Source: Campylobacterota bacterium
GTDB lineage: Bacteria > Campylobacterota > Campylobacteria > Campylobacterales > Sulfurovaceae
Direction of reading: 5' to 3'
Assembly (NCBI GenBank): GCA_015494795.1
Contig: WGAM01000020.1
Coordinates: 1 to 36,665 of the forward strand
Length of the DNA stretch: 36,665 bases
Positions 1-36,665 of this stretch are shown in pieces. Positions within the stretch are counted from its first letter, which is position 1. Each line of letters starts with the position of its first letter. The position numbers were made by a program, and so were the translations under genes. The notes beneath the pieces were generated by a model, which worked only from the letters and a program-made list of their open reading frames with translations, ran no database searches and was not told the DNA's origin.

Positions 1-704
1 ACACTATTTAGCTCTTGCATTGGGATTGAGTGAGCAATTTCAATACCTGTTAAACTCTCTATTTTAGCTATTATCTCTTGTTTTTTTAACTCAATACTAT
101 TTTTAGCAATAGCAATCTGATTTAATCCATCGTCTAACTTATAAAGGGCAGAAGCAGGAACGCGTCCACTATCTACCTTTACTTGAAGAACTCTTTTTGT
201 CTCTTGTAGAGAGTTCTCTTTCTGCTCCAATGAACCTTCTAACTCCTCTAAGTATCGTAAATTAGCATTACTTCCAACAATCAACGCCTCATTTTTAAGT
301 AAATCTATCTCTCTTTTAGCTTTTGCACTATTTTGCATAGATTTGGCTTTTTCTATCATTGTTGAAATGGACTCTACAAAGAGAGGCATGGTAAACTTAA
401 CACCTGTTCTTAATATATTTTTGCTAAAGGGTTGAGCTATGTTATGGTCTTTTAACATCTTAGCCGACTCACTTGGAGCAATGGGAACAAGAGCTGTATC
501 TCTTGTATATCTATCAACTGATGTAAAAAAATCCACATTAGGAGAGAGCTGTGCTTTAGCTTGTTTCTCTGCAATTTCTGCTTTTTGAATAACCATCTCA
601 TCAACTCTTGTTTGAGAGTGTGATTTTAGAGCGTCAAAAAGCTCTTCTATAGTATATGCATTTAGCATAAAGGGGGTAATAAAGAGTAGTAAGAGTCTTT
701 TCAT
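1..704 (-). CDS. TolC-family outer membrane efflux protein (N-terminal part; 3' end outside window)
   Basis: About 234 codons are present and the gene runs off the left edge. The start at 704 follows an AAAAGG ribosome site. The product begins with a short signal peptide (MKRLLLLFITPFMLNA, then YTIEELF) and continues as a long alpha-helical, Gln/Lys/Glu-rich coil typical of outer membrane factors: the IEELFDALKSHSQ opening, a region predicting two beta strands (TGVKFTMPLF) and a helix with a V-D-S-G-R-V segment. OMF proteins form the outer membrane exit duct of tripartite efflux pumps or type I secretion systems. Its partner pump genes would be expected further left, outside this window. A palindromic operator right after the -10 box, also present before the neighbouring TetR gene, suggests direct repression by that TetR. 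Family identity is good; substrate is unknown. Confidence 0.85.
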   Translation of the reverse strand, partial: MKRLLLLFITPFMLNAYTIEELFDALKSHSQTRVDEMVIQKAEIAEKQAKAQLSPNVDFFTSVDRYTRDTALVPIAPSESAKMLKDHNIAQPFSKNILRTGVKFTMPLFVESISTMIEKAKSMQNSAKAKREIDLLKNEALIVGSNANLRYLEELEGSLEQKENSLQETKRVLQVKVDSGRVPASALYKLDDGLNQIAIAKNSIELKKQEIIAKIESLTGIEIAHSIPMQELNS

Positions 705-727
705 TATGTGACCTTTTATCAATAAAC

Positions 728-747
728 TAACTAGATAGTTAATTATA
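728..747 (-). promoter_or_regulatory. -10 box plus TetR-type operator for the TolC-like gene
   Basis: Read on the minus strand, TATAAT (747-742) is followed directly by the palindrome TAACTATCTAGTTA (741-728). The GTATAATTAACTA part is identical at the promoter of 2417 and matches all but the first base at the TetR gene. An operator over the start region would block transcription when repressor is bound. The -10 box and palindrome are seen directly; the repressor assignment is inferred from proximity and repetition. Confidence 0.7.
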
Positions 748-789
748 CTTAAAAAATTTTTTAAGTTGGCTTAATGAACCAATAAAAGT

Positions 790-1410
790 CTAGCTTAACA
801 TTAGCTTAACCTTATTAAATATATAATCTGCTATATACTCCATATCACAATCGCAACAGGTATTTAACTCCTCTTCAAGCTCTACACTCTTTTTTCTTAA
901 AGGTTTTGTAGTAATAAAAAGATTAATTGTTCCTACAATCATAAAGTGAATTAACATTGGCTCAACATTATGAAAAAGCTTTTGTCTCTCTCCCTCTTTT
1001 AAAATCTTACTAAGAAGTGCAAATAGTTTTCGCATACTATCAAACATTACATCAGGAAGATAAGCTCCACTGTTACTAAGCTCTCTAAGGAGTAAGGCAG
1101 GGAGATATGGGTGTTTTTCGCAATAGAGTGCATAGGTTTTAATAAATCTCTTTAAATCTTTTAAAGGTGTTAGATACTCTTTTTCTTTGAGAACCTCATC
1201 ATGAATAGACTCTAATGCATGGCTAAGTACAGCTCCATATAGTCCTACTTTATTTTTATAATAGTAGAAAATCATAGCTTTATTGACTCCAGATATTTTA
1301 GAAATCTCATCTGCTGTTGTAGCGTCATAACCATTTGTAGAGAAGAGCATCATAGATGTATGAATAATCTTTGCTTTAGTTGCTTGGGCATCTCTTGTCT
1401 TTTTTTGCAT
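790..1410 (-). CDS. TetR/AcrR-family transcriptional repressor
   Basis: 206 residues, the usual length for the family. Residues about 10-60 form the TetR DNA-binding domain: a helix with ATKAKIIHTSMMLFSTNGY, then the HTH with T-T-A-D-E-I-S-K-I-S-G-V-N-K and the hallmark FYYYKNKVGLY. The rest is an all-helical ligand-binding and dimerisation region. A Cys cluster (C185, C186, C188) near the C-terminus is unusual and could bind metal or sense thiol-reactive compounds, which is an inference only. It lies between an efflux outer membrane gene and a channel/CMD pair, all on the same strand. Its own promoter carries the shared palindrome, so autorepression is likely. The ligand is not known. Confidence 0.92.
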   Translation of the reverse strand: MQKKTRDAQATKAKIIHTSMMLFSTNGYDATTADEISKISGVNKAMIFYYYKNKVGLYGAVLSHALESIHDEVLKEKEYLTPLKDLKRFIKTYALYCEKHPYLPALLLRELSNSGAYLPDVMFDSMRKLFALLSKILKEGERQKLFHNVEPMLIHFMIVGTINLFITTKPLRKKSVELEEELNTCCDCDMEYIADYIFNKVKLMLS

Positions 1411-1431
1411 GGTTTATCCTATAAATTTTAT

Positions 1432-1451
1432 TAACTATATAGTTAATTATA
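1432..1451 (-). promoter_or_regulatory. -10 box plus operator for the tetR gene
   Basis: On the minus strand TATAAT (1451-1446) is followed by the perfect palindrome TAACTATATAGTTA (1445-1432), 22 bases before the TetR start codon. It is the second of three copies of this arrangement in the first 2.5 kb and supports autoregulation. Confidence 0.7.
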
Positions 1452-1469
1452 TAGTCCATTTACTTAAAA

Positions 1470-2051
1470 TTAAATATCTTTCTCTTTATTTTGGTGAGCA
1501 TAGATAATAATTGCCACAAAAACCCCTCCTTGGATAACTCCTAAAATAACTTCAGAAATAACAGCTACCATAGCCATTAATGTTTGAGGTATCCAGTCTC
1601 CTGAACCTAAAGTTGTAAATGTTACCGTTGAGATATACATAGAAGTTATAAAACTATGCTCATGAATATCTTTCATATTTTCAGGGCTAAATGAGGCACT
1701 TAGATGAAATAGAGCAAAAGGGTCAAAAATATTAAACACAATAGCATAATATATAATAGTTACAAGTGTAACCTCTAAATAGAGTAAAACTACTTGAATA
1801 AGTGCCACATGCACATGATATTTAGAGCGACTAAAGATAAATATGGCACTATCAAGTAAGATAAATCTTGCTAAAACAATATAAAAAATATTGATTACTA
1901 AAATCTCATCATAATATTGAGTAAAAAAAGTACTCTCTTTTAAATCTAAATACCACTCTAAAAGAGGAGGAATAAGAAGAATAGGAATAACTAAAAACGC
2001 TATATTGACACTTTTTATATAGCGTTTTTTTCGTTGTAGATATTTGGTCAA
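1470..2051 (-). CDS. Potassium-channel-like membrane protein with atypical selectivity filter
   Basis: 193 residues with hydrophobic segments at about 15-33, 48-70, 83-107 and 156-185. A pore loop before the last segment reads TFTTLGSGDWIP (residues about 144-155). This fits the Ion_trans_2 (two-pore-helix) pattern T-x-G-x-G-D, but the usual Tyr/Phe of the filter is Ser150. No cytoplasmic RCK domain follows; the protein ends about ten residues after the last membrane helix. The start is TTG at 2051, three bases after the stop of the CMD-like gene, so the two are co-transcribed from the operator-controlled promoter near 2450. The channel fold is well supported; ion selectivity cannot be read from the sequence. 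Confidence 0.78.
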   Translation of the reverse strand: MTKYLQRKKRYIKSVNIAFLVIPILLIPPLLEWYLDLKESTFFTQYYDEILVINIFYIVLARFILLDSAIFIFSRSKYHVHVALIQVVLLYLEVTLVTIIYYAIVFNIFDPFALFHLSASFSPENMKDIHEHSFITSMYISTVTFTTLGSGDWIPQTLMAMVAVISEVILGVIQGGVFVAIIIYAHQNKEKDI

Positions 2052-2054
2052 AAA

Positions 2055-2417
2055 TTAACTTTCAAATGTATCAAATGCCATTTTAGCATTTCCCATAACA
2101 GCACTAGAGTGAGCATGTTTTACAATTTTAACTAAATAGGCTAACTCCTCTTTTGTTATTCCCATCTTTTTAAGCATTTTAGTTTGCTCCATAATACACT
2201 CATCACTCCCCAGAGTAATAGAGGTAGCTAAAGCCAACATCATAGATATTTTAGGGTCAAATGGATTTTTTTCATCTTGTACACTAAACTTACTACTCAT
2301 TGCTTGTTCAATTAAAAATCGTGGGTCAATCGCTTTTGCTGAATTTAAAGATTGAGGTAAAGCCCCCATCTTTTCTATCATCATTGCTTCTACCTGTTCT
2401 GGTGTTGGTACAGTCAT
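2055..2417 (-). CDS. Carboxymuconolactone decarboxylase/AhpD-like family protein
   Basis: 120 residues, all helical, with the CMD-family core DPKISMMLALATSITLGSDEC at about 54-74 followed by an I-M-E-Q-x-x-K-x-L helix and a GITKEELAYLV helix. In AhpD the active site is CxxC followed by a His; here the first position is Ser71 (S-D-E-C), Cys74 is kept, and the His position is Gln. A classical dithiol peroxidase-reductase reaction is therefore unlikely, and a single-Cys or non-redox role is more plausible. A strong ribosome site (AAGGAG, 8 bases upstream) fixes the ATG at 2417. It is first in an operon with the channel gene and has the same operator as tetR and the efflux gene. Confidence 0.8.
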   Translation of the reverse strand: MTVPTPEQVEAMMIEKMGALPQSLNSAKAIDPRFLIEQAMSSKFSVQDEKNPFDPKISMMLALATSITLGSDECIMEQTKMLKKMGITKEELAYLVKIVKHAHSSAVMGNAKMAFDTFES

Positions 2418-2439
2418 TTTTTGTCTCCTTTAAAGTAAC

Positions 2440-2459
2440 TAATTAATTAGTTAATTATA
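2440..2459 (-). promoter_or_regulatory. -10 box plus operator for the CMD/channel operon
   Basis: On the minus strand TATAAT (2459-2454) is followed by TAACTAATTAATTA (2453-2440). The first part is identical to the sites at 728 and 1432; the second half is imperfect, but a longer palindrome TAACTA-N6-TAGTTA spans 2436-2453. This is the third copy of the arrangement and it places the operon in the TetR regulon by inference. Confidence 0.65.
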
Positions 2460-2510
2460 CTCTTTGGAGATAAATTTTTTCTTAAAATTAGACTATTGAT
2501 AATAATTTAG

Positions 2511-2835
2511 TTAAAAACCACAGTAATCGTCAATTTTAATCTCATCCAATATTAAATTGCCTAATAACAAAAGCTAATTGCCTTCTATAGTTTACCTCTA
2601 TATTCTTCTTTTATTCCAACCTGTTTGTTCTTTAATTTTTAGCTCTAATTTGTTACAATTCTTTTGGAGTTTATTTTTTTTCATAAGGGCAATTTTGCCC
2701 TAAACCAAACTCTTTTTCAAGCTCTCTTATTCTTTCTAATTTATTTTTTGACGACTACAGGGATTTTTCTTAAAAAGATAGAGATTTATTGCTTTCTTCT
2801 CTTAATATTAGTAGTTCAAATGATAGTTTATTGAG
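2511..2835 (-). pseudogene. Possible decayed coding remnant, identity unknown
   Basis: The 457-base gap between the CMD-like gene and the transglycosylase gene holds no intact ORF. On the minus strand, peptide-like stretches appear in shifting frames interrupted by stops: LNKLSFELLILREESNK (near 2833-2783), KNKLERIRELEKEFGLGQ (about 2748-2695), LQKNCNKLELKIKEQTGW (about 2669-2616) and LILDEIKIDDYCGF (about 2553-2512). The Lys/Glu-rich, heptad-like composition looks like former protein-coding sequence with several frameshifts. A small hairpin, AGGGCAA-TT-TTGCCCT, lies at 2686-2701. No family was recognised, and chance A/T-rich sequence cannot be excluded. Confidence 0.3.
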
Positions 2836-2874
2836 AGTACAATTATATCACAATTTTAAAACTAAGGAAAATAG

Positions 2875-4155
2875 ATGAGAAAAACAAGAGTTTTACTATT
2901 ATTAATAGTATTAACTTTAAATATATATGCAGAGTGTTCAAACTCAAATAGATTTTGGGCTAATAAGTTAACTCATAGTAGGAGTTTAGAGCAGTTTTTT
3001 ATAGATAACTATAGTTGTAAAGATGAATTTTATAAATCTCTTAATAGGTCTCAAAAGATATATTTTGATACGGTATTATATCCTTATGGATTAACTAAGA
3101 GACAATATATAAATAGGTGGTTAGCTATTGCTTATAATGATAAAAGTTTTTTTAAAAAGTTTAATTTTTTTAATAACTACTTTGCTACACATAAAGATAA
3201 TATTACAAATTATCAACTACACTGCTTTCAAAAACAGAGAGGATTTAGAGAGCCTACTTCTAAAGAGATATTTTATAGTGAGTTAACAAAAAGAGGTATG
3301 CTTAATGATGTATCTTATCTATATCCTCTAATTAGATGGAGTTATGAGAATAGTGGAGTAGATATGAGATTAAGTGCTAAAAGGGTAGAAGAGGGAGAGA
3401 GATATTTTGGTATTAAAAGAGGTAAGATAGGAAATAATACTCAATTTGCAAGATATATAGCTATATTTAATCAAGAGTTTAGCCAAGTAGCTACAGAGCT
3501 ATCTAAAAATAGTAGAATATCTAAAATAGATGCTTATAAACTTCTAGTTATTTTAACATATTTAGAATCAAGAGGAAATATATTTGCAACCTCATCAACA
3601 GGAGCTTTTGGTCCACTTCAACTTACTATGCACTACTATATGATGTATGGTGAGCCAAATAACCCATTTAATCCCAAATCTAGTATGATAAAACTTGCTA
3701 ATAAGTTTATCTACTATAGTAGAATAGGAAAAAGTTTAGATGCCTCTGTAGTTGCATATAAATCTGGTACTCTTACTAAGTGTCAAGATGAGGTTAATAA
3801 TAGTGATGTGGATTGTAGATACTACAATGATTTTAAGGGATATATGTATGGTATGGAGGGTTTGAGTAGTAAATCTGAAATATCTAAATATCTAACAGGA
3901 AAAAGCTATATCTCAAAAGAGTTAGACTCTCTTAAAAGGTCGAGAAATCCAAATGGACTTAAATATTATGAGCCATATCAATATGCAGTATTAAAAAGAG
4001 GTGTATTAAAAGATAGAGCATTAGATACTCTATATATGAGTGGAGAATTTTTTAAATCTTTAGGAAAAATGAAGCGTTCAGATATATATTCTCTCCAAAA
4101 TAGATATGGAGTTAATAGAGTTGGAGTAGTTTCAGATAAAAAGGTATGTTACTAA
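2875..4155 (+). CDS. Exported lytic murein transglycosylase (SLT domain)
   Basis: 426 residues with a signal peptide (MRKTRVLLLLIVLTLNIYA) and Cys residues suited to the periplasm. The SLT/lysozyme-like domain lies at about 215-310: the catalytic Glu231 sits in L-E-S-R-G, followed by the S-T-G-A-F-G-P-L-Q-L motif (241-250), and an N-P-F-N-P-K-S-S segment matches the N-x-x-N-I-x-x-G region of Slt enzymes. Such enzymes cut the glycan between MurNAc and GlcNAc, leaving 1,6-anhydroMurNAc. The helical N-terminal 200 residues are unassigned. An AAGGAAA ribosome site precedes the ATG. The gene converges on the SEDS gene with a 7-base gap and no obvious terminator, so a functional link with that wall-synthesis operon is possible but not proved. 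Confidence 0.85.
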   Translation: MRKTRVLLLLIVLTLNIYAECSNSNRFWANKLTHSRSLEQFFIDNYSCKDEFYKSLNRSQKIYFDTVLYPYGLTKRQYINRWLAIAYNDKSFFKKFNFFNNYFATHKDNITNYQLHCFQKQRGFREPTSKEIFYSELTKRGMLNDVSYLYPLIRWSYENSGVDMRLSAKRVEEGERYFGIKRGKIGNNTQFARYIAIFNQEFSQVATELSKNSRISKIDAYKLLVILTYLESRGNIFATSSTGAFGPLQLTMHYYMMYGEPNNPFNPKSSMIKLANKFIYYSRIGKSLDASVVAYKSGTLTKCQDEVNNSDVDCRYYNDFKGYMYGMEGLSSKSEISKYLTGKSYISKELDSLKRSRNPNGLKYYEPYQYAVLKRGVLKDRALDTLYMSGEFFKSLGKMKRSDIYSLQNRYGVNRVGVVSDKKVCY

Positions 4156-4162
4156 TATCTTT

Positions 4163-6301
4163 TTATCTCACTTTTATATATTTTAAATAGTTTAAATTAA
4201 ATACTACTACAAATAGATATAGCATTAAAAATAGTACTAAAATACCTTTTGAGTAGGTTAAAAATGGCAGTGGCACATCTGTTAGAGGGATAATCTGTAA
4301 AACAGAAGCCATATTTATAATAAAATATGAGAGCATATATGCAATAAATACACTATTTATCCCATACATAAATTTAAATACCTCATTCTCTCTACTATAT
4401 AGACTCATAGACTTTTTAAATGATAGAGATAGTAACATTAGTGCAGATAGAAGTGTTAATACTCCAATATGTCCAAATATATTACTAAAAAATGCAAATA
4501 TAAAATCTGTATGAATTGCTGGTAGTGGTAAAAAACTATTATCTATAAAATTTGATGGAAGCATAGAGCTATTTTTAATTAGGAAAATTCCTCTAGCTAC
4601 CTGCTCATATCTATATAGAAAATATTGTGTCGATGGCTCTATCTCTTGAGCAAAAGGGTTAGTCCACATAGCATATCTAACATTATCTTTTAACTCTAAA
4701 TGGTAAAAAGCAATCATCATTAAAATAACAGCTAAAAATGCTCCAACAAGCCATAAGATTTTTATATTAAAATTATCTTTAAATAGAATAAAGAGAATAG
4801 TTAAAGCTAAGGCTACCTGTAGAATAGAACCTTTATCTTTAATAACAAATATGGTTCCAAGTAGAAGAATAAAAAATAGAGATAAAAATCCAAGATATGC
4901 CAACTTATTTCTACCAAATGAGTGGTGAAATAGAAGAGTAACCAATAGAAATATAAAGAATTTTGTAGTCTCTATAAAAACCATTCCCTGCCCCTCTTTT
5001 ATAAGTCCCACAATAGATAATATAAATATTGTAGCTAATAGAAAGACACTAGCAAATATAATATGTCTATATATATTATTATTTATATAGTTTCTTGCAC
5101 TATCTAAAAATAGATACTTTTTACCATTTCTTAAAAAAACTATAAATAGCATAAAAATAGAGAATATAAATAGCTGTTCTCCTAAAAAGACCCCCATGGA
5201 TTTTGGAATTGAGAGAATATGTGTTGAGGAGTATATATTATTTTTAAATATCAACATAAAAAGTATTAAAATAATAAAATAACTAATAGTAGCTATTTGA
5301 GAGGCTTTTACTATATTTTTAGCATGATATAAAATGGCTATAATAGCTCCAAATGTTAACATCATACCATATACAACTATCTCTGTAAATAGACTACCTT
5401 TTGCATATATATTAAATTGGTAAAAGTACATAACTGTAAAGTTTATATATGAGGCTAAAAATAGAAAAGCTAAAAGTATTGTAAAGTAGAGTATAGGGTG
5501 GATAATTGCCCAGTGGTTCTCTCCTTTTGCATACTCTGTCATCTTTCTTACTATAAAAAATAGAATTGTAGCAAAAGAGATAAATATAAATGATGTAACT
5601 CCCCATAGCCATAATAGACTACTCTTTACAACACCGACCTTATCTCCTACTACAATATCTGGATATGTTGTTGTTGTATATAGATAGAATAGATTTGTAG
5701 GTGATAGAAGATTTAGAGATACATTATCTAATATAATATTATCTCCCTCTCTATATATCTTATAGTTTGAGTAACCTATTCGTATAAAATCTCCATTTTT
5801 AACTCTTGTTCTATCTATATATTTATTATCCTTTTTTAGTGTAATTCCCAATTTTTCACCTATACTATTTTGTGTAGGTGAGATATTTTGAAGTAGAAGA
5901 TTATTAACTATCGCTTTTCTCTTATCTGTTAATAGAATAAGTGTGCCTATATAGTCACTATTTGGAGGGTCTAACTTTAATAGAAGATGACTATTTACTG
6001 CTAATTTATTTGTTAAGTATGTATGTTTTCCATCATCATCTCCACTACCAATAGTTACAGATTTATTATTTTTAATTGGAAATTTATAATAATCTACAAA
6101 ACTAATATTTTTATTTAGTATTAAATCAAAATATAGAAGTGTAATAATAATCCAAGCAAGAGATGTAAGTAGTGCTATTAATATACCATAAGCACTTTTT
6201 GTTGTAACATTTCGTTTATTTATATCAATGTATATTTTTGTAAAAAATAGAATAAAAGCTACTAGAAATAGTAAAATAGCTATTGAAATAATAGGATACA
6301 A
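4163..6301 (-). CDS. SEDS-family (RodA/FtsW-like) membrane protein with N-terminal FHA-like domain
   Basis: 712 residues, almost twice the usual RodA/FtsW length. Two membrane helices (5-24, 37-58) come first, then a soluble beta-rich region (about 66-205) with FHA-like features: SVTIGSG, VNSHLLLKL and VKNGDFIRIGYSNYKI. The canonical FHA Gly-Arg is Gly-Ser here. From about 227 there are many membrane helices with SEDS signatures near the C-terminus: LPAIHTDFIFAFF, whose Asp (about 599) matches the essential Asp of RodA/FtsW, and DVPLPFLTYSKG, the counterpart of GVPLPFISYGG. SEDS proteins polymerise lipid II into glycan strands. The usual G-E-E-L-G after the Asp is S-N-I-F-G. The start is TTG at 6301 with an AAGGAGAT site. 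It is last in an operon with a Ser/Thr kinase and a PP2C phosphatase. The SEDS call is strong; the FHA call is moderate. Confidence 0.82.
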   Translation of the reverse strand: MYPIISIAILLFLVAFILFFTKIYIDINKRNVTTKSAYGILIALLTSLAWIIITLLYFDLILNKNISFVDYYKFPIKNNKSVTIGSGDDDGKHTYLTNKLAVNSHLLLKLDPPNSDYIGTLILLTDKRKAIVNNLLLQNISPTQNSIGEKLGITLKKDNKYIDRTRVKNGDFIRIGYSNYKIYREGDNIILDNVSLNLLSPTNLFYLYTTTTYPDIVVGDKVGVVKSSLLWLWGVTSFIFISFATILFFIVRKMTEYAKGENHWAIIHPILYFTILLAFLFLASYINFTVMYFYQFNIYAKGSLFTEIVVYGMMLTFGAIIAILYHAKNIVKASQIATISYFIILILFMLIFKNNIYSSTHILSIPKSMGVFLGEQLFIFSIFMLFIVFLRNGKKYLFLDSARNYINNNIYRHIIFASVFLLATIFILSIVGLIKEGQGMVFIETTKFFIFLLVTLLFHHSFGRNKLAYLGFLSLFFILLLGTIFVIKDKGSILQVALALTILFILFKDNFNIKILWLVGAFLAVILMMIAFYHLELKDNVRYAMWTNPFAQEIEPSTQYFLYRYEQVARGIFLIKNSSMLPSNFIDNSFLPLPAIHTDFIFAFFSNIFGHIGVLTLLSALMLLSLSFKKSMSLYSRENEVFKFMYGINSVFIAYMLSYFIINMASVLQIIPLTDVPLPFLTYSKGILVLFLMLYLFVVVFNLNYLKYIKVR

Positions 6302-6315
6302 ATTATCTCCTTTCT

Positions 6316-8145
6316 CTATCTAAGAGCATATATTGAGAGGATTTTAAATCCAGAAGGTGTAGCCTTTAAACTTATAAGAGTATTACTTGTCCCCTCTGCC
6401 ACTTTTCCACTACTTGATACAACTCTATAATGTACTCTATTTTTTACATCACAATACTCTATGCCATTTTTTCTATATTTATATAGAATATCAAAAGAGA
6501 TTAACCTAAATTTTCTATGTATCCATTTATTATTATATCTTACCTTATCTCTATATATTTCCCTATGTGTAATATGATATAGAGAGAAATATCTATATAC
6601 CTTATAGTTATAGAATGATAGCATATCATTAACAGAATCTTTCTCTCCAGAAGCTATAAATCTTAATAGAAAATCTTGAACATTAGCTCTATTAAAAGGA
6701 GACTTATGAGATAGATTTATATTTTTACCCGGCTGAATCATTCTACCAAGTGATATATTGTTGTGTGTTGGAGTTGGAGTGTGATAAACTCTTGGAGTTG
6801 CAACTATCTCTATATTTTTATCTTTTGTAGGAGTTGGAGTGGGTGTAACTATCTCAATTGAACCATCTTCCTCTTCTATCTCCTCTTCATCATCAATTAA
6901 AGGAGAAGGGGTTGGAGTTGGTGATGGAGTAGGAGTTGGAGTATCTTTAATCTCTGGTATCTCTAATGGTTTAATCTCACTCTTAATCTCTTCTTCATCT
7001 TCTCTATTTTTTTCTATCTTCTCTTCTTTTGGTTTGTATGTTGATACACTTTGAGATTTATTTCTACTTTTCTCTTTATCAAGTTTTACTATCTTATAAG
7101 CATATCCTCCTAATGCTAAAAGTACAACTGATAAGAAAATACCAATAGTTGTAAACCAAGATTTTGTATTATCCTTCTCCTCTTTTTTAGGTGGTCTTTT
7201 ACTATTTTTTTTAGGAGATGGCTTAATCTCCTCTATATCTTTATCCTCTTTAAAATTAGTTTCATTTTGAGATAATAACTCCTCTATCTCTTCTAAATCT
7301 TGAAATCTCTCATCTGCATCAATCTTCGTCATTTTAAATAGAATATTTCTAAAACTAGAAGATATATTAAATCCATTTAAAATCTCTATAAATTCACTAT
7401 CATCAATAAGTCTATCTGTAATATTTGGTAGAGTCTCTTCATCTTCTGCCATAACTCTACATATTGTCATACCAATAGAGTATATATCGCTAAACTTACC
7501 AATAATAGCTCTTTTTTTTCCACTAAGTTCAGGTGGTGTATAGATAGGACTCTGAAAGGCAGTTACTGTTGTCATCTGATTATCTATATAGGTTCTATTT
7601 GTAGTAAAATCTATTATCTTATATATACCATCTTTAGTCTTCATAATATTAGATGGTTTTATATCTCTATGTAGAATATTTAAATTATGTATCTCCTTTA
7701 TTCCATGGATAATTTGAAGTAATAAATCTTTTGCCTCGTCTTCACTAAATGGTGGCACCTCTTTTAGATACTTATCTAAATCAATACCATCAATAAACTC
7801 CATAACTGAGTATAGTGTATTATTCTCCTCAAAATATCCATAAGCCTCTACTATATTTCTGTTTCTAATTCTCTGTAAAATATTTACTTCAGATATAATA
7901 TCTTCTTTAATTTTTGTAAAAATCTTTTTTGCTTCGGCTCTATTATATACAGTTTTCCCATCTCTATGTCTAAAAGAGAACTCTCTTGAAAATAGCTCCT
8001 TTATAACAAAAAAAGAATTTAACCTATGTATATCTTTAACTAAATATACAATTCCAAAGCCACCCTGCCCTAAAACTTTAACAACTTCATAGTGTCCACC
8101 TATCTTATACCCTATTGATAGATGCTCATTACTCTCATTAGTCAT
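6316..8145 (-). CDS. Membrane-bound Ser/Thr protein kinase (PknB-like) with extracytoplasmic NTF2-like domain
   Basis: 609 residues. The kinase domain (about 14-290) shows the Gly loop GQGGFG (26-31), Lys49 in FFVIKE, Glu86, catalytic HRDIKPSN (159-166), the metal Asp179 in D-F-T (the usual Gly is Thr181) and P-P-E (204-206) in the APE position. A charged juxtamembrane stretch leads to one membrane helix (about 330-351). Outside the membrane come an acidic and Pro/Thr-repeat linker (PTPTPTPSP and similar, about 400-460) and a C-terminal domain (about 487-609) resembling NTF2/SnoaL-like folds, with the R-D-K-x-R-Y-x-x-K-W pattern. It would phosphorylate Ser/Thr on cytoplasmic targets in response to an outside signal; the adjacent FHA-like SEDS protein is the natural candidate. 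The ribosome site AGAGGAGAG lies inside the end of the phosphatase gene, so the two are tightly coupled. Confidence 0.93.
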   Translation of the reverse strand: MTNESNEHLSIGYKIGGHYEVVKVLGQGGFGIVYLVKDIHRLNSFFVIKELFSREFSFRHRDGKTVYNRAEAKKIFTKIKEDIISEVNILQRIRNRNIVEAYGYFEENNTLYSVMEFIDGIDLDKYLKEVPPFSEDEAKDLLLQIIHGIKEIHNLNILHRDIKPSNIMKTKDGIYKIIDFTTNRTYIDNQMTTVTAFQSPIYTPPELSGKKRAIIGKFSDIYSIGMTICRVMAEDEETLPNITDRLIDDSEFIEILNGFNISSSFRNILFKMTKIDADERFQDLEEIEELLSQNETNFKEDKDIEEIKPSPKKNSKRPPKKEEKDNTKSWFTTIGIFLSVVLLALGGYAYKIVKLDKEKSRNKSQSVSTYKPKEEKIEKNREDEEEIKSEIKPLEIPEIKDTPTPTPSPTPTPSPLIDDEEEIEEEDGSIEIVTPTPTPTKDKNIEIVATPRVYHTPTPTHNNISLGRMIQPGKNINLSHKSPFNRANVQDFLLRFIASGEKDSVNDMLSFYNYKVYRYFSLYHITHREIYRDKVRYNNKWIHRKFRLISFDILYKYRKNGIEYCDVKNRVHYRVVSSSGKVAEGTSNTLISLKATPSGFKILSIYALR

Positions 8146-8148
8146 AAA

Positions 8149-9522
8149 CTACTCTCCTCTTAGTTGAGTTAAATTATTATCTTTTTTTACCACTTCATCT
8201 TTAGTAAATAGATTTAAAATTAGAAATGTTATAGATGATATTATAATTAAGATTATTATTATATTTTTTAATTGATTTAATCTATTTGTTATCTTTGTAC
8301 CTTTAGAAAATCTTCTATTTGTAGTATAACTTATACTCTGCCTCTCTATTTTCTTTGGCTCCTCTTCATACTCTTCATATATATCATCTACATCTATATT
8401 TGATGAAACTTTAGGAGAGTATCTAATAATCGTAACATTATCTGTAGGTATTGAGTTATATATATCTGCCTGTAATTTATCTATTGGTTTAATAAATGTC
8501 TCTTTATTAATATCTATCTTCTCCCAAAAGCCATCACTGCATAAAATTAACCTACTACTATTATATAGTATAGAGTGTTGAGTAAATATATTCTCTTTTT
8601 TTAAATTTCTCTTACCTAAAGTAAAAGCTAAAAGACTCTTATTATACTCTTTCTTCTCATCTTGAGTTATCTTGTTAGAGCGAAATAGAACCTCTCTTAC
8701 AGAGTGGTCTTGTGTTATCTGTCTAACCTCTAAACTATTATCTAGTTCATATATTCTACTATCTCCAATATGTGCAATATATAGATTTATCTTATCTACA
8801 ATAAGTGCAAGAGATAGTGTTGTACCTATTGTAGTAGTTATATTCTGTTCACTTGCATACTCTACTATCTTATGGTTTGCAAGATATAGTGTATCTCTTA
8901 ATAGATTTAAGATAGATTGATGATTAAATTTACTATTATCAAAACTCTTCTTTAAATCATTAATAATATAATCAACTGCCAATTTACTAGCAACCTCTCC
9001 AGCCTCTCCACCACCAACACCATCAGCTACAATTAAAAGAATAGCATTATTAAATTCCAAATAGTCTAAGTAATCTTGATTTTGAAGTCTTGTTAAACCA
9101 ACAGTAGAAAATAGCTCTACTCGATAATCATCTCTATCTATATTCTCGTCAATAATATCCCTTATATCATAATCAAAAATAGATAAAAGTATCTTTGGCT
9201 CATCTTCTCTTAATTTTAATACTTTATATAAAAATTGATAAATTCTTGGCTCTTTTACTCTTATACTATCTAACTCACCTCTATATTTGGAGATAGTTAA
9301 ATCATTATATAGATAGAGTCCTAGAATATATGTGATAGATTTATTACTAAATGATTTATCTATCTCATCACTAATACTATTTTTTCTATCTACTAACTTT
9401 ATTAGTTTTCTAGCCACACCAATTTTATTATTAAAATTTATATCTTTAAAGATATTAGGTGGAGTACCATCTTTAATCCAACTCTTTAGGTAGGTTTTTA
9501 TCTCTTCTATTAATATATTCAC
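8149..9522 (-). CDS. PP2C-type Ser/Thr protein phosphatase, C-terminal membrane anchor
   Basis: 457 residues. An N-terminal helical region of about 130 residues is unassigned. The PP2C domain (about 137-370) has R-L-Q-N-Q-D (145-150), VADGVGGG with metal-binding Asp167, IGTTLSLALI, HIGDSRIYEL (about 251-260), CSDGFWE with Asp330, and DNVTII with Asp361, so all metal ligands are present. After an acidic linker a membrane helix (about 420-440) is followed by a short tail of about 17 residues. This is the PstP architecture of actinobacteria apart from the extra N-terminal region. It should dephosphorylate targets of the kinase encoded three bases downstream. The start is GTG at 9522 after a weak AAAG site; a TATAAT box lies 36 bases upstream. 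Confidence 0.92.
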   Translation of the reverse strand: MNILIEEIKTYLKSWIKDGTPPNIFKDINFNNKIGVARKLIKLVDRKNSISDEIDKSFSNKSITYILGLYLYNDLTISKYRGELDSIRVKEPRIYQFLYKVLKLREDEPKILLSIFDYDIRDIIDENIDRDDYRVELFSTVGLTRLQNQDYLDYLEFNNAILLIVADGVGGGEAGEVASKLAVDYIINDLKKSFDNSKFNHQSILNLLRDTLYLANHKIVEYASEQNITTTIGTTLSLALIVDKINLYIAHIGDSRIYELDNSLEVRQITQDHSVREVLFRSNKITQDEKKEYNKSLLAFTLGKRNLKKENIFTQHSILYNSSRLILCSDGFWEKIDINKETFIKPIDKLQADIYNSIPTDNVTIIRYSPKVSSNIDVDDIYEEYEEEPKKIERQSISYTTNRRFSKGTKITNRLNQLKNIIIILIIISSITFLILNLFTKDEVVKKDNNLTQLRGE

Positions 9523-9557
9523 AATCTTTACTTAATATGGAATGTTTTATTTTAATA

Positions 9558-9563
9558 ATTATA
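9558..9563 (-). promoter_or_regulatory. -10 box for the phosphatase-kinase-SEDS operon
   Basis: TATAAT on the minus strand, 36-41 bases before the GTG start of the PP2C gene. It is the only good -10 match in the 119-base gap. No convincing -35 was seen, as is usual for sigma70 promoters of this group. Confidence 0.5.
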
Positions 9564-9575
9564 CTCTGTAGTTAC

Positions 9576-9635
9576 TATATTATCGCTTTTGATAATATAA
9601 GTTAGAAGGATATAGTGAAGAATGTCTCCACTATA
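9576..9635 (-). terminator. Two consecutive hairpins after the DUF2231 gene
   Basis: Downstream of the DUF2231 stop (minus strand) lie TATAGTG / CACTATA (9635-9629 with 9617-9611, 11-base loop) and TATATTATC / GATAATATA (9599-9591 with 9584-9576, 6-base loop), both perfectly paired. Neither has a long T-run, so they may be weak terminators, RNA-stability structures, or protein-binding palindromes upstream of the phosphatase promoter. Confidence 0.4.
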
Positions 9636-9641
9636 GTAAAA

Positions 9642-10310
9642 TTAATTTGTGCTATTGCTCTCTGTAGTATTAGTTTCACTTGTTGTAGAGTTATCTTCTG
9701 ATTTAGGAGTATCTTCCTCTTTAGCTTCACTCTCCTTTTTAGCTTCTGCTACTGAGCCTTTTAGCTCGTCATACTTCTCTTGAAGTTCATCTAACTCATC
9801 TTTTAAATCATCTTTATCACTCTTAACATCTTCAATAGCCTGATTATTTGCCCCATATTTATATACTAAATCACCACCATCATGACCTTGTTTAAGTGTT
9901 ACTGCTGTAAATCCGATTAATATAAGTACAAAAAATAGTCTTGCTATTATATTTGAAAAAAGCATAAATAGTAATTTAATAACTAATAGAGCTAAAGAGC
10001 CATAAACAATATAAATCCCCAATAGTTTATGCTCTTTTAGTTCAGCTTGACCTGCACTTGATAGTGCTGAAAATGCCTCTTTACCATCAGTTGAGCCTGT
10101 AAAGTATGTACCAACCATTATTATAGCTATAACTGCAATTAAAAATAGTGAAAATACTGATAATGCTCTCTTTTTAAAGAAAAGATTTATAAGCTCTAGT
10201 AAAACAACTATAACAGGTATAGCAATAGCAAAATGTACTATTGCAGGGTGAAGTAAAACAGGTATATCTATTGGCAATTCAATTGGAATTGTTAGATTAG
10301 GTAATGACAT
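9642..10310 (-). CDS. DUF2231-type membrane protein with C-terminal coiled coil
   Basis: 222 residues. The DUF2231 opening PVLLHPAIVHFAIAIPV is followed by four membrane helices (about 22-40, 50-68, 97-113, 120-137), with the conserved H-K-L-L-G and the G-H-D-G-G-D-L-V-Y-K-Y-G motif at about 143-154. The His residues in such proteins are often proposed to serve in redox or haem-related roles, but no function is established. Residues about 157-222 are a charged coiled coil (DKDDLKDELDELQEKYDEL) and a Ser/Thr/Asn-rich tail, which is not usual for the domain. An AAGGAG site lies 6 bases before the ATG, and a separate TATAAT box lies 33 bases upstream. Confidence 0.75.
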   Translation of the reverse strand: MSLPNLTIPIELPIDIPVLLHPAIVHFAIAIPVIVVLLELINLFFKKRALSVFSLFLIAVIAIIMVGTYFTGSTDGKEAFSALSSAGQAELKEHKLLGIYIVYGSLALLVIKLLFMLFSNIIARLFFVLILIGFTAVTLKQGHDGGDLVYKYGANNQAIEDVKSDKDDLKDELDELQEKYDELKGSVAEAKKESEAKEEDTPKSEDNSTTSETNTTESNSTN

Positions 10311-10342
10311 ATAATCTCCTTATTTCATTAAAAATTTAATTT

Positions 10343-10348
10343 ATTATA
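10343..10348 (-). promoter_or_regulatory. -10 box for the DUF2231 gene
   Basis: TATAAT on the minus strand, 33 bases before the start codon at 10310, inside the 88-base gap after hemJ. It suggests that the DUF2231 gene can be transcribed independently of the hemJ operon. Confidence 0.4.
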
Positions 10349-10398
10349 ACTAAAAAATATAATTTTATATATTAATTTTTTAAAATTATAGAATTTTT

Positions 10399-10914
10399 TT
10401 AGCTCTGTTCTACCTTTTTAGTCAAAATTTTATATATAATAAATCCAAAAAATAGTGTAATTAATATAGAAAAATAGATAGGTATAGATTTCATAATAAC
10501 AAATGTAACTATTAAAATAGACAATATTGTAGGTATTTCATTATATGCTCTAAAAAACTGCCCATCTCTATAGCACTTATCCTCTTCTAATATCTTTCTA
10601 AAATACTCCATACTAAATGAGTATGCAATTAAAAGAACTAGAAGTATTAATTTTGCTATCATCCACCCCTCTTTTAATAGAGTTGGATTTATATATAGAA
10701 GAGTTGCACCACTAATAATTGTAGCCCACATAGCAGGAACTCCAATAACCTTATAAATCTTCTCCTCTTGAATTTTAACTACCTTTACAAAATCTCTCTT
10801 ATATCTATGCTCTTGATGATATACAAATAGTCTTGGCATATAAAATAGAACTGCCATCCATGATAGCACAGATAGGATATGAAAAGCTAATATTGGTAAA
10901 TAATACTCTTGCAT
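10399..10914 (-). CDS. hemJ: HemJ-type protoporphyrinogen IX oxidase
   Basis: 171 residues with four to five membrane helices. The N-terminus A-F-H-I-L-S-V-L-S-W-M-A-V-L-F-Y-M-P-R-L-F-V-Y-H matches the HemJ (UPF0093) signature, with His12 in the conserved position; a W-M-I-A-K-L segment and an R-x-Y-N-E-I-P-T motif follow. HemJ oxidises protoporphyrinogen IX to protoporphyrin IX, the penultimate haem step, and is the usual enzyme for this step in Campylobacterota and many Gram-negatives lacking HemG/HemY. An AAGGAA site precedes the ATG. It follows the exported nuclease-like gene by 20 bases. Identity is good; a general CopD-like label is the alternative. Confidence 0.85.
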   Translation of the reverse strand: MQEYYLPILAFHILSVLSWMAVLFYMPRLFVYHQEHRYKRDFVKVVKIQEEKIYKVIGVPAMWATIISGATLLYINPTLLKEGWMIAKLILLVLLIAYSFSMEYFRKILEEDKCYRDGQFFRAYNEIPTILSILIVTFVIMKSIPIYFSILITLFFGFIIYKILTKKVEQS

Positions 10915-10934
10915 AACTATTCCTTTTTTTTAAG

Positions 10935-12125
10935 CTAATCATAGCTTTTTTTAATATTAAAATCAACAATTTCATACGAATTATCATAAAATTTTCTCTT
11001 ATATACAATAATATCATAGTAGTCTCCTACTATAAGTTTTTTATCTATTCCAAATATGGCAATTCTATCTCTATCTTTAATATATACTCCATTTTTAAAT
11101 CTACTTACTATTTTAACTCTCTTTAGTAAAATAGGTAATTTTATATCTTTTTTTTCTAAAAGCTCTTTAATAGAGCCTAATCTAATATTACAGTTATCTC
11201 TTATATATGCTTTAGTTGAAAATTTAGCAAAAACTACTAAGTGGTCTGAGTATCCAACCCCTTGATGTCTCCCTTTTCTATATTGCCATCTCAATATATA
11301 GCCTCTTTTATGAAAAAGATATTTTCTCTTAAATACTCCAAATGAGTTATTGATATAATCTATATTTTTCCCATTAAACATAGAGTAAGGAATAATAATT
11401 GAGTCTAAAGGCTCTTTTTTACCATAGAAGTTATAACTCCACCTCTGATATATAGGCAACTCTAACCATAGATTATAGTGTTCAAACTTATTATCCTTTA
11501 TATTGCACTCTCTTTTTAGATTAAAAAATCTATATCTATTAAAGTTACTATTAAAATCACCTAAGATTATATATTCACTATCTTTAGGTAATTTTAATAA
11601 CCTCTCTTTTAATATTCTAGCAGATAGCACTCTTTTACTATTGGGTGAATGTTTTGAATTCCAGTGATTTACAAAGATATATAGTGGATTTTTATCTATT
11701 AAAAATTTTACCTCTAATATATCTCTAATCGACTCTTTAACAGTTATATCTCTATAGTCCTCTATCTCTATTTTAGATAGAAGTGCTACCTGAATAGCAC
11801 TATTTTTTGTATGAGTTATAGCACTATATCTATAACTACACCCATAAAACTCAAGTGATTTTTGTAGTAGTTTGAGAGCATTTCTATTCTCTATCTCCTC
11901 TAAACCTATAATATCAGCATTAAGTTCACATATCACTTCAGATATATCTCTTAATTTTATATCTAAAATAGATTTTCTCCAGTTATGTCTATTTGGAATA
12001 TACTCTTCATATTCAGTTCCATTAAATCTCATATCAAAAAGGTTCTCTACATTATATGAGGCTATTTTTAATTCAGTTGAGTTAAGAGTATATATCCATA
12101 TAGAGAGTAGAATTATCTTTTTAAT
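10935..12125 (-). CDS. Exported endonuclease/exonuclease/phosphatase-family protein with C-terminal OB-like domain; probable non-ATG start
   Basis: The first ATG in this frame (12032) would remove the conserved EEP N-terminus. Upstream in the same open frame the sequence encodes KKIILLSIWIYTLNS and then KIASYNVENLFD, that is, a signal peptide plus the EEP strand with its catalytic Asn. The only start-like codon in the right place is ATT at 12125, overlapping the end of pgi; no ATG, GTG or TTG is available. The catalytic set continues with G-L-E-E-I-E-N, LGDFNSNF and YSDHLVVF near the end of the domain. Residues after about 310 form a small beta-rich OB-like domain (GVYIKDRDRIAIFG). The family includes DNase I-like nucleases and phosphodiesterases; the substrate is unknown. 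If initiation is in fact at 12032 the protein would be inactive or cytosolic. Confidence 0.72.
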   Translation of the reverse strand: MKKIILLSIWIYTLNSTELKIASYNVENLFDMRFNGTEYEEYIPNRHNWRKSILDIKLRDISEVICELNADIIGLEEIENRNALKLLQKSLEFYGCSYRYSAITHTKNSAIQVALLSKIEIEDYRDITVKESIRDILEVKFLIDKNPLYIFVNHWNSKHSPNSKRVLSARILKERLLKLPKDSEYIILGDFNSNFNRYRFFNLKRECNIKDNKFEHYNLWLELPIYQRWSYNFYGKKEPLDSIIIPYSMFNGKNIDYINNSFGVFKRKYLFHKRGYILRWQYRKGRHQGVGYSDHLVVFAKFSTKAYIRDNCNIRLGSIKELLEKKDIKLPILLKRVKIVSRFKNGVYIKDRDRIAIFGIDKKLIVGDYYDIIVYKRKFYDNSYEIVDFNIKKSYD

Positions 12126-13342
12126 GTAACCAATTTCTCTTTTAATATAATTTTTCCAGCCTCAACACCATTTTGATTATATGTATTAATATTGAATAGT
12201 CGTCCAATAAGTGATGTTAATAACTCATAGTAATATATTAGCTCTCCAATACTCTTCTCATCTACTTTTGATATAATAACCTCATCAACAGGAATATCCT
12301 TCTCATTTAGTAGAGCCTCAATAATAGAGTCACACTGCATATTTATTAAATCACCAAACTCTATTCCATTTAATATATCTAAATCCTCTAAATTAGCTAA
12401 AGTTATATCTGGAACTTTTAATTTAGATTTATGCTCTTTTATCTTTATAAATGTAACACTCTTATCTCTTTTCCCCTCCATAATAAGCTGTAAAAATGAG
12501 TGTTGGTCTCTTGAGCCAATAATTCCAATTGGTGTTAAGCCAATATTTAAGATTGAGCTATTTTGTATCTTGCCTAAACTCTCACCCCATAGTTGAACAT
12601 ACCACTCTGTAAAATATTTTAACCCCTCAGAGTATGCAAATAGAGTATTGATACTATATTTTTCATGATTTTTTGCATAGAATATAGCCTTATCTAAAAG
12701 AGTTGATTTTATATCTCCATCTTCAAAAAATGACTTTTTAATCTTTTTTGCACCTTTTAGTAGAGTTTTAATATCTATGCCACATAGTGCTAATGGGACT
12801 AATCCAACTGAGCTTAGAACTGAAAATCTACCACCAACCATAGATGGAATATAGAATATTTTTGAGCCTATGGATTTAGCAAATCTATCAAGATTTGAAC
12901 CTCTATCTGTTATAAAGGTATAACTATTTCGATTTTGATTTTTTGCATAGATATATTTAAATATAGATATAGTCTCAACTGTTCTGCCCGATTTACTTAT
13001 AATTATAAAGTGACTCTTATCTATATCTATCTCTTTTATAAGTTCAGATATATTAAGGGGGTCTGTACTCTCAAAAAAGAGTAATCTTCTTTTCATATCC
13101 TTTATTGGCTTTAAAAAATTATATACTGCTTTTGCTCCAAGTGAACTACCACCAATTCCAACCACTACAATATTTTTTATTTTTCTATTAAAATTATCTG
13201 CATACTCTAAAATAGAGGATATATCCTCATTTGGTAAATTATAGTAACCAATAGAGTTTTTCTCCTTTTTAATGCTATTAAATAGCTCCTCTTTAATATT
13301 ATCTAAATTATCTAATCTATTAAAATATAATCTACTCTTCAT
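12113..13342 (-). CDS. pgi: Glucose-6-phosphate isomerase
   Basis: 409 residues, the short form of the enzyme (about 550 in E. coli). SIS-fold motifs are clear: VVVGIGGSSLGAKAVYNFL near 60, sugar-phosphate loop I-S-K-S-G-R-T-V-E-T near 117, F-T-E-W-Y-V-Q-L-W-G-E-S-L-G-K (PGI signature region) near 230, and S-R-D-Q-H-S-F-L-Q. It interconverts glucose-6-phosphate and fructose-6-phosphate in the cytosol. The ATG overlaps the end of the phosphohexomutase gene by 11 bases, forming a sugar-phosphate pair that links hexose phosphates to nucleotide-sugar and wall precursors. Its 3' end overlaps the proposed start of the nuclease-like gene. Confidence 0.95.
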   Translation of the reverse strand: MKSRLYFNRLDNLDNIKEELFNSIKKEKNSIGYYNLPNEDISSILEYADNFNRKIKNIVVVGIGGSSLGAKAVYNFLKPIKDMKRRLLFFESTDPLNISELIKEIDIDKSHFIIISKSGRTVETISIFKYIYAKNQNRNSYTFITDRGSNLDRFAKSIGSKIFYIPSMVGGRFSVLSSVGLVPLALCGIDIKTLLKGAKKIKKSFFEDGDIKSTLLDKAIFYAKNHEKYSINTLFAYSEGLKYFTEWYVQLWGESLGKIQNSSILNIGLTPIGIIGSRDQHSFLQLIMEGKRDKSVTFIKIKEHKSKLKVPDITLANLEDLDILNGIEFGDLINMQCDSIIEALLNEKDIPVDEVIISKVDEKSIGELIYYYELLTSLIGRLFNINTYNQNGVEAGKIILKEKLVTLKR

Positions 13343-14711
13343 TATTTAGACTCTCTTTTGCATCTTTAATTAATCTATTAATGGTCTCCTCATACTCTTT
13401 TACACTATCTTTATCTTTTGCTTCAAAACGAGTTACAAGAACAGGTGTAGTATTACTAGCTCTAACCAATCCCCAACCATTTTCAAAATTTATTCTAACT
13501 CCATCAACTGTTATAATATCTCTTATCTTAGGCAGATATGTAGGTGGATTTTTAAGTAGCTCTTTAATCTTATCAATAATCTTAAACTTCTCTCTATCTG
13601 TTGTCTCTACTTTTATCTCTTCTGTTGAGAAAAGCTTAGGAAGCGACTCTATCTCTCTATCTATATCTATACCATCATTAATAAGCTCTAACATTCTAAG
13701 AGTTGCATATATTGCATCATCATAACCAAAATATCTATCTTTAAAGAAGATATGTCCACTAACTTCACACGCTAAATCTGCATCTACCTCTCTCATTTTA
13801 ACTTTTAAGTTAGAGTGACCAGTTTTATACATAATAGTATTAGCACCTCTCTTCTCTAACTCATCATACATAACTTGTGAGCATTTAACTTCACCAATAA
13901 CAGTTGGATTTTCCATTTTCATAGCATATAGAAGAGCCATCTGGTCACCTTTTATATTATGTTTATGAGTCAATACTGCAATTCTATCTGCATCACCATC
14001 ATAAGCAAATGCAATATCTCCACTCTCCTCTAAGGCTTTTCTAATATCTACTAAATTCTCTTCTACTGATGGGTCTGGGTGGTGGTTTGGAAATGTTCCA
14101 TCTGGCTCTACGAATAGCGCTTTATAATCTAAATCTAATCTATTAAATATATCTATAATAACAGTTCCTGCAACTCCATTACCACAATCTATAACTATCT
14201 TCTTATCCATACCCTTTAAGCTAGAGAACTCTTTTAACATATACTCTATATATGGAGTTTTTACATCAATCTTTTTAGCTGTAGTATCTGTAGGAATTTC
14301 AAGTCTGCTATTTGATATTATCTCATCACCTAAACTATAAATATCCTCTCCAAAAAATGGAGATTTGTTTAAAGTTATCTTAAATCCATTATACTCACTA
14401 GGGTTATGAGAGCCTGTAATCATTATAGATGCATTAGTAGTAACTCCATCAAAAGCTATATAGTTAGAGAAATAGTTCACAGGAGTAGCTACTAATCCCA
14501 TATCTAAAACTCTACAACCTGATGCATTTAATCCACTTGTTAAGTAGTCTCTTAATATTGGTGAGTGACTTCTTGCATCATATCCTATAGATACAACTCT
14601 ATCTCCCCCAACTCTCTGCCCTAAAAAATATCCTATAAGTTTTACACTCTGCTCATTTAACTCTTTTTCAAAAATACCTCTTATATCATATTCTCTAAAT
14701 ATTGTTTTCAA
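13332..14711 (-). CDS. Phosphomannomutase/phosphoglucomutase
   Basis: 459 residues, the standard alpha-D-phosphohexomutase length. The phosphoserine loop M-I-T-G-S-H-N-P-S places the active Ser at 101; metal loop D-G-D-A-D-R is at 238-243; the sugar-binding loop is C-E-V-S-G-H; and the C-terminal phosphate loop is R-A-S-N-T-T-P. This matches the AlgC/ManB group, which converts hexose-6-phosphates and hexose-1-phosphates for polysaccharide and LPS precursors. The start is TTG at 14711 with AAAGG about 8 bases upstream and a TATAAT box at 14737-14732. The gene is translationally coupled to pgi. Specificity for glucose versus mannose cannot be told from the sequence. Confidence 0.93.
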   Translation of the reverse strand: MKTIFREYDIRGIFEKELNEQSVKLIGYFLGQRVGGDRVVSIGYDARSHSPILRDYLTSGLNASGCRVLDMGLVATPVNYFSNYIAFDGVTTNASIMITGSHNPSEYNGFKITLNKSPFFGEDIYSLGDEIISNSRLEIPTDTTAKKIDVKTPYIEYMLKEFSSLKGMDKKIVIDCGNGVAGTVIIDIFNRLDLDYKALFVEPDGTFPNHHPDPSVEENLVDIRKALEESGDIAFAYDGDADRIAVLTHKHNIKGDQMALLYAMKMENPTVIGEVKCSQVMYDELEKRGANTIMYKTGHSNLKVKMREVDADLACEVSGHIFFKDRYFGYDDAIYATLRMLELINDGIDIDREIESLPKLFSTEEIKVETTDREKFKIIDKIKELLKNPPTYLPKIRDIITVDGVRINFENGWGLVRASNTTPVLVTRFEAKDKDSVKEYEETINRLIKDAKESLNNEE

Positions 14712-14731
14712 AATATAGCCTTTTTATTGAA

Positions 14732-14737
14732 ATTATA
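14732..14737 (-). promoter_or_regulatory. -10 box for the phosphohexomutase-pgi operon
   Basis: TATAAT on the minus strand, 20 bases before the TTG start at 14711, in the gap shared with the divergent tRNA-Ser gene. Confidence 0.5.
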
Positions 14738-14770
14738 TCCCATTTAATAAAAGATTAAGCTTTATTTATC

Positions 14771-14776
14771 TATAAT
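14771..14776 (+). promoter_or_regulatory. -10 box for tRNA-Ser
   Basis: TATAAT on the plus strand, 18 bases before the first base of the mature tRNA. It is divergent from the phosphohexomutase promoter. Confidence 0.5.
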
Positions 14777-14794
14777 CTCACTCCACAAATAGTT

Positions 14795-14885
14795 GGACAG
14801 ATGGGTGAGCTGGCTGAAACCACATCCCTGCTAAGGATGCGTACGGGTAACTGTACCGAGGGTTCGAATCCCTCTCTGTCCGCCA
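14795..14885 (+). tRNA. tRNA-Ser(GCU)
   Basis: A full cloverleaf is visible. Acceptor stem GGACAGA pairs with TCTGTCC, followed by discriminator G and an encoded CCA (14883-14885). The anticodon stem CATCC/GGATG holds loop CTGCTAA with anticodon GCT at 14830-14832, reading AGC/AGU. A long variable arm (GTAC...GTAC) marks a class II serine tRNA, and the T arm is GAGGG-TTCGAAT-CCCTC. No integrated element adjoins its 3' end. Confidence 0.97.
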
Positions 14886-14923
14886 CAATTTTCTCCTTTC
14901 ATTTTACTTTTAAAAAAAGATAA

Positions 14924-14929
14924 TATAAT
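14924..14929 (+). promoter_or_regulatory. -10 box for the dedA operon
   Basis: TATAAT on the plus strand, 27 bases before the TTG start at 14957 and after the tRNA gene. Confidence 0.45.
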
Positions 14930-14956
14930 CACTTTAAAAAATTAAAAGGTTCTTTT

Positions 14957-15514
14957 TTGGAAGATACATTAACTAACTTAACTACTTGGGGTTATTTAGC
15001 CCTTGCATTTTTCTCATTTGGTGGCTCACTTGTAGTTGTAGCTGCTGCTGGAGTTCTATCTTATATGGGAGAGATGAACCTATTTATCTCTTTAGCTATT
15101 GCAATATTTTTTAACTATATTGGAGATATGTTTCTATTCTATTTAGGTAAATATCATAGAGAGGATATTAAACCATATTTTGAAAAGCATAAGAGAAAAA
15201 TTGCTCTATCTACTCTAATTATGAGAAAATATGGAGTATTAGCTATATTTATACAGAAGTTTCTATATGGTATTAAAACATTAGTTCCTATCTCTATGGC
15301 ACTATCGAGATATGATTTTAAGAAGTTCGGATTTTATAATATATTTGCTTCTATACTATTTGTAACAACTATTATGTTACTCTCATACTATGCAGGTGGA
15401 ACAATAGAGGCAATATTTAAATCATTTAAAGCATATCCATGGGTTCCTTTTATAACTCTTATAGCTGTTATTGGAGCTATATGGTATTCTATGGAGTATT
15501 TTACAAAAAAATGA
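14957..15514 (+). CDS. DedA-family membrane protein
   Basis: 185 residues with DedA/SNARE-associated features: a re-entrant hydrophobic N-terminal part, the motif N-Y-I-G-D-M-F-L-F-Y-L-G-K (about 53-65) and K-F-L-Y-G-I-K-T-L-V-P near 102-112, the counterpart of the conserved F-x-R-x-x-P region with Lys in place of Arg. DedA proteins are lipid transporters or flippases; some recycle undecaprenyl phosphate or move phosphatidylethanolamine. The start is TTG at 14957 with AAAAGG 8 bases upstream; no ATG fits the conserved N-terminus. Its stop overlaps the start of the histidine phosphatase gene (ATGA), so the two form an operon. Confidence 0.87.
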   Translation: MEDTLTNLTTWGYLALAFFSFGGSLVVVAAAGVLSYMGEMNLFISLAIAIFFNYIGDMFLFYLGKYHREDIKPYFEKHKRKIALSTLIMRKYGVLAIFIQKFLYGIKTLVPISMALSRYDFKKFGFYNIFASILFVTTIMLLSYYAGGTIEAIFKSFKAYPWVPFITLIAVIGAIWYSMEYFTKK

Positions 15515-16080
15515 TAATATTAATTAGACATGGAGAGACTATCTGGAATAGAGAAGGAAGATTTCAAGGAAGATTAAACTCACCTCTAACTCAAAAAGGG
15601 AAAAATCAAGCAAAAGAGAATGGGAAAAAATTAAAAAATATAGTATCTAAAGATATTAAAATATTCTCTTCACCTCTAGGTAGGGCTAAAGAGACAGCTT
15701 ATATTATATCTGATGAGTTGGGCATTAGTAGAGAAAGAATTATATTTGATAATAGAATTATTGAGTTTGATTATGGTATCTTTGAAGGAAAAAGGAAAAT
15801 AGATGTTATAAATAGTAAGGAGTTTAAAGATAGAGAGGCTAATAAATGGTATTATAAGATAGAGAATGGTGAAAGTTATGAGATAGTATCTCATAGAGTA
15901 AAATCATTTTTAGAGAGTATAAAAGATGAAGATGAGGTTATGATTATTGCTCATGAGATGGTAAATAGAACTATTAGGGGATTATATTGCAACTACTCAA
16001 AAGATAAAACTTTAACTCTTAGACAACCTAATCATACTATCTTTACTCTTCATGATGGAGAGGAAAAAATTTTGCACTAA
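15511..16080 (+). CDS. Histidine phosphatase family protein (phosphoglycerate-mutase-like)
   Basis: 189 residues. The catalytic R-H-G-E-T-I-W-N is at residues 6-13, a second Arg follows in S-S-P-L-G-R-A-K-E-T-A, and E-F-D-Y-G-I-F-E-G-K and I-I-A-H-E-M-V-N-R complete the active site. This is the GpmB/CobC-like branch of the superfamily; the substrate is not evident. The start is the ATG at 15511, in an ATGA overlap with dedA. An upstream in-frame ATG at 15439 would add a Tyr/Ser-rich leader that is only dedA read in another frame. The 3' end overlaps the convergent cca gene by 38 bases. Confidence 0.9.
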   Translation: MIILIRHGETIWNREGRFQGRLNSPLTQKGKNQAKENGKKLKNIVSKDIKIFSSPLGRAKETAYIISDELGISRERIIFDNRIIEFDYGIFEGKRKIDVINSKEFKDREANKWYYKIENGESYEIVSHRVKSFLESIKDEDEVMIIAHEMVNRTIRGLYCNYSKDKTLTLRQPNHTIFTLHDGEEKILH

Positions 16081-17311
16081 TTAAATAACTCTTCAAAAAC
16101 TCTATAGCTTCACTATATGTGGATACTCTTCCATTTAGTTGAGCTTTAAATACAACTTTCAATAGTCGTCCAAACTCTTTAGATGGATTTATACCCAATT
16201 CTATTAAATCTCTACCTCTTAATAGAGGTTTTAGAGGGTTATTATAGACATTAAGCTCTTTAGCTCTTCTCTCTAACCAATCTATCTTATTAGATGATTT
16301 ATCTAAATTGACTATCTTTTCAAACAGTATAAACTCTTTAATATTTATCTTTGTAGATAGTTTTCTAATATCTCTATCTAAATTTCGATTATAAAATATA
16401 TCTAACAGATTATGATATTTTATATAAACCAAAATAGAGTCTATAAATTTATGCTCGTTTGTTAATCTATATAGAAAAAATTTTGCAGACTCTAACTCTA
16501 AATTGGAGCATAATATAGCAAATATTAGAGTTAAATCTCTTCTACTCTCTCCAACTCTATATTTAGCCATAATATCAACTGCCTGAAGAGTATTTTTATT
16601 TAATTTTAACTCTGGAAAATATTTTAGAACCCCTAAATCCTCCATAAGATTAAATCCAATAGAGGGCTTTTTAGCTTTTAGTAGAAGTTTCTCAAACTCA
16701 ATATATACTCTCTGTTTTGGTAACTCCTCTAATAGATTATCTCTTACCATCTCTTTGCATAATTTAAAGGTAGATTTAGAGAGAGTATAGTTAAATCTAG
16801 CAGAGAACTGTATAGCTCTATATACTCTAAGGGGGTCTTCCATAAATGAATTGCTATTTATGTGTCTAAGTAGTCTATTTTGTATGTCTATTTTTCCACT
16901 GAATGGGTCTAAAAACTCTCTCTTTTCAATATCAAAACCCATACCATTAATAGTAAAATCTCTTCTAAGAGATGCCTCCATAAAGGTTGCATATTTAAGA
17001 CAAGTTACACGAAATCCTCTATGTCCTTTTGATATTTTTCGCTCAACTCTAGGGCAAGAGAAATCATAAGTCTCTCTATTATATGTAAATTTTAAAACTC
17101 CAAAACTCTTACCAACTAAACTTACCTTTCCATACTCTCTTAAAGTCTCCTCTAACTCATCAATAGAGTCTAATCCAAAAACCTCTATATCATAATCTTT
17201 TATGGAAAGTTTTAAAAAGTAGTCTCTTATACTTCCACCCACAACTATGGCTCTAAATCCTTTAGAGTATAATTTTTTAGAGACTATTTTTAATATATTG
17301 GGTAATTCCAC
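16043..17311 (-). CDS. cca: CCA tRNA nucleotidyltransferase/poly(A) polymerase family
   Basis: 422 residues. The nucleotidyltransferase head has V-V-G-G-S-I-R-D (about 24-31) and the metal motif K-D-Y-D-I-E-V-F-G (about 38-46), then D-F-S-C-P-R-x-E, R-R-D-F-T-I-N-G-M-G-F-D (class II signature) and E-D-P-L-R-V-Y-R-A-I-Q-F-S-A-R-F, all canonical for class II CCA-adding enzymes. It adds or repairs the 3' CCA of tRNA. A helical C-terminal body follows; I see no clear HD metal motif. The start is GTG at 17311, in a one-base TAGTG overlap with crcB. A poly(A) polymerase cannot be excluded, but length and motifs favour CCA addition. Confidence 0.9.
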   Translation of the reverse strand: MELPNILKIVSKKLYSKGFRAIVVGGSIRDYFLKLSIKDYDIEVFGLDSIDELEETLREYGKVSLVGKSFGVLKFTYNRETYDFSCPRVERKISKGHRGFRVTCLKYATFMEASLRRDFTINGMGFDIEKREFLDPFSGKIDIQNRLLRHINSNSFMEDPLRVYRAIQFSARFNYTLSKSTFKLCKEMVRDNLLEELPKQRVYIEFEKLLLKAKKPSIGFNLMEDLGVLKYFPELKLNKNTLQAVDIMAKYRVGESRRDLTLIFAILCSNLELESAKFFLYRLTNEHKFIDSILVYIKYHNLLDIFYNRNLDRDIRKLSTKINIKEFILFEKIVNLDKSSNKIDWLERRAKELNVYNNPLKPLLRGRDLIELGINPSKEFGRLLKVVFKAQLNGRVSTYSEAIEFLKSYLISAKFFPLHHEE

Positions 17312-17700
17312 TAGACACCATATATCTTTTTAAATATAACCATTCCTAAAAAAGATGCACCAAGGCATAAAAAGATATTTAGAGCAATATTGGTTATAGC
17401 TTTTCCCCATAAACCCTCTTGTAACATAAAAAGAGTCTCCCATGAAAATGTAGAAAAGGTTGTTAATGCACCAAGTAGTCCTGTTATAAATATTGCCTTT
17501 TGGTGAAGAGATAGATTAATATATTGAAAATATAGAAATAGAAACCCAATTATAAGGCTACCTAAGATATTAACCCCTAAAGTTCCAAATGGAAATAGTG
17601 AACCAGATAACCTCTGTATCCAACTAGATATGGTAAAACGCAATATTGCACCAAAAAATCCCCCTAATCCAACAGATAGAAATATGCTAAACTTTATCAT
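17311..17700 (-). CDS. crcB: CrcB/Fluc fluoride ion channel
   Basis: 129 residues with four membrane helices. The N-terminal G-L-G-G-F-F-G-A-I-L-R-F and the central G-T-L-G-V-N-I-L-G-S-L-I-I-G-F-L and G-L-L-G-A-L-T-T-F-S-T-F-S-W-E are diagnostic; the T-T-F-S-T-F-S segment holds the Phe-box residues that line the fluoride pores of the dual-topology dimer. It exports fluoride. The ATG at 17700 overlaps the VWA gene stop (ATGA) and gives the normal length; an in-frame start 18 bases upstream is only a tail of the previous gene. No fluoride riboswitch is possible here, since there is no leader. Confidence 0.93.
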   Translation of the reverse strand: MIKFSIFLSVGLGGFFGAILRFTISSWIQRLSGSLFPFGTLGVNILGSLIIGFLFLYFQYINLSLHQKAIFITGLLGALTTFSTFSWETLFMLQEGLWGKAITNIALNIFLCLGASFLGMVIFKKIYGV

Positions 17701-19463
17701 TTTTGTATAAACTGCCAATCATCACTACTCTTTTTTTTATCAAACTCTTGAGGTTTCTGTTTTAGTAAAGTATCTAAAATATTGAGTTCAAGCTTTAAAG
17801 AGTCATCTTTTATCTCACTCATCTCTTTTAGAAAATATCTTTTAAATGTTTGAAATAACTTCATATAACCCTCTGAAACTTTCAGTTTACAAGATTTTCT
17901 CTCCCATGTTTTAATAGTAGGGAATATTGCTCTTTTTAGAGGAAATACCATACATCTCTTTGAGAGAGTTATATAATCTTCCATTATCCATTTAACATTA
18001 TCGTTACACCCTGCTCTTGCATCCATTATCCAATTTTTCATAATAGTTACAAAATCACTTATTAAAATAGCCTTTCTAATCCCACTATTATCATAGTATT
18101 GATTTTGTTTAAAAGATACATCTTGTCTATTTGAGAACGCTTTACCATTAATATTTGTATAGCTAACCTTTAATTTAATATCACTATTACCTTCTAATAT
18201 TTTTTTAAGTTTTAAGAGAATAATTCCACCCTTTGTCTCTCCATTCTCATTAGAAGATGGGAATAGAGTGTTTACCTCCATAATCTCTCCTGTTGATAGT
18301 TTTGCATCAGGTGAGCCATAGACTGCATCAATTTTATACTTTTTACTATCTAATTTTAGAGTTAAATCATAAACTAAAGGTGTTACCATATAATCAAACT
18401 CTTTATCTAATAACTTTTTAAACTCTTTTGAGGAGTGGACAGAGAAGTAGTTTGCACCTCTTGTTTTAGATACATACTCAACTAAATCATTGTTAAAATC
18501 AACTCCAACTCCAATAAATGTTGTATGTATCCCTCTCTTAGATGCCTCTTTAGCTAATCCAAATAATCTATCTTTTCTTAACTCTCCACTATTTGGCATA
18601 GCATCAGTTAGAAATACTATTCTATTTTCATACTCTTTAGTTAACTTAACCTCATCAAATAGCTTTAACCCCTCTTGATAACCTGCACTCCAATTTGTAC
18701 CCCCCTGCTCTTTTAGTGCTAATATATGGTCTCTAATTGCCTCTTTATTACTTAAAAGAACCATTCTTAAAGGTTTTGCTCTGTATGCTTTATTATCAAA
18801 TAGAACTATTCCAACTCTATCATCATCTTTTAGATGTGAGAGCATTGCAACTATTGACTCTGTTGCTATCTGCATTTTAGTCTTTTGATTTTTCTCTTTT
18901 GTCTCAATCCTATTTCCTATCTTATCATAATAGTAACTATTAAAACTAGCACCCATAGAGCCAGATATATCAAGAACAACTACTAAATTTAACTTTTTTC
19001 TTTTAAAATCTTTTATATCAATTCCAGAGTTTAATCCAACAGATAGAAAATACTCTTGAGCTTTAGAGAATGGATTAAATCGCTTTGCTGTTGAGTAACT
19101 TGGACAAAATAGCTCTTTACACTCTCTATCTCCTAATCCTGTATCAAAATAGTGATTATAGAACTGTCCTTCATAAGTTATTGAGTCAATTTTAGGAAGA
19201 TAACCATTTTCTATATTCGCCTTAAAGTTGTTAGTATCCTTTGCACCACCAACTGCTAAACCTATCTTGGGAGCAGGAGCAAATGCTTTTGTACTCATAG
19301 CCCTACTTCTAATAGAACCAACCATAGGTGCATTTAGCGTATCTTCAAAAATCTGTGTAGAGTTATACTCCCAATCATCAGTAGAATTTATATCTGCTCT
19401 CTTACTCATACTATTTAAGAGTGTTACAAGGGATATAAATAATATAAATATTATTTTTTTCAT
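17697..19463 (-). CDS. Exported von Willebrand factor A domain protein
   Basis: 588 residues. A signal peptide (MKKIIFILFISLVTLLNS) is followed by about 120 residues like the N-terminal region of YfbK-type VWA proteins (F-N-P-F-S-K-A-Q-E-Y-F-L-S-V). The VWA domain (about 158-355) has a complete metal-ion-dependent adhesion site: D-I-S-G-S-M (165-170), G-G-T-N-W-S and F-L-T-D-A-M. A C-terminal region with four or more Cys has no family I can name. Such proteins bind protein ligands through the metal site in the periplasm or at the surface; the partner is unknown. It is first in an operon with crcB and cca, with an AAAGGA site and a TATAAT box at 19496-19491. Confidence 0.87.
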   Translation of the reverse strand: MKKIIFILFISLVTLLNSMSKRADINSTDDWEYNSTQIFEDTLNAPMVGSIRSRAMSTKAFAPAPKIGLAVGGAKDTNNFKANIENGYLPKIDSITYEGQFYNHYFDTGLGDRECKELFCPSYSTAKRFNPFSKAQEYFLSVGLNSGIDIKDFKRKKLNLVVVLDISGSMGASFNSYYYDKIGNRIETKEKNQKTKMQIATESIVAMLSHLKDDDRVGIVLFDNKAYRAKPLRMVLLSNKEAIRDHILALKEQGGTNWSAGYQEGLKLFDEVKLTKEYENRIVFLTDAMPNSGELRKDRLFGLAKEASKRGIHTTFIGVGVDFNNDLVEYVSKTRGANYFSVHSSKEFKKLLDKEFDYMVTPLVYDLTLKLDSKKYKIDAVYGSPDAKLSTGEIMEVNTLFPSSNENGETKGGIILLKLKKILEGNSDIKLKVSYTNINGKAFSNRQDVSFKQNQYYDNSGIRKAILISDFVTIMKNWIMDARAGCNDNVKWIMEDYITLSKRCMVFPLKRAIFPTIKTWERKSCKLKVSEGYMKLFQTFKRYFLKEMSEIKDDSLKLELNILDTLLKQKPQEFDKKKSSDDWQFIQK

Positions 19464-19490
19464 CTGTAATCCTTTTTTTATTATTGATAT

Positions 19491-19496
19491 ATTATA
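19491..19496 (-). promoter_or_regulatory. -10 box for the VWA-crcB-cca operon
   Basis: TATAAT on the minus strand, 27 bases before the ATG at 19463, between this operon and rsmD. Confidence 0.5.
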
Positions 19497-19508
19497 ACAA
19501 AATATTAA

Positions 19509-20096
19509 TTATTTGTAGTATGTTATTGAGGAGCGACCAAACTTTTTATGTTTTACAATATTAAATTCTGCTATCTTCTTTGGCATATCTAATTTTGTTA
19601 TATGCTCTATAATTATCATCTCACAACTCTCTTTATCAATCTTCTCTATAAGAGATATAATTTTATCATATATATCTTCCATTCCATCACGGATTGAAAA
19701 AGGGGGGTCAAAATAGAAATAACTCTTCTCTTGATTACCCTTTAATATATTTAAGATAGTATCAAATTTCTCAAAGCTATCCCCAAATATAGCATAACAT
19801 CTACTAGAATCTAATTTGCTAATATTTCTCTCTAAAGTATTAAAGGCAACTCTATTATTTTCAATAAAATAGCATGACTTAGCACCACGACTTAACGCTT
19901 CTAGTCCAATAGAGCCACTTCCAGCAAAGACCTCAATAAAATTTTTATCTATAATATCAAACTGAAGAGTATTAAAAAGAGACTCTTTTAATATAGCTTT
20001 TGAACTTCTTGTCGTACCTATATTTGGAACTTCTATAAATCTACCCTTAAATTTACCACCAATAACTTTTGTCTTAAAATATTTTTCTCTACTCAA
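19509..20096 (-). CDS. rsmD: 16S rRNA (guanine966-N2)-methyltransferase
   Basis: 195 residues. The RsmD hallmarks are G-G-K-F-K-G-R near the N-terminus, T-R-S-S-K-A-I-L-K-E-S-L-F-N (the T-R-P-T-x-x-x-V-R-E-x-x-F-N region), the SAM loop F-I-E-V-F-A-G-S-G-S-I-G-L-E-A-L-S-R-G, and catalytic Y-F-D-P-P-F. It methylates N2 of G966 in 16S rRNA during 30S assembly. The start is TTG at 20096, upstream of which lies TATAAT (20122-20117). It is divergent from the ClpP-like gene. Confidence 0.93.
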   Translation of the reverse strand: MSREKYFKTKVIGGKFKGRFIEVPNIGTTRSSKAILKESLFNTLQFDIIDKNFIEVFAGSGSIGLEALSRGAKSCYFIENNRVAFNTLERNISKLDSSRCYAIFGDSFEKFDTILNILKGNQEKSYFYFDPPFSIRDGMEDIYDKIISLIEKIDKESCEMIIIEHITKLDMPKKIAEFNIVKHKKFGRSSITYYK

Positions 20097-20116
20097 ATAA
20101 AATCTTTTTTATTTAA

Positions 20117-20122
20117 ATTATA
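20117..20122 (-). promoter_or_regulatory. -10 box for rsmD
   Basis: TATAAT on the minus strand, 20 bases before the TTG start of rsmD. Confidence 0.45.
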
Positions 20123-20160
20123 TCTAATTCTAATTTAAAAAGAATAGCTATTTTTTAAGA

Positions 20161-20166
20161 TATAAT
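20161..20166 (+). promoter_or_regulatory. -10 box for the ClpP-like protease gene
   Basis: TATAAT on the plus strand, 29 bases before the ATG at 20196. It is followed by an AGGAGAT ribosome site and is divergent from rsmD. Confidence 0.5.
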
Positions 20167-20195
20167 TATATATTAAATATAGCAGGAGATATAAA

Positions 20196-20927
20196 ATGAT
20201 AGATAGTAAAAAAGAGTTAAGTAGCGAACAACATACACTATATATAGAGGTAGTTCCTGAAAAAAAGAGAGTAATAGATAAAGATAAGAGTATCTATGAA
20301 ATAATTCCAAAACATAAAAGATATAGAGTATATATAGGTAAATTTTTTGAGCTTAAAAAGGGTCTTCACTCTGTATTTAATGGTTTAAGAGAGGCTAGTA
20401 ATAGAGACTATCTTGAGCTTATGATAAACTCTGGGGGGGGACTTGTAAATGAGGGACAACAGTTTTATAATATTATTCAAGAGAAGTTTTATAGAAGAAC
20501 CATAGCTTATCTTGATAATAAAGGCTATAGTATGGGTGCATTACTATTTTGTATGGCAGATAAGAGAGTAGTATATGAGTACTCTGATTTAATGTTTCAT
20601 ACATATTCACATGGCTCTCGTGGAAAAGGTGGCGAGGTAAAATCACATGTTGAGCATACTTCAAAAAAACTTGAAAAATTTTTCTATAATATTATTGTTA
20701 GAAGGGGTTTCTTAACAAAAGAAGAGTTTAAAAAAATGGTTATTGGTCAAGACTATTGGATGGATACTAAAGAGCTTTGTAAAAGAGGGATTGCTACACA
20801 TGTAATATTGGAGGGAGAAGAGATAACAGCAAAAGAGTATCTAAAAAAGATAAAAAAGAAGAAAAAAACTCAAAAAAAAGAAGATGAGAGTACTTTAAAA
20901 GATAGTGAAACTTCAAAAAAAGATTAA
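20196..20927 (+). CDS. ClpP/crotonase-fold serine protease-like protein
   Basis: 243 residues. The fold is that of ClpP: L-M-I-N-S-G-G-G (oxyanion loop, INSPGG in ClpP) at about 75-82, nucleophile Ser112 in G-Y-S-M-G-A, His135 in L-M-F-H-T-Y-S, and Asp186 in G-Q-D-Y-W-M-D with the spacing of the ClpP triad. The triad is therefore complete. It differs from the housekeeping ClpP in the diverged N-terminus with a long VVPEKKRVIDKDKS segment, the missing Pro in the oxyanion loop, and a Lys-rich C-terminal tail (about 218-243). There is no signal peptide and no adjacent ATPase gene. It may be a stand-alone cytosolic peptidase or an accessory Clp-type subunit; targets are unknown. Confidence 0.8.
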   Translation: MIDSKKELSSEQHTLYIEVVPEKKRVIDKDKSIYEIIPKHKRYRVYIGKFFELKKGLHSVFNGLREASNRDYLELMINSGGGLVNEGQQFYNIIQEKFYRRTIAYLDNKGYSMGALLFCMADKRVVYEYSDLMFHTYSHGSRGKGGEVKSHVEHTSKKLEKFFYNIIVRRGFLTKEEFKKMVIGQDYWMDTKELCKRGIATHVILEGEEITAKEYLKKIKKKKKTQKKEDESTLKDSETSKKD

Positions 20928-20962
20928 AAATACTATATATCTTTTGATAAATATATATATGA

Positions 20963-20968
20963 TATAAT
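20963..20968 (+). promoter_or_regulatory. -10 box for greA
   Basis: TATAAT on the plus strand, 38 bases before the greA ATG, in the 78-base gap after the ClpP-like gene. Confidence 0.45.
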
Positions 20969-21005
20969 AACCCAAATTAAAACTATATTGGAAAAGGGAA
21001 TATCT

Positions 21006-21491
21006 ATGCAGAAAGAGCCAATGTTAAAAGCTACATTTAATAGACTTTCAAAAGAGCTAGAGCATTTAAAAACTGTAGAGAGAGTTGCTATTGCTAAAGT
21101 TATTGATACAGCAAGAGAGTTAGGTGACCTAAAAGAGAATGCTGAATATCATGCAGCTAAAGATAAACAGGGGTTAATGGAAGCTAGAATTCTTGAATTA
21201 ACCGATTTAGTTGGTAGAGCTCATATTATTGACCCTACATGCTTATCTCATGAGAGAGTAAGCTTCGGTTCGAGAGTAGAACTTATTGACCAAGATGATG
21301 ATAGTGAAGTCTGTTATACTATAGTAGGCTCACAAGAGTCAAATCCAGATATTGGACATATATCTATAAGCTCTCCAATGGGTAAAGCACTATTAGGAAA
21401 AGAGGAGGGAGATGAGGTTGAGATTAATCTTCCTAGTGGTAAAAAAGTTTTTGATATTGAGTCTATATCTTGTATGAAAGAGATAGATTAA
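21006..21491 (+). CDS. greA: Transcription elongation factor GreA
   Basis: 161 residues. The N-terminal coiled coil carries the tip motif E-L-G-D-L-K-E-N-A-E-Y-H-A-A-K with the acidic pair Asp41 and Glu44 that stimulate transcript cleavage in backtracked RNA polymerase. The C-terminal FKBP-like domain has the usual I-S-I-S-S-P-M-G-K-A-L-L-G-K and G-D-E-V-E-I-N-L-P-S-G. The start is the ATG at 21006 with AAGGGA 7 bases upstream; an in-frame TTG 18 bases earlier overlaps that site and is unlikely. The stop overlaps the argC start by one base. Confidence 0.97.
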   Translation: MQKEPMLKATFNRLSKELEHLKTVERVAIAKVIDTARELGDLKENAEYHAAKDKQGLMEARILELTDLVGRAHIIDPTCLSHERVSFGSRVELIDQDDDSEVCYTIVGSQESNPDIGHISISSPMGKALLGKEEGDEVEINLPSGKKVFDIESISCMKEID

Positions 21492-22498
21492 TGGTAAGAG
21501 TAGGTGTAGTAGGGGCTAGTGGATATACTGGTTTAGAGTTAATAAAGATGATTATAACTCACCCTAAATTTAACTTAAGATATCTTGCTACAACTTCAGG
21601 AGATACTCTAATAGAAAATATACACCCATCTTTAGATAGAGTTATAACTTATAGTGTTGAGTCTGCCTCTATTGATGGAGTTATAGAGAATTGTGATTTA
21701 GTTTTTCTAGCACTGCCTCATAAAGCATCTATGGGATTTGCGAAAGATTTAATTGATAGAGGAGTAAAAGTAGTAGATTTATCTGCTGATTATCGCTTAG
21801 AGTTAGAGACTTATGAGAAGTTTTACTGTGAGCATGAAGATAAAGAGCATTTAGATAGTGCTGTATATGGATTAATAGAGTATTATAGAGAAGAGTTAAA
21901 GAGTGCTAAATTAGTGGCAGGACCCGGTTGTTATCCTACTGCTACACTTTTAGGAGTACTACCATTTATCCCATATATAGACAGTAACTCTCCACTATTT
22001 ATTGATGCAAAATCGGGCGTTAGTGGTGCTGGTAAAAAATTATCAGAGACTACCCATTTTGTAACAATTAATGATAATATATTTGCATATAATCCTCTAA
22101 AACATAGACATGCCCCAGAGATTAGCGAAAAGATAGAGAAAATCTATGGAGTTAAGATGAGCGTTAATTTTGTACCTCATCTAATCCCTGCTACAAGAGG
22201 TGAGTTAGTTAGTATATATGCTACTCTAAAAGAGGATATTAATCCTATAGAGATTTTAAAAAATCATTATGCTAATGATAAATTTATTAGAGTTAGAGAG
22301 AAGCCTGTTGATATAAAATCTGTGGCAGGGACACACTTTTGTGATATTTTTGCATCTAAAAATGGAAATGGACTATTTATAAGTTCAGCTATTGATAATC
22401 TATTAAGGGGGGCTAGTTCACAAGCATTAGTTGCAGGGAACTTAATGTGTGGATTTAATGAAGATGAGGGAGTACCAACTATAACATATATGCCTTAA
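21491..22498 (+). CDS. argC: N-acetyl-gamma-glutamyl-phosphate reductase
   Basis: 335 residues. The NADP-binding G-A-S-G-Y-T-G-L-E-L (about 8-17) and active Cys147 in G-P-G-C-Y-P-T-A are canonical; H-K-A-S-M and P-H-L-I-P-A-T-R-G-E complete the family pattern. It performs the third step of arginine biosynthesis, reducing N-acetylglutamyl phosphate to the semialdehyde. The ATG at 21491 overlaps the greA stop (TAATG). An in-frame TTG 21 bases upstream lies inside greA and would add non-conserved residues. Confidence 0.96.
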   Translation: MVRVGVVGASGYTGLELIKMIITHPKFNLRYLATTSGDTLIENIHPSLDRVITYSVESASIDGVIENCDLVFLALPHKASMGFAKDLIDRGVKVVDLSADYRLELETYEKFYCEHEDKEHLDSAVYGLIEYYREELKSAKLVAGPGCYPTATLLGVLPFIPYIDSNSPLFIDAKSGVSGAGKKLSETTHFVTINDNIFAYNPLKHRHAPEISEKIEKIYGVKMSVNFVPHLIPATRGELVSIYATLKEDINPIEILKNHYANDKFIRVREKPVDIKSVAGTHFCDIFASKNGNGLFISSAIDNLLRGASSQALVAGNLMCGFNEDEGVPTITYMP

Positions 22499-22546
22499 GA
22501 GAAATAAAGATAAAATGGCAGAAATTTTTAATAAGGTATATATAAT

Positions 22547-23590
22547 ATGGATATAGCAATTCTATTTGGTGGTTCTAGTTATGAACATGAGATAAGCATA
22601 GTATCAGCAATTACAGTTAAAAAAGTTTTAAAAAATTTTAATCTCTCTTTTATATTTTGTGATGCTAATAGAGATTTCTATCTAATAGATAGTAAAGATA
22701 TGAAATCAAACTATTTTGCTAATGGAGATTATAAAAAGGCTAAAGAGTTAACTCTTATAAAAAATGGATTTGCCTCTAAAGGATTTTTTGGATTAAAGAG
22801 AGTAGATTTGGGAGTTATTTTAAATCTTATCCATGGAAGAGATGGAGAAGATGGTAAAATTGCCTCTCTATTAGAGTTTAATAAACTAGATTATATCTCA
22901 CCTAGAGTAGATGCTAGTGTGCTGAGTTATAATAAACTCTATACAAAACTATATGCTAAGAGTGTTGGGGTTGACTTTGTCCCATATAGAGTATTAAACT
23001 CAACTGATAATAGAGATATAGAGCTAGAGTATCCTGTAATTATTAAACCTGTTAGACTTGGAAGTAGTATAGGTGTCTCTATCGTAAAAGAGCATAGTGA
23101 GTTAGATTATGCCTTAGATGTGGCATTTGAATTTGATAATCAAGTAATTATTGAGCCATTTATTGATGGAGTATTGGAGTATAATCAAGCAGGTTGTAAA
23201 ACAGATAAGTTTGAGCTATCTATTATAGAAGAGCCTAATAAGGAGGAGTTTTTAGATTTTGATAAAAAATATTTAGACTTCTCAAGAGATGGAAAAGTAG
23301 AAGATGCCAATATAGACAGAGAATTAAGAGATAACATTCAAGATAGCTTTAAAAGAGTATATGGAACTCTATTTGAGGGTGCTATTATTAGATGTGACTT
23401 CTTTGTAGTTAATGGAAAAGTATTATTAAATGAGATAAATCCAATTCCCGGCTCTATGGCAAACTATCTATTTAAAGATTTTTCTTCTATGGTAGAGAGA
23501 CTTAGTAAAAACTTACCAAAAGAGCAAGATATTAAAATTAACTATCAATATATAAACTCTATACAATCAGCTAAGGGTGGAAAAGCTTAA
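22547..23590 (+). CDS. ddl: D-alanine--D-alanine ligase
   Basis: 347 residues, the usual size. An N-terminal F-G-G-S-S-Y-E-H-E-I-S (about 7-17), L-I-H-G-R-D-G-E-D-G-K (about 98-108), V-I-I-K-P-V-R-L-G-S-S-I-G (ATP-grasp) and N-E-I-N-P-I-P-G-S (metal-binding end) are all present. It joins two D-Ala for peptidoglycan precursors in the cytosol. An AAGG site precedes the ATG, and the 48-base gap after argC suggests co-transcription. A hairpin and a new promoter follow before the ftsAZ cluster. Confidence 0.95.
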   Translation: MDIAILFGGSSYEHEISIVSAITVKKVLKNFNLSFIFCDANRDFYLIDSKDMKSNYFANGDYKKAKELTLIKNGFASKGFFGLKRVDLGVILNLIHGRDGEDGKIASLLEFNKLDYISPRVDASVLSYNKLYTKLYAKSVGVDFVPYRVLNSTDNRDIELEYPVIIKPVRLGSSIGVSIVKEHSELDYALDVAFEFDNQVIIEPFIDGVLEYNQAGCKTDKFELSIIEEPNKEEFLDFDKKYLDFSRDGKVEDANIDRELRDNIQDSFKRVYGTLFEGAIIRCDFFVVNGKVLLNEINPIPGSMANYLFKDFSSMVERLSKNLPKEQDIKINYQYINSIQSAKGGKA

Positions 23591-23629
23591 TATCTGTTTT
23601 TATTTAATTAAAATTTAACAATAGTCCAA

Positions 23630-23652
23630 CTTTAGCCCTTTTTTTGCTAAGG
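23630..23652 (+). terminator. Possible terminator or regulatory hairpin after ddl
   Basis: CTTTAGC (23630-23636) pairs with GCTAAGG (23646-23652) with one G-U pair and a T-rich loop. The stem is short and the T-run lies in the loop rather than after the stem, so termination is uncertain; it sits immediately upstream of a -10-like TAGAAT. Confidence 0.3.
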
Positions 23653-23657
23653 TGTTG

Positions 23658-23663
23658 TAGAAT
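23658..23663 (+). promoter_or_regulatory. Possible -10 box for the ppiD-ftsA-ftsZ cluster
   Basis: TAGAAT in the context GTGTTGTAGAATTACGC, 33 bases before the ATG at 23696, preceded by a run of seven T. The TGnTAnAAT-like form with upstream T-tract fits Campylobacterota sigma70 promoters. Confidence 0.4.
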
Positions 23664-23695
23664 TACGCAAATTTTTATATTAAGGTATTTTTAAC

Positions 23696-25153
23696 ATGAT
23701 AAGTTGGATGCAAAAAAACAACAAATTTCTAATAGTTACAATATGGATAGCGACCATCTCATTTATTTTTACAGGGGCAACTTATGGATTTAAGTATGGA
23801 ATTAAGAGTAGTAGTATTGGAGAAACAGGAGATATTGAACTAAGTATAGATAGATTTCAGATGGAGTATCGAAATATCTATAATAGATATAATCAGATGT
23901 TTCAAGGTAAATTTGATGAAAAACAGGCAAAAGCTATGGGGCTTCAACAGATGGTTCTAAACTCTATGGCAGGAGAGGCACTACTACTAAATCTTGCAAA
24001 AGAGTTTGGTATTATTGTTAGTGATAGAGAGTTAGCAGATAGATTGGCATCTATCCCATCATTTCAAAAAGATGGAAACTTTAATAAAAATATCTATAAT
24101 AGTTTTTTAAAAAACAATGGACTTAGTATAAAAACATTTGAAAATAGTTTAAGAGATAATATGATTATAGAGAAGACTCTATCTCTTTTAAATCTTAAAG
24201 GGGTAGAAGAGGAGTATAAAACATTTTCTACAGCTTTTGAGATTGCAGATAAGTTAAAATATATTACTCTATCTCTAAAAGATATGAATGTAACTATTGA
24301 TGATACTAAACTAAAAGAGTTCTGGGAGACTAGAAAAGAGCAGTTTCAAACAGCGAAAAAGTACTCATTTGATGTAGTATGGGTAGAGACAAAAGATATT
24401 AATGTTACAGATAAAGAGATAAGAGACTATTTTAAAGAGAACAGTTTTAAATATACAGATACAAAAGGGAAACTATTAAGTTTAGATGAGGCAAAACCTA
24501 GATTAATTAATGATATTAAGATAAAAAAATCTAAAAAAGAGGCAAATAGGAGATATATATCTTTTAAAAAAGGTAAAATTAATAGAGATGAGAATTTAAC
24601 ATATGATATAAATGATTTTAGACTTTCAAAAGATGTATGGGATAAGATTAAATCTAAAAATATAGGTGATTTATTAAAACCAAAAGTTGTAGGTAATAGA
24701 TATGCTATTATTAAGATAACTAATATAGAAGAGCCTAGAATAAAAAGATTTGAAGAGGCAAAAGATGAGATTATTCCTATATTTAAAGATGATATGGCAA
24801 GAGAAAAATTAGCCAAACTTTCAGAAGATAGCTTAAAGAATTTTGAAAAAATAAAATCAAATATCTCTAATTTTATAACACTAAAAAATATTAAAAAACA
24901 AAATTTAGGCTTAAATAGCAAAGAAGGTACAGAATTTATATCAAAACTCTTTACTTCTGACAAAGAAAAGGGTATCATATCTATAGGAGATAAAGTTGTT
25001 GTCTATAAGATTATTGAACAAAAACTGATTACACTTGATAAAAATGGTACGGAAGGTTTAAAGTTGAATGTTGACCAAGTTAAAAAGCAATCATTTCAGT
25101 CAAATTTAATGCAAGAGTTAGACAAGAAGTATCCTACAAAATTTTATAAATAA
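23696..25153 (+). CDS. PpiD/SurA-N-like membrane-anchored periplasmic chaperone
   Basis: 485 residues. A short cytoplasmic end (MISWMQKNNK) and one membrane helix (about 11-31) lead into a SurA-N/PpiD-type helical region (R-F-Q-M-E-Y-R-N-I-Y-N-R-Y near 52-64; L-N-S-M-A-G-E-A-L-L near 88-97; V-S-D-R-E-L-A near 109-115). I do not see a clear parvulin isomerase domain in the middle, only remnants. PpiD anchors assist folding of exported proteins at the Sec exit. The position right before ftsA and ftsZ is the same as in Campylobacter (Cj0694-0696), which supports the family call. An active isomerase should not be assumed. Confidence 0.82.
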   Translation: MISWMQKNNKFLIVTIWIATISFIFTGATYGFKYGIKSSSIGETGDIELSIDRFQMEYRNIYNRYNQMFQGKFDEKQAKAMGLQQMVLNSMAGEALLLNLAKEFGIIVSDRELADRLASIPSFQKDGNFNKNIYNSFLKNNGLSIKTFENSLRDNMIIEKTLSLLNLKGVEEEYKTFSTAFEIADKLKYITLSLKDMNVTIDDTKLKEFWETRKEQFQTAKKYSFDVVWVETKDINVTDKEIRDYFKENSFKYTDTKGKLLSLDEAKPRLINDIKIKKSKKEANRRYISFKKGKINRDENLTYDINDFRLSKDVWDKIKSKNIGDLLKPKVVGNRYAIIKITNIEEPRIKRFEEAKDEIIPIFKDDMAREKLAKLSEDSLKNFEKIKSNISNFITLKNIKKQNLGLNSKEGTEFISKLFTSDKEKGIISIGDKVVVYKIIEQKLITLDKNGTEGLKLNVDQVKKQSFQSNLMQELDKKYPTKFYK

Positions 25154-25176
25154 TAAAATAAAAGCAAGGATTGAAT

Positions 25177-26559
25177 GTGAGTACACTCATCTTAGCCATA
25201 GATATAGGCTCTACAAAAATATGTGCAATTATTGGGAAAAAACAGGATGGTAGAGTTGAGGTTAGTGGTCATGGTATCGCTAGGTCTCAAGGTATTAAAA
25301 AAGGTACAATTACAAATATTGAATTAGCAGCAAGGTCTATTAAAAAGGCTGTAGATGATGCTAAAAGAGTATCTGGTTTAAATATTACAACTGCTACAAT
25401 ATCAATTTCAGGAGCATATACTAAGAGTATAAACTCAACAGGCGTTGTAAATATTCCAAATAATGAAATATCTATAAATGAGATAAATCGTGTAATGCAA
25501 ACAGCTCTATATAATGCAAATATACCTAATGAATTTGAAGTTCTACATGTACTTCCCTTTAAATTTAAGATTGATGACCAAGACTATATAGAAGACCCCT
25601 ATGGCATGAATGCTAGTCGTATGGAGGTTGATACTCACATAATTATGACTGCAAAATCTAGTTTAGAAAATCTAAAAAAAGCTGTAAATGCGGCAGGAAT
25701 TGAGATAGGCAAAGTTGTACTTAGTGGATATGCCTCTGCTATTGCTGTTATAAATCAAGATGACATGGAGAGAGGTATTGCTGTTATTGATTTAGGTGGA
25801 CATACTAGTAACTTAGTTATATATGCGGGTAACTCTATACAATATAACGATTTTTTAGCAGTAGGGTCAAATCATATTACAAATGACCTCTCAATTGCAC
25901 TCCATACCCCTCTTGATGTAGCAGAAGAGCTAAAAATTACAAAAGGTAGTCTATTAGATACAGGTTTTAATGAAAATATTGAATTACCTATTATTGGAGA
26001 TGAGCATAATCTAAATGTTGTATCTATGGATATAGTACATAGTATTATCCATAGTAGAATGGAGGAGGCTCTTACAATTTTAGCTAACTCTATTGCAAGT
26101 AGTGGACTTAAAAATCAGATTGGTGCAGGGGTTATGTTAACAGGTGGTATGACACGCATTGAGGGAACTAGAGAGTTAGCTCAAGCACTTATGCCAAATA
26201 TACCTGTTAGAATAGGACATCCACAATATATTCATAAGTCATCAAATGAGCTATTATCTGTAGAATATGCTACTGCGATGGGGCTTTTATTATATGAAGC
26301 AGGTTATAATACAGAATATGAATTAGAACGCCATAAACAGATGTTACACTCTAAGGAGTATAAACCAAAAGAGTCATTAAGAGATATTGCAATTAATAGT
26401 TCATCTGCTGATTTAAAACCGAAAATTTCTGTTTCGGAGCCATCATTTTCAAATAAATCATCAGATAGTGACCTTTTTGCAGATTTAAGTAGAGAACCTG
26501 TAAAAGATAATAGTAGCCCTTTGCATAGTTTTGTAGAGTGGGCAAAGAAAATTTTTTAG
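25177..26559 (+). CDS. ftsA: Cell division protein FtsA
   Basis: 460 residues of actin-like fold: phosphate loop I-D-I-G-S-T-K near 9-15, SHS2 region with H-V-L-P-F-K-F near 126, second nucleotide motif V-I-D-L-G-G-H-T-S-N and V-M-L-T-G-G-M. A disordered linker ends in the amphipathic membrane-targeting helix L-H-S-F-V-E-W-A-K-K-I-F. FtsA anchors FtsZ filaments to the inner membrane. The GTG at 25177 is chosen because the AAGGA site ends 6 bases before it; an in-frame TTG at 25171 abuts that site directly. Confidence 0.97.
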   Translation: MSTLILAIDIGSTKICAIIGKKQDGRVEVSGHGIARSQGIKKGTITNIELAARSIKKAVDDAKRVSGLNITTATISISGAYTKSINSTGVVNIPNNEISINEINRVMQTALYNANIPNEFEVLHVLPFKFKIDDQDYIEDPYGMNASRMEVDTHIIMTAKSSLENLKKAVNAAGIEIGKVVLSGYASAIAVINQDDMERGIAVIDLGGHTSNLVIYAGNSIQYNDFLAVGSNHITNDLSIALHTPLDVAEELKITKGSLLDTGFNENIELPIIGDEHNLNVVSMDIVHSIIHSRMEEALTILANSIASSGLKNQIGAGVMLTGGMTRIEGTRELAQALMPNIPVRIGHPQYIHKSSNELLSVEYATAMGLLLYEAGYNTEYELERHKQMLHSKEYKPKESLRDIAINSSSADLKPKISVSEPSFSNKSSDSDLFADLSREPVKDNSSPLHSFVEWAKKIF

Positions 26560-26590
26560 ATAAATAGAAGTATATAAGGAGAGTAAAAAG

Positions 26591-27814
26591 ATGGAAGAGT
26601 TTAATATAACAGAGGCACAAACAGGAGTCCTTGGAGCAAAGATTAAGGCTATTGGTGTTGGTGGTGGTGGTGGAAATATGATTAACCACATGATAAATGA
26701 AGGGGTAACAGGTATTGATTTACTTGTAGCAAATACAGATGCACAAGCACTTGATGCATCATTAGCACCATATAAAATGCAACTTGGTATGAATGTGACT
26801 AAAGGTTTGGGTGCTGGAATGAAACCCGAAGTTGGAAAAGCAGCAGCTGAAGAGAGTTATGATAATATTAAGACTATGTTAAATGGAGCTGACTTAGTAT
26901 TTATATCAGCTGGACTTGGTGGTGGAACAGGAACTGGTGCAGCACCTGTCATTGCACAAGCTGCCAAAGAGGTTGGAGCATTAACTGTATCTATTGTTAC
27001 AAGTCCATTTGCATTTGAGGGAAGAAAAAGAAAAAGATTAGCTAAAGCTGGATTAGAGGAGCTTAAAAAAGAGAGTGATTCTATTATTGTAGTACCCAAT
27101 GAGAGACTTCTATCTATTGTTGAAAAAAATCTCGGAATGAGAGATAGTTTTAGATTGGTTGATAATGTATTAGCACAAGCTGTAAGTGGAATATCTAATG
27201 TTATCTTATCACATGGTGCTAATGATATTAACCTTGACTTTGCTGATGTAAAAACTGTTATGAGCCATAGAGGATTAGCACTTATGGGGGTTGGTGAATC
27301 ACAAGGTAATAGTGCAGCTTATGATGCAGCAAAAACTGCTATTGAGTCACCTCTACTAGATAATCTATCTATTGATGGTGCTATGGGTATCTTAGTACAT
27401 TTCCATATCCACCCTGATTATCCATTAGCAGAGATTTCAGAAGCTATGGATATAGTTGAAGAGAATGCAGATGAAGACGCAAATATTATTTTTGGTACAA
27501 CAACAAGTGAAGATTTTCCACTTGATGAGGTTAAACTTACAATTATTGCAACAGGTTTTGAGGACCCATCTGATTTAGAGATTGAAAAAAACAAGAGTGA
27601 GACAAAACCAGCTCCACAAAATCATAAGCATCATAATCAACAGCAACAACATAGTCAACAACATCACTATCAACAACATCATCATAGACCAGAGCTTAAA
27701 AAACCTGTTCAAGGTACATATCTAAATAGAGCTAGAGTTGTGGGTGGAGATTATCGAAATAGTGGAGATGATTATCTTGATACACCAACATTTCTAAGAA
27801 AACAGATGGATTAA
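26591..27814 (+). CDS. ftsZ: Cell division protein FtsZ with His/Gln-rich linker
   Basis: 407 residues. The tubulin signature G-G-G-T-G-T-G is at 110-116, with G-V-G-G-G-G-G-N near 22-29 and N-D-I-N-L-D-F-A-D-V (T7 loop region) near 211-220. The GTPase polymerises into the division ring. The C-terminal peptide D-Y-L-D-T-P-T-F-L-R (about 394-403) should bind FtsA. The linker between them has an unusual stretch at 344-365 with nine His and eight Gln. An AAGGAGAG site lies 7 bases upstream of the ATG, and the gene follows ftsA by 31 bases. Confidence 0.98.
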   Translation: MEEFNITEAQTGVLGAKIKAIGVGGGGGNMINHMINEGVTGIDLLVANTDAQALDASLAPYKMQLGMNVTKGLGAGMKPEVGKAAAEESYDNIKTMLNGADLVFISAGLGGGTGTGAAPVIAQAAKEVGALTVSIVTSPFAFEGRKRKRLAKAGLEELKKESDSIIVVPNERLLSIVEKNLGMRDSFRLVDNVLAQAVSGISNVILSHGANDINLDFADVKTVMSHRGLALMGVGESQGNSAAYDAAKTAIESPLLDNLSIDGAMGILVHFHIHPDYPLAEISEAMDIVEENADEDANIIFGTTTSEDFPLDEVKLTIIATGFEDPSDLEIEKNKSETKPAPQNHKHHNQQQQHSQQHHYQQHHHRPELKKPVQGTYLNRARVVGGDYRNSGDDYLDTPTFLRKQMD

Positions 27815-27815
27815 T

Positions 27816-28787
27816 ATGAGAAGAGTTAATTTTTTAATTTTAAAACTTATTTTACTCCTCTCTCCATATATACTACTATCAGATGGGCATATATTTGTAT
27901 ATCACCGTTTCGATGATAGTAGATACCCAACTACAAATATATCTACTTCAACTCTAAAGAGAGAGTTTAATTATCTAAGAGAGCATAACTATAAAGTGGT
28001 TCCACTTATAGATATTGTAAGAAAAATTCAAGCTAAAGAGAGAGTCCCAGATAATTGGGTAGCTTTTAGTATTGATGATGGATTTAAATCTTTCTATACA
28101 AATGGATTGCCTATTTTTAAAAAGTATGGATATCCATTTACTCTATTTATTGCCGTAAAATATACCCAAGAACACTATAGAGATTATGTATCATGGAGAC
28201 AACTTAAAGAGATTGCTAAATATGGCTCTATTGAGTTTCATAGCTATGGACATGGTCACTTTGGTAGAATGAGTAATGAAAAAATAAAAGCTGATATGGA
28301 TAAGGGTTTAGCTTTAATGAAAAAACATCTAAACTATAGCCCAAAACTATTTGTTTATCCTTATGGAGAGTATGATAGTAGAGTAGAGAAGATTATTAAT
28401 AGTTATAGATTTCAAGCAGTATTTAACCAAAATATGGGTGCTGTAAATGGAGTATGTAGTAATCCTTATGATATTGATAGAAGTGCAGTAGTTGGAAGTA
28501 ATGCAAAAGATTTTAAACTCTATCTCTATTTTAAAGAGCTTTGTGGTGTAAGTTTTCAAAAACCACTCAAATACCCAAAAGATAAAATAGTAAAAACAGT
28601 TGAAGTGACACTAAAAGATAAGAGTATAAAGAGTGCTGATATTTTTATATCAAACCATGGTTGGCATAAGGTAAAAGTAAATAATGGAAAGATAATCTAT
28701 CATGCAAATAAAAAAGTTTATAGAGACCGTATAAAGATAGGTGTAAAAGTAAAGAGTAGAATTAAGCTAATGGTATTATCAAAATAG
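27816..28787 (+). CDS. Exported polysaccharide deacetylase (NodB/CE4) family protein
   Basis: 323 residues. An N-terminal hydrophobic segment (about 5-22) is a signal peptide or anchor. The NodB domain has F-S-I-D-D-G-F with metal and catalytic Asp87/Asp88, and H-S-Y-G-H (His142, His146) as the metal-binding H-x-x-x-H; L-F-V-Y-P-Y-G-E-Y follows. CE4 enzymes remove N-acetyl groups from chitin-like or peptidoglycan sugars. Residues after about 250 form a separate beta-rich domain. It starts two bases after the ftsZ stop, so it is part of the division transcript; this location suggests, but does not prove, action on septal glycan. An exopolysaccharide deacetylase is the alternative. Confidence 0.85.
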   Translation: MRRVNFLILKLILLLSPYILLSDGHIFVYHRFDDSRYPTTNISTSTLKREFNYLREHNYKVVPLIDIVRKIQAKERVPDNWVAFSIDDGFKSFYTNGLPIFKKYGYPFTLFIAVKYTQEHYRDYVSWRQLKEIAKYGSIEFHSYGHGHFGRMSNEKIKADMDKGLALMKKHLNYSPKLFVYPYGEYDSRVEKIINSYRFQAVFNQNMGAVNGVCSNPYDIDRSAVVGSNAKDFKLYLYFKELCGVSFQKPLKYPKDKIVKTVEVTLKDKSIKSADIFISNHGWHKVKVNNGKIIYHANKKVYRDRIKIGVKVKSRIKLMVLSK

Positions 28788-28821
28788 CTATACTTTTGAT
28801 ATATTTTATTAAGGAGAAAAG

Positions 28822-29484
28822 ATGAAAAAAAATTTTTATATAGCAAGTAGTCTATTATCTATACTATTAATGGGGTGTAATAATCCAGATAACTCTACGC
28901 CTATACCAAAGAATAAAGAGGTAACTCATAAAGTAGTATCGCCTAATGTTGTTCAAGAGGCAAAGAGTCAAACTAAAACATTATCCAAAGTAAGATATAT
29001 TAATAAACCTATTGTAATAGAACAGGGAATGCTACATATAAAGGGATTTATGGGTACTTTAAAGCCAACTCTTAAGAGTGCTTTACAACAAGACAAAGAC
29101 CATGTAACAGCTATGAGTACATGTTCATCTATGGCTATGCAGATGACTCATGAGTATAATAATATTACAAATGGTGTAAAAATTAGAAGAACTGCTCTAA
29201 AGTATCGTAATCCAAATAATAAGCCTGATGAGACAGATAAAGAGGTTATGTATAGATTTCAAGCAGTAAATGATTTTAAACCAGTTGCAGTTGATATGGG
29301 AAATAGCTATAGAGTATATAAACCACTAAAAACAAAAGCTAAATGTCTATATTGTCATGGGAGTAAGGAAGATATAAACCCTAAAGTTGCTAAGATGATA
29401 CAGAAAAAATATCCTCATGATTTAGCAGTTGACTTTAAGTTGGGTGAACTTAGAGGTGTTGTTGTTGCTGAATTTTCAAAATGA
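28822..29484 (+). CDS. Tll0287-like (DUF3365) haem c lipoprotein
   Basis: 220 residues. A lipobox L-L-M-G-C gives lipidated Cys19, so the protein is membrane-tethered in the periplasm. The Tll0287-like domain shows C-S-S-M-A near 101, R-R-T-A-L-K-Y-R-N-P-x-N-x-P-D near 122-136 and haem motif C-L-Y-C-H-G (175-180). Such domains bind one c-type haem and occur as sensors or electron carriers; as a free lipoprotein, a redox or gas-binding role is possible. An AAGGAG site precedes the ATG. The last codons overlap the MntA-like gene (ATGA), placing a redox protein and a toxin-antitoxin pair in one transcript. Confidence 0.83.
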   Translation: MKKNFYIASSLLSILLMGCNNPDNSTPIPKNKEVTHKVVSPNVVQEAKSQTKTLSKVRYINKPIVIEQGMLHIKGFMGTLKPTLKSALQQDKDHVTAMSTCSSMAMQMTHEYNNITNGVKIRRTALKYRNPNNKPDETDKEVMYRFQAVNDFKPVAVDMGNSYRVYKPLKTKAKCLYCHGSKEDINPKVAKMIQKKYPHDLAVDFKLGELRGVVVAEFSK

Positions 29485-29771
29485 GACTAACTAATAGAGA
29501 TATTGAGTTTATAAAAAGAAATAGTATATATATCTTTGGAGAGTGTGAGGTCTATATATTTGGAAGTAGTTTAAAAAATATAAAAGGTGGAGATATTGAT
29601 ATATTTATAATATCTCCTAAAAACCTCTCAATAGAAGATAAAATAGTAAAAAAAGAGAGATTAAGAGAGATTTTAGAAGAGAAGTTTTTTAGACCTATTG
29701 ATGTAATAATCTCAAAAGACAAAAAGAGGGATATTGAAAAAGAGGCTCTAAAAGGTAAAAAGATATGTTAA
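29481..29771 (+). CDS. MntA-type nucleotidyltransferase antitoxin
   Basis: 96 residues. The minimal nucleotidyltransferase fold is shown by I-F-G-S-S-x5-G-G-D-I-D-I-F (about 26-41), with Gly28-Ser29 and the metal Asp38/Asp40. In the HepT/MntA system this type of enzyme adds AMP to a Tyr of the HEPN toxin and so silences it. It overlaps the start of the HepT-like gene by 7 bases, the standard order for these pairs, and starts inside the haem lipoprotein gene's stop codon. Confidence 0.88.
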   Translation: MRLTNRDIEFIKRNSIYIFGECEVYIFGSSLKNIKGGDIDIFIISPKNLSIEDKIVKKERLREILEEKFFRPIDVIISKDKKRDIEKEALKGKKIC

Positions 29772-30214
29772 AAAAACATTTAGAGTTTATAAAAAAGAGT
29801 CTAAAGATATTAAAAAGTCTAAAAGATAAATATGAAAATCTATATGGTTTACCATTAGATATAGAACACTTTAATAAATTAAATGATAGTGAATTGATAG
29901 ATTTTGATAGTATTGCATATAGATTTTCAAAAATTCAATCTATTTTAGCTGAGAAAGTTTTTAGAGAAATTTTAGAAAAAATAGGAATTAATACTTTAAA
30001 TAAAAATTTTTTAGATATTTTAAGTCTATGTGAAAGAAATGGGATAATAGAGAGTACAACTGACTGGAAAAACTTAAGATATATTAGAAACTCTCTTGCT
30101 CATGATTATCCTGATGAAATTGAAGAGGTTCTATTTACTATAAATAGAATTTTTCAAAGTATAAGTTTTTTTGAAGAGATTGTTAAAAATATCGAAAAGT
30201 TAGATAAAGAGTAA
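29765..30214 (+). CDS. HepT-type HEPN toxin
   Basis: 149 residues, all helical. The catalytic HEPN motif is R-N-S-L-A-H-D-Y (108-115), an exact R-x4-H-x-Y, where Arg108 and His113 form the RNase site and Tyr115 is the expected AMPylation target of MntA. It is a likely RNA-cleaving toxin controlled by the upstream nucleotidyltransferase. It is followed after 14 bases by ftsY. Being inside an essential-gene transcript may mean it is kept off by default or has a regulatory role; that is inference. Confidence 0.88.
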   Translation: MLKKHLEFIKKSLKILKSLKDKYENLYGLPLDIEHFNKLNDSELIDFDSIAYRFSKIQSILAEKVFREILEKIGINTLNKNFLDILSLCERNGIIESTTDWKNLRYIRNSLAHDYPDEIEEVLFTINRIFQSISFFEEIVKNIEKLDKE

Positions 30215-30228
30215 AGGATTAACTATAG

Positions 30229-31101
30229 ATGTTTAATATTTTTAAAAAAGTATTTAGCAAAACAACAAAAGCTATTAAAGAGGTAGCACCAAAAAAGAAA
30301 AAAAAGATTACCATTGAGGAGTTTGAAGATATTTTACTAGAAGCTGATGTTAACTATGAACTAGTAGAGATATTTTTAGAAGATTTACCTAACTCTATAG
30401 ATAGAATAACAGCATATAATAGATTAATATCTGTATTTCAATATAAGGCTGATTGGAAATTTTACAATGGAGAAGATAGACCATTTGTAGATATGATAGT
30501 TGGTGTCAATGGGGCAGGAAAGACTACAACTATTGCAAAACTTGCAAAACTCTATCAGAAAGAGGGTAGAAGTGTAATTTTAGGTGCTGGTGATACCTTT
30601 AGAGCAGCAGCTATTGAACAGCTTACAAAATGGGCTAATAGATTAAATATACCTATTATATCAACTAAACAGGGTCATGACCCCTCTGCTGTTGTATATG
30701 ATACTATTAGTTCTGCTAAAGCTAAAGATATTGATGTTGTAATTATAGATACAGCAGGACGACTCCATACACAAACTAACTTAGGAGAGGAGCTTAAAAA
30801 GATGGTAAGAATTGCAGATAAAGCGATGAAAAATGCTCCTCACAGAAAAATGTTAATTTTAGATGGTACGCAAGGGAGTTCTAGCATAAATCAAGCTAAA
30901 GTTTTTAACAAAATGATAGGAATTGATGGTATAATAATCACTAAACTTGATGGAACAGCAAAAGGTGGTTCTGTACTATCTATTGCTAATGAGTTAAAGA
31001 TGCCAATATATTATATAGGAACAGGAGAGAGTCCAGATGACCTTATTAGATTTAAAGCAAATGAGTATGTTAATACTATTTTAGATGAAATATTTATTTA
31101 A
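30229..31101 (+). CDS. ftsY: Signal recognition particle receptor FtsY
   Basis: 290 residues; the acidic A domain is very short, leaving a basic N-terminus ([15 protein letters not shown]). The NG domain has P-loop [10 protein letters not shown] (92-101), D-T-F-R-A-A-A (G2), D-T-A-G-R (G3), [10 protein letters not shown] (G4/G5) and G-T-G-E-S-P-D-D-L. It docks SRP-ribosome complexes at the membrane by GTP-dependent pairing with Ffh. An AAAGGAT site precedes the ATG. Its 3' end overlaps the next gene by 17 bases. Confidence 0.97.
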
Positions 31102-32191
31102 ACTACTAAGTCAAATCTTTATATTAATATTAATTGTTTTTTCTCTAATGCTTTTAAGAGAGAGAGAAGTTTTTGATACAAGAGGGCTTGTCCATATTGA
31201 CCCAATGCCAAAAACTTGGGAGCTTATAAAAGAGAAAAGATATGCAGAAGCCGATGATTATTTAAGCTATTTTATGCAGTTTGATTATGTTAAAGATAAT
31301 CCAAAAGCAGTAGAGTTATTAAAAGCTCTTAAAGAGAAGAGAGATAGTTTTGAATATAAAAGAGATAAGATAATAGAGGGGATTATTTCAGGTAAAAGTG
31401 ATGAGAGTATTGGAAAAGTATCTGCTATTGCATCTGATTTTTTAGTAATTGGAGATATACGAGATTTAACAATACAAGGAAAGAACTATTTTAAAGGAGA
31501 TAAAGAGGTTGACAAAGTAGTAGTTGCCCTATCAACTCTAGGTTTAGTAGCTACAGTCTCTACCATATATACTTTGGGTGCAAGCTCATCTGTAAAAAGC
31601 AGTATATCTATTTTAAAATATGCTAAAAGAGTAAATAAGATACCTACATGGTTAGAAAAGAGTATTATAAGAGAGGCAAAAGTAGCTAAAGAGACAAAAT
31701 CTCTAAAAAATGTAAAAGGTATTTTAGAACCAATATATAATCTATATGAGAGAGTTGGCTTAAAAGGTACTCTTAATATCTTAAAAGATACAAAAAATCT
31801 AAATGAACTAAAAGGTATAGTTAAAATATCTAAAAGATTTGGTAAAAATAGTGCAGAGCTTTTAAAGATAACAGGAGCAAAATCAGCAAAACTAATAAAT
31901 AGTATGCCAAAGGTTAAACCTAAAAATATCTTATATGCATCTAGCTATGGAGATAAGGGTATATTAGCACTAAAAAGAATGGGAGAGGCTAAATTTTTAA
32001 AAAGAGTAAAAATACTATCAAGAGTCTCAAAGACAACATATAAGGGTAATTTTGATAGCTTAATTGCTAGATTACTAAAGATAGTTCCAACTTCTCTTCT
32101 ATTTGCTATCTCCTTTTTGGGTCTATTTTATTATCTTTTTAAATTCATATCTATACTAAAATTAAATTTTAAAAAAACTAAGTTAGCATAA
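31085..32191 (+). CDS. Membrane protein of unknown function
   Basis: 368 residues; I do not recognise the family. One membrane helix at about 7-24 is followed by a helical region with [11 protein letters not shown] near 43-53. A central stretch ([20 protein letters not shown], about 118-137) and a hydrophobic, small-residue segment (about 146-170) resemble in style the glycine-rich pre-toxin hydrophobic regions, though this is a weak analogy. A Lys-rich helical region follows, then a final membrane helix (about 336-361). The gene begins inside ftsY (17-base overlap) and is followed by the folate gene, so it is co-transcribed with them. It could assist membrane insertion or be an unrelated passenger. 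Confidence 0.8.
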
Positions 32192-32197
32192 CTATCT

Positions 32198-32758
32198 ATG
32201 GATAAAAATAGCTTTAGAAAAGAGTGCATTGAAAGATTAAAAGCTCAAAATAGTGTAAGAAACTACTATGGAGATAAGATTATCTCCAATATTCTATATA
32301 AATATATTAAAAAAAATAGATTAAAGGTGATAATGCTTTATATACCTTTGAAAATAGAAATTAATATTTATAGTTTAATTAAACAGCTTAGAATGGAGAA
32401 GATAACTCTTTTAGTCCCATTTATGGAAGGTAAAAGCTTTAGATTGGTAAAATATAGATTGCCTATAAAAATAAAAAAGTTTGGTGTAAAAGAACCCAAT
32501 ATATCTAGTAATTTTTATAAAAAAATTGATTTAGCTATAGTTCCAATAATTGGTACAGATAGCTCATTTAGACGGGTTGGTTTTGGTAAAGGCTTCTATG
32601 ATAGATTTTTTGAGAAGAGTGGAGACAAAATAGATAGAGTCTTTTTTATAGGAAGGAGGAGTTGCATCTGTTCTAAAGTTATAACAGATAATTATGATGT
32701 AGAGGGAGATTATTACATTACACCAAAAAAAGTTTTAGATAAAAAACATATAAAATAG
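32198..32758 (+). CDS. 5-formyltetrahydrofolate cyclo-ligase
   Basis: 186 residues. The family core is V-P-I-I-G-T-D-S-S-F-R-R-V-G-F-G-K-G-F-Y-D-R-F-F (about 116-139), matching the usual G-x-R-L-G-x-G-x-G-Y-Y-D-R motif, with an N-terminal F-R-K-E region for ATP. It converts 5-formyl-THF to 5,10-methenyl-THF with ATP, feeding one-carbon metabolism. It lies 6 bases after the unknown membrane protein gene and 47 before rny. Confidence 0.9.
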   Translation: MDKNSFRKECIERLKAQNSVRNYYGDKIISNILYKYIKKNRLKVIMLYIPLKIEINIYSLIKQLRMEKITLLVPFMEGKSFRLVKYRLPIKIKKFGVKEPNISSNFYKKIDLAIVPIIGTDSSFRRVGFGKGFYDRFFEKSGDKIDRVFFIGRRSCICSKVITDNYDVEGDYYITPKKVLDKKHIK

Positions 32759-32805
32759 ATTAATAATATTAGGAATATAGGCTCCAAATAAGGAGAAGTA
32801 TTATA

Positions 32806-34329
32806 ATGGTAGGAGAGATTTCAATATCTACAATCACGGCTATTTTAGGTGCATTAGCTAGTTATTTCTTTGTTAAAAATGAGAATAAGAAGCAGTTTAA
32901 ATATCATGAGGCAGAGGCAAAAGCAAAAGCTAGTGCCATATCTCATGAAGCTGAAAAGTTACTACAAGATGCTAAAATTGCTATTAAAGAGCGAGAGATA
33001 GAGCTTGAAAAGAAGTTTCAAGATAAAGTTTTAGATATAGAGAAGTATAAAACAGAACTTACACTTGAGCTTGAAGCAGTTAGAGAGAAGAAAAAAGAGC
33101 TTAATATGAAAGCTAGAGAGATAGAGAAAAAAGAGAACTATCTTGATAATTTAGAGGAAGAGAAACAGGAAGAGATTAGCAAAAGTATTAAACTACTTGA
33201 AAAGAGTGCTGAGATGACAAGAGATGAGGCAAAAAACTATCTCTTAAAACAGGTTGAGGAGCAGTGTCAACTTGAAAAGGCTCAACTAATTAGAAAATAT
33301 GAGAAAGAGGCACATCATGATGCTAAAAAGAAGGCAGATTATATCATATCTCAAGCCGTAACAAGATATGCTGGTGAATTTGCAGGTGAGAGACTTATAA
33401 ACATAATAAATCTACCTAGTGATGAGCATAAAGGTAGAATTATTGGAAAAGAGGGGAGAAATATAAAGAGTTTAGAGAAACTCTTAGGTGTTGATATTAT
33501 TATAGATGAGACCCCTGGTGTTATAATTGTTAGTAACTTTAATCTATATAGAAGAGCTATTGCTACAAGAACTATTGAGATTTTAGTTAAAGATGGGAGA
33601 ATTCACCCTGGACGAATTGAGAGTGTACATAAAAAAGTAGAAAAAGAGTTTGAGCAAAAAATCTTAGAAGAGGGAGAGGATATTGTAGTAGAGTTAGGAC
33701 TTCTACCAATGGATGAAGAGCTAATGAGACTCATTGGACGAATGAAATATAGAGCTAGTTATGGACAAAATGCCTTAGCTCACACTCTTGAAGTGGCTAA
33801 ATTAGCATCACTTATGGCAGCAGAGATGGATGGTGATCAGAAGTTAGCATTAAGAGCTGGACTACTACATGATATTGGGAAAGCTTTAACTCAAGATATT
33901 GGAGGAAATCATGTTGACTTAGGGGTTGAGGTCTGTAAAAGACATAATGAGCATCCAACTGTAATTAATGCAATATATGCTCACCATGGACATAGAGAGC
34001 CTGATAGTGTTGAGAGTGCAGCTGTATGTGCAGCAGATGCAATTAGTGCATCAAGACCTGGAGCTAGAAGAGAAGTTTTAGAGAGTTTTGTAAATCGAGT
34101 TAAAGATATTGAAGATATAGCAAGAAAAGAGAGGGGTGTAAGAGATGCTTATGCCATTAATGCAGGTAGAGAGGTTAGAGTCTTTGTAGATGCAGGAAAA
34201 GTTACAGATGCACAGATGACACTAATCTCTAAAAATATTGCAAAAGAGATTGAAAATAAGGTAAAATATCCCGGTGAGATTAAAGTTACTGTTATTAGAG
34301 AAAAACGGGATATTAGCTACGCTAGATAA
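32806..34329 (+). CDS. rny: Ribonuclease Y
   Basis: 507 residues. A membrane helix (about 6-23), a long charged coiled coil (about 30-185), a KH domain (about 200-260; R-I-I-G-K-E-G-R-N-I) and an HD domain (H-D at 355-356 in L-L-H-D-I-G-K-A) occur in the standard order. RNase Y is a membrane-bound endoribonuclease that starts mRNA decay; in Campylobacterota it takes over roles of RNase E. An AAGGAGA site precedes the ATG. The HD metal ligands are intact. Confidence 0.97.
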   Translation: MVGEISISTITAILGALASYFFVKNENKKQFKYHEAEAKAKASAISHEAEKLLQDAKIAIKEREIELEKKFQDKVLDIEKYKTELTLELEAVREKKKELNMKAREIEKKENYLDNLEEEKQEEISKSIKLLEKSAEMTRDEAKNYLLKQVEEQCQLEKAQLIRKYEKEAHHDAKKKADYIISQAVTRYAGEFAGERLINIINLPSDEHKGRIIGKEGRNIKSLEKLLGVDIIIDETPGVIIVSNFNLYRRAIATRTIEILVKDGRIHPGRIESVHKKVEKEFEQKILEEGEDIVVELGLLPMDEELMRLIGRMKYRASYGQNALAHTLEVAKLASLMAAEMDGDQKLALRAGLLHDIGKALTQDIGGNHVDLGVEVCKRHNEHPTVINAIYAHHGHREPDSVESAAVCAADAISASRPGARREVLESFVNRVKDIEDIARKERGVRDAYAINAGREVRVFVDAGKVTDAQMTLISKNIAKEIENKVKYPGEIKVTVIREKRDISYAR

Positions 34330-34347
34330 TTTATAAAAAGGACAAAT

Positions 34348-34917
34348 ATGAGAAGATTAGGAGTATTTTTATTAATGCTATTTTTTATAGCATGTAATGC
34401 AGAACAACCAACTATTAAAGATAATAATAGAACAAAAGTGGATAGTAAGTCTCCTATTGTAGTGTTAGAGACAAATAAAGGGAAAATTGAGCTTAAACTA
34501 TTTCCAAAAGTTGCCCCATTAGCAGTAGAGAACTTTACAACACATGTAAAAAATGGTTACTATAATGGGCTTATATTTCATAGAGTCATTAAAAATTTTA
34601 TGATACAAGGTGGTGACCCAACAGGAACAGGTAGAGGTGGAGAGTCTATATGGCATAAAGAGTTTATTAATGAGTATGCTCCAAATGTAGTATTTGATAG
34701 ACCATTTCTTTTAGCTATGGCAAACCATGGAGCAAATACAAATGGAAGCCAATTTTTTATTACTGTAAAACCTACTCCATGGTTAAATGGTGGATATACT
34801 ATATTTGGTGAGGTTATATCTGGTCAAGATGTTGTTAAAAAGATAGAAAATAGTAAAACAGGAAGAGCAGATAGACCTATTAAAGAGCAGAAAATTATAA
34901 AAGCATATATTAAGTAG
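34348..34917 (+). CDS. Cyclophilin-type peptidyl-prolyl isomerase lipoprotein
   Basis: 189 residues. A lipobox F-I-A-C gives lipidated Cys16. The cyclophilin domain (about 35-185) has F-H-R-V-I-K-N-F-M-I-Q-G-G-D-P-T-G-T-G with the catalytic Arg, F-L-L-A-M-A-N-H-G-A-N-T-N-G-S-Q-F-F-I-T and G-Y-T-I-F-G-E-V. It catalyses cis-trans isomerisation of proline bonds in the periplasm, tethered to a membrane. An AAAAGG site lies upstream; the gap after rny is 18 bases, and cmoB starts just after its stop. Confidence 0.93.
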   Translation: MRRLGVFLLMLFFIACNAEQPTIKDNNRTKVDSKSPIVVLETNKGKIELKLFPKVAPLAVENFTTHVKNGYYNGLIFHRVIKNFMIQGGDPTGTGRGGESIWHKEFINEYAPNVVFDRPFLLAMANHGANTNGSQFFITVKPTPWLNGGYTIFGEVISGQDVVKKIENSKTGRADRPIKEQKIIKAYIK

Positions 34918-34920
34918 TTG

Positions 34921-35832
34921 ATGTTAGATAGAGTAAGAGAAGATAGAGCTAAATGTATAGAGTGGAAAAATATTAAGCCAAGATGGGAAGCTATTAAATC
35001 TCTACCTAATGTAGATGATATTAGAGTAGAGATAGATAGTACTATATCTATATATTCAGATAGTTTTACTAAAGATGATGAAGCCAATATATACTCTACT
35101 GCAAAACTAATTCAACCATGGAGAAAAGGACCATTTAGAGTATCTAAGACTTTTATAGATAGTGAGTGGAGAAGCTTTATAAAATATGATTTACTAAAAC
35201 CACACTTTAATATTACTAATAAAATAGTAGGTGATATAGGGTGCAATAATGGATATTATCTATTTAGAATGTTAAAAGATAACCCTAAAAAATTGATAGG
35301 GTTTGACCCATCAGCAATTGCATATTGTCAATTTAAATTTATTGACCATTTTATAAAGAGTGGTATCACTTATGAGCTTTTAGGTGTAGAGCATGTAGAG
35401 TTCTATGAGCATAAATTTGACCTTCTTTTCTGTTTAGGAGTGCTATACCATAGGAGTGACCCAATTAGTAGCTTAAAATCACTATATAGAGGCTTAAATA
35501 GTGGAGGAGAACTTATATTAGATACATTTATGATAGATGGAGATAATGAGGTATCTCTAACTCCTAAAAAGAGATACTCTAAAATACCAAATATCTATTT
35601 TATCCCAACTATACATGCTCTTAAAAATTGGTGTCATAGAGCAGGATTTGATACTATAGAGATTTTAGAGATTTCTAAAACAAAACTCAATGAACAGAGA
35701 AAAACAGAGTGGATAGATACTGAGTCATTAGATGATTTTTTAGATAAAAATGATGATAGTAAGACTATAGAGGGTTATCCTGCACCAAAAAGAGTATATA
35801 TAAAGGCTAAAAAGATAAAAAAATTAAATTGA
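34921..35832 (+). CDS. cmoB: tRNA uridine-34 5-oxyacetic acid synthase CmoB
   Basis: 303 residues. The CmoB signature W-R-K-G-P-F-R-V-S-K-T-F-I-D-S-E-W-R-S and the Rossmann loop V-G-D-I-G-C-N-N-G-Y-Y are clear, with L-G-V-L-Y-H-R-S-D-P later. CmoB transfers the carboxymethyl group of carboxy-SAM to 5-hydroxyuridine at tRNA position 34. ATG at 34921 is preferred over TTG at 34918 right after the previous stop; no clear ribosome site is seen for either, so coupling to the cyclophilin gene is likely. Confidence 0.95.
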   Translation: MLDRVREDRAKCIEWKNIKPRWEAIKSLPNVDDIRVEIDSTISIYSDSFTKDDEANIYSTAKLIQPWRKGPFRVSKTFIDSEWRSFIKYDLLKPHFNITNKIVGDIGCNNGYYLFRMLKDNPKKLIGFDPSAIAYCQFKFIDHFIKSGITYELLGVEHVEFYEHKFDLLFCLGVLYHRSDPISSLKSLYRGLNSGGELILDTFMIDGDNEVSLTPKKRYSKIPNIYFIPTIHALKNWCHRAGFDTIEILEISKTKLNEQRKTEWIDTESLDDFLDKNDDSKTIEGYPAPKRVYIKAKKIKKLN

Positions 35833-35869
35833 TTATAAAAATTTATTTTCAATAATACCAAAAATAAGG

Positions 35870-35875
35870 TATAAT
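35870..35875 (+). promoter_or_regulatory. -10 box of the hsrA leader region
   Basis: TATAAT on the plus strand, 126 bases before the ATG at 36002. This would give an unusually long leader (about 120 bases) for this window, with room for regulatory sites; a perfect 9-base inverted repeat lies within it. Confidence 0.45.
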
Positions 35876-35894
35876 TAAAAAAATATTTTAATCT

Positions 35895-35985
35895 TTATGA
35901 CTTTATAGTAAAATAAAATAAAAATATAATTAATATCTGTTATTTTTTAATAAGGATTTTTTAGATATAAATATATAAGTCATAA
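35895..35985. repeat. 9-base inverted repeat flanking the hsrA leader
   Basis: TTATGACTT (35895-35903) and AAGTCATAA (35977-35985) are exact reverse complements with 73 bases between. They lie downstream of the -10 box and before hsrA; they could be paired regulator half-sites or a long-range RNA stem. Function is not shown. Confidence 0.4.
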
Positions 35986-36001
35986 GATAATTAGGATTAC
36001 A

Positions 36002-36665
36002 ATGAGAATATTAACCATAGGGTTCGAAGATGAGTTTGTTAAAGAGTTAGAGGTCGAACTTGAAAAATACTTTATATGTATTGTAGATAGTGCAAGGGAT
36101 TTATATGACGCTACTAATTTTACAGATTTCAGACATTATGAGCTTATTATAATTGTTGATGAAAATCAGAAGTATTCATTAGAGAAGTATAGTAATGAGG
36201 TTAAGAAGAAAAAACGAGAGACAAAGATTATTATATTAACAGATAAACCTGAAAATCAGATTACTCTTTTTAAGTTAGGGGCTGATGATGTTTTAGTAAA
36301 TCATATTAACTCACCTGAACTAATAGCAGCTAGAGTTTTATCAAATATGCGTAAACTCTTTGGAACAAAGATTGATATTGGCAAACTTACAATAGATATT
36401 GCCCATAAAAAGATAGAGTATGATGATAAGATAGTATCTTTGAATGGTAAAACATTTGATATTTTAGCCTATCTTGCATTAAGAGAGGAGAGAGTATTCT
36501 CTAAAGATGAGATAATAAATGCTCTTTGGGAAGAGCCTGAGTATGTAAGTGATAATACTGTTGAAGTTGCTATTAATCAGATACGAAAAAGATTAAAGAG
36601 TATATTAGGCTTTCAAGTTATACATACAGTTAGAAGAAGAGGATATAAGTTCTCTTATGAGAAGA
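36002..36665 (+). CDS. HsrA-like orphan OmpR-family response regulator (3' end cut by window)
   Basis: About 221 codons are visible, so only the last few residues are missing. The N-terminal receiver domain is atypical: the acidic pocket near residues 6-10 is absent (I-L-T-I-G-F-E), and Y-E-L-I-I-I-V-D-E-N replaces the usual phosphorylation segment, matching the H. pylori HsrA form (YDLVMVSDKN, from memory). The C-terminal winged helix has F-S-K-D-E-I-I-N-A-L-W-E-E-P-E, V-E-V-A-I-N-Q-I-R-K-R and H-T-V-R-R-R-G-Y-K-F. HsrA is an essential phosphorylation-independent regulator in Helicobacter. No sensor kinase is adjacent in view. An AGGATT ribosome site precedes the ATG. Confidence 0.88.
   Translation, partial: MRILTIGFEDEFVKELEVELEKYFICIVDSARDLYDATNFTDFRHYELIIIVDENQKYSLEKYSNEVKKKKRETKIIILTDKPENQITLFKLGADDVLVNHINSPELIAARVLSNMRKLFGTKIDIGKLTIDIAHKKIEYDDKIVSLNGKTFDILAYLALREERVFSKDEIINALWEEPEYVSDNTVEVAINQIRKRLKSILGFQVIHTVRRRGYKFSYEK

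Follow-up and report, generated by a model that had tools for sequence, protein, structure and literature searches.

A conserved, clade-restricted operon for a PP2C phosphatase, a membrane Ser/Thr kinase and a divergent SEDS protein in Campylobacterota

Introduction

Most known cases of Ser/Thr kinase control over cell wall synthesis come from Gram-positive bacteria and Actinobacteria, where it acts through PASTA kinases and FHA readers. The closest known system to the operon described here is the actinobacterial pstP-rodA-pbpA-pknB locus, and in the fuller fhaA-fhaB-pstP-rodA-pbpA-pknA-pknB arrangement a transmembrane PP2C phosphatase, a transmembrane Ser/Thr kinase and a SEDS protein are likewise clustered and tied to the wall (PMC6554272). 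The clustering of kinase genes with rodA and PP2C genes had already been noted in 2005 (PMC1262709). Firmicutes carry Stk1/StkP/PrkC–Stp1 pairs, in which an Stp1-like phosphatase likewise stands beside a wall-linked membrane kinase, and Listeria possesses in Lmo0421 an extra SEDS protein besides canonical FtsW and RodA, likewise of uncertain polymerase activity (PMC6624303).

We analyzed a 36,665-nucleotide window from a genome whose host belongs to the Campylobacterota, as the original prediction from its sequence had supposed. That prediction described a phosphatase, a kinase and a SEDS polymerase carrying an FHA-like domain, working together as an actinobacterial-style phospho-switch. We find an operon that is real, conserved and, among the Campylobacterota genomes compared, restricted to one clade. 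With roughly even confidence we read it as an accessory module for envelope synthesis that is specific to this clade and governed by reversible Ser/Thr phosphorylation, with its SEDS protein (SEDS3) as output. The FHA part of the earlier claim should be dropped.

Results

The operon lies on the minus strand of the window and comprises three open reading frames encoding the phosphatase (8149..9522), the kinase (6316..8145) and SEDS3 (4163..6301), whose products match Pfam PP2C_2 (E = 1e-16), Pkinase (E = 9e-39) and FTSW_RODA_SPOVE (E = 1.3e-11), respectively. Just 3 bp separate the phosphatase from the kinase and 14 bp the kinase from SEDS3, which bears out the original description of three genes with almost no gaps at these coordinates, and GGAG-type ribosome sites precede both the kinase start (ATG) and the SEDS3 start (TTG). 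A promoter scan of the DNA performed at chance level (41 sites found versus 40.6 expected). Convergent to the operon is a plus-strand gene (2875..4155) for a 426-aa SLT (lytic transglycosylase-like) protein (Pfam SLT, 1e-4), and an SLT-type gene is also convergent to the operon in the related genome G016 (L015:14441-15715). A defence role for the operon was considered and dropped, the matches being to generic kinase and phosphatase only.

Across 34 genomes of the genus, which may be Sulfurovum-like, and 396 others of the class, the module was detected in five of the former (the genome under study, G000, together with G016, G017, G005 and G006) and in none of the latter. SEDS3 itself was present in four of the 34 (G000, G016, G017 and G005), with no homologue at E<=1e-12 in the 396 other genomes of the class and none found on plasmids. 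Among these Campylobacterota relatives, the three-gene order is complete in G016 and G017; G005 fits the same order, with the operon spread over two contigs (phosphatase and N-terminal part of the kinase on C167, C-terminal part of the kinase and SEDS3 on C155), and G006 retains it partially, with the phosphatase gene adjoining the kinase gene before the contig ends. The genes upstream of the operon in G017 are unlike those in G000 and G016 while the order is kept, so the three genes travel or remain together. In an RNase Y tree, the five genomes group as a single clade with one change (support 100/99), and whole-gene dN/dS values of 0.08–0.32 show purifying selection on every gene of the operon.

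The first gene encodes a 457-aa PP2C Ser/Thr phosphatase that matches NCBIfam Stp1_PP2C at 1e-42, has Stp1/PstP-type chains among its PDB matches and carries the motifs DGVGGGEAGE, GTT, GDSR, SDG and DN, so that both profile and metal-binding motifs place it in the PP2C/Stp1 type. A predicted transmembrane segment at residues 421–439 anchors it by its C terminus, as in PstP, and profile, motifs and anchor agree with its earlier designation as PstP-like. Its N-terminal region of ~135 residues (9118..9522) belongs to no recognized family, giving no Pfam match at E<=10.

The kinase (609 aa) is a transmembrane Hanks-type Ser/Thr kinase with a catalytic domain at residues 19–282 (7300..8091), a single predicted transmembrane segment (residues ~331–349, bounded at ~331–350 in the feature map; 7096..7155) and a C-terminal part of ~260 aa outside. 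The motifs GQGGFG, K49, HRD and PE are kept, with DFG replaced by DFT in every homologue covering that position, and the best PDB matches are of the S. aureus PknB/Stk1 type and StkP. A Pfam scan found no PASTA repeats, and the match to the PknB_PASTA model does not extend beyond the kinase domain. The extracytoplasmic domain of ~125 aa at the C terminus (6319..6696) has no family in Pfam and no solved relative in the PDB, and an 'NTF2-like' identity considered for it was dropped.

This outside domain (residues ~484–609) recurs in secreted proteins of ~330 aa built as signal peptide–SH3b–X–SPOR, at seven of seven loci examined, and Pfam SPOR matches were obtained in all four such proteins scanned (E, 1e-6 to 5e-4). 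In G016 (L097), the gene immediately downstream of one for a class B penicillin-binding protein (PBP) encodes such a protein. SPOR domains and many SH3b domains bind peptidoglycan, and the occurrence of the kinase's outside domain otherwise in secreted SH3b/SPOR proteins points to a kinase that probably monitors wall state. Kinase domain, predicted membrane segment and outside domain accord with the original claim of a PknB-like kinase with an outside sensor domain, the sensor role being a probable one.

SEDS3 is a candidate target of this kinase. Bacterial Ser/Thr kinases are usually pleiotropic, and related proteins that have only the kinase N-lobe and share its outside domain occur without a SEDS gene nearby, both of which would favor a kinase and phosphatase that regulate other wall or envelope proteins while SEDS3 is only co-transcribed. 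We consider this distinctly unlikely, since phosphatase, kinase and SEDS3 remain together while the surrounding genes change.

The N-lobe-only proteins, or conserved 'half-kinases', are membrane proteins of ~400–500 aa found in at least 11 genus relatives (about 19 by another search). They consist of a kinase N-lobe with a degenerate Gly-loop, no HRD or DFG and no C-lobe, joined directly to a transmembrane segment and the same outside domain as that of the operon kinase (L027:3927-5246, L028:6674-8098, L029:5940-7274, L030:7273-8790, L031:776-2218, L032:6058-7422, L033:5412-6728, L034:7156-8337, L035:5834-7069, L036:5983-7359 and L040:4712-5974). They occur in none of the five module genomes, a pattern with a chance of 0.011 that is confounded by clade. 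Other phospho-genes were seen as well. Contig C75 of G017 (L039:5123-11876) holds a separate cluster, unrelated to the operon, with a PP2C phosphatase, a kinase, an FHA protein that begins in a zinc-ribbon-like manner and an ABC transporter with two FHA domains. A second phospho-gene in G000 (C4, L061:4038-5690) encodes 550 aa with an N-terminal PP2C and a kinase part and adjoins a transporter-like gene; similar ORFs of ~550 aa occur in many relatives.

SEDS3 (712 aa) is the divergent third SEDS protein of its genome, the other two being ordinary (284–286 bits against FTSW_RODA_SPOVE). Its scores with the same model are low, at 37–44 bits, although the 44.5 bits of the Pfam scan exceed the curated cut-off of 26.4. 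Its core (residues 331–712; 4166..5311) aligns with the genome's own paralogues and with E. coli MrdB, the best PDB match (E = 7e-7). The catalytic Asp599, in the HTDFIFA motif of the large periplasmic loop ECL4 (HTDF; codon at 4505..4507), corresponds to E. coli FtsW D297 and is retained along with the E444/K447 pair, R542 and Y684. Other hallmarks are missing: ECL2 is shortened and has lost its Trp (E. coli FtsW W138), the Gly-Gly of ECL5 (G380/G381) is gone through a change from SYGG to TYSK, and an acidic residue, E375, occupies the position of the Arg/Lys-Gln motif. Substitutions at the Trp and Gly-Gly positions inactivate E. coli FtsW: the W138A and G380A variants act as dominant negatives and fail to complement, and G381D does not make septal wall (PMC8765783).

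With the Trp of ECL2 and the Gly-Gly of ECL5 gone, the polymerase activity of SEDS3 is uncertain; such activity is plausible, not assured. The original label of RodA/FtsW-like polymerase agrees with the SEDS profile and catalytic Asp but not with these two features. These same losses, the acidic E375 and a Pfam score far below that of the canonical pair would also suit a protein that is not a peptidoglycan polymerase at all, acting instead as a sensor or regulator or as a synthase of another envelope glycan, under the control of the kinase and phosphatase, and Listeria offers a precedent in Lmo0421, a SEDS protein without FtsW or RodA function (PMC6624303). We judge this rather unlikely, because the catalytic Asp and the E/K pair are invariant among homologues, the core is under purifying selection and a co-distributed class-B-type PBP exists.

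Relative to canonical SEDS proteins, SEDS3 has five additional N-terminal transmembrane helices and a large outside domain. Topology prediction gave 15 transmembrane helices with the C terminus inside and both D599 and the domain at residues 63–228 (5618..6115) outside, for three homologues at three thresholds; canonical SEDS controls were predicted correctly at the loosest threshold (10 helices, N terminus in, C terminus in) and less stably at stricter ones. The segment count agrees with the predicted periplasmic location: ten hydrophobic segments lie between this domain and the loop that bears D599, in a register with RodA/FtsW that is set by the Gln of the TM2 motif. The domain is beta-rich and conserved, with 60–93% identity among homologues, and selection constrains it no less than the SEDS core (dN/dS of 0.05 and 0.14 versus 0.10 and 0.16). 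AlphaFold2 modelled it with strands at low confidence (pLDDT 52 alone, 41 for whole SEDS3), and Foldseek found no match to this model in the PDB.

It is this domain that had been called FHA-like. The view of it as a cytosolic FHA-like domain fused to SEDS, which after the actinobacterial model would read the phosphothreonine that the kinase produces, can draw on the FHA-like layout of its residues (IG..., V..H, VN, GDxIxIG) and on a weak profile similarity to the FHA domains of the genus, which hhalign put at a probability of 3% and which 1 of 60 column shuffles equalled. We consider this reading very improbable. Pfam returned no FHA match for residues 63–228 at E<=10 in three homologues, although the same model finds true FHA domains of the genus at up to 2e-22. 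The phosphothreonine-binding Arg of the 'GR' motif has become Ser or Ala (GS/GA), and the Ser position of 'SxxH' varies among N, S and E, with the His and one Asn invariant. Moreover, the domain is predicted to be periplasmic in all three homologues at all settings, and from there it could not read cytosolic phosphothreonine, so no such switch would operate. The host genome itself contains no Pfam FHA domains, which the same search finds in G017, G015 and control genomes. Neither the FHA-like domain nor the actinobacterial-style FHA phospho-switch is thus supported; an outside domain removes the mechanism first proposed and leaves the idea of phospho-control in place.

The operon contains no class B PBP, as originally observed. 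Elsewhere in the genome, however, and unlinked to the operon, lies a gene for a giant class-B-type PBP that is nearly confined to the clade (L056:1079-4669 on G000:C149); such proteins are also encoded at L057:7066-10683 and L058:4171-7770. Like FtsI and PBP2, this protein has one transmembrane segment, a C-terminal transpeptidase domain (1e-24) with SxxK, SxN and KTG motifs (STFK, SYN and KTGT) and no GT51 match; unlike them, it measures ~1200 aa, lacks a PBP_dimer match and begins with ~800 aa of sequence of no known kind. The SEDS3 beta-rich domain shows no similarity to it. The giant PBP was found in five of the 34 genus genomes (G000, G006, G016, G017 and G027) and in none of the 396 others of the class, that is, in four of five module genomes versus 1 of 29 other genus genomes (hypergeometric, 5e-4), a co-occurrence that may reflect shared ancestry only, as the module genomes are one clade. 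The two exceptions, G027 (giant PBP, module undetected) and G005 (module, giant PBP undetected), are both incomplete genomes. SEDS3 and the giant PBP evolve at nearly equal rates, with respective dN values of 0.034 and 0.041 to G016 and 0.137 and 0.145 to G017.

Discussion

Under the accessory-module reading, to which we give roughly even confidence, the cytosolic catalytic domain of the kinase would respond to wall state, probably sensed by its extracytoplasmic domain, and the membrane-anchored PP2C phosphatase would reverse its action. SEDS3, as a divergent RodA/FtsW relative, would probably polymerize glycan, perhaps with the unlinked giant PBP as its transpeptidase partner. Phosphorylation would fall on loops of SEDS3 that face the cytosol, or on a partner common to both proteins, and so tune an accessory synthase; because the 'FHA-like' domain is predicted to lie outside, such control would not take an FHA route. 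Support for a wall role comes from the sharing of the kinase's outside domain with SH3b–X–SPOR proteins and from the near-confinement of the giant PBP to the clade, which suggest a link to the wall stronger than a first reading of the window alone could see. The SLT-type gene that converges with the operon in G000 and G016 is a further link of this kind. More tentatively, and as a possibility that we would not favor, the operon may represent a third dedicated SEDS–PBP wall synthase in a Gram-negative clade, switched by a peptidoglycan-reading Ser/Thr kinase/phosphatase pair, which would amount to feedback in the style of PASTA kinases built from different parts.

If the accessory-module reading is true, this operon would show the same logic as the established systems arisen in Campylobacterota with other parts (a different sensor and no FHA), and it would permit direct tests of phosphorylation acting on a SEDS protein. 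Two further finds are a new outside domain that a kinase has in common with proteins of the SPOR type, and a giant PBP of unusual build.

The comparison with known systems makes both the likeness and the distance clear. Relative to the Firmicute Stk1/StkP/PrkC–Stp1 pairs, the kinase here lacks PASTA repeats, SEDS3 sits inside the operon and the host is a member of the Campylobacterota. SEDS3 differs from Listeria Lmo0421 in its five extra N-terminal helices, its large outside domain and its linkage to a kinase and a phosphatase. The original prediction saw in the operon the logic of the actinobacterial fhaB-pstP-rodA-pbpA-pknA-pknB locus, and that logic is indeed similar, but the membership differs: an FHA gene, pbpA and PASTA domains are all absent, and the outside domain of the kinase is of another kind (compare PMC6554272). 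In the Campylobacterota operon the SEDS protein is, moreover, divergent and has a beta-rich domain predicted to lie outside; it is the third of its genome, beside two ordinary SEDS proteins, and the only candidate PBP is giant and encoded away from the cluster.
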